A stretch of DNA of 64,000 nt from Ignisphaera cupida (lineage in GTDB: Archaea; Thermoproteota; Thermoprotei_A; Sulfolobales; Ignisphaeraceae). A model generated the notes under the pieces. It did no database searches. It had not been told where the DNA came from and saw only the letters and a list, made by a program, of their open reading frames with translations. Below are positions 1-64,000 of this stretch, piece by piece (position 1 is the first letter of the stretch; every line of letters begins with the position of its first letter). The position numbers and the translations under genes were made by a program. Where the stretch lies: contig NZ_JASNVW010000006.1 in NCBI RefSeq assembly GCF_030186535.1, forward strand, positions 1 through 64,000, in the 5' to 3' direction.

Positions 1-113
1 TTGTAAGAACCAAATCTAGGAATATAGTATTAACATTGTGAAAACCAAACCTATATACTTATAACACAAAATGTTCGCTATGAGGATTATTGTTTTCAAA
101 GCTTCAAATAACG

Positions 114-120
114 TTTATTA
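114..120 (+). promoter_or_regulatory. Box A (TATA) promoter of SRP RNA
   Basis: An AT-rich TTTATTA element lies 23-29 bases before the first base of the SRP RNA helix, the normal distance for an archaeal TATA box. The 110 bases further upstream hold no recognisable gene. Confidence 0.5.
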
Positions 121-142
121 ACTTGTAAAGTAAATATTTTTT

Positions 143-456
143 GGTGCACGGGTAGGGCCTGGGGGGCTCGCCCTCCCCCGAATCCGAAATGGGCGTAATG
201 CGGGGGCCAGTAACCCATTATGTGGGTGTGTGGTGTGTGTATAAACCACCCACACTGCTATGAGCTCCGCCCCGTGGGGTCGATGGGGATGGGGCTACCT
301 CTGTAGGGAGGTAGCTACCATCCTTGCAGGGGGATGGTCAGGTCCGGAAGGAAGCAGCCTAACCCCTGACATCGACGTTCACGGGTCTACGGAGTGAGGT
401 TTGGTGTGGGTGGTTTGTACACACACCACACACCCACATAATGGGGGCCGTGCACC
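143..456 (+). ncRNA. ffs: Signal recognition particle RNA (7S/SRP RNA)
   Basis: GC-rich island of about 314 nt in AT-rich surroundings. The two ends are complementary (GGTGCACGG at the start, CCGTGCACC at the end), closing archaeal helix 1. The universally conserved SRP54-binding domain IV core, with GGTCAGGTCCGGAAGGAAGC, is at 336-355. Length and order of elements match archaeal SRP RNAs. The RNA scaffolds SRP19 and SRP54 for cotranslational membrane targeting. Ends are inferred from helix 1 pairing and may be off by a few bases. Confidence 0.96.
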
Positions 457-478
457 GCTTATTTTTGTGTGATGTTTA

Positions 479-1540
479 ATGAAGCTGGAGGTATTGGATT
501 ATAGAGATGGTGTTTTACGAGTCAGGATTGATGGTCTTGATGATTTATGGATTTTGAGTATGCTTGTGTCTAAGGGGGATGTTATTAAGGCTCGTACTAC
601 AAGAGATGTTAGTATTGGTGATGAGAAAAGAAGAATTCCCATGACTTTAGCTATTAGAGTTGAAAAAACAGAGTTTCAGCCTTTTACAAATAGGTTGAGG
701 ATTCATGGAATAGTTGTTGAGGGTCCTGATAGATTTGGTGTTAAGGGGTCTCATCACACAATATCTGTTGGTGTTGGTGATGAGATTGTTATTCAGAAGG
801 TTTCTTGGGATCCTAAACTAGTTGAGGAGATTTTGAAAATTGTTAGACCGTTGAATATTTTGCTTGTTGCTGTTGATTTTGATGAATACGCGATTGCCCT
901 TCTTCAGTTACAAGGTATGAAGATTATTGATTCTGAGAATGTGTCTCTACCTCTAAGTGATGAATCTTTTGAAGTTGCTGAGAAGGAGCTTGTTTCTGAG
1001 CTTACTAGGAAAATAGTTGATTCTGCTCATAGATATGGTGTGGAAGCTGTTGTTATAGCGTCTCCAGGTAGTTTAAAGAATAAGATTAGGGATGCTGTGG
1101 TTTTGCTTGACAGCAAAATAAGGATATTTCTGGATACTGTTGCCAATGGTGGTTATGCTGGTTTACAAGAGCTTCTCAATAGAGATGTGTTAAGCTCGAT
1201 AATAAGAGATACTGCTATAGCAAAGGCGTCTGAGGTTATCGATGAGTTTGACAGGCTTTTAGTGAAGGACATAAACATGGTTGCTTATGGCATGGACAGT
1301 GTCTCGCTTGCAGCTGAATTAGGAGCTGTGAAGAAGCTGGCCATAGTCGACGAGATGTTGAGCAGCTTTGATGAAACTAGATACAAGGTTGAGAAAATGT
1401 TGAGAGATGTTGTGAATAAGGGTGGAGACATGGTTATAGTTCCCAGCAACACACCTGTGGGTCAAAGAATAAAGATGCTAGGTGGAGTTATAGCAATTCT
1501 TAGATACCCATTAGAACTAGATTTTCTAGGTAATCAGTGA
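479..1540 (+). CDS. pelA: mRNA surveillance protein pelota (Dom34)
   Basis: 353 aa, full length for archaeal pelota. It recognises stalled ribosomes, binds the empty A site with an EF1A-like GTPase (aEF1A in archaea) and lets ABCE1 split the subunits. The N-terminal third has the Sm-like pelota domain (start MKLEVLDYRD, typical spacing of the RVEKTEF and IHGIVVEGP strands). The central part (about 130-250) is the eRF1 domain-2-like fold, and the C-terminal part (about 255-350) is the eRF1 domain-3-like fold. No GGQ motif is present, as expected for pelota rather than aRF1. The ATG is 22 bases after the SRP RNA end, so transcription through or processing from the SRP RNA is possible. Confidence 0.95.
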   Translation: MKLEVLDYRDGVLRVRIDGLDDLWILSMLVSKGDVIKARTTRDVSIGDEKRRIPMTLAIRVEKTEFQPFTNRLRIHGIVVEGPDRFGVKGSHHTISVGVGDEIVIQKVSWDPKLVEEILKIVRPLNILLVAVDFDEYAIALLQLQGMKIIDSENVSLPLSDESFEVAEKELVSELTRKIVDSAHRYGVEAVVIASPGSLKNKIRDAVVLLDSKIRIFLDTVANGGYAGLQELLNRDVLSSIIRDTAIAKASEVIDEFDRLLVKDINMVAYGMDSVSLAAELGAVKKLAIVDEMLSSFDETRYKVEKMLRDVVNKGGDMVIVPSNTPVGQRIKMLGGVIAILRYPLELDFLGNQ

Positions 1541-2896
1541 ATAATTCCATTACAAAATTGCTTCAACAATTAATGAATTTCAATATTTTAAACAAAATCC
1601 TTATCTTAAAACACTCAAGATTTGAAGCATTGTATAAAAACAAAATTCTCAACTTCCACGAAGATTCATATACAATTCATAGCATTATTTTTTGCATCAG
1701 CTTCGTAAAGCATTTCCAACGGTATACAAATTCTCCGCAGCTACTCTCATGCACCTTATCATTGAAAAGTCTTAACCAAGGCAATTCATGATTCAAAACG
1801 TATCTATAAAAACATATGCTCTAAATAATGATCTTTAGGTATACAATCAACTAGAAACAACTATTAAATTGATACATTAATACATTAACAAGTACATCAA
1901 CACTGCGATACCCTATGTTGCTAGATTTGTAAGTGTAGCTCAGGGAGAAGATGTATTTAGGTTCTGAAGCATTATATCTATGTATAGAATGACTTGTTTT
2001 TCAACACATGTTACTGGGTTTCATTAAGTTCTTAGACTTGTTAAGAGTTTTTGAACTGATGTTGCTGGCTTATGTGGTTTTAACAGGGGGTCGTAAGCTA
2101 TATGCTATTTAATGGTGTAGTTAAGTGGTGCTTAACTTTCGTGCAGTAAAATTAAGCAGTTTTATGAGTGCTCAAGAAGTCTGATGAAACTCCATAGGGT
2201 TTGTTTTACCCAATTGAGTCTATATATGCTTGTTTCCCCCTTCTATATGGATAGAACGTGTCTATAAGGATAATTCAATTCCTTTTAAGCAATAGCTGTA
2301 GAAGCACTTGTTGCAGTTCTTAATTTTGTTGTGCTAGATAATGTGGGATTTGGCTCAAGTGGCTAAAGTTCCAAATTTAATCATTTTATAAGCTGTGCTA
2401 TTTATGCTGTTAAAAAGCATGTTGTTTATACTGCAATGCATTAGTTGATTGACTTACTTGTGTACTGGCTTATCAATTGTTTAAGAGATTTATAGCGTGA
2501 AGTGCTTTGCAAATTTCCTATGAAGTCTCAAAATACTTTATCTGCAAGTATATTTGTTTTTCAATTGTATTCGGTATTCTAATCACTTGTGCCATTTAAT
2601 AAAAGCTCTGAATCTTTTGCTACAAGCTCTAAGGCTACTTGCTATTTTGTTGCAATTGAATGTGTTTTTGTTTAATTAATTGAATGGTTGTGTAAAATCC
2701 AACTACTTGTTGAGTCAGTAGTGCATCAATTAGTATACTGATAATGCATCTTCAAAGTGTTTTTAGCGTTACCTCAATTCATTTTCGTTAAAGAGAATTT
2801 CCTAGCTAATCTCATATATTTTCAACAGAACTTGATATGAGTTCTCCAGGTTTTCAAAGCTTTAATATCCTCATAAATGTGTAACTTCTTGAGTTT
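1541..2896. other. 1.36-kb gene-poor region
   Basis: No convincing coding sequence on either strand. The longest frame (1537-1791, 84 codons) overlaps the pelota stop and has no protein-like composition or ribosome site. The + strand is T-rich from about 1900 to 2800. I see no tRNA, C/D box pair, CRISPR repeat or long inverted repeat. It may be decayed coding sequence or a spacer with an unseen function. This is by far the longest empty stretch in an otherwise tightly packed window. Confidence 0.6.
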
Positions 2897-2914
2897 GTGA
2901 GGATGTGTGTTGAT

Positions 2915-3601
2915 ATGAGTAGGGAAAAGCTTTTGTTGAAAATCTCTGGAAAGATTGTCAATCCTGATAATCCAGAGATTATTGCTAGATATGCTGATAC
3001 TATTAAGAAACTTGTTGATGAGGGAAAAAGAATTGCTGTTGTTGTTGGTGGGGGTCGGTATTCTAGAGCTTATATAAAATGTGCAAAGGCTTTGGGTTTG
3101 AATAATGCGCAAGCTGATATGATAGGCATTGAGATTGCGCGTGTCAATGCGCTTTTGCTTGCTTATGCTCTTGGGGATTATGCCTATACTCCTATACCCA
3201 GAAGTGTAGAGGATGTGCAGAGAGCTTGGAGCAGTAACAAAGTGGTTGTTGTTGGTGGTCTTCAACCCGGTCAGTCAACAGCGGCAGTAGCAGCTGTTGT
3301 TGCTGAAACTCTTGGAATTGGTAAAATGCTTTATGCTACTGATGTTGATGGTGTTTATGATAAGGATCCGAAGAGGTTTTCCAATGCTAAGAAACTTAGT
3401 GTTGTTTCAATAGATGAGCTTGTAAATTTTATGAGCCAGAGATACGAGGCTGGTGGCTATGAGCTTTTGGATCCCATAGCTATTCAAATAATTAGGAGAA
3501 GCTGTATAGAGGTTATAGTTTTCAACGGATTTGAGACTAGCAATGTTGAAAAAGTGTTGAGGGGGGAAAGCATAGGCACAAAAATAGTTCCATGTAAGTA
3601 A
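2915..3601 (+). CDS. pyrH: Uridylate (UMP) kinase
   Basis: Amino-acid-kinase-fold enzyme that phosphorylates UMP to UDP with ATP. From the ATG at 2915 the protein is 228 aa. Visible family motifs are KISGK near the N-terminus, VVGGGRYSRAY (UMP/phosphate loop), GGLQPGQSTAAVAA, TDVDGVYDKDPK and YELLDPIAIQII, all typical of archaeal PyrH. The frame is open upstream to a GTG at 2897 and an ATG at 2903, but 2915 places KISGK where Sulfolobus UMP kinases have it. A C/D sRNA and then a THUMP methyltransferase gene follow on the same strand. Confidence 0.93.
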   Translation: MSREKLLLKISGKIVNPDNPEIIARYADTIKKLVDEGKRIAVVVGGGRYSRAYIKCAKALGLNNAQADMIGIEIARVNALLLAYALGDYAYTPIPRSVEDVQRAWSSNKVVVVGGLQPGQSTAAVAAVVAETLGIGKMLYATDVDGVYDKDPKRFSNAKKLSVVSIDELVNFMSQRYEAGGYELLDPIAIQIIRRSCIEVIVFNGFETSNVEKVLRGESIGTKIVPCK

Positions 3602-3643
3602 ATTCGTAGTATACTTATTAGCCTTGTTAACCAAAAACAGTTT

Positions 3644-3699
3644 GGATGATGTTAATCCCGACCGCTTCCGATTGATGAGGTTGCGGTGGCTATCTGACA
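3644..3699 (+). ncRNA. C/D box sRNA (2'-O-methylation guide)
   Basis: Box C ATGATGT (3646-3652), D' CCGA (3668-3671), C' TGATGA (3673-3678) and D CTGA (3694-3697), with two 15-nt guide segments. The D' box is a variant of CUGA. It occupies the gap between pyrH and the next gene and ends just before that gene's ribosome site. Known role of the family: L7Ae, Nop5 and fibrillarin bind the boxes and methylate RNA paired to the guide. I could not assign the targets. Confidence 0.68.
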
Positions 3700-3717
3700 A
3701 ATGTGTTGGTGAGTTTT

Positions 3718-4872
3718 TTGAAACTGCTTGTAACATCTGATACTGGTTTTGAAAATGTTTTAGCTGAGGAGCTAAGGGAATTAGCTAATGCTTCCATAGC
3801 TCATATGTCAAGTGGTAGAGTGTTTTTGGATGTTGATGAATATGGTCTTGTAAATGTTTTTCGTTCTCGTATTGCTAATAACATTTACTATGTGATTCTT
3901 GTCAGAGAAGATGTTTATACACTAGATGATATATACAGAGTTGTTAAGGATGTAGACTTCACATCTTTTATAGAGCCTAGCCAATCATTTGCTGTTAGAT
4001 CTGAGAGAATAGGTGAACACAGTTTTACTAGTATTGATATTGGAAGAGTTGCTGGACAGGCTGTTATAGATAGTTATATGCAAGCCAAATTCACTAGACT
4101 CAAGGTAAATTTGGATGAACCTGATGTTGAGATTTATGTTGAGTTGAACAAAACAAGGCTTGTGGTAGCAGTTTCACTCACAAGAGAATCGCTTCACATG
4201 AGAAGATATAGGGTATTTAACCATCCAGCAGCATTGAAAAGCACAATAGCATCTGCAATGCTTAGAATAGCTGGTTGGAAACCTGGAAATGGTTTGTATG
4301 ATCCAATGTGTGGTGGAGGCACAATAGTTATTGAAGCAGCTTTATGGACAAAGGGAGTAGAAATTCCGTGTATAGCAAAAAGAAGCTTAGATCTTGGAAT
4401 GATAGGTAAGCTAGCTCCACAAGCTATTAGTAAGTTGGAGAAGCTTTGTAGCAGAATTCCTGTTGAGTGGGAGAGGGTACATATAGGTGTTGACATAAAT
4501 CCTAGATTTGTTGAAGGTGCTGTAATAAATGCTAAGAATGCTGGTGTAGATGATTCAACGCTGTTCATAGTTGGGGATTTAGTGGATGTCACACCGAAGA
4601 TTAAGAGCATGGAGCATGAATTTGGAAAAGAAATAGATGTAGCTGTCTTTAATCCGCCATATGGCTATAGAATGAAGCCTGGGGGTGTAGCCAAGCTCTA
4701 TAGAAGAACCCTTGAAGTTCTCAAGGAAAGCGGCTTCAAAGAGATTGTTTTTATAACATCAGCAATTAGGGTAACTGAAAATGTTTTAGCTGAGATTAAA
4801 AATATTAGTGTTGAAAGGCTTAAGGTAATACATGGCACATTACCATCAATTGTTTACAAAGTTAAATTTTAA
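3718..4872 (+). CDS. trm14: THUMP-domain tRNA guanine-N2 methyltransferase (Trm14-like)
   Basis: 384 aa from a TTG at 3718, preceded by GGTGAG at 3708-3713; this start gives MKLLVTSDTGFE, the usual N-terminus. A THUMP RNA-binding domain spans about residues 1-165. A class I SAM-dependent methyltransferase follows, with motif I DPMCGGGTIVIEAA and catalytic NPPYGYR. The family makes m2G at position 6 of tRNA (Trm14/TrmN); other members (Trm-G10) act at G10, so the exact position is inferred. A GTG at 3703 in the same frame is a possible alternative start. The gene converges on the inositol-phosphate synthase gene. Confidence 0.85.
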   Translation: MKLLVTSDTGFENVLAEELRELANASIAHMSSGRVFLDVDEYGLVNVFRSRIANNIYYVILVREDVYTLDDIYRVVKDVDFTSFIEPSQSFAVRSERIGEHSFTSIDIGRVAGQAVIDSYMQAKFTRLKVNLDEPDVEIYVELNKTRLVVAVSLTRESLHMRRYRVFNHPAALKSTIASAMLRIAGWKPGNGLYDPMCGGGTIVIEAALWTKGVEIPCIAKRSLDLGMIGKLAPQAISKLEKLCSRIPVEWERVHIGVDINPRFVEGAVINAKNAGVDDSTLFIVGDLVDVTPKIKSMEHEFGKEIDVAVFNPPYGYRMKPGGVAKLYRRTLEVLKESGFKEIVFITSAIRVTENVLAEIKNISVERLKVIHGTLPSIVYKVKF

Positions 4873-4883
4873 TGAAAATCTTC

Positions 4884-4950
4884 TTTATCAGATCGTCGCG
4901 GGGTCTTCATTTAATCAAGTAAAACTGTTTGGAGCGGCATCATCATCTTT
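4884..4950 (-). ncRNA. C/D box sRNA (minus strand)
   Basis: Read on the minus strand: box C ATGATGA (4940-4946), C' ATGAAGA (4904-4910), a 12-nt guide, then D CTGA (4888-4891). The D' box is degenerate (CAGT at 4924-4927 after a 12-nt segment). It lies in the 120-bp gap between two convergent genes. The D guide is the better defined of the two; its target is not assigned. Confidence 0.62.
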
Positions 4951-4993
4951 TTATATGCTGCTAAGAGTATAGGGCTTTGACAGGGTAATAAGC

Positions 4994-6121
4994 CTATTGT
5001 TTTTGCTTTATATAGTTCCACAAGTATAATCTCTTTGGCTCTATCTCAATTCCAAGCTCATCAAGCTTCAAGTAGAGGTTTAGCAATGCCTCTTCATCGC
5101 TTTTTGCTTGCTTTGGTGGGTACTTGAAGTAGAATGCTGATGCCCATTCAGGACTTCCTCTAACACTTTTGTCTTTCAATGCTTTGGCGAGCCTAATAAC
5201 ATCTACAAGTACTGCAGATGCCATTGCCTTGTCATCAACCACTAGCTTAAGATCTATCGTTACTGGAATACCCATAAACCCAAGAACCTTCATGTATATG
5301 TAGGAAACCTTGGTGTTGCCAAGAAATGGTATGTAGCCACTTGGACCTGCGAATAGGTTGCCAACAATTTTTTCTGGATCTGGCTGTGTAGATGCAACAG
5401 CCATTGTCTTGCTTATTTTCTTGCTGTGCAACCTGCTGTGATCAAGCATGTTCTTAAAGTCGCTGTTACCACCAACGTTTAGCTGGTAGGACTCAACTAT
5501 TTCCCCACCTCTCATAGCAGCTAAGCTTGCAAGTGTTCTATGGACTATTGTTGAGCCTAGCTGACCCTTTATATCATCGCCTAGAATAAGGGTATTGTTT
5601 TCTTCAAACATTTTGCTGTAAACAGTGTCGCTTGCTATGAACTCTGGTATACAGTTAATGAATGCTGTACCAGCTCTTGCAGCTGCTTCTGCATAGAATC
5701 TAGAAGCTTTTGCACTACCAACAGGTAGCAGGTTTACAAGCACATCAACATTTAGTTCTTCAAGCTCTTTCACAATTTCTTGAAGTGTTGGCTCTGGGTA
5801 GCTAGCAGGCTCAAAATCTTCTTGCATATGATTAGCTACACCATCTAATACCTTGCCCATTCTAACAACAACACCTGTTCTTGGGATATTGATATACCTT
5901 GGGACTTGATTTGGCTTGGCAAATATAGCTTCTGAAAGATCTTTACCAACTTTATTTCTTGAAACATCAACTGCGTAAACAAATCTTATATCATCAACTC
6001 TATAACCTCCAATAACATGATGTATTAAACCATCTGTTTTCTCATATCTTTTATAATATTCAACTGCTTGAACAAGCATAGCCGCAATATTGCCAACACC
6101 AACAATTCCAACTCTAACCAT
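4994..6121 (-). CDS. ino1: Myo-inositol-1-phosphate synthase
   Basis: NAD-dependent cyclisation of glucose 6-phosphate to inositol 1-phosphate, the first step toward archaeal inositol phospholipids and, in some thermophiles, di-myo-inositol phosphate. From the ATG at 6121, preceded by GGAGTGAG, the protein is 375 aa. The Rossmann start GIVGVGNIAAMLVQ, the DDIKGQLGSTIVHR segment and the NVGGNSDFKNM segment are characteristic of the family. A longer frame reaches 6217, but the ribosome site and Rossmann start favour 6121. It is divergent from a PadR gene, with a palindrome close to its start that suggests repression. Confidence 0.93.
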   Translation of the reverse strand: MVRVGIVGVGNIAAMLVQAVEYYKRYEKTDGLIHHVIGGYRVDDIRFVYAVDVSRNKVGKDLSEAIFAKPNQVPRYINIPRTGVVVRMGKVLDGVANHMQEDFEPASYPEPTLQEIVKELEELNVDVLVNLLPVGSAKASRFYAEAAARAGTAFINCIPEFIASDTVYSKMFEENNTLILGDDIKGQLGSTIVHRTLASLAAMRGGEIVESYQLNVGGNSDFKNMLDHSRLHSKKISKTMAVASTQPDPEKIVGNLFAGPSGYIPFLGNTKVSYIYMKVLGFMGIPVTIDLKLVVDDKAMASAVLVDVIRLAKALKDKSVRGSPEWASAFYFKYPPKQAKSDEEALLNLYLKLDELGIEIEPKRLYLWNYIKQKQ

Positions 6122-6135
6122 ATTTCTCACTCCAA

Positions 6136-6153
6136 ATATTTCTGGCGAAATAT
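6136..6153. promoter_or_regulatory. Palindromic operator between ino1 and padR
   Basis: Perfect inverted repeat ATATTTC-TGGC-GAAATAT, 7-bp arms and 4-bp spacer, 15 bases upstream of the ino1 ATG. A TATA-like ATATATAAG segment at about 6165 would place the ino1 transcription start near this palindrome, so a bound regulator would block initiation. The adjacent divergent PadR-type gene makes it the likely binder; this is inference. Confidence 0.5.
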
Positions 6154-6215
6154 ATACACAGAGATATATAAGTCTTTTTGAGCATAGCAAATAAAATGAG
6201 AAGGGTTTTAGAATC

Positions 6216-6533
6216 ATGTCATCAAAAGCTTTGAATAGATTGAAAAGAAAGCTAACAGTGGAAACTCTTTGGATATATGTAGCAAAAACCTTGCTTAATA
6301 AAGAGCCTTTGAGAGGCTACGATATTGTGAAGGCTTTGAGAAACGACATGGGCATAAAAGCATCGACAATAACCGTGTACAGTGTCATCTATAGAATGGT
6401 TAGAGAAGGGCTTTTAGAAACAATTAAAAGTGATGGTGAATCGCTATACAGATTATCTCAAAAGGGTAGAGAAGAGTTTGAGAAGGCTCTAGAGTTTCTA
6501 GAGAACATTTTAAACATTTTGAAAAGTCCTTGA
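6216..6533 (+). CDS. PadR-family winged-helix transcriptional regulator
   Basis: 105 aa. The N-terminal winged helix fits PadR: LRGYDIVKALRNDMG, then STITVYSVIYRMVREGLLE (recognition helix region), then YRLSQKGREEFEKAL. A short C-terminal helix follows for dimerisation. It starts with ATG at 6216 behind GAAGGG. It is divergently transcribed from inositol-phosphate synthase across about 95 bp with overlapping TATA-like elements and a palindrome, so control of ino1 and of itself is plausible. Effector unknown. Confidence 0.85.
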   Translation: MSSKALNRLKRKLTVETLWIYVAKTLLNKEPLRGYDIVKALRNDMGIKASTITVYSVIYRMVREGLLETIKSDGESLYRLSQKGREEFEKALEFLENILNILKSP

Positions 6534-6546
6534 TTAGATGCAGAAG

Positions 6547-7011
6547 CTACAACATTTTTCTTAGTCTCGACATAAGCCCTGAGGTTTTTATAGGAACAAC
6601 TATGCAGCCTTCAAATAATATGTGCTGAATTGATAATGTGATTAAAACTCTCTTTAAGCATCTATAATCCCCTACAACCCTTATTATAGCCCTACTGGAA
6701 TCTGTTGAAATAGATGCTACTGTTATGCCACAATCAATTTTATCTAGCTCTCCAAGAAGTTTTGTAAACATATTTTCAAGGCTTTTTACAAAACTTTTCA
6801 AATCTGTTTTGTCTTTGCATATGAACTTAACGAGGATATACCTCTTCACTTTTCTACTTTTTTTCCTAACAAGCATAGCTATGGATAGCTCGTCTAAAAG
6901 CATTGAAATATATTTCCACATTCTATGTGTATATGCAAACACTATTACCAGCGATGCCAGCGCTATGGCTATGGCAACAATGCTTATAAAATCCAAAGTA
7001 CTAATCACCAT
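6547..7011 (-). CDS. rnp2: RNase P protein component 2 (Pop5), with N-terminal membrane segment
   Basis: 154 aa. The C-terminal part (about residues 55-154) looks like archaeal Pop5: RYILVKFICKD at the start of the fold and a terminal TSGLMSRLRKML like the family's SGT-xxLRR ending. Pop5 pairs with Rpp30 to activate the catalytic domain of RNase P RNA in tRNA 5' processing. Residues about 8-28 form an uninterrupted hydrophobic stretch predicted to span the membrane, followed by basic residues. The ATG overlaps the Rpp30 stop by 11 bases (ATGGTGATTAG), which argues that this start and the hydrophobic segment are real. Confidence 0.82.
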   Translation of the reverse strand: MVISTLDFISIVAIAIALASLVIVFAYTHRMWKYISMLLDELSIAMLVRKKSRKVKRYILVKFICKDKTDLKSFVKSLENMFTKLLGELDKIDCGITVASISTDSSRAIIRVVGDYRCLKRVLITLSIQHILFEGCIVVPIKTSGLMSRLRKML

Positions 7012-7642
7012 GAAGCATTTTCAATAACTCAACAGGATATACCTCTAAAATCATGCGCCTTTCTCTTTTGCTGAAACCAAGAGAAAAAAACACTATATCA
7101 ATGTGGCTTGTGAAAAGTGTTTTGGGGTAATAGTCAACAGCACCTGAAGCAACGATGCCAATATCATATTTGAGGGCATGCTCAATAACATCTCCAAGAC
7201 CTCTAAACACCTTCTCCACATAGACATAACCTTTTTTACTATCGGTAAGGAATTTGATGAATTGTCCCAAGGCAATTTCCAAAAACTTTCGTTCATGTGA
7301 TTGCCTCATAAAGTTAACCTGTGCCTCATCTACATATCTCAGTGTGTTGGGAGATACTAGAACAACAACGGGTTTGCGAAGCTTTGCTAGTATTCTAGCT
7401 GATTGTGTATCGAGAGGAATGTAAGATGTTAGGGTCTTTCTCTTAGTGCTAGACTCATGTGGAATAGATTTTCTCTCCACAGATTTTAAATTCCTTGGCA
7501 CAAAAACAACATTCTCATTTACAGAAGCTATAACATCCATGCATTTGTCGAGAAAACTGCTTTCCAGTCCAATTAAGCCTGCATCGCTATCAGAATAAAC
7601 ATAGTTTTTAACATCATTGCAAGAACTAAACAATACAAACAT
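7001..7642 (-). CDS. rnp3: RNase P protein component 3 (Rpp30)
   Basis: TIM-barrel-like RNase P/MRP p30 subunit, 213 aa from the ATG at 7642, the usual archaeal length. The C-terminal VASGAVDYYPKTLFTSH and ILEVYPVELLKML segments are typical of the family. A longer frame starts at 7699 inside the preceding gene, but 7642 lies 7 bases after that gene's stop with an AAGG upstream. It is flanked by COG1325 and Pop5, the conserved archaeal order, and is probably cotranscribed with both. Confidence 0.88.
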   Translation of the reverse strand: MFVLFSSCNDVKNYVYSDSDAGLIGLESSFLDKCMDVIASVNENVVFVPRNLKSVERKSIPHESSTKRKTLTSYIPLDTQSARILAKLRKPVVVLVSPNTLRYVDEAQVNFMRQSHERKFLEIALGQFIKFLTDSKKGYVYVEKVFRGLGDVIEHALKYDIGIVASGAVDYYPKTLFTSHIDIVFFSLGFSKRERRMILEVYPVELLKMLHGD

Positions 7643-7649
7643 GTTTGCC

Positions 7650-8123
7650 TTACTTCTTGAACCCAAAGAATATCTCCTCAAGAACTCTTCTAATACCATC
7701 TACAGATCTAAGCATGGAGAATGACAACACAATTCTTATTACATCATCACCTTCAGAAACAAATGGCTTTCCCAAATAAGCACTTTGCTTATCAACTCTA
7801 ATAAACACCTTGTTGGTTTTAGCATCATATCTAATCTCAAGAGAATTTATCACATATCTCTTGTCATTTTCGCTAAGAAGTTTTGCAACATGGTCTAAAA
7901 CCTTTAAAGCTTCCTCATCTTTGAATCTGGCCTCGAATCTTGTTATAACATTTCCGTAGAAACCTTTCATAGACTCTACAACTAGTTGTGTTGAAGAGGC
8001 TATTTCCTGTGGAACAAGATTTAGCAAAGCTTGCTTAACCTTTTCACAATCCTCAGTAGCGTGGCATGTTGTAGACATTGCTACTTCTGATAAAGTGGTT
8101 TTTCTTTTATCGGTTTCCTGCAT
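7650..8123 (-). CDS. COG1325-type RNA-binding protein
   Basis: 157 aa from the ATG at 8123 (an alternative GTG at 8132 overlaps the GTPase stop). Belongs by sequence pattern and context to the small archaeal RNA-binding family often called exosome-associated (DUF54/COG1325): an ENDKRYVINSLEIRYD-type strand, FIRVDKQSAYLGK and a basic C-terminus. In many archaea this gene sits directly before Rpp30, as here. Molecular role not firmly known; contact with RNA-processing machinery is inferred from the neighbourhood. Confidence 0.75.
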   Translation of the reverse strand: MQETDKRKTTLSEVAMSTTCHATEDCEKVKQALLNLVPQEIASSTQLVVESMKGFYGNVITRFEARFKDEEALKVLDHVAKLLSENDKRYVINSLEIRYDAKTNKVFIRVDKQSAYLGKPFVSEGDDVIRIVLSFSMLRSVDGIRRVLEEIFFGFKK

Positions 8124-8131
8124 ACTTCTCA

Positions 8132-9352
8132 CTATACTGCTGCAACAATTTTTATCACATCATCATCTTTAAGCTCATATTCTTTACCTACTCTCTGCTT
8201 AGTCTTAGCGTTAATTGCATATAGAAACCTTTTGCCAAGATCTGTGTGAACCAGGTATGCAAGATCTATTGCTCTAGACCCTTTCGTTACAAGATATGCA
8301 TCTGGAAGAATATTTCCTTTGCTATCAGTATACCTATTCTCATCTTCAACAGGATACACAACAATCTTGTTTAGAGCATTGAAAACAACACTATTTAAAG
8401 CTTTTTGTACTCCAGTACCTCCAAACTCCTTCATTATCTCCTTCAGAAGTTCTAAACCCTTTAGCTGTTGCTGCGTAAACACACTTCTATCCTTTATTCT
8501 AAACTCTGTATCTCCAGGAAGATACTCTACAAAGCCTTTTTCAACAAATCTTCTAAGCATTAACTCGCCAAGTGCTGTAACTGGTACTATTATTCTATTC
8601 GGCAATCTCTTGACAAGTTTTTTGAAAAGATCTTTTGCCTCAGGTATATCAATTTTGTTTGCGGCAATGACTATTGGTTTTGAAACTTCTCTAAGCGTTT
8701 TGATGAATAGTCTAAGCTCTTCTTCTCTCCATGACGATGGTTTAGAGTTTTCAAGTTTTGTAATGGCAAGAGCTTTAGCCACATGGCTCTTAGTTATTGA
8801 GAGTCCAGATAATCTCTGTGCCAGTGCCTCTATAACCTGGCTCTGGTTCATGGTATCTAATCCTCTTGCAAATCGTGGCCAATCTTTTGAGATTATTCCA
8901 TACATCCACTCATCATATTCATTCTCAATCTCCACAACATCTTCGATTGGATCTCTATAGCCAGGTTTCACAGGTCTGCCATCCTCATCTGTAGAGCCAG
9001 AAACATCAATAACATGTATCAAGGCATCTGCTTGCCTAATTGAATCGAGAAACTTGTTGCCCAGGCCTCTACCCTTATGAGCATCTTTAACAAGACCAGG
9101 TAGATCAACAAGCACTATCGGAATAAATCTTTCGCCATTAATGCAAAGAGAGGAGACGGGGGTACAACCTGGAAGCCCAAGTTCTTTATGAACACAGGTT
9201 TTTCTAACATATGCAATAGCCTCATCAGGTTCCAAAGTTACAAAAGGTCTGTTCTCAATTTTTACAGGTACAAGTGTTGCTGCTGAAAAGAATGTTGATT
9301 TACCAACATTGGTCTTGCCCAATAGCCCTACATAAATTTTTGGTGCAGGCAT
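8132..9352 (-). CDS. Obg-superfamily GTPase of YchF/OLA1 type with TGS domain
   Basis: 406 aa from ATG 9352 (a GTG three codons earlier is possible). G1 GLLGKTNVGKST near residue 10, G3 DLPGL, G4 NKID (the GTP-specific form, unlike the NMSE of ATP-using bacterial YchF). An inserted helical arm fills about 150-220, and a TGS domain sits at the C-terminus. The family associates with ribosomes; the exact archaeal function is not settled. Head of a minus-strand unit running into COG1325, Rpp30 and Pop5, and divergent from L15e, so the unit is translation-centred. Confidence 0.88.
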   Translation of the reverse strand: MPAPKIYVGLLGKTNVGKSTFFSAATLVPVKIENRPFVTLEPDEAIAYVRKTCVHKELGLPGCTPVSSLCINGERFIPIVLVDLPGLVKDAHKGRGLGNKFLDSIRQADALIHVIDVSGSTDEDGRPVKPGYRDPIEDVVEIENEYDEWMYGIISKDWPRFARGLDTMNQSQVIEALAQRLSGLSITKSHVAKALAITKLENSKPSSWREEELRLFIKTLREVSKPIVIAANKIDIPEAKDLFKKLVKRLPNRIIVPVTALGELMLRRFVEKGFVEYLPGDTEFRIKDRSVFTQQQLKGLELLKEIMKEFGGTGVQKALNSVVFNALNKIVVYPVEDENRYTDSKGNILPDAYLVTKGSRAIDLAYLVHTDLGKRFLYAINAKTKQRVGKEYELKDDDVIKIVAAV

Positions 9353-9442
9353 GAGATTCACTTCAAATTACTAATTTTCATTATTGCTTAAAACTTGTTA
9401 TCGATAACCAGTGTAAAAGCTGTAAAGAAAAAGGTGGTGCTA

Positions 9443-10114
9443 GTGGCAAATTCAATGTATCACTACATGGCTTTGATGTGGAAGAGGCCATATGAAGGTG
9501 AACATGGTTTATTAATGAAGGAGAGACTAGTTGAGTGGAGAAGACAACCATCTATTGTAAGAGTTGAGAAGCCAACGAGAATAGATAGAGCGAGAAGACT
9601 TGGTTATAAAGCTAAGCCAGGTTTTGTTGTTGTTAGGGTAAGGGTTAGGAAGGGAGGGCTTAGAAAACCTAGGCCAAGATCTGGTAGAAGACCAAAGAGA
9701 ATGGGTGTGTATGGGCATTCACCTAGGAAAAGTTTAAGGCTAATAGCAGAAGAGAGGGCTGCTAGAAAGTATAGAAACCTCGAAGTTCTTTCAAGTTATT
9801 ACGTTGGTGAAGATGGGCTGTATAAATACTATGAGGTTATACTTGTTGATCCACACCACCCAGCAATACTAAGTGATCCTGACATAAATTGGATAGCAAG
9901 TCCAAGTCAGCGTGGTAGAGTGTTTAGAGGTAAAACATCTGCTGGTAGAAGGATTAGGGGATTACTTGCTGTTAGAGGTTTGAGAGGAACGCATAAGCAT
10001 AAGTGGAAGAAGAAGCAAAAGGAGAGAAAGCTTAGGAAGAGGCATGAGGCAAGTCGTGGTGCTAGACTAATAGCACCTAAGGAGATATATGAGGAGCTTG
10101 GAATAGAAAAGTAG
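9443..10114 (+). CDS. rpl15e: Ribosomal protein L15e
   Basis: Large-subunit ribosomal protein, 223 aa from GTG 9443 preceded by GGTGGT at 9433-9438; this gives [16 protein letters not shown]. Very basic, with [16 protein letters not shown] and [15 protein letters not shown], as in archaeal and eukaryotic L15e. The frame is open upstream to 9395 but lacks a ribosome site there. In many archaea L15e heads the COG1325-rnp3-rnp2 unit; here it is inverted relative to it, with the GTPase gene between. Confidence 0.95.
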
Positions 10115-10116
10115 AG

Positions 10117-11202
10117 TTAAATACTTAACGGATCCACATAAACATACAGTGGTTTTTCCAAAGGGTAAAGCCTCAAAACACCAGTGCCCTGACCAGAAAA
10201 CTTCATGGCGTTTTCCACACCTTTTCTACTTAAATTGAGGTACTTAGCAAGTTTAAGCCAATAGCTTTGCGATGCAGATGAAAGTGCCATGAACATTCCA
10301 CAGTTTTCTACAATAGAATTAGCGTAGGGATTTAAATCATCTATGCTTTGAGTAGCCATTGCAATAGCAATTCCAAAACCTCTACCATATCTTACAAGAA
10401 CATTGATAAACTCATCAATAGCATAGTGAGTTAAATGCCATAGCTCATCCAATACCACAATTCTATTGATACCGCCTCCGAAAGATGCGGCTGATCTGCG
10501 TAATAACTGTTTCATTATATAGAGTATTATTGTTGCTGAAGCCTTCTTATCCAGGAGAAAGATTTTGTGAAGATCTATGATGATGTCCTTGTTCAACATC
10601 ATTTCTAGAACATCGGCTGTGGTACTATATACTTTAAAAACATTGAGAACAGCATCCAGAGACTCATAATCTTCAAGTAGCCAGTAACTAGGTATAGCCT
10701 CTCCCAAAATGGTTTCATCACATTGTCTACAAAGCCTTGTTACAACATCAAGCAGCTGCTCTCTTACATATGCAGGCATCTTAAAAATAGTGTTGATAGT
10801 GTTAACAAATAGCTGTGCATCATATTTAGCACCTACCTCATCGCCACAAGTGCATAGAGGTATGTAATTAGCTGTAACATCCCAAACATTAAATGTTCTT
10901 CCTAGAAAGAGCTTCATATAGCTTTCATACTCATTTTTTATATCAAAAACTGTTATTGGAGCACCAAATTTTGTGCTAAGTCTCGAAACAATTACTGAAA
11001 CCGAGACACTTTTTCCAGAGCCTGATGGACCCACAATAAGTATGTGACTTGATGGTGATTTGGTAACACTCCAATGTATTTTTCTCCCAAAGATAAGGTC
11101 AATACCTATGTAAACACCATTACTAGTATCTTCAATGTCGAGAGTTTTTGAAGGTGGTAAAAGTAGTGGCATAGCATAGGCAAAAGAATCTAGTAATATC
11201 AC
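10117..11202 (-). CDS. VirB4/HerA-type ATPase, C-terminal motor part
   Basis: 361 aa from GTG 11202. Walker A GPSGSGKS at residues 58-65, Walker B IVVLDELWHL near 245-254, and a sensor ATQS near 280: the VirB4/TraC/HerA group that powers DNA or protein transfer. The linker before Walker A (YIGIDLIFGRKIHW) is VirB4-like. It lacks the VirB4 N-terminal domain, which is instead in the gene just upstream, one base away in another frame. CedB, the DNA-import ATPase of Sulfolobales, is a relative of this type. Role here is inferred, not shown. Confidence 0.8.
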   Translation of the reverse strand: MILLDSFAYAMPLLLPPSKTLDIEDTSNGVYIGIDLIFGRKIHWSVTKSPSSHILIVGPSGSGKSVSVSVIVSRLSTKFGAPITVFDIKNEYESYMKLFLGRTFNVWDVTANYIPLCTCGDEVGAKYDAQLFVNTINTIFKMPAYVREQLLDVVTRLCRQCDETILGEAIPSYWLLEDYESLDAVLNVFKVYSTTADVLEMMLNKDIIIDLHKIFLLDKKASATIILYIMKQLLRRSAASFGGGINRIVVLDELWHLTHYAIDEFINVLVRYGRGFGIAIAMATQSIDDLNPYANSIVENCGMFMALSSASQSYWLKLAKYLNLSRKGVENAMKFSGQGTGVLRLYPLEKPLYVYVDPLSI

Positions 11203-11203
11203 C

Positions 11204-11842
11204 CTAGATTTTTCCCCAACGAAAATTGATTATCTGAAGAGCTTTTCCAACATCTCTAACTCTCTTTAATGAAATTCCCAGGACCTGCTTAGCTATTTGA
11301 GGTATGTTAATAAGCATATCTTCATATGTTCTAGCATCATCACATATAATGGCTGTTAATATTGATGTTTCTACTGGCATTACCCCACTAAGTACTCTTT
11401 TCCTAATCTCTATAAGTCTCTCAACAAGACTCCTAAGTCTAGTATTCGTTCTATCGCTTTCAAGCTCAACAAGCTTCATTTGAAGTTTGCTATTTATTTT
11501 TGAAAGATAGCTATCAGGGCTCAACACACCTGTACTGGATACTGTCATTAGAATGCATCCAGGTGGCGCCAACGTGTTGATATACCTCTTTAAATGAGTA
11601 AGAAAATCCACATATTCCATTTCCTCAATTCTAACAAAAGAATCTTCAATAGTGTACAAGGCAACAAGTTTTGCATTAGAGTTGTTGTGACATCTATATA
11701 CACTTTTTCTAATCTCTTCACAAACATAACCACTTTTATGCTCAATAATAGGAAAAAGCCTTATAGTTTTACGAACTAGCTTGCTAACGTGTTTTAATAA
11801 GCTTTTGTACCAGTAAAAGCTATCTAAGATCTTTTTACCCAT
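11204..11842 (-). CDS. VirB4-like N-terminal domain protein (upstream half of a split ATPase)
   Basis: 212 aa, no known motif on its own. Position and content suit the N-terminal domain that precedes the motor domain in VirB4 proteins: FLTHLKRYINTLAPPG, then ISLKRVRDVGKAL near the end. The stop (11204-11206) is followed by one base and the GTG of the ATPase. Removing one base of the A5 run (11209-11213 on the given strand as T5) would fuse both into one protein of about 575 aa, close to CedB/VirB4 size. It overlaps the upstream propeller gene by 19 bases. True split, programmed frameshift and sequence error all remain possible. Confidence 0.6.
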   Translation of the reverse strand: MGKKILDSFYWYKSLLKHVSKLVRKTIRLFPIIEHKSGYVCEEIRKSVYRCHNNSNAKLVALYTIEDSFVRIEEMEYVDFLTHLKRYINTLAPPGCILMTVSSTGVLSPDSYLSKINSKLQMKLVELESDRTNTRLRSLVERLIEIRKRVLSGVMPVETSILTAIICDDARTYEDMLINIPQIAKQVLGISLKRVRDVGKALQIINFRWGKI

Positions 11843-14097
11843 CTTCTTAGCCCAGTTATAGCAGAGATTTTTAAAGCGATTCCATGAATGAAAGCAATAG
11901 CCTTACTCAAATCAAAAGGAAACATAACAAGTTTAGCGCCGCAAGGCTCAAGGATTGCAAGATCTTTATGGCCACGGACAATATCATCACCATTAATAGG
12001 CTCCTCAACAACTTTTTCAGAATGTGGCATAACTATAAAGGATTGTGTAGGAAGAAGAACGGTTAAAGCAATGTTGTCACATTCATTAGCTATAACCACT
12101 TCTAGTAAGAACCCATTTCTGTATATTACCCTTGAAGACTTAACAACACCACAGCTCGTTGGCAATAGCACCTTGTGCGAAAGCCCATGGGAGAAAGTGG
12201 CACTGCTTTTTTCATGTAGTTCAATGTTAAGAGAGGTGTTGTGTTGAATGGGTATTTCAATAAGGCATTCATCATTTAAGGGTTTCACAGTTAGAAGTAG
12301 CTTTACATATTCACAATCACCTAGTTTTAAACAGCCATTGTCAATGGTATATAGCTTGTTGCTACACAAAATCTTTAGTTTAACATCAGCATGTTTCAGG
12401 CTATTAACATTGTCTATGCATATAGTGTCATTTTCAAAGTTTATTGATGGAGCAATATTAACAAAATGAATTCTATTCATAAACACTAGTTGATGAAGTG
12501 CTACAAAACCCTTTTCTTTATTTTCATCAATAAGACATGTCATTATCGCATCTAAGCTACTTATTCTCTGCATATCTTCAATACACTTTCTAATGCTATG
12601 GCGCAATTTTTCGTTGCATACTATGGGAAAGCCATTTAAAATTAAAACATCTTCGATAATTTTCGGTTTTTGAAAATAAAATTCAAATTTCTCATAATTT
12701 ATCTTTAAACATTTCTCAATGGAGTCTATAACTCCATGCACAGTTACATTAAGAGTTAACTTCTTTCTTGAATCAGTAAATATAGATGCTTTTGTGGAGA
12801 TGGTGCTCAGACGTTTGAACCTTATATGAACATTTTCTGATGGGAAAATCTTTATTGGATATCCAGGTGTAAAAGATTTTAATAATATTGCAAGGCCTTG
12901 GTCACTTCGCAATTTTAGAAAAGCAGGTTTATAGCTAAATAGATATTTCACATCTATCCTAAGCAATCTTCCCAATAAATCTATACATAATATGTTTTTG
13001 CTATCTGCATTAATGCAGTGAACCAGTGTTGTTGGTGCCTCATATAACTTTTCTATATTAATTTTTTTACTAACAGTTTCTATGGTATAAATAGCAACTC
13101 TATTATTACTCAATAAAAATAGCTTAGAATCAGAAACAATAGCATCTTTTGCAGATGTTTTCATAGAAATTAAAAAATCATTTTTTAGATCCATCAATTC
13201 TATCTTTTCATTGTTTTTCAATATAACATAACCACTTGCTATATCCATGTAAATACTTGTTTCACTGTCAATTTTTCTCAAAATTTTAAATGAATTTCTC
13301 TTTGTATTGTATAACACTAAGTTATTGTCTATTGTACCAAGAACAACATTATCATCTATAAATGTTGCATTCCTTAACGGATGGGGAAGCTCATATATAT
13401 AGGCGCCATTTTTAGAAAAGTTAATTAGCATTGTTCTATTTAAAGAATTTATGGTTATAGTATTTAAGCCCATGTAAACATCTGTTATGGTAAAATCATC
13501 TCCTTTATAATCATGAGCATATCCATAGAGGTTATCACTAATAATTAGTAAAACATTATCTGAGGTTATACACTGTAGAATTTTATACCCATTCATTTCT
13601 TTATATATAACACGTTTACACTTCATAATCTCCTCAGGTTGTGTAGGATTCTTTACAATGGCAAGACTTCCCTGATTTTTTACGACATAGCTATAAATCC
13701 CTTGGGGCAAGATATAATCTGGTTTTTCAATAATGTATTCATCTACAGTTCCATTTACATGAAATTGAAGAATCCTAGCCTCTCTCTGATTTTGTGAAAC
13801 CAGAATACAGCTGTTGTCGGTATAAGTTAAAATCTCTTCATAGTTTTGCAAATTAAAATGGAAGCTCTTTTCATTTTTTTCAAGTGCAATACTGTAAACC
13901 CTGAGTTTTTCACTATGTTTTTGTATGAATGGCGCATTTGAGAATAGAAGAATATTTGAATACAACATTATATGAGGATGAGAAATTAGAGCAGGATCTA
14001 ATATTCTAAGTAAATTCCATTGATGTGAATATAAAACAAGTTTGCTATTTCTTGTTAAAACTGATTCGCCAAGTTCTATAGCGATGCTATGCTTCAT
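11824..14097 (-). CDS. Large hypothetical protein, predicted beta-propeller
   Basis: 757 aa, no family recognised. Residues about 1-400 consist of short beta-rich repeats with alternating polar and hydrophobic strands, suggesting a WD/PQQ-like beta-propeller. Several cysteines come in pairs 10-17 residues apart inside these repeats (for example HCINADSKNILC), as if stapling strands. The C-terminal 350 residues look beta-sandwich-like. No clear signal peptide; a weak hydrophobic stretch occurs near 735. ATG 14097 sits two bases after GGAGGAT. First gene of the operon with the split VirB4-like ATPase, so a structural or sensing partner of that motor is plausible. Confidence 0.6.
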   Translation of the reverse strand: MKHSIAIELGESVLTRNSKLVLYSHQWNLLRILDPALISHPHIMLYSNILLFSNAPFIQKHSEKLRVYSIALEKNEKSFHFNLQNYEEILTYTDNSCILVSQNQREARILQFHVNGTVDEYIIEKPDYILPQGIYSYVVKNQGSLAIVKNPTQPEEIMKCKRVIYKEMNGYKILQCITSDNVLLIISDNLYGYAHDYKGDDFTITDVYMGLNTITINSLNRTMLINFSKNGAYIYELPHPLRNATFIDDNVVLGTIDNNLVLYNTKRNSFKILRKIDSETSIYMDIASGYVILKNNEKIELMDLKNDFLISMKTSAKDAIVSDSKLFLLSNNRVAIYTIETVSKKINIEKLYEAPTTLVHCINADSKNILCIDLLGRLLRIDVKYLFSYKPAFLKLRSDQGLAILLKSFTPGYPIKIFPSENVHIRFKRLSTISTKASIFTDSRKKLTLNVTVHGVIDSIEKCLKINYEKFEFYFQKPKIIEDVLILNGFPIVCNEKLRHSIRKCIEDMQRISSLDAIMTCLIDENKEKGFVALHQLVFMNRIHFVNIAPSINFENDTICIDNVNSLKHADVKLKILCSNKLYTIDNGCLKLGDCEYVKLLLTVKPLNDECLIEIPIQHNTSLNIELHEKSSATFSHGLSHKVLLPTSCGVVKSSRVIYRNGFLLEVVIANECDNIALTVLLPTQSFIVMPHSEKVVEEPINGDDIVRGHKDLAILEPCGAKLVMFPFDLSKAIAFIHGIALKISAITGLRRWVKRS

Positions 14098-14198
14098 ATC
14101 CTCCCTTATTTAGCAAAGCCTTATATAATGTACATAGCTATTAGCCTAGCTTCTTATAATACCTTTTCATATGATAATGAGGAAACGGTGAATTATTT

Positions 14199-14534
14199 TT
14201 GACTCCTCGTGAAAAGTTGTTGATGATACTAAATGCATTGAAGGATAGAATAGCATCTCCAAGTGATGTAATCTCTATAACAGGGTTGCCAAGATACGAA
14301 GTTTTAGCATCTTTCCATATTTTAGAAGCGTTGAATATAGTTGAAGTAGTTTACATTCGAGGTAATTACAAAATCTATAGGCTTTCTGATGCAGGTAGAA
14401 AGCTCTTAGAGATTTTGCTAAATAATAAAGACATTGTATTTACTGTCGAGTCTAGTGAAAAAGTTCAAGATGCAAATTCAGTAAATCACGTAACAACTAA
14501 TAGTGTAGTTGAAGCTTCTACAGTTGCAACTTAA
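14199..14534 (+). CDS. Winged-helix DNA-binding protein
   Basis: 111 aa from TTG 14199, with GGTGA seven bases upstream. Residues about 1-72 form a winged helix: SPSDVISITGLPRYEVLASFHILEALNIVEVV with wing YKIYRLSDAGRKLL. The last 35 residues are polar and probably disordered. Divergent from the propeller/VirB4-like operon across about 100 bp containing TATA-like elements for both directions, so it may regulate that operon. Exact family not recognised. Confidence 0.7.
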   Translation: MTPREKLLMILNALKDRIASPSDVISITGLPRYEVLASFHILEALNIVEVVYIRGNYKIYRLSDAGRKLLEILLNNKDIVFTVESSEKVQDANSVNHVTTNSVVEASTVAT

Positions 14535-14589
14535 AACAAAACAATTTATTAACCTTCTTAACTTGGATCATTAATAAAATGAGGATGTA

Positions 14590-15624
14590 ATGACTTCTAC
14601 ACCAATTGATATTGCAGTGCATATACTTAGAAGTCTCGAAGTATATGAGCTATCCATAACCCCTTTATTGTATAAAAGAATAGTTCATAAAAAGAAGTCG
14701 AGTAGGGAAATAACTAGTCAGGAGATTTTAAATGAAATCGTGAATGGCATTATAATTGATAAAGTAAAGCTGTGTAGAGATAATGTTATGGGTAAGTTAA
14801 TAGGTTTTTACAAAGGATTGTGGCTTGCAAAAGCATCAAGGAAGGGAACAATTTTTAACTATAGTGCAAAAGATTCTAGAGAATATTGCCAAGATGATTT
14901 CACAAAACATTTCATTGCTAAGTTTGTTAACCATTATCCAAGGAAGCCCATAATAATGTTTGATGCACTTCTATGGGAACTTCATCATGATAAAGAAAAG
15001 AAGAAGGCATTGACTCAATTACTGCTGTCTATAAATACCATTAGACAGTATTTAACAGATTTAAATATTGCAGTGCTCTCACCATCTCATGAAGTTATAG
15101 CATTATTCAAATCGTTTAGAAATGCTATTGCTTTGTACAACCAATTACCACATGATCTCATAAGAAATCACAAGGTTGTGATTCTAGATCCATATGCTCA
15201 TGAGAAGCTTACAGAAAGTGATATAATGAGTGGAGAAGTATTCATCATAGGATTACTTGTTGATGACATGTTTCCAAGACCCTTTGCTACATATGCTATG
15301 AATATTCTAAGAGGATTAGATGTAGAGAGAAAATCTATTCTTTACAAAGATAGTGTTATTGGTGTGCCTAAAGAGATAAACAAAATTGTTGAAATAGTTC
15401 TAAGTGTTAGATTCAATGGCAAGTCACTTAATGATGCAATTAGAGATGCTATGGGGATTGACAACAAAATCTATAGGATAGTCTACGAGGCTTTAAAGAT
15501 TTGTAAAACACGTGAAGAGCTAAACAAGATTGTGAAAAAGCTTATGGAGGAACTTCATCTAGATGAAAAATACTATAAGAAGGTCTTAGCTAGAATCAGG
15601 AACAGCTCTTGTAGGGGGGCGTGA
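14590..15624 (+). CDS. trm10: Trm10-family tRNA (m1G9/m1A9) methyltransferase
   Basis: 344 aa. The SPOUT-class region (about 195-290) carries the crenarchaeal Trm10 pattern: VVILDPYAHEKL, FIIGLLVDDMFPRPFATYAM, SVIGVPKEINKIVEIVL and a helical tail. The Sulfolobus homologue methylates N1 of A9 in tRNA and the Thermococcus one also G9; which applies here is unknown. ATG 14590 follows GAGGATG. Its 3' end overlaps the convergent GTPase gene by 39 bp, so the two mRNAs are complementary there. Confidence 0.85.
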   Translation: MTSTPIDIAVHILRSLEVYELSITPLLYKRIVHKKKSSREITSQEILNEIVNGIIIDKVKLCRDNVMGKLIGFYKGLWLAKASRKGTIFNYSAKDSREYCQDDFTKHFIAKFVNHYPRKPIIMFDALLWELHHDKEKKKALTQLLLSINTIRQYLTDLNIAVLSPSHEVIALFKSFRNAIALYNQLPHDLIRNHKVVILDPYAHEKLTESDIMSGEVFIIGLLVDDMFPRPFATYAMNILRGLDVERKSILYKDSVIGVPKEINKIVEIVLSVRFNGKSLNDAIRDAMGIDNKIYRIVYEALKICKTREELNKIVKKLMEELHLDEKYYKKVLARIRNSSCRGA

Positions 15625-16392
15625 ATAAAATGTTATTTTACCATTCAAATAATCTCTTATGACAGTCTTTGCAGCTTCATCTATGTTTGGCTCTTGACTT
15701 TTTCTGAAAAACCAGCCTCTTTTAACAGCTATATGCTCTAATAGCTGTAGAGGATCCGAGGACACTACCCCATATGCCATTTCGATGGAACTTGGATTGT
15801 TTTGTAGAATCTTTGCTATAATTTCTCTTGCAATACTTACTGGATTAGGTATGTTGTCTGTAGGTAAGCTTCTTATTAGCATCTCTAACTCCTTTACATC
15901 AGGTGGTATAAACCCCGGAGTATCAATTACGTATATACCTGGCAAGATCTTGTATATTGTTATACTTTTTGTATATCCCCAGGATCCTGGATAACGACTT
16001 GTAGGTGCTGAATTCTTTCCTTTTAAAGCATTTACAAGTGATGATTTACCTACCTTAGGAAGACCAAAAACAGAAACATTCAGAGGCTTTTTAGATTCAG
16101 CATAGCTTAGAAGCAACTGCTTTAACTTTTTTACTCCAAAGCCCTTTAATGATGAGGTGCATAGAGCCCTAATATTATTCTCCATAAAATATCTCATCCA
16201 TTCTATGCAAACATATTTTGGTACAAGATCACATTTATTTAGCACAAGGATATATTCCTTTTCACCTCCCTTAGCAAGGTACTCAATAACATTACTTTTA
16301 ATTTCCAGAGGATTTCTAGCTTCAACAACCTCTAAAACAACATCAGACCTAGTTACAATACTCCTAATTTCAGAGTACTTAAGAAGGCGCAT
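15586..16392 (-). CDS. Circularly permuted GTPase (YlqF/Nog-like)
   Basis: 268 aa from ATG 16392. The GTPase motifs occur in permuted order: G4 NKCD near 53, G5 TSS near 80, then G1 GLPKVGKSS near 111 and G3 DTPG near 158, the hallmark of the YlqF/YawG/Nug family involved in large-subunit assembly. SRYPGSWGYTKS matches the G2 region. The C-terminal 80 residues are a helical domain ending in a basic tail. Ribosome assembly is the family role; direct evidence here is the motif order only. Confidence 0.85.
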   Translation of the reverse strand: MRLLKYSEIRSIVTRSDVVLEVVEARNPLEIKSNVIEYLAKGGEKEYILVLNKCDLVPKYVCIEWMRYFMENNIRALCTSSLKGFGVKKLKQLLLSYAESKKPLNVSVFGLPKVGKSSLVNALKGKNSAPTSRYPGSWGYTKSITIYKILPGIYVIDTPGFIPPDVKELEMLIRSLPTDNIPNPVSIAREIIAKILQNNPSSIEMAYGVVSSDPLQLLEHIAVKRGWFFRKSQEPNIDEAAKTVIRDYLNGKITFYSRPPTRAVPDSS

Positions 16393-16458
16393 CACAACCT
16401 AAACCTATTTTCACAAAACCTTTATTTTTGAGAAAAATAAAAAAGTTTTAATAGAGAA

Positions 16459-16516
16459 AAAGATGATGAACATTTAGCGGGGTTGATAGGTGATAGGGGT
16501 CTTGAGTGCTGATGAC
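16459..16516 (+). ncRNA. C/D box sRNA
   Basis: Box C ATGATGA (16463-16469), 13-nt guide, D' TTGA (16483-16486, variant), C' GTGATAG (16490-16496, imperfect), 12-nt guide, D CTGA (16509-16512). Spacing is right for an archaeal double guide although the internal boxes are weak. The rest of the 430-bp gap (16517-16792) is AT-rich and I see no gene in it. Confidence 0.58.
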
Positions 16517-16792
16517 AAAGCATCAAGGTATTTAGATTCTCTTTGGATTTGTTTGTTACTTTGCCAATTCCATAAAATATAGTGTTTGGATTTAGATTGC
16601 GATTCAATTGTGTGTATAGGGATTATCTTATCCTTGGATTGTGAAATTTTCTTAATTAAAAATTCTCATATTTCTACATTCATTTTTGTATTTATATTCA
16701 TTGTTTGTGAAGCAGCTAAGGAGGTGTAAGTAATAGTAGCTAGCATTGTATTAATTGTTAAGCATATATCCTAGTTAAACTAAGAATTCAGT

Positions 16793-16808
16793 GAGAAACA
16801 AGTTTCTC
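16793..16808. promoter_or_regulatory. Palindrome upstream of the TFS-like gene
   Basis: Perfect inverted repeat GAGAAAC-AA-GTTTCTC ending 13 bases before the ATG. A TATA-like GTTAAAC lies about 20 bases upstream, so the palindrome overlaps the likely transcription start and could be an operator. The binder is unknown. Confidence 0.35.
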
Positions 16809-16821
16809 TGGTGATATGCCA

Positions 16822-17166
16822 ATGTATTTCTGTCCAAGGTGTGGAAGCATCATGGTTGTAAAAAGTGTAGATGGAGTTTCAACACTAGTTTGTGTTAAAT
16901 GTGGCTATAGAAAAACGCTTAGCAAAGATTCTTCTGTTATGTTGAGAAAATCTACTGTGTTCACTCAATACATTGAGAAGAAAGAAGAGGTGGTGCTCGG
17001 CATTCCACCTGGAGCTATATTTGAAGAAACCATTGTTTGTCCTCAGTGTGGTAAAAAAGGTGTTTACTATTGGAGAAAACATGCTTCTTCAGCTGAGAGC
17101 TCTGACTCTATAGTCAAAACATTTAAGTGTTCTAATTGTGGATATACCTGGATTGAAATGGAATAG
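16822..17166 (+). CDS. TFS-like (TFIIS/RPB9-type) zinc-ribbon transcription factor
   Basis: 114 aa from ATG 16822 (GGTGA seven bases upstream; an ATG two codons earlier is possible). N-terminal ribbon CPRCG...CVKCG at about 4-27 and C-terminal ribbon CPQCG...CSNCGYTW at about 74-110, the full TFS layout. True TFS rescues backtracked RNA polymerase by placing an Asp-Glu pair of the C-terminal hairpin in the active site. Here that segment reads SSAESSDS, so the DE pair is replaced by ES. It could be a non-cleaving paralogue, comparable to the inhibitory TFS4 described in Sulfolobus. Function inferred. Confidence 0.8.
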   Translation: MYFCPRCGSIMVVKSVDGVSTLVCVKCGYRKTLSKDSSVMLRKSTVFTQYIEKKEEVVLGIPPGAIFEETIVCPQCGKKGVYYWRKHASSAESSDSIVKTFKCSNCGYTWIEME

Positions 17167-17168
17167 AC

Positions 17169-18098
17169 TTAAGAAATTTTAGATTGTATAGCTTCAACTA
17201 CTTTCAAATTCTCAACAGCATCATACAAACTTGGTGCATAGGTAGCAGGCCTTGTTTTAACAACTTCTATAAACCATTCCAACTCCTTTTTCAATGGCTC
17301 ATAATACTCTACTTGAATAACATTCTCTTGTGCTTGAACCTTAGCATTTGACGTATCATAGTATAGTATTTTACCTTTGCTTGTGTCAGCTCTTACAAAT
17401 AGTTTTGGTGTAATCACATCAATTTCACGGATTTTATAAGGTGAAAAACCATCTACATGTAGAATACAGTAAATGTTATTTGTTGTTCTTAGAACTGCTA
17501 ATACTATTTCGTCATATGGTAGTTTAATTTTCTTTGAATCGATAACCTCAGCTATTTCATTACTTGTTATATATCTACACAAATCTATGTCATGTACTGC
17601 TAAATCTAATAGTACAGGGTAAGAAAGCATGTGTTCAGGTCTTTTAGAAAGTCTTTTGAAAATAATATAGGTTATGGCTTCATTTAATAGAATTTCTCTA
17701 AGTTTATTAACTGTAGGATCAAACCGCATTATCATTCCAGGTGCTGCTACAAGCTTGTTTGAATGCACTATTTCTAAAAGTTTCATAGCATCATAAACAG
17801 ATGTTGCAACAGGCTTTTCTATTAATGCATGCTTACCTTCAATTAAAACACCTTCTGCAACTTTAAATAACTCGCTAATAGATGTTGAAATGATTACTGC
17901 ATCAACATGTTTAAGCATTTCACGATAATCTGTTTTTGCTATTGGCACTTTAAACTCATTTTTAATGGCTAAAACAAGATCCTCTTTGACATCGCATATC
18001 GCCTCCAGCTTCACCTTACCCTCATATTCCAATTGTTTTAAAACTCTTACATGATTTTTGCCCCATCGACCTACGCCTATTACACCGATTCTTAACAT
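17169..18098 (-). CDS. Gfo/Idh/MocA-family oxidoreductase
   Basis: 309 aa NAD(P)-dependent sugar-type dehydrogenase. Rossmann motif GVIGVGRWGKNH at 5-16, the EKPVA motif near 95 (Lys for catalysis), and the YPVLLDLAVHDIDLCRY segment holding the expected Asp and His near 170. It overlaps the membrane glycosyltransferase gene upstream by 7 bases (ATGTTAA), so the two are translationally coupled. A role in making a sugar nucleotide or modified sugar for glycan assembly is inferred; substrate unknown. Confidence 0.85.
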   Translation of the reverse strand: MLRIGVIGVGRWGKNHVRVLKQLEYEGKVKLEAICDVKEDLVLAIKNEFKVPIAKTDYREMLKHVDAVIISTSISELFKVAEGVLIEGKHALIEKPVATSVYDAMKLLEIVHSNKLVAAPGMIMRFDPTVNKLREILLNEAITYIIFKRLSKRPEHMLSYPVLLDLAVHDIDLCRYITSNEIAEVIDSKKIKLPYDEIVLAVLRTTNNIYCILHVDGFSPYKIREIDVITPKLFVRADTSKGKILYYDTSNAKVQAQENVIQVEYYEPLKKELEWFIEVVKTRPATYAPSLYDAVENLKVVEAIQSKIS

Positions 18099-19516
18099 GA
18101 TGTTTCACCATACAATGATTTATAATGCAAAATTAATAGCAGCATTAAAAGTATTTGTGCAAGTATGACAAGACCTACAAGACAAATCTTTTTAACATCA
18201 ATTAACGTTGTAATATAGTTTATTGTTTCTAAAAAATCGCTTGGTGCAACTATTCTAATTGGCAATAAAGAATATTGCTGAAATATGCTAAGCGCATAGA
18301 TAATGTAATAGTTTATTGATTGCATAAATAGTGTACGAGCATCCCAATAACCAAGATCTTCAGCCATAAATGTTGGTTCTGCGCTTACAGCAGGAGCTAG
18401 ATAGAGCATTATTCCAGTCATCGGTACCGAAACTAGCAAAACTAGTAGAGTTGTTAGCAAGTAAAACTTTCTTAAAATTTGACAATCAAGTGCTATTATT
18501 GATGTTGGTACAATCCAAACTAAGTAATTTGTATTACCAATTTTGCCAAATACTATTGTTAGCAAAAGCAATATTGATGTTGATAAAGCCAAGAATCTTA
18601 ACGAAACATAGGGTTTTTGCCTCATGATAATGATGAATCCAAGAACTGTGAAAGAAAGTGCAATAACAAAAGGTATTGTCCAGAGGTTATCTATAATGTT
18701 GTTATATTTAGTTATATTGGATTCTAGAACAAATGTTGCTATAGCCCAAGGAGAAGCATCTTGAGGAGGTCTTGTAGCATGAAAACTTATCACATTCTCT
18801 ACAAAGTTTTTGCCAGATGCAACAATGAATGGCGTTGTAATGGCTAATCCAATAACAAGTGCTATGGCAATATACTCAATAACCTTTCTAAACCCACCTC
18901 TTCTATATAGAAAAATCATATGAAGTATTGCAATAACAGCAACTATGGGCTTTATCAATGTGGCTATGGCTAGGGATGCTGCAGCTTTAAAATGTTTTCC
19001 ACTCCAAATATAAAGAGTTGAAAGCAGTACAAACAACGCAACTAAGACATCAAATTGAAGTGCAAATAGTATCTGAAGGAATGGAAGACTTAATAACCAA
19101 AGCAAAGCTATTTCAAATCCTCTACTCTTTCTAATAACTTTAAAAATTATGTAAGCAGGAACTACAACTAATATCAGTTTGAGTATTGCGTATCTCAATT
19201 GATATGGCATTATCATGGCAAGAGCATAAATAGAAACAAACATTATTACTGCTATAGGGGGATAAGGAACTTTGCATGTTGGTACTCTACATAATCTATA
19301 TAATGAGAATAAGTATAGAGGTCCATTCTTCTCTAAAATTCTGTACCAAGAAATCCACCACATTATGTCATAGTAATTCCAACCAATAACTAGAGAAGTT
19401 GACAATAGCAGTAATATTAATATCAATATATATTTTCTTCGTCGATCATATAAACTTGGAAAAACTTTCCTACAGTCTTCTACATTCTCTGAAAACTCCT
19501 TACACGTACTCCACAT
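18092..19516 (-). CDS. Polytopic membrane glycosyltransferase (GT-C, GT87/DUF2029-like)
   Basis: 474 aa with about ten to twelve hydrophobic segments from residue 29 to the C-terminus and an extracytoplasmic first loop with WWISWYRILEKNGPLYLF. The helix-loop ATLIKP near 185 and FHATRPPQDASPWA near 250 resemble polyprenyl-phosphate mannosyltransferases of the GT-C fold. Such enzymes use dolichol-phosphate-linked sugars on the outer face of the membrane. Coupled to a sugar-type dehydrogenase. The donor and acceptor cannot be read from the sequence. Confidence 0.7.
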   Translation of the reverse strand: MWSTCKEFSENVEDCRKVFPSLYDRRRKYILILILLLLSTSLVIGWNYYDIMWWISWYRILEKNGPLYLFSLYRLCRVPTCKVPYPPIAVIMFVSIYALAMIMPYQLRYAILKLILVVVPAYIIFKVIRKSRGFEIALLWLLSLPFLQILFALQFDVLVALFVLLSTLYIWSGKHFKAAASLAIATLIKPIVAVIAILHMIFLYRRGGFRKVIEYIAIALVIGLAITTPFIVASGKNFVENVISFHATRPPQDASPWAIATFVLESNITKYNNIIDNLWTIPFVIALSFTVLGFIIIMRQKPYVSLRFLALSTSILLLLTIVFGKIGNTNYLVWIVPTSIIALDCQILRKFYLLTTLLVLLVSVPMTGIMLYLAPAVSAEPTFMAEDLGYWDARTLFMQSINYYIIYALSIFQQYSLLPIRIVAPSDFLETINYITTLIDVKKICLVGLVILAQILLMLLLILHYKSLYGETSC

Positions 19517-19577
19517 AGGTACTAGCCTAATATCTAGTAAAAATTATGTATATTTTTAAATAGTTTTCATCATTATG

Positions 19578-19967
19578 TTACGAACATTTAAGCATTTCTA
19601 AGGCTGCTTCTGTAAATGTCTTCCCTTTTTCATTCTCAATTTTTTTAATTTTTTGATAAAGCTCTATATGTGGCTTATCTTTTTGTCTTACAAAATATGT
19701 TATGTGATTTACTAGTTGTTTTGCATCTGTAAAGATCTTTCCACAGGCTTCGCAACGCCAACAAGGTTCTTTTACACTCTTCCTTTCTTTAGAAGATGAA
19801 GAGGCGGTTAATGTAGCACCTATTTGAGTAATCTTTCCAAGTATTTCATACCAAAGGTCATAAGGGTTTTCATCACATATTCTAGCAATAGACTTAACAA
19901 CTTCTATAGTAAATGGTGCCCCAGAGTTTTTCGCAATTTCAATGAGTTTTTCACTACAATCTTTCAA
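19578..19967 (-). CDS. Hypothetical protein with C2H2-like zinc finger
   Basis: 129 aa. Residues about 1-60 are helical without recognised family. Residues about 70-100 hold CEACGKIFTDAKQLVNH, then HIELYQKI after a basic loop, a C2H2-type finger with an atypical second His. A Ser-rich basic linker connects the two. Nucleic-acid or protein binding is plausible. No operon partner is evident; the gene ends about 60 bp from the glycosyltransferase start. Confidence 0.55.
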   Translation of the reverse strand: MKDCSEKLIEIAKNSGAPFTIEVVKSIARICDENPYDLWYEILGKITQIGATLTASSSSKERKSVKEPCWRCEACGKIFTDAKQLVNHITYFVRQKDKPHIELYQKIKKIENEKGKTFTEAALEMLKCS

Positions 19968-20029
19968 TTTATTCGCCAGAGAAAAACTATTTTTTATAGC
20001 ATTTAATAAGCTTGCTACACAAAATGTTG

Positions 20030-20089
20030 TTATGTGATGAATGTGGTGGCCTTGCTGAATATGTGATGATGCTTAGAAGGGCTGATTGA
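20030..20089 (+). ncRNA. C/D box sRNA upstream of tRNA-Met
   Basis: Near-perfect double guide: C GTGATGA (20034-20040), 14-nt guide, D' CTGA (20055-20058), C' GTGATGA (20063-20069), 12-nt guide, D CTGA (20082-20085). It lies 64 bases before the tRNA-Met gene on the same strand, with a separate TATA-like element in between. Targets not assigned; neither guide pairs well with the tRNAs in this window. Confidence 0.85.
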
Positions 20090-20111
20090 AGAAGGGTCAT
20101 AACGATGAATA

Positions 20112-20126
20112 AGACTTATAAAGTCT
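20112..20126 (+). promoter_or_regulatory. TATA box of tRNA-Met within a short palindrome
   Basis: AGACTT-ATA-AAGTCT; the central CTTATAAAG is a good archaeal box A about 27-34 bases before the tRNA 5' end. The symmetry probably reflects the TATA core. Confidence 0.5.
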
Positions 20127-20148
20127 AGACAGTAAATGATGTTTTTGA

Positions 20149-20240
20149 GCCGCCGTAGCTCAGCCTGGTAGAGCGCCGGACTCATATGCTATTTAGGTTG
20201 GGAGATCCGGTGGTCGCGGGTTCAAGTCCCGCCGGCGGCA
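20149..20240 (+). tRNA. tRNA-Met(CAU), elongator type, with intron
   Basis: Acceptor stem GCCGCCG/CGGCGGC with discriminator A, D arm, anticodon stem CCGGA/TCCGG and T arm all fold. The anticodon CAU occupies 34-36. An 18-nt intron (20187-20204) sits after base 37, the canonical archaeal site cut by the splicing endonuclease at a bulge-helix-bulge. The acceptor is not that of an initiator (which starts AGCGGG in archaea). A tRNA-Ile2 with modified C34 cannot be fully excluded. The spliced body matches the tRNA-Thr(CGU) of this window at 69 of 74 positions. Confidence 0.9.
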
Positions 20241-20300
20241 TTATTCATCTCTATTATTGGGTTTCAAATTAATAAATATGTTATTCTGGAGAGAGTATTT

Positions 20301-20777
20301 TTGGTGTTGTACTTGCCGTCTTTAGGTTTTGAACTAGATGATATAATGATATGTATCTATGCATTGAATGATAAAGACATGGACTGTGTTTCAGAATCAT
20401 TACAGGCTATTTATGAAATATCATCATTTTTAGGAGTTAAAATAAGGTACTCTACATTCTCATCACTAGTAAACTATGTGAGAAGCTGGGCTATGTTAAC
20501 AGACTTTGAAAAAGAGCAATTGGCTGAGTTAATAAGGCTTCTAATAGAGGAATACAGAAGATATGAATATGAAGAGGTTAAGAAAATAGCGCAAAAAATA
20601 TTTAAAATTGCTATAGGAGCTCAAATAGAATTTAAATCAGCAAAAGACGCCATAGAACTAGCACTAAATGTTACCTACGCACTTCTAGTAAGCACAGTGG
20701 CAGTTGAGTCTTCAGAAAAGGATAGTGGCTTGGTAATGGAGCTGATAAAGCCTCAAGAAGCTAATATAATAGCTTAG
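20301..20777 (+). CDS. Hypothetical helical protein
   Basis: 158 aa from TTG 20301 with GGAGAG six bases upstream. No family recognised. Predicted almost entirely alpha-helical: FEKEQLAELIRLLIEEYRRYEY and KKIAQKIFKIAIGAQIEF form amphipathic helices. The last 15 residues are polar. It lies alone between two tRNA genes. Codon use resembles the neighbours, so it is probably a real gene. Confidence 0.55.
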   Translation: MVLYLPSLGFELDDIMICIYALNDKDMDCVSESLQAIYEISSFLGVKIRYSTFSSLVNYVRSWAMLTDFEKEQLAELIRLLIEEYRRYEYEEVKKIAQKIFKIAIGAQIEFKSAKDAIELALNVTYALLVSTVAVESSEKDSGLVMELIKPQEANIIA

Positions 20778-20937
20778 AATAAGCTTATTTCCTCATATAT
20801 GAAGAGAAAATAAAGGCTTGTAATGCATAACCCATTCAAATCATAGTTTTAGGTATATATCGAAAAACTTAAAATTACAACAGCTTAGAATAAACACTGT
20901 AGCTTAAAACCTCTAAAAACTAAGAGCTGAAAAACTT

Positions 20938-21014
20938 GGGGCCGTAGTTTAGCTTGGTAGAATGCGGGGCTTGGGCCCCCGTGGTCCGGGGTTCAAATCC
21001 CCGCGGCCCCACCA
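20938..21014 (+). tRNA. tRNA-Pro(UGG)
   Basis: Acceptor GGGGCCG/CGGCCCC, D arm, anticodon stem CGGGG/CCCCG with loop CTTGGGC (anticodon TGG), T arm with GGTTCAAAT. Discriminator A at 21011, and CCA is encoded (21012-21014). No intron. A TATA-like CTTAAAA lies about 35 bases upstream. Confidence 0.93.
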
Positions 21015-21220
21015 AGAAATAAACCAATTTTACACATAAGCTTTGGTCTGTATCAATATTACTTTCAGGCGATTTCCAGCTTAGTTATGGTAATTACAGT
21101 AAAGTAAATAGATATGATATTTGGAAAACATTATCTTAAGATTTAATCCCAATAACATTCTTGTTCATCTATAGTTATTATTGCTCTGTTTTAGCCAAGT
21201 ATTTTTAGTAGGTGAGTCTC

Positions 21221-22732
21221 TTGGAAAATGCCAAATATGTTTATGTTACTACACCCATATACTACCCTAATGATAAGCCTCATTTAGGACATGCCTATAC
21301 AACTGTTCTTGCAGATATTGTTAGCAGATGGTATAGGTTAATAGGTTATGAAGTGTTCTTTCTAACAGGAACTGACGAACATGGTGCTAAGTTGCAGAAA
21401 GAAGCTGAGAAAAGAGGAAGGGATCCTAAGAGTTTTGTTGATGAAATGTCAAGTATTTTCAAAGATTATTGGAGAAAACTGGATATAAGTTTCAACAGAT
21501 TTATTAGAACAACTGATGAAGATCATGAAGCTCTTGTAAGAAATGTTCTGAATTTGCTTAATGAGCGTGGCTACATTTATCGTGGAATGTACAAGGGATG
21601 GTATTGTACAGCATGTGAAAGGTATTACAGCGATAGAGAATATGTTGTTGAGAATAACACACCTTTATGTCCTATTCACAGAAGACCATTGGAACTCGTT
21701 GAAGAAGAAACATATTTTTTAAAGCTTTCACAATTCAAAGACGCTGTGTTAAAGATTTTGAAAGAAGCAGATGTTGTGTATCCAAAGCAATATGCAGATG
21801 AGGTCATATCCAAAATTGAGTTGGAGGGGTTGCAAGATCTGTCTATCGCTAGACCAAAAGAGAGGGTTAGTTGGGGCATAGAACTGCCATTTGATTCTAG
21901 ATTCACAGTTTATGTATGGATAGATGCGTTACTCAACTACTTAACTGGAGCAGGTCTTGATAAGAATGAAAAACAGTTCAAAAATCTTTGGAGCAACTCT
22001 ATACAGTTCATAGGTAAGGACATTCTATGGTTTCACACAGCAATATGGTTCTCACTACTCCTAATGCTAGGTTTGCCACCACCAAAAAAGCTTGTTGTGC
22101 ATGGCTATTTAACTGTTAAAGGAATTAAAATGGGTAAATCAACAGGAAATGTAACTTCAATTGATGATATGATTGCTAGATATGGAAGTTCTGATGCGGT
22201 AAGGTTCATAATAGCTAGAATAGCCAACTTTGAGAAAGATTCTGAGGTTTCGTGGGATATATACGACTCTATATATATGGGGGATCTCGTTAACAACTAT
22301 GGTAATCTGGTTAGAAGAGTAACAAGTTTGGCTATAAAGATATTTGGTGGTGTTGTAAAAAAAGAAGTGGATTATGAGCATGCAAAGAAAGTTGAAAGCT
22401 TAACTCAAAAAGCAATAGAGCATTATAACAATATTAGAATAGCTGAAGCAGTGAAGACAACACTTGATATAGCACATGAAACAAATGCATATCTAAACAA
22501 GCAAGAGCCTTGGAACAAGGAAAACCCAGTTGAAACAATATACTCAGCACTAGAATCCATAAGATTAGCATCTCTACTTTTACACCCAATAATGCCAAAC
22601 ATAACAAGTCAAATCATAAATGTGTTAGGAATAAGCACAGAAAAATCGTTAAAACAATTCATGTTTGGTTATATAAATGAGTATAGGGTAAAGGAAGCCC
22701 CAATACCATTCAAAAAATTGTCAATGAAATAA
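21221..22732 (+). CDS. metG: Methionyl-tRNA synthetase, bacterial type
   Basis: About 503 aa from TTG 21221 (GGTGAG at 21211-21216; a GTG at 21212 is the alternative). Class I signature TTPIYYPNDKPHLGH with HLGH at 21-24, and KMGKS near 303. A single zinc knuckle CTAC...CPIH lies near 130-150. The sequence around both signatures follows the bacterial (Thermus/Thermotoga-like) form, not the archaeal/eukaryotic form with its ANGPIHLGH signature and two knuckles. No C-terminal tRNA-binding (EMAP-like) domain. Suggests lateral acquisition; whether an archaeal MetRS also exists lies outside the window. Confidence 0.92.
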   Translation: MENAKYVYVTTPIYYPNDKPHLGHAYTTVLADIVSRWYRLIGYEVFFLTGTDEHGAKLQKEAEKRGRDPKSFVDEMSSIFKDYWRKLDISFNRFIRTTDEDHEALVRNVLNLLNERGYIYRGMYKGWYCTACERYYSDREYVVENNTPLCPIHRRPLELVEEETYFLKLSQFKDAVLKILKEADVVYPKQYADEVISKIELEGLQDLSIARPKERVSWGIELPFDSRFTVYVWIDALLNYLTGAGLDKNEKQFKNLWSNSIQFIGKDILWFHTAIWFSLLLMLGLPPPKKLVVHGYLTVKGIKMGKSTGNVTSIDDMIARYGSSDAVRFIIARIANFEKDSEVSWDIYDSIYMGDLVNNYGNLVRRVTSLAIKIFGGVVKKEVDYEHAKKVESLTQKAIEHYNNIRIAEAVKTTLDIAHETNAYLNKQEPWNKENPVETIYSALESIRLASLLLHPIMPNITSQIINVLGISTEKSLKQFMFGYINEYRVKEAPIPFKKLSMK

Positions 22733-22792
22733 AGCCGAGCAAGATACAAAACACTTAAAGCAACACAAAAACACATTACTATTTATTAAAGA

Positions 22793-22866
22793 GCCGCCGT
22801 AGCTCAGCCTGGTAGAGCGCCGGCCTCGTAAGCCGGTGGTCGCGGGTTCAAATCCCGCCGGCGGCT
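22793..22866 (+). tRNA. tRNA-Thr(CGU)
   Basis: Acceptor GCCGCCG/CGGCGGC, anticodon stem CCGGC/GCCGG, loop CTCGTAA giving anticodon CGT, discriminator T, no encoded CCA, no intron. Differs from the spliced tRNA-Met upstream at five positions: 31, 35, 39, one T-loop base and 73. Confidence 0.93.
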
Positions 22867-23045
22867 CTACAAAAACTTTGAATTATATTCACCATAATAG
22901 TTCTACAATGGTATTACACAACCTTCTCATCAACAACATTCTCAATTCAAATGCTTAGTACATTCCACCAAAATTTTTCTTCTTTCATTGTTTTGATCAT
23001 GTTACAATACAGTTTATAAAGTCAATATAGTTATTGGAGTGAAAG

Positions 23046-23516
23046 ATGTACAAGGCAAAAAGACCTCGTTGTATAGAAAAGATTAGAAAAGGTTTAAGTG
23101 AAGCTGTCGTAATTATGATAGTGATACTAATAGCTGTTGTAGTGGGTTTTGCAATTAAGTCTTGGTATGATGCACAAGTGAGAAAGTTACCAGCTACAGA
23201 TATGGCTGTTGCTGAGTGGAGTGCCACATTTAGCCAAGGCAAATATATAGTTGCAGTCAATGTTAGAAATAATTTGGATAGAAATTTGCAAGTTATAGGT
23301 TACAGAGTAACACTTGCAAATGGCTCAACAGTAAATAACGTAAACATAATACCTGCACTTCCACAAACACTTAATTTGAAAAGTAGTCAAAGCTTTGTAA
23401 TAACTATACCTGTAAAATCCTCATCAGATTCACCAATATCTGTAGAAGTACAGGTACAAGACACATCAACAGAAACAACAGCATGGATCAAGGCAGTTGG
23501 CGGAATACAAATGTAA
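23046..23516 (+). CDS. Archaeal type IV pilin-like protein (class III signal peptide)
   Basis: 156 aa. Basic N-terminus ending in RKG at 14-16, then LSEAVVIMIVILIAVVVGF: a PibD-type prepilin site (cleavage after Gly16) followed by the hydrophobic pilin helix. The rest is beta-rich with Thr/Ser/Asn repeats, like a pilin head domain. GGAGTG precedes ATG 23046 and TTTATAAAG lies about 28 bases before. It is followed by a secretion ATPase and a TadC-like membrane protein, so it is probably the subunit of a small pilus or adhesion filament. Confidence 0.85.
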   Translation: MYKAKRPRCIEKIRKGLSEAVVIMIVILIAVVVGFAIKSWYDAQVRKLPATDMAVAEWSATFSQGKYIVAVNVRNNLDRNLQVIGYRVTLANGSTVNNVNIIPALPQTLNLKSSQSFVITIPVKSSSDSPISVEVQVQDTSTETTAWIKAVGGIQM

Positions 23517-23660
23517 TGGGATTTTAATGCTATTTACTACGAATGAATTTAAAACAAACTTTTATTTTTAATTCTTATCAATTAATAAATTTGGATACTA
23601 ATTCAAATAATGCAAAATTCTATTCCTTATGCTTATTACCAAGTAATGGCGGTTTAGATA

Positions 23661-25082
23661 ATGAAGTTAAGCATTAAGAATCTCGTAAAGCATTTAATCA
23701 TTTTTTCACGATTACCTAGAAGAAATACGAAGTATGAACTTGGAAGGGACTCTACTAGGTATATACCTATTGTTGGTAATGTTTTGTTTAGTTATGTTGT
23801 TGGTGCTTACAAGATTGATATTACTAATGATAATGGTGAAACGATATATGTAGCAACTCCTCTAATAGACAAACATATTTTTGATTCTATAGAGAGTAGG
23901 CTAGATGATATTATTGCGCTTATGAGGAAAGGTAATGATATAGGTGATGTACTTGTTGAAGTAATTGGTATTGATAGAGGTAACGTGGCAGAAGCTATTT
24001 ATGCCTTAAGATCTGTTACTGGTTATGGAAAGTTACAGATCTTTCTTGATGATCCATACATAACAGATATTTCTATTGTTGGCCCTGGTCATGTGTGGGT
24101 TAAGCATTCATGGGTTGAGCAAAAAATTCCAGAGGTGGACTTTATAAGAACTAATATAGTTTTGGAATCATTTGACGAGGTTGTAAAGCTTCAGCAACTC
24201 ATAGCAACTAAATGTGGTACGTATATATCAACATCGAATCCAATAGTTGATACAGCTTTACCACCTAAAGACGGTGGTCATAGAGTTCACATGGTTGCAT
24301 ATACAATTTCAACATCTAGAAGACCTGAAATAGTGATTAGAAAGAAGATGCCTAATCCACCAAGTATTTATCACATGGTAAACCAGGGTGTTTTGCCTAA
24401 AGCTGTTGCAGATTTATTCAAGGTTTTAATACGTGCAAGGGGTTCAATGATAATAGCTGGACCGCCTGGTTCAGGCAAGACAACATTACTTAGAAGCCTG
24501 CTCTACTCCTTTGTTCCTCCTGGATGGAAGGTAGCAATAATAGAAGATACTGGTGAAATAGATCCTCCACCAGGCTCGTCATGGGTTAGATATACAACAT
24601 TTGAACTTGGAGTTGTAAAGATAGATCTTTTTGACTTGGCCAAAGCTGCTTTAAGATCATCGGCAACAAAAATTATTGTTGTTGGTGAAACAAGAGGAGA
24701 AGAGGCAAAGGTTTTGGTAAATGCTCTACTTGCTGGACTTGGAGGATATTCAACATTTCATGGATCTAGCCCAGAAGAGGTTATTACAAGGTTTACAGGT
24801 CCACCAATTAACTTGTCACCTGTGCAAGTAGCAATGTTTAATTTTATAGCTATTATGGGCTATGGTGAAAAACCTAAGAGGCAGCTAAAAAGGCTTGTGG
24901 AACTTATTTATAATGCTGAAAAAGGTTATATGGATTTTAATATTGTGTGGGATAGGGAAAAGGATGGACTAAATATATCATTTGAAGAGCTTGTTAAGAG
25001 GATTAGGAGATGGAGTGAGCTAAGAATTAAGACAGAGATACCAATAGAACAAATATTAAATACTGGTGATGTACTATCATGA
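23661..25082 (+). CDS. Type II/IV secretion (pilus assembly) ATPase
   Basis: 473 aa. Walker A GPPGSGKT at 267-274, Asp box IIEDTGEID near 293-301, Walker B-region KIIVVGETRGEEA near 337-349 and His box STFHGSS near 364, all diagnostic of GspE/VirB11/TadA ATPases. It hydrolyses ATP on the cytoplasmic face to add pilin subunits. Its last codons overlap the next gene (ATGA at 25079-25082), coupling it to the membrane platform protein. The about 100 N-terminal residues form the usual variable domain. Confidence 0.92.
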   Translation: MKLSIKNLVKHLIIFSRLPRRNTKYELGRDSTRYIPIVGNVLFSYVVGAYKIDITNDNGETIYVATPLIDKHIFDSIESRLDDIIALMRKGNDIGDVLVEVIGIDRGNVAEAIYALRSVTGYGKLQIFLDDPYITDISIVGPGHVWVKHSWVEQKIPEVDFIRTNIVLESFDEVVKLQQLIATKCGTYISTSNPIVDTALPPKDGGHRVHMVAYTISTSRRPEIVIRKKMPNPPSIYHMVNQGVLPKAVADLFKVLIRARGSMIIAGPPGSGKTTLLRSLLYSFVPPGWKVAIIEDTGEIDPPPGSSWVRYTTFELGVVKIDLFDLAKAALRSSATKIIVVGETRGEEAKVLVNALLAGLGGYSTFHGSSPEEVITRFTGPPINLSPVQVAMFNFIAIMGYGEKPKRQLKRLVELIYNAEKGYMDFNIVWDREKDGLNISFEELVKRIRRWSELRIKTEIPIEQILNTGDVLS

Positions 25083-26539
25083 ACTTTGTCAATGTTGTGA
25101 TAAGTAGGTATAGGAGGTTAGTGGCTTTAGCAACAGGTAATTTAGGTAGATACAAAAAAGCCTTTGAGGAGATTAGAACAGCTTTGCTATTAACACCTGT
25201 GGCTTTTGTAGTTCCACTGCTCCTAGCTTTTCTTGGGGGTTTGCAGGATACATTAATGCTTGTCTTTTTGGGTACAGGTCTTGGCATATCTATATGGATA
25301 AAGGTTATAGATACCCTAACCTCAATTTCCAGTTATAGAAAGAAGCTTGATGAAGAACTTCCATTCTTTGTTTTAGAGGCCACAGCAGTTAGCAAAACAG
25401 GTTTGGAACCTGTGGAGTTGCTGAAATTTATAACAAATAGTAAAGTTCTATATGCTTTTAGTGAGCTTGGAAAAAGATTTTTAGGATTATTTGAAATTTA
25501 TGGAGTTTTTGAATCCTTATCATTTCTAAGCAGATTAGCAGGTGATAGAACAAGGCTTTTTCTATCAGAATACTTAGCATCGCTTTCCTCTGGAACAGCT
25601 CTTCAGTATTTAAGAGATAGAGCAATGGATTTTGTTAAAGGTATTGCAGTTAATGTTGAAAGAGCGCTCAACAGCAAAATAACCATATCTATATTAATTG
25701 CAATTCTATTTTCTATAGCTCCTGTTATACTTATTTCTATGTCAACAATGTTTATGGTAAACATTGAGCAGGGAACTGTAAGCGAGAATTCAACAATTAT
25801 AAATATAGTATCTGCTTTGATAGTTCTTGTATCAGCTCTTACATGTTTTATTTTACCCGACTATCCCTATGTATCGAAAGTTATAATAGATAAGAAAATG
25901 TTCATGGCTTATAGAGCACTATTTACATTTGGTACAATAGTCTTGGCCTTTCCACCACTAATGCTTGTACTTGATTTAGCTGATTTAAATACATTTAAAA
26001 CCTATGCCTTTTACAGCTCTATTGCAGCTATAGCTATTGGTGTTTACCCATTTATAAAAACTCTTACTTCTTTAACCATTAGAATAGACGATGTTGTAGA
26101 GTCTATGGCTAATCACATAAGAGTTTATAGAACAATGTACTTATTTAAATCTAATAAACTTGAGAATCTTGCAAAAAAGAGTACAAGACTATGGCTTATA
26201 GATTATTTAAATGAGTCCATAGAGTTTTTCAAAACATTTGGAGATACTGATCCATATATATTCGATATATTCACAATGTTCGTATTTGAAATTCAAAGAA
26301 TGCTAAGAAAAACAATGTTTTATATCTTATTGGTAATCGCAGCTATAGTTCTAGCACCATATTTATCAACAGCAACAATAAGTCTTGGTGCAGGTTTAGG
26401 AATGACCAAATCAATTATATCAATGGCGTATATAGCTACCACTTCATTTGGTTTTGTAGCAAGCAAAATAGCAATGGGAAAAAACATATCAACATTACTA
26501 CCAGGGTTTGCAGCACTGCTTTTCACATTAACACTATAA
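25079..26539 (+). CDS. TadC/GspF-like pilus assembly membrane protein
   Basis: 486 aa. Two TadC-type halves: each has a cytoplasmic helical bundle (first with LDEELPFFVLEATAVSKTGLEPVELL) and hydrophobic segments near 38-75, 198-225, 235-260, 275-330 and 415-485. It is the membrane platform of archaeal type IV pili and archaella, working with the ATPase encoded just before. Start ATG overlaps the ATPase stop by four bases. Confidence 0.85.
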   Translation: MNFVNVVISRYRRLVALATGNLGRYKKAFEEIRTALLLTPVAFVVPLLLAFLGGLQDTLMLVFLGTGLGISIWIKVIDTLTSISSYRKKLDEELPFFVLEATAVSKTGLEPVELLKFITNSKVLYAFSELGKRFLGLFEIYGVFESLSFLSRLAGDRTRLFLSEYLASLSSGTALQYLRDRAMDFVKGIAVNVERALNSKITISILIAILFSIAPVILISMSTMFMVNIEQGTVSENSTIINIVSALIVLVSALTCFILPDYPYVSKVIIDKKMFMAYRALFTFGTIVLAFPPLMLVLDLADLNTFKTYAFYSSIAAIAIGVYPFIKTLTSLTIRIDDVVESMANHIRVYRTMYLFKSNKLENLAKKSTRLWLIDYLNESIEFFKTFGDTDPYIFDIFTMFVFEIQRMLRKTMFYILLVIAAIVLAPYLSTATISLGAGLGMTKSIISMAYIATTSFGFVASKIAMGKNISTLLPGFAALLFTLTL

Positions 26540-26731
26540 AATTAGTTAATGCATTATTCATAGACATTTGTTGATGGTAATTGAATAAGCTTAAGATTTT
26601 CTGTACTTCAGATGCAAGATAAGATTCTTGAAATCAAAAACAAGCAACTCATTTTATAGAGCCTAGTCATAAGGTGGAGATAACAAAATGTTTGCAATAC
26701 CTTATAGCATCTCTAGGTAGGTGATGTTGAA

Positions 26732-27901
26732 TTGGATTTTGCTCTTCCATATAGCATAAGGTTGTTTAAGGATCTTGGTTATGTTGTTAAAGGTGTTTCA
26801 AATTTTGATAAGGAATCCATTCTAATTGATGTTGTTGCTCAACCCAAGATAACACTTACATCAATTGGTGTAGGAAAGATTGTTGAAAGTATCAATTCTT
26901 GTGCTGAACCTGTAGTTGTGGGGAGTAAAGTTGTTTGTGAAGCAAATGGTTTTTCTCATACTGAATTTGGTATAGCTGTTAAAAGGTCGAAAAAAGGAGC
27001 AATTGTTAAATCTAAAAATTTTATAAAATCATGTGAAAAGGTTGCAACAGCTAAAATTGATGGTGCATTTATTGTAGCATGTTATGAGGATAAAAGCACC
27101 TCTATTTATTTAGCAACTTACGATGAACTAAAACTATTCGATAGAATATATAAAAAAGCTAGGCCAGATAAATGTAGTATAGGCTATAAAGCAGCTGCTT
27201 GTACCTTTGAGGATGGTAGAAGTGTAATTGTTGCACCACCAAGATTGATAGAAGTTGGTATGCCAATAGATGTAATAGCATATCAGGAGCCATTTGTATA
27301 TGGTTTTTCAAAGAATTGGATAGTGACTGTAGATGTATATTCGTTGGATATAAGACCCTGTATAAAAACAAAAAATGAAGTTAGATTTGTGGGATTTATA
27401 CAAGATTTACCAGTGTTTGAATCAAATAATAATATATACACATTAGAGGGGGGATCATTAGTAAAGAAAGCTATTATAGCAGGTTATGTATCAGCTTATG
27501 GAAATATAGTTGTGGATGATAGTGATGTAGTTCTTAAGATTATGAATGAATATGGTGAAATACTCTATAAAATACCAAAGGATAGTAACAGCAAATGCAT
27601 AGCTATGAAAGATGGTGTTGCATGTTTTAGAAAAACATGGATAGGTCTATTAGATTTTAATAGAAAAAGTAGAATACACATTGAGTTAAATTCTAACGGT
27701 ATTCACAAAATAAGTGTGAATACTGAAATTTACATAGTAATAAGGTACAGGAATAGGGAATTCTATGTGGAACCATTTAAAAAAATTGAAATATGTGATG
27801 AAAATGAAAATGTTTTAAAAGATCAATTATCCACACTTGAAATAGAACATCTTCTAGGAACTAATAACATTCTTGTTGAATCTAAGTTAAAAACTCACTA
27901 G
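26732..27901 (+). CDS. Hypothetical protein with paired cysteines, predicted beta-propeller
   Basis: 389 aa from TTG 26732, six bases after GGTGAT. No family recognised. Beta-strand-rich repeats about 45 residues long carry cysteine pairs at 57/69, 101/117, 148/157 and 289/298, as if each blade had an internal disulfide. No signal peptide or membrane span. It follows the pilus locus on the same strand after a 190-bp gap. Its pattern recalls the 757-aa protein beside the VirB4-like ATPase. An accessory role to the pilus is inferred from position only. Confidence 0.55.
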   Translation: MDFALPYSIRLFKDLGYVVKGVSNFDKESILIDVVAQPKITLTSIGVGKIVESINSCAEPVVVGSKVVCEANGFSHTEFGIAVKRSKKGAIVKSKNFIKSCEKVATAKIDGAFIVACYEDKSTSIYLATYDELKLFDRIYKKARPDKCSIGYKAAACTFEDGRSVIVAPPRLIEVGMPIDVIAYQEPFVYGFSKNWIVTVDVYSLDIRPCIKTKNEVRFVGFIQDLPVFESNNNIYTLEGGSLVKKAIIAGYVSAYGNIVVDDSDVVLKIMNEYGEILYKIPKDSNSKCIAMKDGVACFRKTWIGLLDFNRKSRIHIELNSNGIHKISVNTEIYIVIRYRNREFYVEPFKKIEICDENENVLKDQLSTLEIEHLLGTNNILVESKLKTH

Positions 27902-28004
27902 AATGAGCTAGTAACTTGTTTATTTTTCACTTAGCATCTTTGCATAATTAATATAGATATGTAAGGTTGTAGTAAAAAGGAATGATTTAAAAAACATAGC
28001 TGCA

Positions 28005-28535
28005 TTATTGCACAGGTAGCTTTGGTAAATTAACACCTTTTTGCCCTTGGTATCTGCCTGCATATGGCTTCTGAATAGGTGTTGTAACTTTTGAAAATAC
28101 TACATGAAGGAACCTGGTATTCTTTTTAATTTTAATTGGAAATGTTGATGTATGTATCTCTATTGTTATCTGGCCCTCAAATCCTCCATCAATTATTGTG
28201 GGTGGTATTGATAAACCCATTCTAGCAAATGTTGATCTAAGTTCCACAAATGCCATGAGCTCTGGAGGAACTTTTACATATTCAACAGTTGTAGCCAGGT
28301 ATATTTTTCTCGGCTCAAAAATAAATTCATCAGCTTTAAAGCATCTATAAAATTTAGTTATATTAACATAAGGATCATAAGGATCTAAAACATCATTAAT
28401 TTCACTTAGTACACATATTTCGTCTCCAATTCTTAAATCTAAACCATTTTCCCTAACAATATCATCTGAAAAAGGTATTATCTTTAATCTCTCACTCTTT
28501 ATGTAATTAATTAAATCAAAGTCAGAAAGTATCAT
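28005..28535 (-). CDS. dcd: dCTP deaminase
   Basis: 176 aa trimeric enzyme converting dCTP to dUTP and ammonia in dTTP synthesis. Family motifs: RENGLDLRIGDEI near 28, ELRSTFARMGL near 107-117 (Arg-Ser), and IIDGGFEGQITIEI near 127 with the catalytic Glu. C-terminal RYQGQKGVN closes the active site. Full length for archaeal Dcd. First of a compact minus-strand group only in position; the gene downstream in the group is unrelated by function. Confidence 0.92.
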   Translation of the reverse strand: MILSDFDLINYIKSERLKIIPFSDDIVRENGLDLRIGDEICVLSEINDVLDPYDPYVNITKFYRCFKADEFIFEPRKIYLATTVEYVKVPPELMAFVELRSTFARMGLSIPPTIIDGGFEGQITIEIHTSTFPIKIKKNTRFLHVVFSKVTTPIQKPYAGRYQGQKGVNLPKLPVQ

Positions 28536-28567
28536 AATCTATACACCTTCAATAATTCCAACTATCT

Positions 28568-29224
28568 TTAGTATTTGCATTTTTTACTTAGTTCACTAGC
28601 AAGATCACGTTCTTTTATATCACCATAGGGTTTTTCTTCATAAAATATTCTTCCTTCATATATAAAGATCTTTGTTTTATTATCATACCAGCAATCAGGT
28701 TCCAAACCAGCTTTTAAACATCCTTCGGCAAGAAATGTTTCAACATCCCAGCAATAATCTATTGGCACCTGTGGTAGCAGTGTTCCTGTGTTCCAACCTC
28801 TTGAAATTATTATACCATGCTTTCCAATGATTATATCCTTCATCGGATTCTTTGTAAGCATTGGAGGTGAAAGAATAGAAACTTCTATAACTATATTCTC
28901 AAGCTCCTCCTCTTTTAATGGAGGAAAACGTGGATCCTCAGTTGCTGCTGCAATAGCAGATTCTATAACTATTCTTGCTAATGATGAAATGGGTTGTAAA
29001 AATCCTATGCATCCTCTAAGCTCCTTCTCACTTGTTCCTACAATTCTTTCTATAGTTACGAAAGCCATTCCACGTCTCATGAACTTTTTATCAATTAGCT
29101 TATCAGGTTCCATTTTGATGCCTTTTTTTATATATTCTTCTATTGCTTTTCTGGCTAGTCTAACTAAATATACTCCATCCTCAATTGATAATTCACTAGG
29201 TAAAATTACATCACTTTGGCTCAT
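28568..29224 (-). CDS. AMMECR1-domain protein
   Basis: 218 aa. Contains the diagnostic LRGCIGF motif near residue 76 and EDPRFPPLKEEEL near 105, the core of the AMMECR1/TIGR00296 family found across archaea and eukaryotes. Biochemical activity of the family remains uncertain; it has been proposed to act on or bind nucleic acids. The start overlaps the preceding Mut7-C gene by 14 bases, so cotranslation is likely. Confidence 0.88.
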   Translation of the reverse strand: MSQSDVILPSELSIEDGVYLVRLARKAIEEYIKKGIKMEPDKLIDKKFMRRGMAFVTIERIVGTSEKELRGCIGFLQPISSLARIVIESAIAAATEDPRFPPLKEEELENIVIEVSILSPPMLTKNPMKDIIIGKHGIIISRGWNTGTLLPQVPIDYCWDVETFLAEGCLKAGLEPDCWYDNKTKIFIYEGRIFYEEKPYGDIKERDLASELSKKCKY

Positions 29225-29771
29225 TATTATTACCCGTATTAACTACATTAACTTTTTTCATAGCAATAGTTATGTTTTCCAGTACATTAACTTTTCTAAT
29301 CTTAGCTTTTTCCAGTACTTCAGTAATTGTTTTCCAATGATTTCCTTGCCAATAAACCTTCTTACAAGAGGGACAAAGCCAAAATTCCTTATATTTTAAC
29401 ACAATATTTTTAGAGACTCTATGCGCAACATCAATTATGGAGGTTGTATAGCGAAGTGGTGTATTACAGTTTGGACATCTAGTATCGTTTTTATTGAATT
29501 CTAATTGAATGTTAAATCTTGCAGAAAGCTCTGCCAAAACCACACTTATGTCGGGATCTTCAACAAAAAATGTTCTTACATGTAACTTTTTAGCTCTATT
29601 GAAAAGACCTTGATCTCTAGTTATCAAAATTCTATCCTCGTTTTTAGCTATCTTCAAAAGCTTCCAATCATCTATTTTTCGATAGTATAATGTATCATAA
29701 CCTAAAAGTCTTAGCCAACGAGCTACGTGACCAAGCATCGAATCTACTACAAATCTTGGATTGCTCGGCAT
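29211..29771 (-). CDS. Mut7-C RNase domain protein (PIN-like with zinc ribbon)
   Basis: 186 aa. N-terminal PIN-like part: RFVVDSMLGHVARWLRLLGYDT and ILITRDQGLFNRA place the conserved acidic residues. C-terminal zinc ribbon CPNCNTPL...CPSCKKVYWQGNHW. This is the COG1656/Mut7-C arrangement, predicted ribonuclease. GGAGGT lies five bases before ATG 29771, one of the strongest ribosome sites in the window. Overlaps the AMMECR1 gene downstream. Confidence 0.85.
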   Translation of the reverse strand: MPSNPRFVVDSMLGHVARWLRLLGYDTLYYRKIDDWKLLKIAKNEDRILITRDQGLFNRAKKLHVRTFFVEDPDISVVLAELSARFNIQLEFNKNDTRCPNCNTPLRYTTSIIDVAHRVSKNIVLKYKEFWLCPSCKKVYWQGNHWKTITEVLEKAKIRKVNVLENITIAMKKVNVVNTGNNNEPK

Positions 29772-29875
29772 TAATTACCTCCTTTTTAAAGTTGAATGAG
29801 TTAATCTTTACTATCATTAAAAACTATTTTGTGGAACTATTATAGTTTCTGTACTCAAACAATGTCTTACCCTTC

Positions 29876-30508
29876 TTAATTTTTTTTATGCAATACTTTG
29901 TCTATGGTACTCCAAGACCTTCTAACTATTGGTGGTATCTCTCCATGTGTTACATAATACTTTTTTAACCAGTCAATCGTTTTTCTATCACTTGGATAAC
30001 CACTTCCCACATCTCCATAGACTTTGCTTAACTGTTTTATATGTTCATCACGCAAAACTTTTGCAACTATACTTGCAGCCTCTACAACAGCATATTTAGA
30101 ATCTGCCTTGAATTCTACAATGACTTTTGCTCTAATATTCAATGAACTTATCTTTTCCTCAATTCTCTTAGGATTGGTGAAGGCATCAATGTAAATTTCC
30201 TCTATATCAATGATTCTACATGCTTTTTTAACAATATTTAGAATTGTGCTCATTTCTAAGCTATTAATATTGTATTCATCTATTTGACTAGGCTGTATCC
30301 TACTAGTAATTACAAGTGATGATAGAGAAAGTATTATGGGAAATAGCTTTTCTCTTTTTTGTTTTGCTAGTTTTTTACTATCGTTTACACCGAGGCTATT
30401 TAGTATAGGCAGAAACTTTTCTTCTATTGCAACCAAGGCTATAAACATGTCACCTACGAGTGGACCTCTTCCAGCCTCATCAATTCCAGCTATAATTTTT
30501 GTCTTCAT
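29876..30508 (-). CDS. rnhB: Ribonuclease HII
   Basis: 210 aa. Removes RNA from RNA-DNA hybrids and excises misincorporated ribonucleotides. Metal-binding motif GIDEAGRGPLVGD at 8-20, LGVNDSKKL near 40, YIDAFTN near 106, and KYAVVEAASIVAKVLRDE near 138: all four acidic positions of the family are present. The ATG at 30508 directly follows the stop of the DUF354 gene (no intervening base), so the two are cotranscribed. Confidence 0.94.
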   Translation of the reverse strand: MKTKIIAGIDEAGRGPLVGDMFIALVAIEEKFLPILNSLGVNDSKKLAKQKREKLFPIILSLSSLVITSRIQPSQIDEYNINSLEMSTILNIVKKACRIIDIEEIYIDAFTNPKRIEEKISSLNIRAKVIVEFKADSKYAVVEAASIVAKVLRDEHIKQLSKVYGDVGSGYPSDRKTIDWLKKYYVTHGEIPPIVRRSWSTIDKVLHKKN

Positions 30509-31585
30509 CTATTTTGCCTCTTTACTAAACATTTCTAATATTTTCAAGGAAACTTCTGACGGTATTTCAAACATTTTTATTTTTTCCTTAGCATGCATTT
30601 TGTATAGTTCTAGCTGCTCCGTTGAAATATTTAGCAGTTGATTAAATATATTAAGAGCTTTCTGCAAATCTGATATATGATAAAGTGGAAAGCCCCAGTT
30701 CGATACGCATTCATTCACATATAGCTTTGTTGGAAATAAACATATGCCTGGAGTTCCAAGCAATGCTGATTCTCTTGCCATTGTTCCTCCACCTGTGACT
30801 ACTAACCTGGCATAGTAACTAAGTTTTGAAGCATCCACATCTACCATATTGCTTGGTATGATAAATTCTCTATATTCTTTAAATTTATGCTGCAAATAGT
30901 CATTATGATACCTAGGTAAGTAAACTACTTTGTATCCTTTACTAATGGCAGATTTAATAATCTTCTCAAATACTTCAATAACATCTTCTTTTTGTGTATT
31001 ATAATACGATGCTTTTATCTCTGGAGGCCTAATCACTATGTATTCATAAGGTTTCAAGTTCCATCTGTCTATATAGCTTGGATCTGGAGAAAATTTCCTA
31101 ATCCACTCTAGCTCATCTACACCATTGAATTGAACAATAATTGTTTCTTCTCTAACTATGTATCTTTCTATTTCCTCTTTTGGAATACAGGAAGAAAATA
31201 TCACCGCCCTAGCCAAAGGCAGCGAAAGTTTTGATGGAGCCTTGCTATGTGGACTATCAGTAAAAGCTATGTAGGGTTTTCCCAATCCAAAAGCTATCCT
31301 AGATGCTACAGGATTGGGAAATGCCATTAGAAAATCAAACTCAGGTAAAACTTCAAGTAAGGCCAGAGTTCTCTTTGCTTCTTCAGCAATCTTATCTTTG
31401 AGACTTTCAGCATATATACCAATAACATTATACTCTAAACCGATGCTCTTTAAAACAGAGACTGTGTAATCATAATTTCTAGCTGTAATAAAAACCTTGA
31501 ACCCTCTTTCCCTTAGAACAAGTGACATATAGCCAAACAACTTTGCTTGCTTTGGCGTTAGAACATCCATCCATATCGTTATCAA
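30509..31585 (-). CDS. DUF354-family protein (glycosyltransferase-B-like fold)
   Basis: 358 aa. N-terminal TIWMDVLTPKQAKLFGYM and C-terminal VVTGGGTMARESALLGTPG are the typical start and the conserved glycine-rich segment of DUF354, related in fold to UDP-GlcNAc 2-epimerase and MurG. No catalytic role has been firmly set for the family. TTG 31585 is chosen because an internal ATG at 31570 would cut the first strand. Directly abuts rnhB. Confidence 0.82.
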   Translation of the reverse strand: MITIWMDVLTPKQAKLFGYMSLVLRERGFKVFITARNYDYTVSVLKSIGLEYNVIGIYAESLKDKIAEEAKRTLALLEVLPEFDFLMAFPNPVASRIAFGLGKPYIAFTDSPHSKAPSKLSLPLARAVIFSSCIPKEEIERYIVREETIIVQFNGVDELEWIRKFSPDPSYIDRWNLKPYEYIVIRPPEIKASYYNTQKEDVIEVFEKIIKSAISKGYKVVYLPRYHNDYLQHKFKEYREFIIPSNMVDVDASKLSYYARLVVTGGGTMARESALLGTPGICLFPTKLYVNECVSNWGFPLYHISDLQKALNIFNQLLNISTEQLELYKMHAKEKIKMFEIPSEVSLKILEMFSKEAK

Positions 31586-31689
31586 TTTCCTTTACCAACA
31601 TTAAATTAAATACGTTTCTAAATAAGTTTATAATGAAATGCATATTTCAGAACTAATTTAGTAGTTAATTGAGTTAGGGTGAAAATATT

Positions 31690-33078
31690 ATGACAAAAAC
31701 AATTGAAAGAAAGCTGTTTGGAACTGATGGTGTTAGATGGATTGTAGATAAGGAGGATATATCGTTTCCACTAAGACTATCAATGGCTATTGGTAGTTAC
31801 TTCCCCCCTGGTTCTAGAGCTCTAGTAGGTAAAGATGCAAGAATAGGCAACAACTTAATTTACCATCTTGTTATTGCTGGTCTAGTTTCGACAGGTACTA
31901 AAGTTTATGATGCTGGCTTTACACCAACACCAGCTCTGCAATACTGTGTTAAAGAATGTGGTTTTGACTATGGTGTTGTTGTTACTGCAAGTCATAATCC
32001 TCCAGAATGGGTTGGTATAAAAGTTGTTTTAAGCGATGGTATAGAGGCTCCACCTGAAATTGACATGGAGATAGAGTCAATATTATTTGAATCTAAATTT
32101 AGAAAAGCTTCATGGCACGATCTAAGATCTGTAGAGAGATTTGATGTGGCAATAGATTATTATATAACTGGTATCAAGAAGCATTTCGATGCTGAAAAGT
32201 TTAGAAAGAAAGAGATGAAGGTTGTGGTAGATTGCGCTAATAGTGTTTCAGTATTTACAACACCAAGGCTATTAAAAGAACTTGGGTTAAAGGTTTTAAC
32301 AATTAATGCTGATGTTGGTCTACCTTACAGATTTTATGAACCAACACCAGAAACACTATCGGATTTAATGAAAATTGTTAAAGCCGTTAATGCTGATTTT
32401 GGTGTAGCGCATGATGGTGATGGTGATAGAGCCATTTTTATTGATAATGAGGGTAGATTTGTTGATGGAACTATATCAGCAATAATAATGAGTAACTATG
32501 TTGCGAAAAAACATGCAAATCTTCCCAAAAGAATTGTTACAGCAATTTCTACAAGCCACATTTTAACTGATAAATACTTCATTAAAAATGGTATAGATGT
32601 TGTTTGGACAAGGGTAGGTTTCTTAAATATAGCTAGAAAAATTGTTGAACTTGGTGGAGCAATTTCAGGTTTTGAAGATAATGGAGGATTTGCCTATGTA
32701 CCATTTCAGTTAGTACGTGATGGAACAGCTGCAGCAGCCTTAATGGCCAACATACTTATCGAAAATGGTGAGAAACTTTCAAATATTGTTGATGCAATTC
32801 AAAAACCATTTATATTAAGAACAAAGATTCCAATTTCAAATAGAGAAGAAGGGTTGGCTATCGTAGAGTCTCTAAAGGATTACTACAAATCATATAAAAT
32901 AATTGATATAGATGGAATAAAGGTTATTATGAATAATGCATCATTTCTTGTAAGACCAAGTGGAACAGAACCTTTGCTAAGAATAGCTGTAGAATCATGG
33001 GATGAAGAAACGTCAAAAGATATTCTCTCTGAGCTGCTAAGCAAAATTGAAGAAGTTAAGAAGAGGCTAGAAAAATGA
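31690..33078 (+). CDS. glmM: Phosphoglucosamine mutase / phosphomannomutase family enzyme
   Basis: 462 aa alpha-D-phosphohexomutase. Phosphoserine loop TASHNPP with Ser101, metal loop DGDGDR near 244, sugar-binding GFEDNGG near 330, and phosphate-binding RPSGTEP near 425: complete. In archaea this group isomerises glucosamine 6-phosphate to 1-phosphate for UDP-GlcNAc, or mannose or glucose phosphates; the substrate cannot be decided from sequence alone. It overlaps a Trm112-like gene by four bases. Confidence 0.88.
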   Translation: MTKTIERKLFGTDGVRWIVDKEDISFPLRLSMAIGSYFPPGSRALVGKDARIGNNLIYHLVIAGLVSTGTKVYDAGFTPTPALQYCVKECGFDYGVVVTASHNPPEWVGIKVVLSDGIEAPPEIDMEIESILFESKFRKASWHDLRSVERFDVAIDYYITGIKKHFDAEKFRKKEMKVVVDCANSVSVFTTPRLLKELGLKVLTINADVGLPYRFYEPTPETLSDLMKIVKAVNADFGVAHDGDGDRAIFIDNEGRFVDGTISAIIMSNYVAKKHANLPKRIVTAISTSHILTDKYFIKNGIDVVWTRVGFLNIARKIVELGGAISGFEDNGGFAYVPFQLVRDGTAAAALMANILIENGEKLSNIVDAIQKPFILRTKIPISNREEGLAIVESLKDYYKSYKIIDIDGIKVIMNNASFLVRPSGTEPLLRIAVESWDEETSKDILSELLSKIEEVKKRLEK

Positions 33079-33488
33079 AGTATAGACTCCTCAACTACTT
33101 GGCATGCCCTTATTGCAAAGATAAAGGTTTTCCACTAAAATTAGTTGTGATAGAAATAGCAAAGTATGAAAGTAGAAAAATACCTCAAAATGTTCAAATA
33201 CCTCTTTGCGATCTGTACTGCTCATATAAGAATGGATTTGTAAAGGAGTTAACTGAAAAGGGCATTGAAATACCATGTAATGAATGTATAAAGATTGAGG
33301 TGAAAACAGGAGTACTTTACTGCAATAATTGTAGTAGATGGTATCCCATAATAGATGAGATTCCTCGTTTACTTCCAGATAGCTATAGGAAGAAGAGTGA
33401 AGATTTGGAATTTCTTAGCATGTACAAAGATAAGGTGCCAGAGGAAATTAAAATGAATGGAAAACCATATAACTTATTAAGTAAATAA
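33075..33488 (+). CDS. Trm112-like zinc protein
   Basis: 137 aa. Start MKYRLLNYLACPYC, a second pair CNECIK and CNNCSRWYPIIDEIPRLLP give the zinc-binding Trm112/YcaR layout, with a longer insertion between the cysteine pairs than usual. Trm112 activates methyltransferases acting on tRNA, rRNA and release factor. Coupled by ATGA overlap to the GlmM-like gene, with no methyltransferase next to it. Confidence 0.75.
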   Translation: MKYRLLNYLACPYCKDKGFPLKLVVIEIAKYESRKIPQNVQIPLCDLYCSYKNGFVKELTEKGIEIPCNECIKIEVKTGVLYCNNCSRWYPIIDEIPRLLPDSYRKKSEDLEFLSMYKDKVPEEIKMNGKPYNLLSK

Positions 33489-33549
33489 CGCTGTATAAGT
33501 TACACAAATTTGGCGTGAATCAAAATAATATGTTGAGGTGTAGTGTAAA

Positions 33550-33966
33550 ATGTCATCAATGTATGATAGTCTGACTCAATGGATTGAAATGCAGAAAAAG
33601 GTTAAACAGTGGTTTAGTAATGTAAATGATAATGCAAAGAAAGGTGATAGGCTAGAATTGATATTGTATACTAGAATGGCATTTCAGCACATGATTAGAA
33701 CACTTAGAGCTTTTGATAACTGGCTTCAAGATCCTTTTATTATTAGTAATATGCCTAAAGAAGAACTCGAATTTGTGTGGACTACCATCTACAATATACT
33801 ACAACAACTAATAGATCTTGATATTAAACACACGTCTGAGTTTAGAGATTATATAGCTAAGTTAGAAAAGGAAGGTAAGCTAAGCCCTTTATTATTAGAA
33901 CTATTTGGCGAAGGTATTGGTCAGAGAAGAAGAGGGGAACGTGAAAGAGTCTCATTATCAATATAA
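33550..33966 (+). CDS. Conserved crenarchaeal helical protein (possibly DUF2153)
   Basis: 138 aa, mostly helical, with aromatic-rich start SLTQWIEMQKKVKQWF and LRAFDNWLQDPFIISNM. It resembles the small crenarchaeal family DUF2153, an assignment from memory of pattern and length only. Function unknown. Basic C-terminal tail RRRGERERV. Follows the Trm112-like gene after 60 bp on the same strand. Confidence 0.55.
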   Translation: MSSMYDSLTQWIEMQKKVKQWFSNVNDNAKKGDRLELILYTRMAFQHMIRTLRAFDNWLQDPFIISNMPKEELEFVWTTIYNILQQLIDLDIKHTSEFRDYIAKLEKEGKLSPLLLELFGEGIGQRRRGERERVSLSI

Positions 33967-34171
33967 TAAAGTTTTTATGTCTAAACACCTAATACTGTAA
34001 ATTGCAACAAATTTTGCTAATTTTTAAATTGTCTTAATTATGATTTTAACATTTTGGAGAATAAGAGAAGTATGAAAATTTTTGCTAAAACATAGATTAT
34101 AATAAATAGTTTGAATTTAAATGAAACCTAGTAGAAATCTTTATCGCTATTAAATGATAAACGTCTTATTT

Positions 34172-34651
34172 TTATCTCTTTCTAATTTGTTGCATAATTT
34201 GTGTTGCTGTTGCAACTTCTTCATCTATTGCAACCACCTTTGTCTTTAATTCTTCCACTGTACCTAAGATCTCAGATAATTTCTTGTCAACAGTTTGTAT
34301 TGTTTCTAAAAACTCTTTACCTTTGCTTGTTAATTGAAGCTTCTTAGTTTTTGGATCTGTTTCAATTAAACCTACATATAGTAATGCTTTGATATCTTCA
34401 AGTAGTTCTCTAACAATTATTCTATTACCTAGCTTTACTATTGTATATCCTAAGTTCACTCCTTTTTCATCGTTAAGTATTGTTATTAGATGAGTTAATC
34501 CTTTTTCACTAACGCTATTAAGTGTTTTTATCATGTATAGTAATGTTAATTTTCGTCTATCGTTTCTTATTGCATCAATTGTAACAACTTGAGTTGAAAA
34601 TACCTTGAGTTCTTTTGTTTTTTGCTGTTGTGTTTGTTGTTTCTCAGGCAT
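34172..34651 (-). CDS. Hypothetical winged-helix-like protein with coiled-coil tail
   Basis: 159 aa. Gln-rich N-terminus, then a winged-helix-like region at about 30-115 (LLYMIKTLNSVSEKGLTHLI, LYVGLIETDPKTKKLQLTSKG), then a heptad-patterned helix at about 115-155 (LSEILGTVEELKTKVVAIDE). DNA binding is plausible but no family is recognised. It starts 17 bases after the membrane protein gene and is the last gene of the mannosyltransferase operon. The downstream 205-bp gap is AT-rich and holds nothing I recognise. Confidence 0.6.
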   Translation of the reverse strand: MPEKQQTQQQKTKELKVFSTQVVTIDAIRNDRRKLTLLYMIKTLNSVSEKGLTHLITILNDEKGVNLGYTIVKLGNRIIVRELLEDIKALLYVGLIETDPKTKKLQLTSKGKEFLETIQTVDKKLSEILGTVEELKTKVVAIDEEVATATQIMQQIRKR

Positions 34652-34668
34652 TTTTAATCACCAGTAGT

Positions 34669-35511
34669 CTACTTCACCTTACTAACATCAATAGTATACT
34701 TAATAAGCTCAGTAGCTTCATCACCATATACATTAGTAAAAATAGTTTCATCAATAATAGTATGATCTAGTCTTTTCCATTTTTTAGTAAGATCTTCAAT
34801 AATTGTTTTCAATGAGTTAATGGTATTGTAAATAAGTATCACTTTGTTTATAGCATCTTTATAGTTGCTTATTTGCTGAATTAAAAATATTGTTAATAGT
34901 ATTAATATTGCTGTGCTAAACAATAATTGAATGACGATTGTAGGAGTAAAAATTGTGTGAAGAGCTAAGCCAATAATTGAAGTTATTATAGAAGGAATGA
35001 ATGTTAAAGGCACTAAAATTATTGTTGTTAATAATTTCAGATGTAATGATAAAAACGAAGCTAATACAGTAAATAGAACAATGAATGTCAATGTTACAAA
35101 GCTAAGATTATTTACAATTTGAAGTAAATATAGTATGCTAAAAGATGCTATGCTTGTAATCATTGAGATTAGTATTGTAATTGCTAGAAATAACAAAGAC
35201 CTTTGTGTAGTCAATTTGAATTCTACACCTAGTTCTTTTACATAGTTAGAAATACCTCTTACTACATTTGATATAGAGTTTATGATGTCTTTAGTTTCAC
35301 TTTTTTCAATAGAATTTCTCAAATTAAAAATCTCTATATGGAGCTTATTTAGTATTTTCACTGCTTTTTTGGATACTAAAAACTGTTGGCTTTTTTCTAA
35401 CTCCTTCACAGAGTCTTTTAATTCATTGACGTTAACACCTAAAGTTGATATAGAATCAGCCAAAATGTTCAATACTTTGGATAAATCCTTTTCTAGTACC
35501 ATTGTTTTCAA
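34669..35511 (-). CDS. Membrane protein with cytoplasmic coiled coil
   Basis: 280 aa. Residues about 10-100 are helical and charged, coiled-coil-like (NELKDSVKELEKSQQFL); about 105-215 contain four or five closely packed membrane spans; the last 60 residues are soluble. TTG 35511 overlaps the mannosyltransferase stop (TTGA); an ATG at 35502 is possible. No family recognised. Cotranscribed with the PMT-type enzyme and the winged-helix-like protein. Confidence 0.6.
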   Translation of the reverse strand: MKTMVLEKDLSKVLNILADSISTLGVNVNELKDSVKELEKSQQFLVSKKAVKILNKLHIEIFNLRNSIEKSETKDIINSISNVVRGISNYVKELGVEFKLTTQRSLLFLAITILISMITSIASFSILYLLQIVNNLSFVTLTFIVLFTVLASFLSLHLKLLTTIILVPLTFIPSIITSIIGLALHTIFTPTIVIQLLFSTAILILLTIFLIQQISNYKDAINKVILIYNTINSLKTIIEDLTKKWKRLDHTIIDETIFTNVYGDEATELIKYTIDVSKVK

Positions 35512-36950
35512 CTCAAAATTACTAAAATTATTTGCCAGATTCTCTCAAAAACATTTTTCCACTCAACAAATGTTTTAACTATGTTTTCTCTCCATATATA
35601 TTCATATAACTGAGAAATTAGGTAAATGTAAACATATGGTGTTAGTTGAACAGCATAGAAACTGTACTGAGTTCGTGAACCAGCAAGCCAAAGTATTATA
35701 TAGGCAAGAATAAAACCAGATAACAAGATCCAAGGCCTTTTGCTTATAGAATTAAACTTTCTGTAGGCTATTGTAAGTATGGCTAGGATAAAGCTTAGCA
35801 AATAAGCAGGAACAAAACCTTGAGCATAGATTGTTACACCATTCGAGTATATATATAAGGGAAATGAGTTTAAACCAAAGAACCAGTCCCAAGGTGCTGA
35901 TGCCACAGGACATTCACTTCCAACACATTTAATTCTGAGATGCCATGAAATAGCACCTAAAATGCTTTGATTAAGCCATGTATCAATACCTAGTCTAAAT
36001 ATTATTGGTATTGATACTAGCAGCTGAAAGAATATAAATGATAGCAATGCTAGTGTTAGAAGCTCAACAGATTTTGAGAATACCTCAACAAATTTCTTTC
36101 TACCTTCTCTAATAATGTTGCTTATGTATAAAAGTAATATTGGCAAGAAAGCTAAGAGAGCTGTAAATTTAAACGTTGAAGCAAATCCAAGAACAAGTAT
36201 AGAGGCTTTGTATTTTCCATAAATAGCTAAAAGAATAGCTAGGGCGGTGAAAGCAGCTACATATATATCTAATAGAGCAATAGATGCAAGATTTCTCGTC
36301 AAAGGGTCTACAGCTATTGCAGAAGCCATAATTAAGCTAAGCTCATTTGATCCCGTAATTTTCTTAGCTATGAGGAAAGAAATTATTACTGTTAAAGAGC
36401 CCATTATAATTGATGGAATACGCCAATAGAACGGTCTATCACCAAGCAGAATCATGGACAAGGCTATTATGTATTTAGCCATTGGCGGATGCTCTAAATT
36501 CATATATGTGTTTATTCCCTCAGTATCGCCAAGAATCCAGCCATAGACAACATCACTTGCATTAGTCATTTTTGCAAACAAATCTAATGCACTTAAATTA
36601 TTTGAATGTACATAAATTGCATTGATTTTATTAAATGATGTTGAAAGCACTGTTACACCATATTGTGAAGCTATTAATGACGCCTTAAAGGCATCATTCT
36701 TTGTAGAGTACACCAATGTTGCATTACAACAATGTATTTGTTTTGGCTGTAACCCAAATAATTTTCTTAAAATATTTCTGGCAGCATCAACATACCACAC
36801 CTCATCTGATACATACCCCTTCGCTCCTATGTAAAATTTCTTCATCTCCTCATTTTCAAGATCTAATGCTTGTACAGCAACTAGATATACATGAGTTGCA
36901 ATAATGATGATTAAAAGAACTATTGTAAAATAGTTATAATCTCTCTTCAA
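35508..36950 (-). CDS. PMT/GT39-type dolichyl-phosphate mannosyltransferase
   Basis: 480 aa, about ten membrane spans. The first span is followed by an outer loop with SDEVWYVDAAR (the catalytic DE of GT-C enzymes near residue 48). MNLEHPPMAKYIIALSMILLGDRPFYWR near 150 is the characteristic EHPP segment of protein O-mannosyltransferases. Transfers mannose or another hexose from a polyprenol phosphate to an outer-face acceptor. Heads a three-gene unit. An alternative is a general GT39 lipid or glycan transferase. Confidence 0.8.
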   Translation of the reverse strand: MKRDYNYFTIVLLIIIIATHVYLVAVQALDLENEEMKKFYIGAKGYVSDEVWYVDAARNILRKLFGLQPKQIHCCNATLVYSTKNDAFKASLIASQYGVTVLSTSFNKINAIYVHSNNLSALDLFAKMTNASDVVYGWILGDTEGINTYMNLEHPPMAKYIIALSMILLGDRPFYWRIPSIIMGSLTVIISFLIAKKITGSNELSLIMASAIAVDPLTRNLASIALLDIYVAAFTALAILLAIYGKYKASILVLGFASTFKFTALLAFLPILLLYISNIIREGRKKFVEVFSKSVELLTLALLSFIFFQLLVSIPIIFRLGIDTWLNQSILGAISWHLRIKCVGSECPVASAPWDWFFGLNSFPLYIYSNGVTIYAQGFVPAYLLSFILAILTIAYRKFNSISKRPWILLSGFILAYIILWLAGSRTQYSFYAVQLTPYVYIYLISQLYEYIWRENIVKTFVEWKNVFERIWQIILVILS

Positions 36951-37185
36951 TACAGATACCCATTATAACTACAAAGATACGTCTTTTTAAGGTTGAAATA
37001 AAAGTTTAAAATCTTTTATGTTGTGTCTATATTCAAATTACTAAGAGTTAGGGAATTTTCAAAAATTAGTTAGGAGTCTTCTTAAGAGCAGTTATGAAGT
37101 TTATGAACGTCTAAGGTGTTTTGCGCTGAATGTAGAGAAAAGAGTATGGAATCAATTATAAACAGATATGATGAAACAAAGGAGA

Positions 37186-37911
37186 TTAAAATTCTAGTTG
37201 TGCTAATCTTTTTACTGCCTTAAGCAACTGGGTTTCGTATGGCAATCCAACAAATACTACCCTCCCGTTTACAACAATTGTAGGAACTGTTGTTACAGCA
37301 TATTTGTCGGCTAAATCGGGATTTTCGTATGCTTCAACAACAATTGATCTTACTTTTCCTCCTCCATAGATTTTGCTGGCATATGCAAACATGTTTGAAA
37401 GTAGTACTGCATAGGGACAATAAGGACATGGTGGTGTGACAATAGTTTCAATAACTGCTCTGCCTTCCAAATTTGATAGTTCTTTAATTGTTGATTCTGA
37501 AAGTCCATGATCACCTGTGCTTATTCTGATTATTGTTTCAACAAATGCCTTAACTTCTTCACCTGCGGGCATACCAAGATATGTTATAGCGCCATCGAGA
37601 AGCATTATTGAAGGAATTCTATCAATGTTATGTCTCTTAAACATATCTCCATTGGTTTCTAAATCATATTTTTCAATTACTATAGCTTTTTCAGATCCCA
37701 TAGGCGGGCTTGCTTCCACTAATACATTTAACAACTTTTCTGTTTCTGAGCATGAGAAACATTCTCTTTTATTTCCTGATGTAAAGAATTTTACACGAAC
37801 CTGTGCTCTCATGTCTTTTAATGTTTCCTTCAACACCTCTACATCGCTATCTGTTACATCAAATTTAAACATCTCTTCTATATATGGCGGTAACACATAT
37901 TCTGATGGCAT
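37186..37911 (-). CDS. pdo: Protein disulfide oxidoreductase (PDO)
   Basis: 241 aa from ATG 37911 (AAGGTAG five bases upstream; an in-frame start nine codons earlier is weaker). Two thioredoxin folds in tandem: N unit with CFSC near 52-55 and C unit with CPYC near 163-166, the latter being the more active centre in the family; VPT cis-proline loops are visible. PDO makes intracellular disulfides in hyperthermophiles, which fits the many paired-cysteine proteins predicted in this window. Confidence 0.92.
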   Translation of the reverse strand: MPSEYVLPPYIEEMFKFDVTDSDVEVLKETLKDMRAQVRVKFFTSGNKRECFSCSETEKLLNVLVEASPPMGSEKAIVIEKYDLETNGDMFKRHNIDRIPSIMLLDGAITYLGMPAGEEVKAFVETIIRISTGDHGLSESTIKELSNLEGRAVIETIVTPPCPYCPYAVLLSNMFAYASKIYGGGKVRSIVVEAYENPDLADKYAVTTVPTIVVNGRVVFVGLPYETQLLKAVKRLAQLEF

Positions 37912-37990
37912 TTTTACTACCTTCGTATTTCTTATCAAAACTTTTTATTATTCAGCATCATTTAAAAAGATTTCTCATGTGAAAATCGTG

Positions 37991-38812
37991 CTATGTGTAA
38001 TAGTCTCTATTTATGTATCTCTGAACTATTAGCTTCATTTTCTCAATGTCATTGCGTATTTTCTCAACTTTTAATTCTTCTATTCTCTTTTCATTTGATT
38101 CTAACACAAACTCTAATAGTTTAGATGGGAATGCCTTATGTAATATTCTTGTGTTTGGTATGAGGCAATGCCCCCCTATGTAGTCTGGGTAGTATAGAGG
38201 TCTGTCATGCAAAACTTCATGAACCTCAGCAATAAACTCCATAATAGTCTCCATATCAGCATTAAATCTCGTTGCAATTCTATGTATCTCCTGCCAAGAA
38301 GCTATCATTATAGCTCTATATGTAGTTTCCCACAACTTTGCCAACTCTAATGTTTCTGGATCTCCTACATACTCCCTTACTTTGAAACCTGCTAAAATGA
38401 GATGTAAAACAAATACTGAAAGCTCATTACCTGGAATACTTGCAATCCATTTAGTCCAAAAATATAGATGCTTAACAATATTTGGATGCTTACCTCTAAC
38501 TGGTGAGAATGCTGTTGGAATAGATACTTGCTTATAAACTTCTCTCGTTGTTCCTGGAGCAACAGTAGAGTGAATTATTATGTATCTTGGTTTAAACATA
38601 TTAGCATACTGCTTAACTATGTCAACAAATTTTGATGTATATGGTATAGCTATGTGCATGAAATCAATGCTTTGCGGTATTTCCTCTAGCTTATTAACAG
38701 TTTTAGCAGTGTCAATGTCAAATCCATAAACCTCAAACTTACCGCTTTGACTAAGCACTTTATAAATAGCATTTCCAACTTCGCCAAGACCAATAACTAC
38801 TGTTTTATCCAC
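37991..38812 (-). CDS. NAD(P)-binding dehydrogenase of the 6PGDH/UDP-sugar dehydrogenase type
   Basis: 273 aa. Rossmann start VVIGLGEVGNAIYKVL at 5-20, IHSTVAPGTTREV near 83, and GHCLIPNTRIL near 215, the Gly-His-Cys-containing segment recalling UDP-glucose/GDP-mannose dehydrogenases. At 273 aa it lacks the C-terminal UDP-binding domain of those enzymes, so substrate is unknown. The last residues overlap nothing; a 50-bp gap separates it from PDO. Confidence 0.7.
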   Translation of the reverse strand: MDKTVVIGLGEVGNAIYKVLSQSGKFEVYGFDIDTAKTVNKLEEIPQSIDFMHIAIPYTSKFVDIVKQYANMFKPRYIIIHSTVAPGTTREVYKQVSIPTAFSPVRGKHPNIVKHLYFWTKWIASIPGNELSVFVLHLILAGFKVREYVGDPETLELAKLWETTYRAIMIASWQEIHRIATRFNADMETIMEFIAEVHEVLHDRPLYYPDYIGGHCLIPNTRILHKAFPSKLLEFVLESNEKRIEELKVEKIRNDIEKMKLIVQRYINRDYYT

Positions 38813-38870
38813 TTATTATCACCATGAAAAAGACAATACATATCCTCAGTTTAAAAATCAATATAATTTT

Positions 38871-38930
38871 GTCATCAGTGCCGGAATCAATTCATCATTT
38901 TGCTCAGTCTAGGACGCCAACATCATATTA
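38871..38930 (-). ncRNA. C/D box sRNA (minus strand)
   Basis: On the minus strand: C ATGATGT (38920-38926), 12-nt guide, D' CTGA (38904-38907), C' ATGATGA (38892-38898), 13-nt guide, D CTGA (38875-38878). All boxes are strong. About 50 bases downstream of a second C/D sRNA on the same strand; both may come from one precursor. Targets not assigned. Confidence 0.85.
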
Positions 38931-38980
38931 ATAAGGATGTGAATTCGCTATGTAAAAATACAAGATATGTTCAAAAATAA

Positions 38981-39035
38981 TATTCAGAGTAGCTCAGCCA
39001 CATCACATTATCAGCGCCTTTACCTTCATCACAGT
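38981..39035 (-). ncRNA. C/D box sRNA with D guide matching tRNA D-arm
   Basis: On the minus strand: C GTGATGA (39026-39032), 11-nt guide, D' CTGA (39011-39014), C' GTGATGT (39000-39006), 12-nt guide GGCTGAGCTACT, D CTGA (38984-38987). Eleven contiguous nt of the D guide are complementary to GTAGCTCAGCC in the tRNA-Met and tRNA-Thr genes of this window; the D-box-plus-five rule points to G10. It begins 12 bases after the decarboxylase stop and could be processed from that transcript. Confidence 0.88.
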
Positions 39036-39046
39036 TTTAGCTAGGT

Positions 39047-39445
39047 CTATGTTCTTATAGCTTCAAAGCTACTTCTATCTGCATAGTTAACTGTATAGTA
39101 TTTAGGCTTTAAATTCGCAACTATATATTCAAATGCTTTCCAAGGATCACTCTTCTCTCCACATGTATAAACATCTACTGTTGCATATCTATATTCAATC
39201 CATGTGTGAACTGCTATATGGCTTTCAAGAACAAGTGCTATTACAGATACCCCACCTTTTTTTCCACCAAAACTCCAACTTTTAACTTCATATAACGTCA
39301 TATTAGCCAATTTAGATGCTTCTATAACCATTTGCTTTAGTTTTTCTTCGTCTTTAGCAATTTCTATATCGACTTCATATAGATTTCCATACACATGTTT
39401 GCCTATGATTCTATCCATAACATTTGTATTACTACTTTGATCCAT
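39047..39445 (-). CDS. Pyruvoyl-dependent arginine/AdoMet decarboxylase proenzyme
   Basis: 132 aa. Self-cleaves between Glu74 and Ser75 ([10 protein letters not shown]) to create the pyruvoyl cofactor. [26 protein letters not shown] and ATVDVYTCG match the AdoMetDC fold. In crenarchaea one paralogue became arginine decarboxylase; the [13 protein letters not shown] segment makes me favour that one, but AdoMet decarboxylase is possible. Either way it feeds polyamine synthesis. A TATA-like TTTATAAG lies about 40-47 bases before the ATG. Confidence 0.82.
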
Positions 39446-39570
39446 TTTTGTTTGTCGCCTAGTGACAGGCTAACGTGTAGTAACTGGTTTATAAGCTCTA
39501 TGCTAAATATTAAAACAAACTTTTTAGCTATGCATTCATTTGGTTAACACTTTACATTTCTTTAATATTA

Positions 39571-40203
39571 CTAGGATGTTTTCTTGCTTGGGCATAGCGT
39601 TGAAAATGGACAATATGAGCACTCCCAACTATATCGAGGAGCAGGGCTCTTAGCTATAATGCTTCTAATTAGATCTGATACTTCACCATCAGAAACCGGT
39701 TCCTCAACTACGTATTCAGCTACTCTATTTTGTGTTATATAAAGTAGAATAGCTTTTTTCAATCCAGTTAACCATAGATAAAGCCTTGTTTGTAGAATGT
39801 GATGTTGGTGTGGAATATTTAAATCTGATTTACTCGATTTAATTTCTATTAACCAGTCGCCAATTATTGCATCTACACGTCCCTTTACAATATATGTAGT
39901 TCCATCAACAACTATCTCCTTTTCATACTCTTTCTCTAACTCAACATTGTTACTACCTAGAAGATTGCTTAACAATTTTCCAACACCTAGATGAATCAAT
40001 TCACCAAAGATTGTAACAGGATCAAATGCATTAGCAATTACTATTTCCTTGTACTTCTTTTGATAATGATACTTTAGTGGACAATAGATTAAATCTGTAA
40101 CATAAATTTCATTCTCAAGTTTTTCTTCTAATCTTTTTCTCGATTCCTCTACACGCCAATTATAAATCAAGTTGATGATATCAAAACTCAAAGTTTTAGA
40201 CAT
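39571..40203 (-). CDS. Cas4-like PD-(D/E)XK exonuclease, no CRISPR nearby
   Basis: 210 aa. RecB-family motifs: GELIHLGVG with His71, VKGRVDAIIGDWLIEIKSSK with Asp111, Glu120 and Lys122, QTRLYLW. Cysteines at 41 and in CSYCPFSTLC near the C-terminus can hold an iron-sulfur cluster as in Cas4. No repeat array or other cas gene is in the window, so it is a solo Cas4-like nuclease; role in repair or recombination is possible. Its neighbours are a C/D sRNA, a winged-helix gene and a RuvB-like ATPase. Confidence 0.82.
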   Translation of the reverse strand: MSKTLSFDIINLIYNWRVEESRKRLEEKLENEIYVTDLIYCPLKYHYQKKYKEIVIANAFDPVTIFGELIHLGVGKLLSNLLGSNNVELEKEYEKEIVVDGTTYIVKGRVDAIIGDWLIEIKSSKSDLNIPHQHHILQTRLYLWLTGLKKAILLYITQNRVAEYVVEEPVSDGEVSDLIRSIIAKSPAPRYSWECSYCPFSTLCPSKKTS

Positions 40204-40248
40204 GTGTTCCTCTCCCTAGTATTTTCAGCCTGTTTAACAAATGTATAC

Positions 40249-40307
40249 TTATCAGTAACACGGGTTTTCATCAAAATTGTCAGGTACAGCCGTGATCATC
40301 ATCTATA
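40249..40307 (-). ncRNA. C/D box sRNA (minus strand)
   Basis: On the minus strand: C ATGATGA (40296-40302), 12-nt guide, D' CTGA (40280-40283), C' TTGATGA (40268-40274), 12-nt guide, D CTGA (40252-40255). Both guides have the canonical 12 nt. It fills the gap between the winged-helix gene (stop 40314) and the Cas4-like gene, and may be processed from their transcript. Targets not assigned. Confidence 0.88.
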
Positions 40308-40313
40308 GCTGGA

Positions 40314-40580
40314 TTATCTTTTAACTCTCTTATATATTCTGATTAAAACTTTAGCAGCTAGTGTAAGTTTGTATTTACCACTTTTGGTTCTTCTAATAAA
40401 ACCCTCTCTCCGCAGCTTCCTTAATATTGATCGAACTCTTTCTTTTTCAATGCCCCAGACTTTTGCTAAGTCATCAGCTGAGTACAGCTCCACCTCATTT
40501 TCTTCTAATGGCTGAACATATTTCATAAACTCTAAAAATCTTTGTATTAAATCTTGTTGTTGTGTTTTACTATCTGCCAT
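40314..40580 (-). CDS. Small winged-helix DNA-binding protein
   Basis: 88 aa. After a polar start comes a winged helix: YSADDLAKVWGIEKERVRSILRKLRREGFI with wing RRTKSGKYKLT, and a basic C-terminal helix. It lies 9 bases after the RuvB-like gene on the same strand, so it is cotranscribed. Family not recognised; possible regulator or DNA-binding partner of the ATPase. Confidence 0.75.
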   Translation of the reverse strand: MADSKTQQQDLIQRFLEFMKYVQPLEENEVELYSADDLAKVWGIEKERVRSILRKLRREGFIRRTKSGKYKLTLAAKVLIRIYKRVKR

Positions 40581-40589
40581 ATATATACA

Positions 40590-41966
40590 CTACTTTAGGA
40601 ATTTATCTTCCCATTTCCTTGCGAGTTCAACACTTTGTGAAACATCTATGAATAATTTACTTGCCTCCTCAACATCTTCTTTTCTTATTTCATCTCTTCC
40701 TTTTTTCTCAGCAATAATTCTTGCTGGCTGCATTAATTGAATTGCATATCTCAGACTTCTTTCACTTGCAATTTTAACTAAAAGTTCTAAAGCATCTTTA
40801 GAAAGCTTTACCTCTTCCTCATCGGCTCTAATCAGTATTATTTCCCTCATTTCATCTGTTGTATACGGTCTTACAGTTATAATTAGAAGCCTATCGAGAA
40901 GATCTAGTGGTACACCATGAGGACCTTCAAGCTCTGTGCCACGTATCTTCGTTATACCCCTGTTTGTAGCCATTATAAGTATTGGTGAGAACTCACTCTC
41001 CATTACTCTACTTAAGAAGCTAAACGCCTCTATATCAAGCATATGAACATCATCTATAAACAGAACTCCTGGAACAAGAGTAACCTTCCCTTCACTTAAT
41101 GCCTTCTTAACTGATTCGTCAACAGCTCTTCTAATCTCTGGATCTATTTCTTTTTCTTCCGTACCTACACCAATTAATGATATTACCGCCCTTTTCTGAG
41201 CTGCATATGCTTCATCTAAATCGTGAAGCGTAACTGTTCTTACAATCTCTTTCTCCTTGAATATTTTACCTTTTGGCATTTCCTCTAAAACCCTCGTTGT
41301 TTCAACATCATAGTATTTTGCTTTTTCAACACCCTTCACTCTTCCAAGTTTGAAAACCTCACCAGAATCAGCATCTATGCTTATCAAATCACCTCTTCTC
41401 ACACCTAATTGAGCAAGCTGTGTCGCAATAGCTTGATCAACTTCAAGTGTTTTCTCTTCATCTTTTGTAGCAAGAGTTATTCTTGCACCTCTAGGCACCT
41501 TTACATACGGATTGAATGGGTGTGAAGCCAATGCAAATTTTATTTCTTTTACAACACCTTCATAAACTCTTCTAAATTCTCTTATCCTAATTCCAATAGC
41601 TCTTCTAACAGCTCTCATCAAAATTTCTGTCTTCTTAATCTCACTAGAGTAAAGCTCTGCTCCATTTATCATTACAAATGGAGTGTCTTCACCAAGTTCT
41701 CTTGCTATTGCTATTGCTAATGCTGTTTTTCCAGAACCTGGTGGACCAACAAATAATATTCCTCTTCCAGCAAGCTTACCTTCTTTAATCATTTTAACAA
41801 CAACGCCAGCAGCTTTTCTAGCCTCTAGTTGTCCAACAAGACCATCAGCTATGAATAAAGGCTCTCCTTTTTCGTCTAAACCTAAGCCTCTTATATGACT
41901 GTGAGCACTTATTCTTTTTAGCATCTCTCTTTTGGATTCCTCCTTAACTTCTCTGATCATACTCAA
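40590..41966 (-). CDS. RuvB-like AAA+ ATPase (TIP49 / RuvBL family)
   Basis: 458 aa from TTG 41966 with GGTGA six bases upstream. Starts with the family's AHSHIRGLGLDEKGEP; Walker A GPPGSGKTAL near 78, the OB-like insertion domain II at about 125-290, Walker B LFIDDVHMLD near 306, and sensor-1 ATNRG near 336. Pontin/Reptin-type hexameric ATPase with chromatin, snoRNP and repair roles in eukaryotes; archaeal role poorly known. The close C/D sRNA gene is of interest because eukaryotic RuvBL assembles box C/D RNPs. Confidence 0.92.
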   Translation of the reverse strand: MSMIREVKEESKREMLKRISAHSHIRGLGLDEKGEPLFIADGLVGQLEARKAAGVVVKMIKEGKLAGRGILFVGPPGSGKTALAIAIARELGEDTPFVMINGAELYSSEIKKTEILMRAVRRAIGIRIREFRRVYEGVVKEIKFALASHPFNPYVKVPRGARITLATKDEEKTLEVDQAIATQLAQLGVRRGDLISIDADSGEVFKLGRVKGVEKAKYYDVETTRVLEEMPKGKIFKEKEIVRTVTLHDLDEAYAAQKRAVISLIGVGTEEKEIDPEIRRAVDESVKKALSEGKVTLVPGVLFIDDVHMLDIEAFSFLSRVMESEFSPILIMATNRGITKIRGTELEGPHGVPLDLLDRLLIITVRPYTTDEMREIILIRADEEEVKLSKDALELLVKIASERSLRYAIQLMQPARIIAEKKGRDEIRKEDVEEASKLFIDVSQSVELARKWEDKFLK

Positions 41967-42274
41967 GAAAGTTCACCTATATTCTTTGTTTAATAATTAC
42001 ACGCTTATAACCTTTTATTTCTAACCCCCTCTATCTTAAAAGACTAGATTTCTCGAATTTCTCAAAGTAGATTATTTATTTCAACATTCTCTACGTATGT
42101 ATATCTAACCATTGTGATTGTTAAAGATTCAGTAATTCCCTTTAATTTTTAGCTTTGCTTTCTTATTCAAAGTCAATTCCTGATAACATTTTCCTGAATC
42201 AAAAACTTCATTATTAAAAGAAAATTTTATCTATTCATTTTCATTTAAAACAACTCCCAGCATATAAATGAAGT
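41967..42274. other. Intergenic region, no gene seen
   Basis: 308 AT-rich bases between the RuvB-like start and the stop of the next minus-strand gene. A TATA-like TTATAAG (minus strand, about 42004) suits the RuvB-like promoter. No C/D box pair, tRNA or credible frame was found. Confidence 0.5.
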
Positions 42275-43153
42275 CTAAATCTTTGGATATAGACATAACT
42301 TGACCACGACTTTAGTTAATGGTTCTAAAGCCACTCTAACAACGTTATGTTTATAATCGTATTCAACATCATCTAAATACACCTTAGTCACTCGGCTACT
42401 ATAAACTCTAATAATAGTGTTGATAGCATTACTAGTTATGTTCAGAGAGAGCATCTCTATGCATTTATCATTAAAATTTTGTGGAATCACAATAGAATAT
42501 GGATCAAGAACTTCCACAAGAGGTGAGTATTGCAGTTTGCTAAGTGATAGTTGTGAGTTGAATATGTGTTTCTCTACGAGAATTCTTCTAATGCTGTGAA
42601 TTAATGGTTCTTTAGATATGTAAAAGCAATTTTCATAATATTCTAAAATCATGTGATGAAAACTTAAATATTTTATTCTAGCAGGTTCCATAAATGCTAA
42701 AGTCAAACTTGATTTAGCAAATGTTTCAAGGTTAACTGCTAAGACTGAGGGTATTTCATTTTTCTCTATTTTGCTAATGTTAAGCATTTCTAATGGACTA
42801 TCCTTGATTATATGAACATTTTCAATACAATTTTTTGAATATATACTTACATAATTATTGGCTGTGCATGCTTTGCAAACATCATCTATGCATGAAACAC
42901 TGCCTTTTCCAGGGGTTATAAACCAAAAGCCATTATATTTAAAATTATTCAAGAAGTATTTTGTTGTCCTTTCATTAGTAGAGAAACATATTGATAATCC
43001 TAAGCAAATTAAAGGTTTTTCACCTAATACGATTTTGCATGTATATGGAAAAGGGTTAATGATATCATTGCCTTGCTCAGTTGAAAACCCAGCATTCTTC
43101 AAATAGTTTTGAAAAAGATATATCAAGCGGTCCGTACGCGATAATATCTTCAT
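42275..43153 (-). CDS. Hypothetical protein, beta-rich
   Basis: 292 aa from ATG 43153 (a TTG at 43171 adds six residues). No family recognised. The first 20 residues form an amphipathic helix; the rest is beta-rich with a Cys cluster CIDDVCKAC near residue 99 and a C-terminal beta-sandwich-like end (VYLDDVEYDYKHNVVRVALEP). No membrane segment. Base use is like the neighbours. A C/D sRNA lies directly upstream. No operon partner. Confidence 0.5.
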   Translation of the reverse strand: MKILSRTDRLIYLFQNYLKNAGFSTEQGNDIINPFPYTCKIVLGEKPLICLGLSICFSTNERTTKYFLNNFKYNGFWFITPGKGSVSCIDDVCKACTANNYVSIYSKNCIENVHIIKDSPLEMLNISKIEKNEIPSVLAVNLETFAKSSLTLAFMEPARIKYLSFHHMILEYYENCFYISKEPLIHSIRRILVEKHIFNSQLSLSKLQYSPLVEVLDPYSIVIPQNFNDKCIEMLSLNITSNAINTIIRVYSSRVTKVYLDDVEYDYKHNVVRVALEPLTKVVVKLCLYPKI

Positions 43154-43183
43154 TAAGTCTGTAGGGGGCAAGTTTCTTCATCC

Positions 43184-43246
43184 CTTATCAGAGGCTACCA
43201 AATTCCTCACATTAATTTCTCGGTTACGGCCAAGATCATCATCTGC
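43184..43246 (-). ncRNA. C/D box sRNA (minus strand)
   Basis: On the minus strand: C ATGATGA (43236-43242), 12-nt guide, D' CCGA (43220-43223, variant), C' GTGAGGA (43204-43210, one mismatch), 12-nt guide, D CTGA (43188-43191). Both guides have the standard length. It ends just before the possible TTG start of the downstream hypothetical gene. Targets not assigned. Confidence 0.78.
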
Positions 43247-43323
43247 CACATGCACAGTCTCTATAACGAGATATGTCATGAAATCTTTTCCAATATTTAG
43301 CTTTAGCAACATAACTATATTCC

Positions 43324-43542
43324 TTACATATTTAAAAGTCTTCGTGAAATCATGTAAAGCCCATATATAATGAAAAGTCCCATGAATATTAATATTGATA
43401 GTGAAAGTCCATCGCCCAAGGCATTTCTTAGAATAGTTATTAAACTTAGGGTTAGCAATATGATTAAATCTATTAAGACAATGAATGCTGTTGAATATAT
43501 CACTATCTTTGTAATTTCTTTAGCATTGCTACATTTTTGCAA
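43324..43542 (-). CDS. Small membrane protein, two predicted spans
   Basis: 72 aa from TTG 43542; GGAGGG lies ten bases upstream, a strong ribosome site. Two hydrophobic segments at about 12-36 and 46-66, basic ends (KEITK, SRRLLNM). Function unknown. The opposite strand also has a short open frame (43370-43573), but the ribosome site and hydrophobic pattern favour this one. Confidence 0.55.
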   Translation of the reverse strand: MQKCSNAKEITKIVIYSTAFIVLIDLIILLTLSLITILRNALGDGLSLSILIFMGLFIIYGLYMISRRLLNM

Positions 43543-43643
43543 TGTTGCTTATCCCTCCTTTACAACCTTTTAGTTAGCTTGAAAAAATTTAAAATTACTT
43601 CATTAATATATTAGGCTTTTGTAAGATTACAGGTAATTTAAAT

Positions 43644-46568
43644 ATGACTAGCAACATCAATGAGTATTTTATCCAGCTTACATATAAGTGGAGTAAAATA
43701 CTCTTCGAAGAAAATGCATATCAAGCAGATCCAGATGACTCTAGACCAAAGTTTTTCATAACAGCAGCTTATATGTATCCAAATGGCCCTATTCATATAG
43801 GACATGGAAGAACATATCTAATAGCTGATATAGTGGCTAGGTTCAAGCGTGTTCAAGGATATAATGTTTTATTTCCAATGGGGTTTCACTATACAGGAAC
43901 ACCTATAATAACTATGGCTGAAGCCATAGAGAATGGGGATAAGGATTTAATTTATTTGCTTAAAAATGTATATGGGGTTTCAGATGATGATATAAAGAAG
44001 ATGGTAGATCCATTATATCTAGCTAGATATTTTCATGAAGTGTCAAAGGAAGTTATGAAGCTTTATGGTCTTTCAATTGATTGGAGAAGAGAATTTACAA
44101 CAATTGATGATGACTATAAATCGTTTATACAATGGCAATTTATTGAACTGTATGAGAGAGGCTATATAGAAAGAGGTACACATCCAGTAGGTTGGTGCCC
44201 AAGGCATGAAATGCCTGTTGGTATGCATGATACAAAGGGTGATGTTGAGCCAGAAATAGGAGAATTTGTAGCAATTTTGTTTAGAGATGATAGTGGTGCG
44301 GCATATCCAACAGCAACATTAAGACCTGAAACAGTATTTGGAGTAACTAACCTGTGGGTTAACCCTGACAAACATTATTTAAGGATTAAGTTAAGTAATG
44401 GAGATATTTGGGTAGTGGGAGAGGAGGCTACATCAAGACTTAAATATCAATTAGATTTTGAGGTGTTAGATAAGGTCTTGGGCAGAAATCTTGTAGGGGT
44501 TTTTGTTAAGAATCCAGTTACTGGGGAGATAGTACCTATATTACCAGCGTCATTTGTTGACACATCATTTGCTACTGGTGTTGTTATGAGTGTTCCTGCT
44601 CATGCACCCTATGATGCTATTGCATTAGAGGATATCAAGAATAGTGAAAGTGTAAATGTAAGGAAACTTGTATTCAACATAACACCTAAAATTATTATAG
44701 AGATTAATGGAGAAAAAATTGCAACAGCATATCAAGCACTGAAACAATTCAAGATTTTGTCACAAACAGATAAAGATAAACTTGATGAAGCAACTAAATT
44801 TGTTTATTCTTTAGAATATCAGAAAGGATTTATGGTTAAGAAACTTAACGTATTAACTCAATTCAAGGAGTATGTGGAGAGAGAGGTAGAAGGTAAATCA
44901 GTTAAAAATGCTAGGGAAGCTGTGAAAAATCTTCTAATAAACAATGGCCTAGGGGTTATAATATATGAATTACTTAACAAACCAGTTTACTGTAGATGTG
45001 GTACAGAAATAGTTGTAAAAGTATTGAAAGATCAGTGGTTTATTGATTATGGCAATGAGTCCTGGAAAAACATTGCTAAGGAAGCTTTAAAAAACATAAA
45101 AGTTGTGCCTCAAGAAGCAAGAGCCCAGTTTGAAGCAACAATAGATTGGCTTAGAAAAAGGGCATGTGCACGAACAAGGGGTCTGGGAACACCTTTGCCA
45201 TGGGATAAAAAATGGATTATAGAAAGTCTTAGCGACTCAACTATATACATGGCATTTTACACTGTTGTACACAAAATTAGAGAGCTTGTACAAAGTATTA
45301 GGGAATTACCTAAGGAGTTTTGGGATTACATATTTCTAGGTAAGGATGATGCAGAAAACATAGCTAGGTTGGTAAATGCTAGGGTAAGTGATGTAGAAAG
45401 CATAAGAAAAGAATTTTTGTATTGGTATCCGCTGGATGTAAGAGTTAGTGGCAAAGATCTCATTCCAAATCACCTAACATTCTTCATATTCAATCATGTA
45501 GCACTATTTCCAAAGGAGCTATGGCCTAAAAGCATAATAGCCAATGGATGGGTTCTGATAAAGCAGCAAAAAATGAGTAAATCAGCTAGAAACATCATAC
45601 CATTGAAGAATTTAATTGACGAATATGGTGCAGATATTATTAGATTACTTCTTGCATTAAATGCTGAGGTCTATCAGGATGAGAATATAGATTTAGAAAT
45701 GCTTAATAAACTTGGCAAAGCTGAGTATCCTCAACTATTGTTAGAGATACAAGACATTATATTACAAATTTACAATAACAGGAATGAATATAGAGAAAGT
45801 GAAGATATCTTTGATCAATGGTTCTTAAATATGTTTAGCTATATTGTTAATGAAATTGAGAAGCTTATGGAAGATTTTAGATTAAGAGAAGCAGGTATAA
45901 AGATCTTCTACGAGATAAAGGAGCTTATAAAGAACTATTTGAAGATAGTTGATAAGCCATCAAAAAGAATTCTTGATGTTATTAAGGTATGGACTGCACT
46001 AATAAGTGTTTACACTCCATATATAGCAGAAGAGATTTGGAGTAAAACATTTGCTGAAGGTAGAATAACAACAAAATCATTTAAATTGCCAAAAACCTAT
46101 GACAAAAACTTGTTGATGGCATTTAAATATGCAGATATTGTTGTTGAGTCCATTAATAACATAGTAAGAGCTTTGAAGAAACCAAGCATAAGCATAGCAA
46201 TAATATATGTATCTCCAAAGAATATCCAAAGAATTATGAAAAGCGTGATTAAGGCACTATCAAATGGTTTGAAAGTAAGTGAAGTTATAGATTATGTATC
46301 AAAGGAGTTAGGTTTAGACAAGAGAGAGTTTGGAAGATTAATCAAAACATTGTATGATGTTTCAGTAAACGTTCCAGAAGATCTTAGAGAACTTTATATG
46401 GAATGCGATATTGAAGAATCGGAAGCATTAAAACTTGCAAAAGAGTACATTGAAAGGAAACTTGGTATTTCACTTAAAATATTCAGTGCTGATGATGTAG
46501 AAGCACCAGATTATGGTGGAAAGAAAAAAGTAGCTTTACCTCTTAGACCAGGTATATATGTTGAATAA
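43644..46568 (+). CDS. leuS: Leucyl-tRNA synthetase
   Basis: 974 aa, archaeal/eukaryotic-type LeuRS. HIGH signature NGPIHIGHG with HIGH at 51-54, GWCPRHEMPVGMHD near 188, the CP1 editing domain with TLRPETVFGVTNLWV near 230 and VPAHAPYDAIAL near 317, and KMSKS near 643-647. The C-terminal part is the anticodon-binding helical bundle plus the archaeal C-domain. The editing Asp region is intact, so hydrolysis of mischarged tRNA-Leu is expected. Full length, no breaks. Confidence 0.95.
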   Translation: MTSNINEYFIQLTYKWSKILFEENAYQADPDDSRPKFFITAAYMYPNGPIHIGHGRTYLIADIVARFKRVQGYNVLFPMGFHYTGTPIITMAEAIENGDKDLIYLLKNVYGVSDDDIKKMVDPLYLARYFHEVSKEVMKLYGLSIDWRREFTTIDDDYKSFIQWQFIELYERGYIERGTHPVGWCPRHEMPVGMHDTKGDVEPEIGEFVAILFRDDSGAAYPTATLRPETVFGVTNLWVNPDKHYLRIKLSNGDIWVVGEEATSRLKYQLDFEVLDKVLGRNLVGVFVKNPVTGEIVPILPASFVDTSFATGVVMSVPAHAPYDAIALEDIKNSESVNVRKLVFNITPKIIIEINGEKIATAYQALKQFKILSQTDKDKLDEATKFVYSLEYQKGFMVKKLNVLTQFKEYVEREVEGKSVKNAREAVKNLLINNGLGVIIYELLNKPVYCRCGTEIVVKVLKDQWFIDYGNESWKNIAKEALKNIKVVPQEARAQFEATIDWLRKRACARTRGLGTPLPWDKKWIIESLSDSTIYMAFYTVVHKIRELVQSIRELPKEFWDYIFLGKDDAENIARLVNARVSDVESIRKEFLYWYPLDVRVSGKDLIPNHLTFFIFNHVALFPKELWPKSIIANGWVLIKQQKMSKSARNIIPLKNLIDEYGADIIRLLLALNAEVYQDENIDLEMLNKLGKAEYPQLLLEIQDIILQIYNNRNEYRESEDIFDQWFLNMFSYIVNEIEKLMEDFRLREAGIKIFYEIKELIKNYLKIVDKPSKRILDVIKVWTALISVYTPYIAEEIWSKTFAEGRITTKSFKLPKTYDKNLLMAFKYADIVVESINNIVRALKKPSISIAIIYVSPKNIQRIMKSVIKALSNGLKVSEVIDYVSKELGLDKREFGRLIKTLYDVSVNVPEDLRELYMECDIEESEALKLAKEYIERKLGISLKIFSADDVEAPDYGGKKKVALPLRPGIYVE

Positions 46569-46634
46569 ATAATATTTATTTCAGTAAAGCTTATTTTGTT
46601 GAGTAGTAATTGTAGAATCCTATGGTGAGAAATA

Positions 46635-46883
46635 ATGAGCACAGAAACTATAGGTAAAGCAAAGACCAGAGTTGTTGAAGCACGAAGAATTATAGGAAAG
46701 AAACATGTAAAAGACAAAACATATAGCTATGACTACTACACATTGTCACTTAACTTATACGTACCAAGAAATATTGTGAATAAGTATGGTAAGGAGTTTG
46801 TGGTTGTAAAGGAGGAGGAAACAGGGATAATAACAATTATGCCTAAAAAAATTGCAGAGGAGAAGGGTATAAAAGTAGAGTAA
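46635..46883 (+). CDS. Small conserved-looking protein, possible AbrB-like strand
   Basis: 82 aa. Basic N-terminal half followed by LYVPRNIVNKYGKEFVVVKEEETGIITIMPKK, which resembles a swapped-hairpin (AbrB/MazE) half-site. No firm family. Starts 66 bases after leuS on the same strand with GGTGAGAA upstream. DNA binding is possible; certainty low. Confidence 0.5.
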   Translation: MSTETIGKAKTRVVEARRIIGKKHVKDKTYSYDYYTLSLNLYVPRNIVNKYGKEFVVVKEEETGIITIMPKKIAEEKGIKVE

Positions 46884-46955
46884 AAGCAATAGAAAATGAT
46901 TTCAATTCAAATCAAAATTCTTTATAAACTAGTGCTTTAAATAGAGCGATCGTAC

Positions 46956-48149
46956 ATGACAAAGTCTTATCCTCGGTTTTATATATTTAGTGAAGATGAA
47001 ATAAAGAAAGGTTATGCAACAGACATTTACTTTATTAGAAGTAAGCAAATACTAGAGAAATATGGTCTTTGTAATAAAGTTGTTAGATATGAAATTCATG
47101 TGTATGGTCTTCCAAGTGGATATAAATGGGCTTTGTACACTGGTTTGGAGGAGGCTGTATCTCTATTGCAGGGAATTCCTGCAACATTCTATTCTGTTCC
47201 AGAGGGAACAATATTCACATCTCTACAACCGTTAGCAATTTTAGAAGGTAAAATCTGTGATATAATAACAATAGAAACAGCTTTGTTAGGTATACTAAGG
47301 TTTTATAGTAGTGTATCTACAAAAGCTGCTAGAATAAAGAAGAAAGCAGGTGATAAACAAGTAATATTCTTTGGTTTAAGAGTTCAGCATCCAGCAATAG
47401 CACCTGCATTGGATAGAGCAGCTTATATAGGTGGTTGTGATGCTGTTTCTGGTGCGTTTAGCAAGGATTTTCTGGGTATAGAACCAAAGGGTACAATACC
47501 ACATGCACTAATATTGGTATTTGGGGATCCAGTTGAAGCATGGAAAGCATTCGATAATACAATGCCTGAAAACGTGCCTAGAATAGCTCTTGTTGATACA
47601 TTTTATGATGAACGCTATGAAAGCTTACTTGCAGCAAAAACTCTTGGAAAAAGGCTTTGGGGTGTAAGACTTGATACACCAAGGAGTAGAAGAGGAGATA
47701 TTCGACTAATTGCTCAAGAAGTTAAATGGACTCTTAAATTACATGGATTTGAGGAAGTAAAAATAGTTATAAGTGGTGGTCTTGATGAGAATGATATAGA
47801 AAGATTAAAGGATGTTGCAGATGTTTTTGGTGTAGGTACATCAATTGCCTTTCCACCGTCTATTGATCTAAGCATGGATATTGTTGAGATTTATGATGTG
47901 AAAGAGGGGAAGTGGATACCAATCACTAAAAGAGGTAAGCTTCCAGGTGCAAAACAGTTGTATAGATGCAAGCCTATCATTGAAGACTATATAGATATGC
48001 CAGGAAAAGTAATTAAATGTAAAGATGGTGAGGTAGCTAAGCCGATGTTAAATAAAATAATTGAAAATGGAAAGCTTTTATATAATCTTCCCAAACCCGA
48101 TGAAATAAGACAGTATGTTCTAGAGCAACTTAAATATGTTGATATCTAA
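46956..48149 (+). CDS. pncB: Nicotinate phosphoribosyltransferase
   Basis: 397 aa. Converts nicotinate and PRPP to nicotinate mononucleotide in NAD salvage. Family segments: [48 protein letters not shown] (His and Asp of the PRPP/nicotinate site), [21 protein letters not shown], and [13 protein letters not shown] near 270. Full length for archaeal members. A TATA-like CTTTATAAAC lies about 30-39 bases before ATG 46956. Confidence 0.92.
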
Positions 48150-48194
48150 CAAGTTTTTAATGTCTTTATACAATATAGAAAAATAGGTTAAATA

Positions 48195-48896
48195 ATGAAA
48201 ACAGTGATTATAAAAATTGATGAAAAAACATATGAAGAGTTATTGGCTAAGGCCAAGTCTGAGGGTTTTTTAACTATTTCAGAATATTTAAGAGCTTTGC
48301 TTATGAGAAGTGTGGGGAAGGAGACTCAGGTAAAAGAAACTGAAAAAACCACTTCATTAACATCCGAAAAACTTATTCAGCTTCTAGAGAGAAGAATACA
48401 GGATAAAATCAATCCATTCACTTCAAAAATAGATGAGCTGAGTAGAAAATATGGAGAATTCATTGAAAGATTAGAAGCTATAGAGGAAAAATTGAAGAGT
48501 TTAGAAGAGAAAGTAGCTATTTATCAACAAGGCATTGAGAAAACAGCTGCAAAGAAAGCTAAAGAAATATCAAAAAAATCAGCAATAGATATTCTTCGAG
48601 AACAAAAAGTAATATTTGAAAGGGATATAGCCACTAGGATAAGGGATAGAGACAGTTTCTTTTCTAAACTTGAAAGAGAGGGGGCTAAAGTTATTGAAGG
48701 AAAAGATGAAAGAATTGCTGTAGAGCCTACGTATTGGCAAGAATTTGTTAAAAAAATAGAGAACCTATCTACAAATAACGATGAAGAAATACAAAAAATT
48801 TTAGATGCTATTGAATTACGTCTTTTCAAAAAACTTAAAGAATCAGCACTACTTGTATACAATACTAGCTTGAGAAAATGGCAAATACTCATTTAA
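48195..48896 (+). CDS. Ribbon-helix-helix protein with coiled coil
   Basis: 233 aa. Residues 1-45 form a CopG-like ribbon-helix-helix (KTVIIKIDEKTYEELLAKAK, ISEYLRALLM). Residues about 60-125 are heptad-rich coiled coil (LERRIQDKINPF, LEAIEEKLKSLEEKVAIYQ). The C-terminal 100 residues are mixed helix and strand with no recognised family. DNA-binding regulator or chromatin-type protein is plausible. No signal peptide. A C/D sRNA begins seven bases after its stop. Confidence 0.65.
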   Translation: MKTVIIKIDEKTYEELLAKAKSEGFLTISEYLRALLMRSVGKETQVKETEKTTSLTSEKLIQLLERRIQDKINPFTSKIDELSRKYGEFIERLEAIEEKLKSLEEKVAIYQQGIEKTAAKKAKEISKKSAIDILREQKVIFERDIATRIRDRDSFFSKLEREGAKVIEGKDERIAVEPTYWQEFVKKIENLSTNNDEEIQKILDAIELRLFKKLKESALLVYNTSLRKWQILI

Positions 48897-48903
48897 GTTG
48901 TTA

Positions 48904-48973
48904 AAATGATGAAGCCCGTTGCCTCAACTGATCTGATTTTAATTGAAGTGATGTTAGAATCCCCGTCTGAAAT
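48904..48973 (+). ncRNA. C/D box sRNA
   Basis: Box C ATGATGA (48906-48912), D' CTGA at 48928-48931 (a second CTGA at 48933), C' GTGATGT (48948-48954), 12-nt guide, D CTGA (48967-48970). The D'-C' distance is longer than usual; the C/D-proximal guide is well formed. It starts right after the stop of the RHH gene and may be processed from its mRNA. Targets not assigned. Confidence 0.75.
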
Positions 48974-49034
48974 TACAGGATAATGAAGAGAAGTTGAGTA
49001 TGTGTTGCATAATTTTTACTTGAATTGTTATATA

Positions 49035-49544
49035 TTATCTATGTATAGCTTTGGCACAAATAGAAAACTCATCTGAGTATTTCAGTAATGCAGTAGAAGC
49101 TTCTCCGATTAGCTTCATTATTACAGATCTTTTAGCAATAATATCATCAATGTCGTTAATTGAGATGCTATCTCTAAACTCATTTAGTTTTATCTCAATA
49201 ACTCTTTCATTAAACGATATCGAGTTCTCTAGATATGAAACGCTAAGAGCAGTGCCATTATATGAAATACCTATTTGAGGATCAATCCTTGTTAACGACA
49301 CATAAGATCTGTCTTCTGAGTAAAACCATTTAAAACATGCTCTACCTGCCTTAAGCTCGCTAAGTACTTTATCTAATACCATGGCTTTATTCAAAAACGT
49401 CTTAATTGATGATATAAATGATACCATTTCAGATATGACCTGAATGTATCTTTTATCGATTTTGCTGCTTACAGCCCTTCTTAGCGTGTCCTCATATGAT
49501 TTCTCTAGTGTTTGAACATATTCTAGCATATAAGATACTTTCAT
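49035..49544 (-). CDS. Hypothetical protein
   Basis: 169 aa, no family recognised. Helical N-terminal 70 residues (YVQTLEKSYEDTLRRAV, FISSIKTFLNKAMVLDKV), a short beta region in the middle and a helical end. One Cys near each end. Downstream of a zinc-binding protein on the same strand with a 57-bp gap. Codon use is normal for the window. Confidence 0.5.
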   Translation of the reverse strand: MKVSYMLEYVQTLEKSYEDTLRRAVSSKIDKRYIQVISEMVSFISSIKTFLNKAMVLDKVLSELKAGRACFKWFYSEDRSYVSLTRIDPQIGISYNGTALSVSYLENSISFNERVIEIKLNEFRDSISINDIDDIIAKRSVIMKLIGEASTALLKYSDEFSICAKAIHR

Positions 49545-49601
49545 AGTCTACTATCCTCTAACACTTTAATTGTTGTAATAATTTCGTATTGGAAGGGTTT
49601 A

Positions 49602-49988
49602 TTAACTTATGGCATATAATTTAATGTTTGTGTTTTTCGATATCAAGCAGTAGTAACATAGCCTATGCACTTCATCTAATTCAATAAGGCAATTATGGCA
49701 CACCTTTCTTCCACATTTACAGCATCTTCCTACAGCTAGCGAATTTCTGCATATATCACACAAAGTCTCAAGACATACAAGGCAAAGCTCCTTTTTTCTA
49801 TCATAATGATCTTCACAGACATATCTATTGCACATCTTACACAAGTATTTTGCAGGTTTTTCGTTACAAACCTCACATTTACTAGCATATAAGCTTAATT
49901 TTGTTTTTGTGAGCGAATATTTGTAGAGGGATGACCTAAGGAGCATCTCTGATGAATGATGTTGGGTGGAGCGACGGGGACCTCGCAT
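49602..49988 (-). CDS. Cys-rich zinc-binding protein
   Basis: 128 aa from ATG 49988 with GAGGAG upstream. Residues about 38-115 contain a dense series of CxxC pairs: CEVCNEKPAKYLCKMC, CEDHYD, CLVCLETLC, CKCGRKVCHNC and CYYC, resembling B-box/FYVE-like or HIT-type cross-brace zinc modules. Binding partner unknown. It lies 14 bases downstream of the small gene behind cysS, probably in the same operon. Confidence 0.6.
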   Translation of the reverse strand: MRGPRRSTQHHSSEMLLRSSLYKYSLTKTKLSLYASKCEVCNEKPAKYLCKMCNRYVCEDHYDRKKELCLVCLETLCDICRNSLAVGRCCKCGRKVCHNCLIELDEVHRLCYYCLISKNTNIKLYAIS

Positions 49989-50001
49989 TCATATCTTCTC
50001 C

Positions 50002-50328
50002 TCAGACTTGCAAAACAGCTTTATTGTTTAAAGCAATAATGCTTAGAATTCGCTGCACATCATCCTCTTTTGAATATAATATCTTTTCACACATACTCAG
50101 AATTTTATTTAGCTGAGTACTATTCTCATTCTCTACATATATTCTAATGCCTATGTCAAGATACTTGGTGAAGACATCTCTATATCTAAAAGCATTTTTT
50201 GTTGAAGATGCAATAAATATTAGTGTGAAGTATTTTCCCTTGTTTCTTCTTGTTTCTAAAACTGTAAAATCTAGTAGTTTTTCCAATTTGTCATTTTCTA
50301 TTTTTTCAGATGCTATACAACACATCAT
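50002..50328 (-). CDS. Hypothetical protein coupled to cysS
   Basis: 108 aa. The ATG at 50328 overlaps the cysS stop (ATGA), so it is translationally coupled. Alpha/beta pattern: FTLIFIASSTKNAFRYRDVF, YLDIGIRIYVENENST and a helical C-terminus. No family recognised. With the zinc protein and the 169-aa protein downstream it forms a run of three unknown genes behind CysRS. Confidence 0.55.
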   Translation of the reverse strand: MMCCIASEKIENDKLEKLLDFTVLETRRNKGKYFTLIFIASSTKNAFRYRDVFTKYLDIGIRIYVENENSTQLNKILSMCEKILYSKEDDVQRILSIIALNNKAVLQV

Positions 50329-51755
50329 TTTTCCCATACCCACCTACTCTCGTCCTTATAATCAAATACTTTAATTCCTAAAGACAATAGCTCTTGTCTT
50401 ATTTTGTCACTTAATTCATACTCCTTTCTTTTTCTTAGTTCTGATCTAATTTTGATAATAATATCAACAAGTTTTTCAATAGTACTTAAATCAACTTCAA
50501 TTCTCTCTTTTAGATATTTATCTAAAACCCCTAAAACAGTATTGAAACTCGATAGAATTGAATATGCTCTCAATGCAAGTTCATATCTTTCCTTTCTTTC
50601 AATATCTTTGAATATCGTAGAGACAAGATTATTTACAGCTTCTAAAGCTTTTGGAGTATTGAAATCATTTGACATAGCTTCATGAAACATTATTTCACTA
50701 GCCTCTAGCTTATTAAGAATTGAAATATCTTCATCAGTAAGATGATGAGATATACTAGGACTTTTTATTATTTTCTTTACAATTTCAGTTGCTGTCACAA
50801 GTCTTTGATATAAAGTCTTGTAATTTTCTAAAATACTTTCATTGAATTCTAATTGTTTTCTATAATGTGCTGAGAAAACCCATAGCCTAAGAACTTCAGG
50901 TGAGAATTTTTCTATAGCCTCTTTAGCTGTTATTATATTGCCTAAGCTTTTACTCATCTTTTCTCCTCTTATTGTTAAATAGCCTACGTGAATCCAGTAT
51001 TTGACCCATGGCTTTAAGCCATACGCTGCTTCAGCCATGGCAATCTCATTTTCATGATGTGGAAATATGAGATCCTGACCACCTCCATGTATATCAAATT
51101 GTGTTCCCAGATAGCGACTACTCATAACAGCACATTCTGTATGCCATCCAGGTCTTCCACGTCCCCATGGCGATTCCCACCATGGTTCTCCAGGCTTTGC
51201 AGCCTTCCATAACGCAAAATCATATGGATTTCTTTTCTCTGCTAGAAACTCCTCCTCTTGACGCCACTCCTCACTTCGTGTTCTCTTTGAAAGCTTGCCA
51301 TAATCTGAAACTGTTGAAACATCAAAGTATACAGAACCACTTGGCACTACATATGCATATCCTTTTTCAATAAGTTTCTCAATAAACTCTATTATCTCTT
51401 TAATATGCTCAGTAACTCTAGGATGAATATCAACATTTATATTAAGTTTTGTTAGCACCTCCATATAGTCCTTTGAATATCTATCAGCTATTTCTTTCCA
51501 AGATACACCCTCGTCATTAGCTCTCTTTATAATTTTATCATCTATATCCGTAATGTTTTGAACATGAATAACAGTATAACCTCTTAGCTTCAAATATCTC
51601 TTTACAAAATCAAAAGCCAAATAAGCTCTTACATGCCCCAGGTGTGTATAGTCATATACTGTCGGTCCACAGAAATAGGCTTTCACAATTGGGGGTGAAA
51701 TAGGTTGGAAGGGCTCTAAAGACCTTGTTAATGTATTATATATACTTATTGACAC
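50325..51755 (-). CDS. cysS: Cysteinyl-tRNA synthetase
   Basis: 476 aa from GTG 51755. Class I signature YDYTHLGHVRAY with HLGH at 38-41, zinc Cys29 (CGPTVYD) plus GRPGWHTECAVMS and FPHHENE for the zinc and cysteine sites, KMSKS in GEKMSKSLGN near 265. C-terminal helical anticodon-binding domain is full length. Shows that this organism charges tRNA-Cys directly rather than only by the SepRS route. Confidence 0.95.
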   Translation of the reverse strand: MSISIYNTLTRSLEPFQPISPPIVKAYFCGPTVYDYTHLGHVRAYLAFDFVKRYLKLRGYTVIHVQNITDIDDKIIKRANDEGVSWKEIADRYSKDYMEVLTKLNINVDIHPRVTEHIKEIIEFIEKLIEKGYAYVVPSGSVYFDVSTVSDYGKLSKRTRSEEWRQEEEFLAEKRNPYDFALWKAAKPGEPWWESPWGRGRPGWHTECAVMSSRYLGTQFDIHGGGQDLIFPHHENEIAMAEAAYGLKPWVKYWIHVGYLTIRGEKMSKSLGNIITAKEAIEKFSPEVLRLWVFSAHYRKQLEFNESILENYKTLYQRLVTATEIVKKIIKSPSISHHLTDEDISILNKLEASEIMFHEAMSNDFNTPKALEAVNNLVSTIFKDIERKERYELALRAYSILSSFNTVLGVLDKYLKERIEVDLSTIEKLVDIIIKIRSELRKRKEYELSDKIRQELLSLGIKVFDYKDESRWVWEK

Positions 51756-52133
51756 AAAGGTTTTTCACCACTTCAAAATTTGTTATATCGAAATTTTTAA
51801 AGTTTACAACTGAAACTTTGTTTAAAGGTTAAGAAAAGATTTATAAGTTTTTGCTTTATAATTTCCACGTATAACAAGATTCTCTATGCAAAGAAATACA
51901 ATATCTTTATTTTAAATAAGGTTGAAACCTAAGGTGAATTAAGTTTTTGATTATCTCAATTATTTAATGAGTAATAAACATACTGATTGGCTATGAATAT
52001 ATGGTTAAGATGGATAAGCCTTAGAATATGTAAAAACTGAGTTAATGAATTTGCATTGCTTTTGTTTGTGTTGTAAGTTTTATCAACAGCTTAAAAATTA
52101 CATAGGTGTAGAAATGGTCTTGGTGTAAGTGAC
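51756..52133. other. Intergenic region between divergent genes
   Basis: 378 AT-rich bases. A minus-strand TATA-like CTTTAAAAATT near 51797 suits cysS, and a TTTATAAG near 51840 could drive + strand transcription. No frame of useful length, no tRNA. A loose series of C/D-like words around 51968-52050 has wrong spacing and is not called. Confidence 0.5.
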
Positions 52134-52556
52134 GTGGCTTATTATCAGGCTAAGAGGAGAGGGCTTTATGTAATTGATGAAAGATTTGTTGGAAGAAGTA
52201 TAGAGGTTTATATGCTAGATGGTAGTAAACTCATGGGTCTTGTTGACGAAGTTGCTAATTATGAAATTGGTATGATGGTTGGAAATGAAGCTGTTATAGT
52301 ATCGCGACAAGCTATAGCTTATGTTGTTACTGGTCAAAGTGATATACATGGCTATGGAGAGTGTTGTGATAAGGAATATGTTTTAGATGAAGATTTGATA
52401 GGATCAGATGCAATGGTAAAACTTTTGAATGGTCAAGACATAAGCGGAAGAATTGTTAAAATAACTAAAAATGAAATTGCTTTGCTTTATCAAAACAAGG
52501 CGTATGTTGTTCCTAGGGAGGTAGTATCTTATATTAAAATATTGAGGAAGATTTAA
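52134..52556 (+). CDS. Tandem Sm/Hfq-like fold protein
   Basis: 140 aa from GTG 52134. Two similar halves: FVGRSIEVYMLDGSKLMGLV with AIAYV at the end of the first, and LIGSDAMVKLLNGQDISGRIV with VVSYI at the end of the second. Each has the L-x-(D/N)-G-x-x-x-x-G strand pattern of Sm/Hfq proteins. RNA binding is expected if the fold is right, which is inference from pattern only. Followed after two bases by a THUMP protein, so an RNA-related operon. Confidence 0.6.
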   Translation: MAYYQAKRRGLYVIDERFVGRSIEVYMLDGSKLMGLVDEVANYEIGMMVGNEAVIVSRQAIAYVVTGQSDIHGYGECCDKEYVLDEDLIGSDAMVKLLNGQDISGRIVKITKNEIALLYQNKAYVVPREVVSYIKILRKI

Positions 52557-52558
52557 AA

Positions 52559-53110
52559 ATGAGCTTTAATGTAATAATAACCTTGGATCCTAATAGAGAA
52601 AACATTAACTGGGCTTTTTCCCAAATAAATAGCTGTATTGGGACCTCATATATTATTGCAAAAGTTAGATCATCGCTTATCCTACTTAGTGTATCAGAAC
52701 CATACAGATTTTGGTTTGAAGTAAAGAAATGTTTACAAGGTAAAGACACACCAATTCATAGAGTAATACCTGTAGATGAAGTTGTTGATCCGATAATAAC
52801 TAAGGTTATTGAAAAAGCAAGAAACTATGCATTAGCAAGAATTCCTGTAAATGCATCATATAGAATAACATTACATGGAAAAATATATGCTATCGATGAG
52901 CGTGGAAAACTCGTTAAGATGCACACAATTGATGCAGTGAAAGCCATTGCTGAAGGGATAGATAGAAAAGTTGATTTAGAGAATCCGGAATGGGTTGTGT
53001 ACATTAGGACAGTGCCTCTGAAAAGATGGCATATAGTAGCCACAATAAGTGTTGCTAAAGCAATTGTCTTTAAGAATATCAGAATAGGTGAACCTATAGA
53101 TCCATTATAA
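52559..53110 (+). CDS. THUMP-domain protein (Tan1-like)
   Basis: 183 aa. N-terminal ferredoxin-like part followed by a THUMP module: ASYRITLHGKIYAIDERG, IDAVKAIAEGIDRKVDLENPEWVVYIRTV, HIVATISVAKAIVF. Tan1 partners Kre33/NAT10-type acetyltransferases for ac4C in tRNA; archaeal Tan1-like proteins are assumed to bind tRNA. Separated from the Sm-like gene by two bases, so coupled. Confidence 0.78.
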   Translation: MSFNVIITLDPNRENINWAFSQINSCIGTSYIIAKVRSSLILLSVSEPYRFWFEVKKCLQGKDTPIHRVIPVDEVVDPIITKVIEKARNYALARIPVNASYRITLHGKIYAIDERGKLVKMHTIDAVKAIAEGIDRKVDLENPEWVVYIRTVPLKRWHIVATISVAKAIVFKNIRIGEPIDPL

Positions 53111-53330
53111 AAATGTTTTAGAGAAACGAAATTAAGATCTTTTCTAAGTATTTTTCAATTATTCACTGCCTATTCAAATATTGTGAAGCGATACCCTCAC
53201 ACTTAAAGAAACTCATCTCACAAAACTTATAAACCTCAACTTATAAGCTTGATAACTCTAAATTCCTACTACTTTCGACAAGCAATGAGAACTTAGAGAA
53301 ACTATAATGCACTAGCTTGTGAAAGCGTTT

Positions 53331-53510
53331 CCCCACTCACGGTACTTTTAATTGGTTTCAATCACTTTTAACTTCGTGAGTGGGGTTGGCCCTAGGCTTG
53401 GATTCACCAGCTTCACCCAAGCCTCATGGGACTCTGTCGAGCCCAACGCCACAAGGCTCCCATCTACAACTCTCACTCTCTCACCCCCTCTCACCGCATA
53501 GCGGATCACA
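53331..53510 (-). ncRNA. Candidate structured RNA of unknown family (GC-rich island)
   Basis: A clearly GC-rich stretch in AT-rich surroundings, in a 523-bp gene-free gap. Several stems are visible: CCCCACTCACG (53331-53341) with CGTGAGTGGGG (53375-53385); AGGCTTGG (53394-53401) with CCAAGCCT (53417-53424); ATGGGA (53426-53431) with TCCCAT (53458-53463); CCGC-ATA-GCGG (53494-53504). CCCCTCTCAC (53485-53494) can also pair with the same 53376-53385 segment with one mismatch. A TATA-like TTTAAAT near 53550 on the minus strand suggests minus orientation, but strand is uncertain. No match to RNase P, 5S, SRP or C/D patterns. The short frame 53380-53616 is not credible. Confidence 0.5.
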
Positions 53511-53633
53511 GAGGATTTCTTATCAAATAAATAGAAGCAATCAAAAGCATTTAAATTTATCGCTAAATCGAAAACAGCCTAGAATGATCATGCACCTAGA
53601 GCAGAAGCATCTTTAAAGATCTTAATATGTATT

Positions 53634-53834
53634 TCATTTCCTAATCAGTTGCCAATCCCTTGTCATTTTAATTAGAATACCAAGTATTAAAAAGAATATA
53701 CCAATAGCAACAACAATTCCAAAATATTCTGAAGCAGGTTTAAAAAGAAATCTAAAACCTTTGAAGTCATGATCTGTTATTTCATGGCTTTTCCAATAGG
53801 TATATGTAACAATAGCAAATAATATGTTGCGCAT
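53634..53834 (-). CDS. Small single-span membrane protein
   Basis: 66 aa. A hydrophobic segment at about 38-56 (EYFGIVVAIGIFFLILGILI) with a basic end. Start ATG overlaps the previous gene's stop by one base (TAATG), so translation is coupled to the 232-aa membrane protein. Function unknown. Confidence 0.55.
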   Translation of the reverse strand: MRNILFAIVTYTYWKSHEITDHDFKGFRFLFKPASEYFGIVVAIGIFFLILGILIKMTRDWQLIRK

Positions 53835-54532
53835 TACTTTACTCCTCCATACTTTTCTAGCACATTCTTAATCTTTGTCACATCTGGAACATAAAATCTG
53901 TATGCATATCGTGTAGACTTATCAAATATTTCAAAAAAGCCTCTTCGTGTATCTATAAATATTTTGTATCTACTAAGATCTATTGGAAAGGTTAAAGCAA
54001 ATCCCCCAGCTTTTATTCCATCACTTCTAATCTCATAGCTGTTTATAGGCATAATCATTTTCTTTGGTGTTATAAAATATGTTACAATCCTAATTATACC
54101 AAATAATATTGAATAGAAGGCCACATATCCTATGAATCGTTGAGTAAAGCCATTACTAGCACTCATAATAGGAGATAAAATGTTGTTTATGAAGCCAGCA
54201 AGAAGAAACCATAATATTAATGGAATAAACGTCATGAGTATCATGGCCGTAAATTGTGGTTTTAATTCTTTCTCCAGTTCAACATCTTTTAACATTAAAT
54301 TCATTACCTCTCGTGGACTTGCTTTTAAAATTAAAGTACCTTTTATTTCTATGCTCTTTCTTTTTGCTAATAATCTCGGTATAGCCATCATAACAAACAT
54401 AAACACTATCACGTATACTATATTGGCTATATAGATATAGTTAGGCGGTATAAATGTAGAAATAAGTGAAAATACTATTATTGTGATAACCATTGGTGCT
54501 AATGTGTATAGGCTAGATTTTGATAATGGCAT
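53834..54532 (-). CDS. Four-span membrane protein of unknown function
   Basis: 232 aa. Hydrophobic segments at about 10-28, 32-50, 94-116 and 130-155, then a soluble C-terminal part (YEIRSDGIKAGGFALTFPIDLSRYKIFIDTRRGFFEIF) that looks like a PH-like beta domain. No family recognised. Middle gene of a three-gene minus-strand cluster with a zinc-ribbon protein upstream and a small membrane protein downstream. Confidence 0.6.
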   Translation of the reverse strand: MPLSKSSLYTLAPMVITIIVFSLISTFIPPNYIYIANIVYVIVFMFVMMAIPRLLAKRKSIEIKGTLILKASPREVMNLMLKDVELEKELKPQFTAMILMTFIPLILWFLLAGFINNILSPIMSASNGFTQRFIGYVAFYSILFGIIRIVTYFITPKKMIMPINSYEIRSDGIKAGGFALTFPIDLSRYKIFIDTRRGFFEIFDKSTRYAYRFYVPDVTKIKNVLEKYGGVK

Positions 54533-54567
54533 TTTACATCACAAAGTCTAGGTCAATTATTTGGAAT

Positions 54568-54801
54568 TTATGTAAAAAATCTTTGTGTTTTTAAGTTCTT
54601 TTCAAGATTTTTTACTATGAATATTTTATCTCCATTCAATTTTATATTTATTTGCTCAGCAGCTTCTTTATATTTGCAAACAGGACATGAGTAGTTGTAT
54701 GTAATTATTATTTCCTTACTTCTATGTTCACTCTCTATAGCTAATTGTATTGCTGTACCACATTTTGGGCATGGATTTGCATTTTTTCTTATGGTGCTCA
54801 T
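54568..54801 (-). CDS. Zinc-ribbon protein
   Basis: 77 aa. One ribbon CPKCG...CPVCK at about 12-42 followed by a short beta/helix end. GGTG lies five bases before ATG 54801. First gene of the membrane-protein cluster. Partner and role unknown. Confidence 0.6.
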   Translation of the reverse strand: MSTIRKNANPCPKCGTAIQLAIESEHRSKEIIITYNYSCPVCKYKEAAEQINIKLNGDKIFIVKNLEKNLKTQRFFT

Positions 54802-54952
54802 GATGGCACCTCTTCACTAAGTCTCTATTTAATGGATGTGTCGCTTGTTTATTGTGTATTAGTTGTTGTTCAAACTCTAATAGGTAAGATTATACTGGGT
54901 TACTCATAAATTTTTTGCTAACTTGCTAGCAATATTCTACTAGTGAACTGAA

Positions 54953-56083
54953 ATGCAGACATTGTTTAAATTAAAAATTGAAAAAATAATGAGTGAAGTC
55001 AGGAAAAGTTTTGATGTAGATTTAATTATTTTAAGAAGTAGTGATGTTCTTTCATATCTTTTTGCTGAGATTTATAATCCACCACCAAATGAAGTATCAG
55101 TTACATCTGTGGTAATAGATATGAGAACATCGTCTGTTACTGCATATGTTTCATTACTTGATTACTTTCGGGTTAGGGAGTATTATGGTGATATTCCAAT
55201 GTTAAATATTGTACCCTTTTTCTCTTGGTCAACAACATTTTTAGACAACCTTAATGTGATTGGTTCTGATGAAATGAAGAAGAATATAGAAAATTTAATT
55301 GATAAAGCAAGAGCCATAGCCTCAGATTCTTTATCAGCTTGCGAATCGAGACTATGTGTAAATATTAAACCACTTATTAACAAAATTCGAAGAACAAAGT
55401 TGGATGAGGAGGTATCCATGATTAAAAACGCTATAAGAATATCTGAAAAAGCAATTGAAGAAGTTTCTACTTTAATAGCTTCTGGAATTAGCGAGAAAGA
55501 TATTGCTGGAAAGTTAATAGAATTGGCATTAAGTTTTGGTGCTGATGGCATTGCTTTTACGCCTATAGTTGCAATAGGTAGGAATAGCGCAAAACCTCAT
55601 CACATACCTCAAGCTGTTAAGTTTAGTGGTCGAGAGCCAATACTAATTGATTTTGGTGTAAGATTCAAGGGTTATGTATCTGATGTAACAAGGATATTAA
55701 TAAGAAGCAATTTATCTGCTGAATACGAAGGTGTGCATGAATACATAAACTCGTTAAACGAAGTTATAGATACAGTAGTTAAGGAATTGAAATCTGATAT
55801 AAAAGCAGGCTTTATTGATTCAATTGCAAGAGACTTGATGAAGAGAAAAAATATTGATACATACTTTATCCATGGTCTTGGACATGGTATAGGAGTTGAT
55901 ATACATGAACCACCAAGAATTTCATCAAGTTCCGCAGATATGTTGGTACTTGGTGATGTTGTTACTATTGAACCTGGTATTTATATCTATAATAGATTTG
56001 GTGTTAGGATAGAGGAGAATGTGTATATAGATTCTTCGGGAGGAAAGCTTTTAACAACTTTACCAAGAGTTATACAGCTGTAA
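54953..56083 (+). CDS. M24 family metallopeptidase (Xaa-Pro aminopeptidase-like)
   Basis: 376 aa. Pita-bread catalytic half with the five metal ligands in place: DFGV near 234, SDVTR near 245, HGLGHGIGVDIHE near 310-322, EPGIY near 343, and RIEENV near 358. The N-terminal 140 residues are the creatinase-like domain. Cleaves Xaa-Pro or similar peptide bonds; substrate not set by sequence. Confidence 0.88.
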   Translation: MQTLFKLKIEKIMSEVRKSFDVDLIILRSSDVLSYLFAEIYNPPPNEVSVTSVVIDMRTSSVTAYVSLLDYFRVREYYGDIPMLNIVPFFSWSTTFLDNLNVIGSDEMKKNIENLIDKARAIASDSLSACESRLCVNIKPLINKIRRTKLDEEVSMIKNAIRISEKAIEEVSTLIASGISEKDIAGKLIELALSFGADGIAFTPIVAIGRNSAKPHHIPQAVKFSGREPILIDFGVRFKGYVSDVTRILIRSNLSAEYEGVHEYINSLNEVIDTVVKELKSDIKAGFIDSIARDLMKRKNIDTYFIHGLGHGIGVDIHEPPRISSSSADMLVLGDVVTIEPGIYIYNRFGVRIEENVYIDSSGGKLLTTLPRVIQL

Positions 56084-56100
56084 CATGGTGTTTTAATGTT

Positions 56101-57222
56101 ATGAGTAGCTACAGAGTTAGGCTATTTGAACCTGTTATAGAAGATGATGATGTTGAGGCTGTTGTATCTGTATTAAAGTCTGGTTGGTTGGCGCATGGCC
56201 CTGTGGTGGAATCTTTTGAGAAAATGTTTGCTAACTATATAGGAGTTGAGCATGCTGCAGCTGTAAGTAATGGAACAGTAGCTTTAATGCTTTCATTAAA
56301 GGCTTTGGGTATTGGCAATGGTGATAAGGTTTTGGTTCCTGATTATACATTTATAGCAACAGCAACTAGTGCTCTAATGGTTGGTGCAATACCTGTATTC
56401 GTAGATGTTAATTATGAAACGTTTAACATTGATATAGATGATTTGCAAAAAAAGATTAGTGAAACAAGTGCTAAGGCAATAATAGCTGTTCATCTTTTTG
56501 GTCATCCAGCAGATATTAAGGCTATAAAGGATATTGCTTCTGATAAAGGAATTCTTCTAATAGAGGATGCTGCACAAGCTCATGGCGCTGAGGCTTGGGG
56601 AAAGAAAGTTGGTAGTTTTGGTGATGCTGCAATATTTAGTTTCTATGCTACAAAGAATATGACTACTGGTGAAGGTGGAATGATTTTATCAAATAATAAG
56701 CAATTCATTGAAAAAGTTAAACTTCTAAGAAATCATGGGCAAGTAGCTAGATATGTTCATGAGGAATTAGGAGGGAACTACAGAATAACATCAATTCAAG
56801 CAGCTCTTGGGTTAACACAGCTGAGGAAATTGGATAGATTAAATGAGATCAGAAGAAGAAATGCAATGATATTGACAAATGAGTTGACTAAGTTAAAAGG
56901 TTATGTAGAAACTCCTTACGAAGCCCAGTGGGCAAAGCATGTATATCATGTATATGCATTGAAGTTGTTACCTAGTGTTGATAGGGAATGTGTAATTAAA
57001 TGTATGCAATCTGCAGGAATCGAAACAGCAATACACTACCCTTTACCTTTACATAAACAACCACTCTTTCAAAAACTAGAGTACAAGGAATGTTGCATCA
57101 ACTCATCTGTTTTATCGCAAAGAGAACTAAGCATTCCAGTGCATCCTAAACTAAGTGAAAATGATGCAAAATTTGTTGCTGATGTATGTAAACATTGCAT
57201 ACAATCATGTATTAAGTTATGA
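56101..57222 (+). CDS. DegT/DnrJ/EryC1/StrS aminotransferase
   Basis: 373 aa PLP-dependent sugar aminotransferase. Internal aldimine Lys185 in YATKNMTTGEGG, EDAAQAHGA near 155, GNYRITSIQAALG near 225, and VYHVYAL near 282. Acts on keto sugar nucleotides to give amino sugars for glycans. ATG 56101 lies 18 bases after the M24 gene. A UDP-sugar substrate is likely but not defined. Confidence 0.9.
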   Translation: MSSYRVRLFEPVIEDDDVEAVVSVLKSGWLAHGPVVESFEKMFANYIGVEHAAAVSNGTVALMLSLKALGIGNGDKVLVPDYTFIATATSALMVGAIPVFVDVNYETFNIDIDDLQKKISETSAKAIIAVHLFGHPADIKAIKDIASDKGILLIEDAAQAHGAEAWGKKVGSFGDAAIFSFYATKNMTTGEGGMILSNNKQFIEKVKLLRNHGQVARYVHEELGGNYRITSIQAALGLTQLRKLDRLNEIRRRNAMILTNELTKLKGYVETPYEAQWAKHVYHVYALKLLPSVDRECVIKCMQSAGIETAIHYPLPLHKQPLFQKLEYKECCINSSVLSQRELSIPVHPKLSENDAKFVADVCKHCIQSCIKL

Positions 57223-57357
57223 ATATGACATTGGTTTTAACAATCATTATATTCCAATACATAAAATGTTTTGAAAATTAAGAATAGTAGTTCACTAATT
57301 TTTGAAGAAATTTCTATAGTATAGCATGTGGCATATTTAAAGCATGTTTAAACAAGG

Positions 57358-58800
57358 CTACATTATTTCACTATCGCTTGGAACATATTTTATTGTTATT
57401 CCTTGGAATTGCTCCCCAAACCATCTCAATCTATCTTGAATAGCTTTTCTAATGGATTCGTTGATGGTAAATCTTTGACGTGCCCACATAATAGCATCTT
57501 CATGTATATTACCCTCTGATTTGCTAGCTGCAAGCCTAATTAATGCATCTATTTCTGCATGAGTAAACCATCTTGTTGCATCTGCAATTAAGTCAATAAT
57601 GTGAGGCTTTAACTCTAGACCATATCTCTTAGCACTCTTCATAGCTATGTATTTTCTGAATTCTCTATCTGGATAACCCATTAACATAACAACATCTATT
57701 CTACCAGGACGGACGAGTGCAGGATCTAAAAGCTCTGGTGTATTAGTTGTTAAAATAACTAAGGGCTTCTCCTCACTTTGGAGAAATCTGAGAAATATTG
57801 TTATTTCTGAGACATGAGTTTCGTGAATTGCTAAGTGTCTGCCAATAAGAAAATCAACATCATCTAGAAGAACAGTTACATCTTTTTTTCTTTTCACGGC
57901 TTGTAATGTTTCTTCCAATATTTTTTCAGTTAATCCATACCACATAGAGCGATATGTGCTTGGCCTTAGTTCCACTATTCTCATTTTCAATGCACTTGAT
58001 ATAGCTTCTGCAGAAACTGTTTTACCAACACCAGGAGGGCCTGTGATTAGTATTCCCTTAGGAGCATAGGAAGCTTTAGCAAGAATTGGTCTCACTATTA
58101 CTGTTTCAATATCATTTCTAAGCTTTGGAGGAATGTCATTTAAACTCCATTGAGGTTTTCTTATCGGTATCTTAACCCTTATAGCTTCATTGAATTCTGG
58201 AATAGATATTTCAATAACATTTGTCTCTCTCTCACTACTAAGTTGCACAAGTAATGTGTAAACTCTTTGTGGAGGAGTAGAATCAACATCATCAGCAATT
58301 CCACGAAGCTTATACGCTAATAGATTCCATGACATTCTATAAAATTGCTTAACCATTTTCATTTTTATGTTTCTATTCATAGCCTTTACAATGGCAATAA
58401 ATACTGTGGATCTTTTCCCAATATTCTTGAAATTCTTTTTAGTTACTAAAGCAACTGTATGTATGGTTATGGTTTCATCTCTTGACATGGTTATATATGA
58501 GGTAATGCATTGAAGTTGTGGATCAAAATTATGTAGATATAGAGGAATAATTGAAGAAGACATTAGATAAACAATGTAGCTAAGCTCATCATCTCCTATT
58601 TTTGCAAAGTTCTTGCTTTTTATAACATGTTTAATATTGATATTGATGGGCCTGGACAAATCCTTTGAAATAATGTTTACCAAATTTACAATTTTAAGAT
58701 TTGGTTTTACGGGGGCTGTTTCCACAACTGCTATTTTATAATCACTAAGCTTAACTGGTGTAAATGTTACTATTCTGGCATGCTCAATATTATGACTCAC
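57358..58800 (-). CDS. AAA+ ATPase with unrecognised N-terminal domain
   Basis: 480 aa from GTG 58800 with AAGGTGC six bases upstream. Single classical AAA module: Walker A GPPGVGKT at 254-261, Walker B VLLDDVDF at 310-317, sensor-1 TTNT near 351, and RPGRID near 364. Residues 1-215 are an unknown beta-rich domain not seen in Cdc48, PAN or Vps4. Probably a hexameric remodelling ATPase. Next to the Tes gene but with 117 bp between. Confidence 0.75.
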   Translation of the reverse strand: MSHNIEHARIVTFTPVKLSDYKIAVVETAPVKPNLKIVNLVNIISKDLSRPININIKHVIKSKNFAKIGDDELSYIVYLMSSSIIPLYLHNFDPQLQCITSYITMSRDETITIHTVALVTKKNFKNIGKRSTVFIAIVKAMNRNIKMKMVKQFYRMSWNLLAYKLRGIADDVDSTPPQRVYTLLVQLSSERETNVIEISIPEFNEAIRVKIPIRKPQWSLNDIPPKLRNDIETVIVRPILAKASYAPKGILITGPPGVGKTVSAEAISSALKMRIVELRPSTYRSMWYGLTEKILEETLQAVKRKKDVTVLLDDVDFLIGRHLAIHETHVSEITIFLRFLQSEEKPLVILTTNTPELLDPALVRPGRIDVVMLMGYPDREFRKYIAMKSAKRYGLELKPHIIDLIADATRWFTHAEIDALIRLAASKSEGNIHEDAIMWARQRFTINESIRKAIQDRLRWFGEQFQGITIKYVPSDSEIM

Positions 58801-58917
58801 TATAGTTGCACCTTAAGTAGAACTTTCTTGGAAAGTTTTTAAATGTAGTACATAAAAACACATTGATTTAAAACTACAATTATACACATGCTTAAATATT
58901 TAAATCTTTGGTCTATC

Positions 58918-60699
58918 TCAAGATATTGTGTAAAACTCTTTCAGCTTATCCATAACAGGTCTATAGAATTTCTTATAAGGTTCTCCATTAATCATTTTTT
59001 CTATTAAATCTTTTGTTCGCACATATTTCTGTTCCTGAAGTACTTTCTCGCCATATTTCTTAATATATTCTTCAATTGGAATTCCATATGTTTTTTGTGG
59101 CGTATCTCTATAAATATCGTTAAGTATGTTAAAGGCACAGAATGGTATTATTCTTCCGTCAGGCAAAGCGTAATGTATAACACATCTCATAACTCTTTCA
59201 ACATCATAGTTCCATTCATCCATGAAATGCATCATTCCAATGAAGAGGAATTTGTAGTGAAACTTTCCCAAAGCTTCATAGTTTCTATGTATGAAAATAT
59301 CGAGTAATATTGATCTAAACTCTTTCTTTATTTCATCTGGAACTTTATCCCATAGCACAAACTTGTTTAGTATTGACAATATAGATGTTGCTCCAAGGAT
59401 TTTTGTGAGAAATGCTGGCTTTGTTTTTAGAGATTCATATTTCTTCTCTAAGTAGTCAAGCAGTCCTTCAGCGTCTATGAACCTTGTTATTGGTACGAAT
59501 TCTATTGAATCATTAACTCTCTTTACATAAACATATGTGGCTGCGCCACATGCTGGATGTGTAGTGAATTCAGCTTTTTTAGATGGATCCAGCAACTCTA
59601 GAAATCTAGCTATTGGCACTGCAGCACCTACGGGAAACCAATCATTTTTTGTTATTTCTCCATTTAGCTGCTCCTCCAATTTTCTTATAACCTCTGGAAT
59701 AGTAATTCTATACCTGTTTCTATCTTGTTTTCGCATCATGCCAACAAGACTTACAGGCTGGAAGTTAACGGCTCTTACAACATCCATATTATATGCCGCT
59801 ATCTTAACTATATCACCTAGTTCGTGATCATTAACACTTTTTATGACTGTAGGAACAAAAACTACACTCGTCATACCACTATTTCTGAAAACCTCAAGTG
59901 TGTAGGGAACTTCCCAATGGTTCTTTGGATTTGTCTCTGGAGTAACACCATCAAAACTTAGATAAACAGTGTTTACCCCTGCATCTCTTAAACGCTTTGT
60001 ATATTTAATAGCCTCCTCTGGATTAGCTAAGTAAAGTCTAGCAAACTTTATTCCATGCGTATTCAATTGTATATGTCTAACACCCATTTTCCTTAGAGTT
60101 TCAACAATATCTTCTAAGTCATCTCTTAATGTTGGTTCTCCTCCTGTTAATTGCACAGCAACAACAATGTTTGGCTGTTTTTTAACAGCCTCAACCATTT
60201 TCTTTATGTCATCTATTGTAGGCTCATACACATAACCTGCTTTCTCAGCATAGTAGAAACAGTACCAGCAGCTTAAGTCACATCTATTTGTTGCAACAAC
60301 ATTAAGTAGTGCTGTGTGAGACTTGTGTAAGGGGCAAAGCCCACAGTTGAAAGGGCATGGAGCTGTTGCCGCAGTGTATACATACCCTGGACCAACACCT
60401 TCAAAACCATATCTCTCAAATTTTCTATACATTTCAGCATCTTCAAAATACACCTCCTCAATCTCGCCATGCTCAGGGCAGTGACGTCTTATGTATAGCC
60501 TATTCTCTCTTTCAATGATGATTGCAGGTAAGGGTCTAAAGCAATAGGGGCACAACGACGATGTATATCTTATAACCCTTTCCCCCTCTTTAATTGTTGG
60601 AGAAATTCCACCAAGCGAAATAACTTTCTTACCAACATAAACAACATTTTTTTCTCTATCAACATTAGCCACAATTGCAGGGGTTTTGAGGTCGTCCAA
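58918..60699 (-). CDS. tes: Tetraether lipid synthase (radical SAM, Tes)
   Basis: 593 aa from TTG 60699 with GGTG six bases upstream. Radical SAM cluster CDLSCWYC (Cys140, 144, 147), preceded by CPYC at 50-53, CPEH near 74 and CPFNCGLCPLH near 115, and the LTGGEPTLRDDL, VYLSFDGVTPETNPKNHWE and FQPVSLVG segments all match the MJ0619-like Tes family. Couples two archaeol lipids tail to tail to make the membrane-spanning tetraether core. The C-terminal extension of about 80 residues is longer than in the methanogen enzyme. Confidence 0.92.
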   Translation of the reverse strand: MDDLKTPAIVANVDREKNVVYVGKKVISLGGISPTIKEGERVIRYTSSLCPYCFRPLPAIIIERENRLYIRRHCPEHGEIEEVYFEDAEMYRKFERYGFEGVGPGYVYTAATAPCPFNCGLCPLHKSHTALLNVVATNRCDLSCWYCFYYAEKAGYVYEPTIDDIKKMVEAVKKQPNIVVAVQLTGGEPTLRDDLEDIVETLRKMGVRHIQLNTHGIKFARLYLANPEEAIKYTKRLRDAGVNTVYLSFDGVTPETNPKNHWEVPYTLEVFRNSGMTSVVFVPTVIKSVNDHELGDIVKIAAYNMDVVRAVNFQPVSLVGMMRKQDRNRYRITIPEVIRKLEEQLNGEITKNDWFPVGAAVPIARFLELLDPSKKAEFTTHPACGAATYVYVKRVNDSIEFVPITRFIDAEGLLDYLEKKYESLKTKPAFLTKILGATSILSILNKFVLWDKVPDEIKKEFRSILLDIFIHRNYEALGKFHYKFLFIGMMHFMDEWNYDVERVMRCVIHYALPDGRIIPFCAFNILNDIYRDTPQKTYGIPIEEYIKKYGEKVLQEQKYVRTKDLIEKMINGEPYKKFYRPVMDKLKEFYTIS

Positions 60700-60866
60700 T
60701 TAAAGCACCTATCCTGTTAACCCTTCCAATTTTGTAGTATAAATTTCTTTCGTGTTTAACACTAGATGTCGCAAGATATTAAAATATTATTAGTCTGGAA
60801 CTCTTTATTTAGCTTTCCACTTAAAGAGAGTATTCATTCAATATCTATTTTTAGGTTGTTACTGAA

Positions 60867-61832
60867 ATGCAAATTCCAAAAATTGTCTTTGTTGTTCCAG
60901 ATACTATGATAAGATTATGGGATTACATGCCAAACATAGATTTAATGATTAATAGTATTCGCTGGAAATGGGAAAAACCAACAGCAACTACTGTATGGGT
61001 TGATTCAGGGGGTTACCAAGTGATGGTTAAAGGCATGAAACTAACAGTTGATGATGTCTTGAGTAGGTACAGAAGAATTGAAGGTGACTATTTTATGTCT
61101 CTAGATATTCCCCCTTCTAGATTTTGTTATACAACCAAAGAACTTGTTAATGAAAATATAAAGAACTTTGAATATCTCTACTCAAAACTTGATGACAAAA
61201 ACATAGTGCCTATAATACATTGTTATGAAAGTTCATTATTCTTCAAAGCTCTTGATGTATACAAAAGCTATGGAGTTAAACTAATTGGATATGGTGGAGC
61301 TGTTCCACCATCACTTGCCAAAGGTGGTAGAGGTAGTAGGACAACACCATTAATACCACTTGCGTTGCTATCTAAATTATTCAATGGCGATATTCACGCA
61401 CTTGGAATTGGTGGCACTTCAACACTGTATACAGCTTTGAAAATAGTTGGAGTAAAATCAATGGATTCTTCATCGTGGCGTGTCAAGGCTGCTTATGGTA
61501 AGGTCATTGTTCCGGGATGTGGTGAAAGATATGTTGGTAATGGAAAGGCAAGTTTTGGAAGAAAGGATTTATCTAAAGAGGATTTTGAAAAGCTTGTTAA
61601 TGCTCTTCAAAAATCTGGGTTTCCATACATCGAAAAAGTGGATATGCTTATTAAAACATTTCGTGGTAGAGCCATAATTAATGCATGGATTGTTAAACAC
61701 TATCCTGATGTGCTTGAAAAGTCAAATGGGTATTCATGGATTATAGAGTATGTTAAGAAAATAGCTAGGCTTAATGTAGATGAACTTATAAAATTATTGG
61801 ATAAGAGAATTAAGAGTTTGTACCACAATTAA
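60867..61832 (+). CDS. TGT-superfamily protein (tRNA-guanine/7-deazaguanine transglycosylase-like)
   Basis: 321 aa. TIM-barrel pattern with VDSGGYQVM near 46-54, YFMSLDIPP near 74, and [29 protein letters not shown] near 180, the order seen in TGT-type base-exchange enzymes. It lacks the C-terminal zinc site and PUA domain of archaeosine synthase TgtA and is much shorter. Its short form is closer to DpdA-like DNA-modification enzymes, but no other dpd gene is nearby. Substrate unknown. Converges on and overlaps the RNR gene by four bases. Confidence 0.7.
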
Positions 61833-64000
61833 TATTCACATGTTTGACAGCTGCTATGCGCAATATCTTCTATTGCTTCGCCAATACCTTTTAGCGATGT
61901 TAATGTGTATCCTTTTTGTATACCTTCTTTTGCTGTCTGTTGCATGCTTTCAGCTGAAGTTTTCTGAGGAGTTGTTTGACTCATTTTTACTCCAACATAT
62001 ATTACTTGCTGGGCCTTGGATTTATCTCTATATACTGTTATTCCTTTGCAGCCCAAAAGCCATGCCAGAATATAAACTTCCCTCACATCTTCTACTGTAG
62101 CATCAAATCTTAAATTCACTGTTTTAGAAACTCCTGCACAAACCCATTGTTGCCATACAGCTTGATGAAGAACATGCCACTTAGGCTCTATATCATGAGC
62201 AGTCCTGAAGAGAGTTTTTAGAGAACGTGGCACAAAGGGTATTTCAGATAGGCTACCTCTTTCAGCTACAAGTTTTATCATATCAGCATTGTCAAGCTCA
62301 TATTTTCTTAAATATTCTAGAAACAGAGGATCAATTTCTATGAATGTTCCTACAGTTACATGTCTTTCATATGCAACTGCAAATATTGGTTCTATACTGG
62401 ATGATGTACCAGCTAGTATGCTTATAGTTCCGGTGGGTGCTATGCTAGTTAGTGTAGCATTTCTCATTCCCACTTCCTTTCTGAGCTTCTCTATATAATT
62501 CCAATTAACTAATGGTCTATCGGATAACAGTTCAAGTACTTTTTTACTGGGTCTATCTTTAATTCCTGCTATGTTGAGCAATTCCTCTAAAGGTTTTGCT
62601 GTAAGCCATGTTGGTTTGTACTTTGATGAATCATAAATAGGAAATGAACCACGTTCCTTTGCCAGCTCTATACTAGCTAGTGCAAGGTTGTATTCTATCC
62701 ACTCAGCAAGATGATAAGCAAGATATATAGCATCAACACTATCATATGGTATACCAAGTTTAATCAACATGTATGCCCATCCCATAACACCAACACCTAT
62801 CTTCCTAGTTCTCTTAATAGCTTGTTCAAGCTGTGGCAAGGGCCATTTAGCAACATCAATAACATTGTCCATAAACCTGGCTATAACTCTTAAATCTTCT
62901 GCCAACTGTCTCCATGCAATACGCGGCATCCCCTCAGAATCTATATAAACATACTTTGACAAGTCAATGCTTCCAAGATTGCAGCTTTCCCATGGAAGCA
63001 ATGGTTGTTCGCCGCAGGGATTTGTAGCGTTTATTTTCCCAAGATACCACACTGGATGTCTTCTATTTATTGTATCCACAAATAACAAGCCTGGATCTCC
63101 AGAATCCCAAGCATTTCTAACAATTTTCTCAAATAGCTTAGAGGCATCTTCATACTTCACAATAGCATCCTTGTCCTCTGCAATTGCCATAGCCTCATCA
63201 ATTGTAACCATAACTGTTTCATCAATCCATATACTACCTCCCTTAGATTCAAGCTCCTCCAGTATAGCTTCTTGAACCCAGTCCTCATTGAGATAATGTC
63301 TAGCCTTAGAAATGATGTAGAATCGCGAGTCATTGCCTAAATCAGGACGCACATTTGTTCTTCTTGGATTTATGAGAGGAACTTTACTCTTCTTAATTAC
63401 GGCATCCATAAAGTAATCATAAACACCAACGGAGATATTGAAGTTTTGTAGATTGATGTCTTTAAGCTTACCACTTTTTGCATCTATAAACTTCTCTATA
63501 TCTGGATGCCACACATGAAGAACACCCATATTAGCTCCTCTTCTCTTTCCACCTTGCTTAATTACGTCTGTATTAGCATCAAACATTTTCATAAATGATA
63601 TTGGACCACTTGCCACACCCCCAGTTGACGCTACTATATCACCCTCTGGTCTTAGCTCTGAGAAATCAAATCCTGTTCCACCACCTTGCTGAAATATTAT
63701 TGCTTGCGCTCTTACAGCATCATATATACCATCGCCTTCTGGTGTTGTAATAGCATCTCTAACAGGTATTACAAAACACGCAGATAATATCCCAAGTCTT
63801 GTACCTGCATTCATCAAAGTAGGTGAATTAGGCAAGAATCTCAAATCACTCATAATTTCATAGAATTTCTCTTCCCAAAATTTTGTAGCTTCACTACAAT
63901 ATTCATCACTATTTCCCTTATTTCTACAATAGACAAATTCTGCTTCAGCAATAGCATGAGCAACTCTCCTAAACATCATTTGCGGAGTTTCTTTAAATCT
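61829..64000 (-). CDS. nrdJ: Class II (adenosylcobalamin-dependent) ribonucleotide reductase, 5' partial
   Basis: The frame runs off the right edge without a stop, so the N-terminus is missing; a Met pair at 63974-63979 is internal (the frame reads [12 protein letters not shown]). Motifs: SACFVIPV with the first redox Cys, [38 protein letters not shown] with the thiyl Cys and catalytic Glu, [21 protein letters not shown], and terminal CQTC. No NrdB-like gene is adjacent; the sequence fits B12-dependent NrdJ, but class cannot be proved without the N-terminus. Makes deoxynucleotides for DNA synthesis. Confidence 0.88.

Follow-up and report, generated by a model that had tools for sequence, protein, structure and literature searches.

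Background

To which transfer system does a VirB4-type motor belong when its gene is joined to that of a large propeller-like protein and no cedA gene lies beside the locus? This question is raised by a locus of the hyperthermophilic archaeon Ignisphaera cupida, located in a 64,000-nucleotide stretch of DNA (hereafter, the window). The Ced system consists of CedA, CedA1, CedB and CedD and occurs in Sulfolobales and Aeropyrum, and the ups operon of Sulfolobaceae, which encodes the mating pilus of Sulfolobus, is composed of UpsX-UpsE-UpsF-UpsA-UpsB, with UpsX as its factor for DNA exchange. In the available excerpts of earlier papers, UpsX is described as restricted to Sulfolobales and without homologues (PMC4187195, PMC2910488), and ups pili genes are reported to be absent from other Crenarchaea (PMC11868833). 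We found nothing on a ups operon in Ignisphaera in the open-access literature, and no description of UpsX as a propeller in the excerpts available from it, where "propeller" is used for the archaellum. The main text of a survey of archaeal type IV pili (PMC4858521) contains none of the terms propeller, Ups, CedB and VirB4.

Organization and conservation of the locus

The three genes of the locus, overlapping or abutting on the minus strand, lie exactly where the preliminary description of the window had placed them (Table 1). The overlap between the propeller gene and the gene of the 212-aa protein may allow translational coupling, and according to the ORF coordinates, the 212-aa and 361-aa genes are separated by 1 nt. 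In 11 of 11 members of the genus and in 6 of the 7 further family genomes searched, the three genes are neighbours (in one genome, G013, a contig end cuts the ATPase gene), which exceeds chance by far.

Table 1. Features of the propeller-motor locus and of a second locus in the window
Position	Strand	Feature	Evidence
10117..11202	-	CedB-type ATPase half, 361 aa	NCBIfam CedB, Pfam AAA_10/DUF87, tree, invariant columns
11204..11842	-	Putative CedB N-terminal half, separate 212-aa protein with VirB4 N-domain fold	AlphaFold2, Foldseek PDB
11824..14097	-	757-aa protein, predicted beta-propeller with beta-sandwich-like C-terminus and final helix; apparently UpsX superfamily, by transitive homology	
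11824..11842	-	19-nt overlap of propeller gene and CedB N-terminal gene	coordinates
14098..14198	.	Divergent intergenic region between propeller gene and winged-helix gene	
14199..14534	+	SSO5209-family winged-helix protein, 111 aa, below curated cut-off	NCBIfam
23046..23516	+	Class III prepilin-like protein, IRKG/LSEAVV followed by hydrophobic stretch	
23661..25082	+	T2SSE pilus ATPase, propeller-associated clade	
25079..26539	+	TadC/UpsF-like membrane platform	profile E 1.2e-13
26732..27901	+	Short propeller homologue, 389 aa	profile E 4.1e-15 and 1.5e-12

The divergent winged-helix gene, also proposed earlier, corresponds to the 111-aa ORF, which is the sole match in the genome to the NCBIfam family SSO5209 (1.9e-21; 75.5 bits against a cut-off of 140). 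A gene of this family adjoins the ups operon in 4 of the 4 Sulfolobaceae loci read, and is thus common to propeller loci and ups loci. The UV promoter motif, given as A(N)TTTC in the available excerpt of PMC5817253, found no support: of the 15 regions scanned only 1 had it, fewer than the 3.1 expected, and it was absent from the divergent intergenic region in the orientation of the propeller gene.

A split CedB motor

The 361-aa protein had been taken for a HerA/VirB4-type motor, and it is of the VirB4/CedB type as judged by its Pfam matches (AAA_10 and DUF87/HerA), its top NCBIfam model (DNA_import_CedB, E 1.5e-37), a Walker A motif (GPSGSGKS), a Walker B motif with D252/E253, and invariant alignment columns. 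Since its score of 129.5 bits is well below the curated cut-off of 700 bits and the motor is encoded by two ORFs, we call it a split CedB-clade variant and not a member of the NCBIfam equivalog.

Neither the 212-aa nor the 757-aa protein has a significant match in Pfam or NCBIfam; Pfam hits to FliD_C and Bd37 (212 aa) and to Peptidase_S78_2 (757 aa), with E from 0.065 to 0.2, were dismissed as noise. The AlphaFold2 model of the 212-aa protein (mean pLDDT 84.1) supports the VirB4-type N domain previously suggested for it, and a Foldseek search of the PDB recovered the VirB4 fold: each of the 7 matches with E<=0.001 is a chain from an R388 type IV secretion system structure that contains TrwK/VirB4, two of them TrwK alone. 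The likeness to the N domain of R388 TrwK/VirB4 is one of fold (Foldseek E 3.4e-4, TMq 0.53; VIA Z 8.2, rmsd 3.7, 141 aligned); in sequence, the R388 chains that Foldseek matched with E up to 0.001 are 12-15% identical to it. The Ignisphaera N domain differs, however, in being a separate polypeptide. Judged from sequence and model, the 361-aa and 212-aa proteins are the two parts of a split CedB; in the crenarchaeal Ced DNA importer, CedB is the VirB4-like ATPase. CedB is likewise encoded by two genes in relatives of families f1, which includes the genus studied here, and f4, whereas it is fused in family f2.

In the CedB tree, for which proteins longer than 480 aa were trimmed to their last 400 residues, a single clade (support 99/97) unites propeller-linked with Sulfolobaceae CedB and includes the motor of the window. 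CedD (one row), HerA (one row) and VirB4 (five rows) fall outside this clade, and the motor is separate from the VirB4/TraC-type conjugation ATPases. A grouping of Sulfolobaceae CedB with CedA-adjacent CedB was rejected (p-AU 0.0013), and a topology with Sulfolobaceae CedB just outside the propeller-linked set was not (p-AU 0.072).

Ced components elsewhere in the genome

A genome-wide search located a CedA-like gene and a cedA1 gene adjoining each other on contig 1, at about 178.5-180.2 kb. CedA1 exceeds its curated cut-off (100.8 against 100 bits); the CedA-like gene scores 121 bits, below a cut-off of 330 that is passed in only 2 of 41 genomes. A CedA-like match was obtained in 10 of 10 other members of the genus as well. 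The genome also has a CedD-like ATPase (221 bits, below the cut-off of 600); besides the motor's own gene, only this type and a HerA-like gene matched the motor.

The preliminary description had favoured a distinct transfer or surface machine, in which a VirB4 motor and the propeller act without the Ced channel. The absence of a CedA gene at the locus stands, and related propellers in other lineages do sit near VirB4-type ATPases and pilus genes (five of the loci labelled by the VirB4 profile had also served to construct it, and all six loci concerned were therefore checked against NCBIfam as VirB4-type). However, with CedA-like and CedA1 genes in the same genome, the motor is not part of an orphan machine, and together with the position of the motor inside the CedB clade and the HerA- and CedD-like nature of its other two matches, this makes a separate machine very improbable.

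Ced seems to function without a propeller in other lineages, as none of six CedA-adjacent CedB loci has a propeller or UpsX-like gene nearby. Two further candidates were dropped. A type IV pilus ATPase about 8 kb from CedA was considered as a member of an ups-like operon, and no TadC profile match or prepilin start was found beside it in the stretches of the Ignisphaera cupida genome (G000), G005, G014 and G003. A 972-aa ORF adjoining CedA1 (L113), considered as a new Ced component, is a DEXH helicase by NCBIfam.

Linkage of propeller and pilus genes to cedB

The motor and propeller gene pair recurs across relatives. Neither of the two outcomes that the preliminary description had named as refuting it came about. 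Among 46 loci of families f1, f2 and f4 (genus g16 of f2 was left out), the propeller gene directly adjoins cedB in 43, and the other three run off contigs. A profile scan of genome contigs with an alignment of the window-type ATPase gave no match; a second contig scan used fused CedB and detected 5 loci, but 4 of these lay on contigs equal in length to ones already collected and were not counted again in the tally. Half of the loci (23/46) have genes for a T2SSE pilus ATPase and a TadC/UpsF-like protein in the same operon, and in 20 of these 23 a class III prepilin can be recognised as well.

The propeller protein and UpsX

The AlphaFold2 model of the 757-aa protein (mean pLDDT 83.1) has a propeller at about residues 2-390, which VIA-align matched to PDB propellers with Z up to 11.6. 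The propeller fold proposed earlier is thus supported, and the protein is predicted to consist of a beta-propeller and a beta-sandwich. The PDB propeller matches are generic and point to no function. A Cas2 match in a PDB sequence search (E 0.035) was dismissed as noise. A simple Kyte-Doolittle scan detected no hydrophobic segment, which fits a soluble protein like UpsX.

The partner had been thought foreign to any known system, which is probably not so, as its relatives match UpsX of the ups operon. The NCBIfam UpsX model matches the propeller of genome G030 (E 5.5e-4). A profile of 19 UpsX sequences (of 30 UpsX loci, these passed a filter on strand and position, and the other 11 were unused) was compared with every ORF of the loci collected by then and gave 17 matches under E 0.02: 2 Sulfolobaceae UpsX, 2 lone UpsX-like genes and 13 propellers, with the first decoy at 0.12. 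The top match (2.3e-13) was L045, at the syntenic L15e locus in the family to which the window itself belongs. In the reciprocal search of 31 Sulfolobaceae genomes with a propeller profile (E<=10), all 4 matches were inside UpsX, and 27 genomes had none.

With hhalign, UpsX was matched by f4 propellers plus L045 (98.9%, E 2e-17), by f2 propellers (97.1%, E 7e-11) and by two f1 sequences from outside the window genus (88.6%, E 2.6e-6), and reversed controls reached 0.4% or less. These values supersede early ones from cruder alignments (92% for f2/f4; 38.6% for 17 f1 rows). Compared directly with UpsX, propellers of the window genus plus G014 gave 1.7%; the link is transitive, via f4 plus L045, which matched the window genus at 96.7% (E 3e-10) in an alignment that spans 665 columns and pairs cysteines of the two sides. 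Propellers of the lineages with VirB4-type motors gave 10.8% against UpsX and 8.5% against the window genus. The 757-aa propeller thus appears, from profile comparison, to be related to UpsX; we term it UpsX-like and not UpsX, since the window locus is without UpsE/UpsF-type genes.

A generic propeller, unrelated to UpsX and beside CedB by an inherited accident of operon structure, is quite unlikely, although it would be in keeping with the negative direct comparison, with an identity between families of mostly 10-20%, and with conserved propeller cysteines that have no aligned counterpart in UpsX. The UpsX profile and the reciprocal search are both specific, the alignment covers the C-terminal half as well as the propeller, the linkage to CedB holds across three families, and the SSO5209 neighbour is found in both settings.

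Descent of the pilus genes

In the T2SSE tree, the ATPases from extended operons are separate from Sulfolobaceae UpsE (6 of 71 rows, namely two duplicates, two short, one long and one degenerate, were dropped from the tree). The AU test rejected a single clade for both (p-AU 0.0008) and with it an Ups ancestry of the operon pilus, and thus the pilus is not established as Ups. The upsX and cedB genes are apart from each other in both of the Sulfolobaceae genomes checked. There may have been no ancestral Ups-Ced operon, UpsX-type genes having been recruited independently beside different type IV pilus operons; we regard this as plausible, if somewhat short of an even chance. The separation of UpsE agrees with it, as does the occurrence of propellers beside other pilus loci with VirB4-type motors, whereas two points speak against it: in the CedB tree, the Sulfolobaceae sequences are placed within or beside the propeller-linked set, and the SSO5209 gene is shared by ups and propeller loci. 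This alternative is evolutionary, and is compatible with the function proposed below.

A proposed Ced/Ups hybrid operon

We consider it likely that the locus is a Ced/Ups hybrid operon, whose UpsX-family propeller would serve to dock CedB, either at a pilus or at a membrane site. The locus would be a variant motor unit of crenarchaeal Ced DNA import, with CedB made as two polypeptides (212 aa and 361 aa), and the split CedB would power the import. The first gene of the operon would encode a soluble member of the UpsX superfamily with propeller and beta-sandwich. This protein may serve as a scaffold by which the CedB ring is docked to a contact pilus or to the CedA channel, in either case at the inner face. 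Such docking would couple cell-cell contact to DNA import. The window genus may have lost or relocated the adjoining pilus genes, with the UpsX-like gene and that of CedB remaining together.

Like Ced, the genome has a CedB-clade ATPase with CedA-like, CedA1 and CedD-like genes; it differs in that CedB is in two ORFs, operon-linked to an UpsX-like propeller and without an adjacent CedA. The window locus shares with the ups operon the SSO5209 gene and apparently an UpsX-superfamily gene, but pilus genes are missing from it. The loci of f2 and f4 relatives share with the ups operon the T2SSE, TadC and class III prepilin genes; however, their gene order is different, they include CedB, and their ATPase is not the sister of UpsE. 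The Ted system of Thermoproteales, as described in the available excerpt of PMC9905601, resembles the present system in combining a VirB4-type motor with CedA-like and pilin components. Ted loci differ in that HerA and ParA are encoded nearby, as is Rad50 in some genera, and that paper never uses the word propeller.

The excerpt of PMC3892339 describes an upsX deletion in Sulfolobus acidocaldarius that left pili and aggregation like the wild type, with the UV-induced rise in DNA exchange only about half; it also describes a shift of some of the UpsX protein to the membrane after UV. The halved exchange would also suit a regulator or sensor (e.g., of CedB synthesis or DNA damage) in place of a structural adaptor, as would the divergent winged-helix gene. 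We consider this unlikely: the partial move to the membrane does not favour it, the overlap and order of the genes would fit a stoichiometric partner, and no signalling or DNA-binding domain was recognised in the propeller protein by Pfam or NCBIfam.

Implications

The proposed hybrid operon points to direct cooperation of UpsX with the motor of DNA import. If the link to UpsX is true, a fold and a broad family can be assigned to UpsX, with CedB as its likely partner, and the tie of pilus contact to DNA import becomes testable by protein interaction in Sulfolobus, which is genetically tractable. More tentatively, UpsX-type propellers might be a general adaptor of type IV pili to VirB4-class motors (CedB in three families, VirB4/TraC-type in others), so that crenarchaeal DNA import would be carried out by a composite machine of type IV pilus and type IV secretion system, the halves of which have been taken for two separate systems.

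The motor at the propeller locus

The ORFs of the locus lie exactly where the preliminary description placed them (see the table). The 757-aa and 212-aa genes overlap by 19 nt and the 212-aa and 361-aa genes abut at 1 nt, as in an operon, and the locus is bordered at one end by the gene for ribosomal protein L15e and at the other by a Trm10-type methyltransferase gene. Elsewhere the window encodes a TIP49/RuvB-like AAA+ protein (Pfam, E 9e-138). The genome of Ignisphaera cupida (G000) is 1.74 Mb and 99.9% complete, and 11 genomes of the genus were searched.

Coordinates of window features discussed in the text
Feature	Positions	Strand
361-aa ORF	10117-11202	minus
212-aa ORF	11204-11842	minus
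757-aa ORF	11824-14097	minus
111-aa ORF, divergent	14199-14534	
Second locus	23046-27901	plus
TIP49/RuvB-like ORF	40590-41966	minus

The top NCBIfam family for the 361-aa protein was DNA_import_CedB (E 1.5e-37, profile positions 243-588 of 590), with a score of 129.5 bits, well below the curated cut-off of 700. The predicted model of the 212-aa protein (pLDDT 84) had seven Foldseek matches in PDB at E<=0.001, all of them chains of R388 type IV secretion structures containing TrwK/VirB4, two being TrwK alone. The top VIA-align match was also a chain of such a structure (Z 8.2, rmsd 3.7, 141 aligned); however, short helical hairpins of unrelated proteins attain Z 7, and thus it is the Foldseek result that carries weight. 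In family f2 and in Sulfolobaceae, CedB is a single polypeptide of some 560-600 aa; in f1, the family of the window, and in f4 it is made as two. Since the single-chain form has this size, the 212-aa and 361-aa proteins together make one CedB, and the motor of the window locus is a split CedB.

In a tree of 44 motor domains, Sulfolobaceae CedB and the propeller-linked motors formed one clade (support 99/97), the CedA-adjacent CedB genes formed a separate clade (100/97), and HerA, CedD and VirB4-type rows fell outside both. Grouping of Sulfolobaceae CedB with the CedA-adjacent type was rejected (p-AU 0.0013); its placement just outside the propeller-linked set was not (p-AU 0.072). One CedB from a contig titled Euryarchaeota archaeon (L252) grouped with Sulfolobaceae CedB, from a mislabelled bin or by transfer.

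The propeller and its linkage to CedB

The 757-aa protein had been described as a propeller, and the AlphaFold2 prediction bears this out: the model is nearly all-beta (pLDDT 83, pTM 0.61), the part from about residue 2 to 390 resembles many propellers (Z up to 11.6), residues about 415-727 are predicted to be mostly further strands, and a predicted helix at 730-747 contains a conserved ALK motif. A Kyte-Doolittle scan detected no membrane segment. The protein is otherwise fast-changing but has cysteines that are invariant in the genus (C361/C371, C560/C578/C589/C595 and C649/C673) and that may form disulfides or a metal site.

The preliminary description asked whether the gene pair recurs; we found propeller and CedB adjacent at 43 of 46 loci in three families, and at the three misses (G166, G183 and G071) the contig ends. 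The propeller adjoins CedB in 17 of 18 f1 genomes, the search detecting no such locus in the remaining one (G015). In f2, leaving out genus g16, the same holds for 22 of 24 propeller loci, and in f4 for 4 of 5. At 23 of the 46 loci (19 f2, 4 f4) the same operon encodes a T2SSE ATPase and a TadC/UpsF-like membrane protein. The ATPase is preceded by a small protein that begins like a class III prepilin (e.g. RKG/VSDLVV) in 20 of these 23 operons; in G193, G180 and G185 the automatic motif flagged none. The operon T2SSE ATPases of L292-L297 and L299 are 753-887 aa, some 300-400 residues longer than the usual 420-500 aa or so. One f1 genome, G012, retains the end of an UpsF-like gene ahead of the propeller, and thus the window locus resembles the same operon minus its pilus genes.

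A propeller profile of 16 rows (A8), from which UpsX and the window genus were left out, matched 51 of the 229 genomes sampled in the class, all in the order of the window; 51 is a lower bound, as most window-type propellers score below this profile. Within the genus it matched two window-type proteins, each at the C-terminus (G004, 6e-6; G010, 4e-5), and had no match to those of the other nine members.

Probable relationship to UpsX

For one f2 propeller, UpsX was the only NCBIfam family, and a weak one (E 0.0045); the same scan gave no UpsX match for the 757-aa protein or the L045 and L164 propellers. In 41 genomes the UpsX model scored 609 and 571 bits against the UpsX proteins of two Sulfolobaceae, and it also matched two lone relatives (9e-7 and 3e-6) and one propeller (G030, 5.5e-4). 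Lone UpsX-like genes of 718 aa occur in two f3 genomes with CedB beside CedA (L111:6792-8948 and L112:8311-10467).

A profile of 19 Sulfolobaceae UpsX was searched against every ORF of the loci collected by that point and against their reversals. Seventeen matches had E<0.02, namely the two Sulfolobaceae UpsX, the two lone relatives and 13 propellers, and the first decoy appeared at E 0.12. The best propeller was L045 of G012 (2.3e-13), which occupies the L15e locus just as the window gene does. By hhalign, the f4 propellers with L045 aligned to UpsX collinearly from the propeller to near the C-terminus (98.9%, E 2e-17), and the f2 propellers (97.1%, 7e-11) and two f1 sequences outside the genus (88.6%, 2.6e-6) also matched; reversed controls reached at most 0.4%. 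The f4 propellers with L045 in turn aligned to the window genus over 665 columns (96.7%, 3e-10). Compared directly with UpsX, the window genus (with G014) gave 1.7%, that is, nothing. At E<=10, the A8 profile had four matches among 31 Sulfolobaceae genomes, each of them within the UpsX gene; the remaining 27 genomes gave no match. The C361/C371 pair and C578 of the window protein align with cysteines in the f4, f2 and f1b propellers; the aligned cysteines have no counterpart in UpsX.

The propeller and ups loci share a neighbour, an observation that does not depend on the propeller alignment. This neighbour is the divergent winged-helix gene, which scores 75.5 bits against the SSO5209 family (cut-off 140) and is its sole match in G000. 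The family was detected in 35 of 41 genomes, almost always as one strong copy, its cut-off being passed only by the two Sulfolobaceae. The gene accompanies the propeller at 16 of 17 f1 loci (in G004 about 3 kb away), 18 of 24 f2 loci and 0 of 5 f4 loci, and is next to the ups operon in all four Sulfolobaceae loci read.

Pilus motors and VirB4-type lineages

The operon T2SSE ATPases form their own clade together with that of the second locus of the window, and grouping with Sulfolobaceae UpsE was rejected (p-AU 0.0008). Therefore, either the pilus motor was swapped in Sulfolobaceae or genes of the UpsX type became associated with different pili. No enrichment was seen for the UV hexanucleotide that marks ups promoters in Sulfolobus. 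The second locus, about 9 kb from the propeller-CedB locus, contains prepilin-like, T2SSE, TadC/UpsF-like and short (389-aa) propeller genes; its ATPase most resembles the f2-g16 ATPases (66% identity to G189), and G001 was the only other genus member in which a comparable locus was seen.

In some lineages a VirB4-type ATPase (by best NCBIfam match) stands instead of CedB, 0.6-2.6 kb from the propeller: at all four f2-g16 loci, one of three f8 loci and the second G001 locus. Of these six loci (L305 of G001, L186, L189, L190, L192 and L195), five have T2SSE pilus genes. By hhalign, the propellers of the VirB4-type lineages gave 10.8% against UpsX and 97.2% against f2. At the six f9 propeller loci no VirB4-type motor was found beside the propeller; a CedD/VirD4-like ORF lies about 5 kb away in G150, and G146 has a short VirB4-like fragment.

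CedA and a possible role of the propeller

The preliminary description, finding no CedA beside the locus, considered a machine distinct from Ced. However, G000 encodes elsewhere a CedA-like 459-aa ORF with six hydrophobic segments (121 bits, cut-off 330) and an adjoining CedA1 of 90 aa with two (100.8 bits, above the cut-off of 100); thus a locus without CedA does not imply a machine without CedA. Matches to the CedA model occur in 36 of 41 genomes, G000 and all 10 other genus members among them, though only two of the 41 pass the curated cut-off. G000 also has a CedD-like ATPase gene (contig 1, 661-2337; E 2.7e-65, 221 bits, cut-off 600). Six CedA-adjacent CedB loci contain no propeller or UpsX-like gene. 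A conserved ORF of 961-972 aa directly adjoins CedA1-CedA in all four f1 loci read (L113:8259-11177, minus strand; L119; L255; L257). The 972-aa ORF of L113 matched DEXH helicases in NCBIfam (PRK13767, ligase-associated DNA damage response helicase), and we regard it as an ordinary helicase.

The account of the upsX deletion of S. acidocaldarius in PMC3892339 describes retained pili and aggregation and a UV-induced rise in DNA exchange only about half as large, and the same paper places about 35% of UpsX in the membrane fraction after UV; a corrigendum (PMC5221435) corrects one strain, one image and the claim on the main promoter of the operon. DNA import requires Ced components including CedB and CedD, as stated in PMC11868833. 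Taken together with these published data, the near-obligate pairing of the two genes is best read as a sign that the UpsX-type propeller and CedB are partners. The propeller might act as a scaffold that would bring the CedB ring to the pilus base or to the CedA channel. Looking for the gene pair in other genomes has produced a bridge joining what have been regarded as two separate systems.

Follow-up and report, generated by a model that had tools for sequence, protein, structure and literature searches.

A box C/D sRNA beside speD in Ignisphaera cupida with a guide predicted to address G10 of many tRNAs

Box C/D sRNAs that target tRNAs, broadly acting ones included, are already known from Pyrobaculum (Lui et al. 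2018, as cited in the review PMC7994747), and tRNA-directed sRNAs have been described to use one guide, the other being without a target (PMC7994747). Fibrillarin-dependent C/D 2'-O-methylation of tRNA, as proposed here, is also carried out with the tRNA-Trp intron guide (Cm34, Um39) and the Sulfolobus tRNA guides (PMC7994747, PMC7668247), which are described as serving one tRNA each, in the anticodon arm, in the D-loop or at C50. The window analysed here is a whole stretch of 64,000 nucleotides (positions 1 to 64,000 of contig NZ_JASNVW010000006.1) from the heat-loving archaeon Ignisphaera cupida, and it encodes an sRNA that would instead serve about 16 tRNAs at the D-stem. Like the Pyrobaculum families as they are presented in that review, it has one guide for a tRNA stretch common to many tRNAs and another guide for which our searches gave no target; it differs from them, so far as the review describes them (PMC7994747), in that its guide aims at G10 and in its linkage to speD, seen in Ignisphaera and its relatives. 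By its sequence it appears to be a good new addition to the tRNA-targeting C/D sRNAs, with the methylation predicted. The nucleotide concerned, G10, is the same one on which archaeal Trm11, the tRNA m2G10/m22G10 methyltransferase, acts; Trm11, however, is a protein-only system of base methylation whose m22G10 is tied to G10-U25, whereas the perfect targets of the sRNA all have G10=C25.

The locus comprises the following features:

38984..39032, minus strand: box C/D sRNA, from box C to box D (box pattern, Rfam comparison, kept in genus and family)
39026..39032, minus strand: box C, GTGATGA (from the sequence; RTGATGA in 12 of 12 speD-linked orthologues)
39015..39025, minus strand: D' guide AGGTAAAGGCG, conserved in part; searches for a target were negative
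39011..39014, minus strand: box D', CTGA (sequence pattern)
39000..39006, minus strand: box C', GTGATGT (sequence pattern)
38988..38999, minus strand: D guide GGCTGAGCTACT, with an invariant block of ten bases, D-2 to D-11 (38998..38989), and D-5 opposite tRNA G10
38984..38987, minus strand: box D, CTGA (sequence pattern)
39047..39445, minus strand: speD (S-adenosylmethionine decarboxylase; Pfam AdoMet_dc), probable host transcript

The elements thus follow each other in the order C, D' guide, D', a TAAT spacer, C', D guide and D, and a strict search for the C-D'-C'-D pattern returned three matches in the window, all on the minus strand between 38.9 and 40.3 kb and within 1.5 kb of each other, and none in 20 shuffles of the window. 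An initial sequence-only reading had named the element a C/D sRNA without stating its strand; the sequence is as described there, the strand is minus and the box set is complete. The ordered RUGAUGA, CUGA, C' and CUGA boxes with short guides that characterise archaeal box C/D sRNAs are found here and in all 12 orthologues, and fibrillarin is encoded in the genome, so that, as judged from its boxes, the element is a textbook archaeal box C/D sRNA. No Rfam family scored above its cut-off. The best was sR2 (RF01139), which resembles the element in box layout and length but has unrelated guides; its score, driven by the boxes, stays below the curated cut-off (24.6 against 42 bits), and membership of sR2 was rejected. 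An artefact of antisense tRNA sequence was ruled out as well, as box D, rather than acceptor-stem sequence, comes after the guide.

Box C follows the speD stop codon at a distance of 14 bases, and the mature RNA probably spans about 38980-39037. We assume that the sRNA is expressed as an RNA of 50-60 nt, probably processed out of the speD transcript at its 3' end, and that it would then assemble with L7Ae, Nop5 and fibrillarin. In one relative (L087) the end of the speD reading frame contains box C, the overlap being about 35 bases.

The D guide had been proposed to pair with the D-arm of tRNAs encoded in the window, and this holds: the match to GTAGCTCAGCC is exact over 11 bases in both the tRNA at 20149 and the one at 22793. 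The sites concerned, together with that of a weaker candidate, are:

20149..20240, plus strand: tRNA with CAT anticodon and an intron, perfect target, with GTAGCTCAGC at 20155-20164 and the predicted methylated G10 at 20158
22793..22867, plus strand: tRNA-Thr(CGT), perfect target, with the site at 22799-22808 and G10 at 22802
20938..21014, plus strand: tRNA-Pro(TGG), weak target, with two G-U pairs and a G10-U25 D-stem

ARAGORN labels are unreliable for some intron-bearing tRNAs, and the one at 20149 (L022) has a CAT anticodon and is not tRNA-Ser. The only occurrences of the target 10-mer in the window are those in the two tRNA genes and the antisense of the sRNA itself. The genome (1.74 Mb) yielded 42 tRNA genes; the guide core D-2 to D-11 (GCTGAGCTAC) is perfectly complementary to 16 of them, which carry GTAGCTCAGC at positions 7-16, and two Arg tRNAs match it with one G-U pair. 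The suggestion that one sRNA may act on several tRNAs, made from the tRNAs of the window only, was therefore an undercount of the predicted targets. All tRNAs other than these and tRNA-Pro(UGG) have at least one mismatch to the core, the initiator-type Met tRNA having two. As had been read from the sequence, only the D-adjacent position is unpaired, D-1 being mismatched with C6 in most targets; D-5 lies opposite G10, which the D-plus-five rule thus designates as the target. As for tRNA-Pro(UGG), it does differ by C-to-T changes only, yet its two G-U pairs make it a poor target: the calculated ten-pair duplex reaches -12.4 kcal/mol versus -17.0 kcal/mol for the perfect targets, and it has G10-U25.

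The match alone does not make the case. For a random 10-mer, the chance of a perfect match to any 10-mer of the tRNAs is p = 0.0016, and with about 100 guides per genome, a figure we assumed, one such match would not be remarkable. Conservation, in contrast, argues against chance, because exactly these ten bases are kept in 12 of 12 speD-linked orthologues and because the guide recurs elsewhere. The sRNA adjoins speD in 12 genomes of the family, with SpeD identities down to 64% and the closest copies of the locus in Ignisphaera. Among these orthologues the pairwise divergence of the ten-base core is 0.00, compared with 0.41 at D-1, 0.53 at D-12 and 0.17 per site in the D' guide; the core and its tRNA target are both invariant. 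D-1 is either T or G, and this freedom fits the unpaired end of a guide. The active archaeal C/D RNP is stated to accommodate ten base pairs (PMC7089733, citing Yang 2016), for which reason we regard the invariant block as the functional one. To our reading of the alignment, the ten-base invariance is the strongest single evidence that selection keeps the pairing to the target sequence. Two congeners that are 99% complete (G013 and G074) have no speD-linked copy, which is therefore dispensable or replaceable. No relatives of SpeD were found in viral contigs.

We consider it likely, on these grounds, that the D guide places a 2'-O-methyl group on G10 of tRNAs with a GCUC/GAGC D-stem. The guide would capture bases 7-16 of new tRNAs before or during folding of the D-arm, and methylation would then be set on G10 of those with this D-stem, with Thr, Met or Ile (CAT), Lys, Asn, Ala, Arg, His, Trp and Tyr as predicted targets. 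A point against this reading is that the D-stem must be open for the guide to pair. In the ten-pair duplex, at a calculated -17 kcal/mol, the guide occupies the 5' strand of the D-stem, so that the stem has to be unfolded, and hyperthermophile tRNAs may need help in folding; the main role of the sRNP bound to the D-arm might hence be that of an RNA chaperone or antisense during tRNA folding, with methylation incidental or absent. We find this unlikely, as the bases that never vary are precisely the ten that make up a catalytically competent duplex and the spacing to box D fixes G10, a spacing that a pure antisense would not need.

The conserved guide could also address another RNA, such as the organism's own rRNA in its masked stretch, an mRNA or a further ncRNA, the tRNA match being secondary, and here the assembly leaves some room: 5 kb of the rRNA region, including the genome's own 16S and the 5' part of the 23S, are N, so that relatives served as the control. 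In the full 16S and 23S rRNA of three genomes, two congeners and a member of another family, and in the 16S of a third congener, the D guide finds at most six contiguous Watson-Crick pairs, compared with 10-11 pairs to tRNAs, where nine or more contiguous pairs to a stable RNA including the D+5 position are expected of a guide, which has about 10-12 nt and directly precedes box D or D'. SRP RNA gave no match to the D guide, and sense matches within the window are confined to tRNA genes. Such a target thus appears very unlikely, and the much better rRNA match that could have displaced the tRNA assignment did not turn up in these relatives. Judged by complementarity, and with relatives standing in on the rRNA side, the sRNA is tRNA-targeting, with its site in tRNA and not in rRNA.

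In most orthologues, and also in a locus of another family (L059), the D' guide (39015-39025, minus strand) retains AAAGGC as a core, from which one might argue that the sRNA is kept for this guide and that the tRNA guide is a passenger. No credible target for it was found among tRNAs, the rRNA of relatives or SRP RNA, and no stretch of nine contiguous pairs including D'+5 was present in the tRNAs or the relatives' rRNA; it therefore fits the one-guide pattern of tRNA-directed sRNAs (PMC7994747). That it is the variable guide of the two, the D guide being invariant, and that the D guide turns up again beside unrelated D' guides render its role as the retained part highly improbable.

The recurrence of the D guide extends well beyond speD. 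The same ten-base core precedes a D-type box with other partner guides and other neighbouring genes in the same family (L060 and L169), and in the congener G074, one of the two that lack the speD-linked copy, it stands before the D box CCGA (L072, 1468-1680) on a different sRNA; a further C/D sRNA lies about 100 bases from there on the opposite strand. The core was also found in another family of the order (L059, where TAAAGGC is common to the D' guide and that of the main sRNA), in two Desulfurococcales MAGs (L136 and L182), in a Thermoproteales MAG (L115) and in another lineage of the phylum outside the class of the window (L230), in which it may be the D' guide. Some of these recurrences have degenerate C boxes and are weaker cases. 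The guide-plus-boxes pattern occurs in 14 of 229 genomes of the class, a count that includes one without a clear C box (G179), versus none for the reversed pattern. It was not seen in the genomes of one family of the class (f11), probably Sulfolobaceae. Of 397 genomes in the phylum, 7 matched a degenerate pattern that covers other D-arm sequences as well, and each of the 7 had precisely this core, versus two control genomes. Two further loci (L077 and L117, TGATGGGGAAGCTGAGCTACTCTGA) have no clear C box and were left out of the counts, and none of 69 chance matches in bacteria had C and D' boxes upstream.

The sequence-only reading had cautioned that G10 is the usual site of base methylation in archaea, so that a guided mark would be a different or additional one. 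This concern is partly resolved. G10=C25 and C13=G22 are present in every one of the 16 perfect targets, and none of these is among the seven tRNAs for which G10-U25 was parsed (Asp, Glu twice, Gln twice and Pro twice). In the literature m22G10 accompanies G10-U25 and is missing from stable D-stems with C25 (PMC7668247, PMC12247713), and m22G forms no normal pair with C (PMC5485724). The predicted Gm10 would thus fall on tRNAs outside the m22G10 set. The part of the concern that stands is m2G10: it occurs alone in S. acidocaldarius tRNA-Trp, where it is T1-cleavable (PMC7668247), and m2Gm10 is consequently possible as well. The predicted mark on the perfect targets may therefore be Gm10 or m2Gm10. 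The nucleoside m2Gm occurs in archaeal tRNA (PMC5485724), and a trimethylated G10 has been tentatively assigned in P. furiosus tRNA-Glu (PMC7668247); our literature search yielded no other mapped case of G10 ribose methylation in archaeal tRNAs.

Absence of Trm11 as the reason for the sRNA was ruled out, since the genome encodes a full-length homologue, with a tRNA (guanine10-N2)-dimethyltransferase as its best match among solved structures, and TIGR01177-type matches, most of them under the curated cut-off, are present in 228 of 229 genomes of the class. For Thermoprotei, m2G/m22G10 has been predicted in tRNA-Asp, -Glu and -Val (PMC12247713), and none of these tRNAs is a perfect target in this genome. 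It is conceivable that the sRNA complements Trm11 in a division of labour, Trm11 dimethylating G10 in tRNAs with the weak G10-U25 pair and one C/D sRNA adding Gm10 or m2Gm10 to about 16 tRNAs with G10=C25, where m22G would break the pair. We put this forward tentatively, with somewhat more doubt than belief, and the split between the two sets is suggestive only, because it depends for the most part on position 11 (C versus U) and the tRNA sequences share a relationship to begin with.

The sRNA has two neighbours of its kind:

38875..38926, minus strand: second box C/D sRNA, whose D' guide (38919..38908) pairs with the 3' strand of the D-stem in all three tRNA-Gly
40252-40302, minus strand: third C/D sRNA, flanked by a small wHTH-like gene and a PD-(D/E)XK gene; its guides are ATCACGGCTGTAC and AAACCCGTGTTA

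The D' core of the second (GGCGTCCTAG) is perfectly complementary to 3 of 3 tRNA-Gly, with D'+5 at G22 (predicted Gm22), and matches Pro(GGG) and Val(TAC) with one G-U pair; it does not vary among five congeners, and other genera have a similar pattern. Two adjoining sRNAs would thus address the D-stems of different tRNAs. The D guide of the second sRNA (TTCCGGCA) is conserved. The third looks like an rRNA guide, given matches of 9-10 bp in congener 23S rRNA. A gene for a TIP49/RuvBL-type ATPase (40590-41966, minus strand) lies close to this cluster of three. Eukaryotic TIP49 proteins help to assemble C/D snoRNPs.

That the same ten-base guide appears on different sRNA scaffolds illustrates cleanly how a guide can be kept, or arise anew, for the sake of its target. 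If the proposed function is correct, one small RNA would mark over a third of the tRNA genes of this archaeon at a structurally central nucleotide, the marked tRNAs would be those unsuited to the dimethyl mark of the protein enzyme, and a location would be given for the m2Gm-type nucleoside reported from archaeal tRNA.
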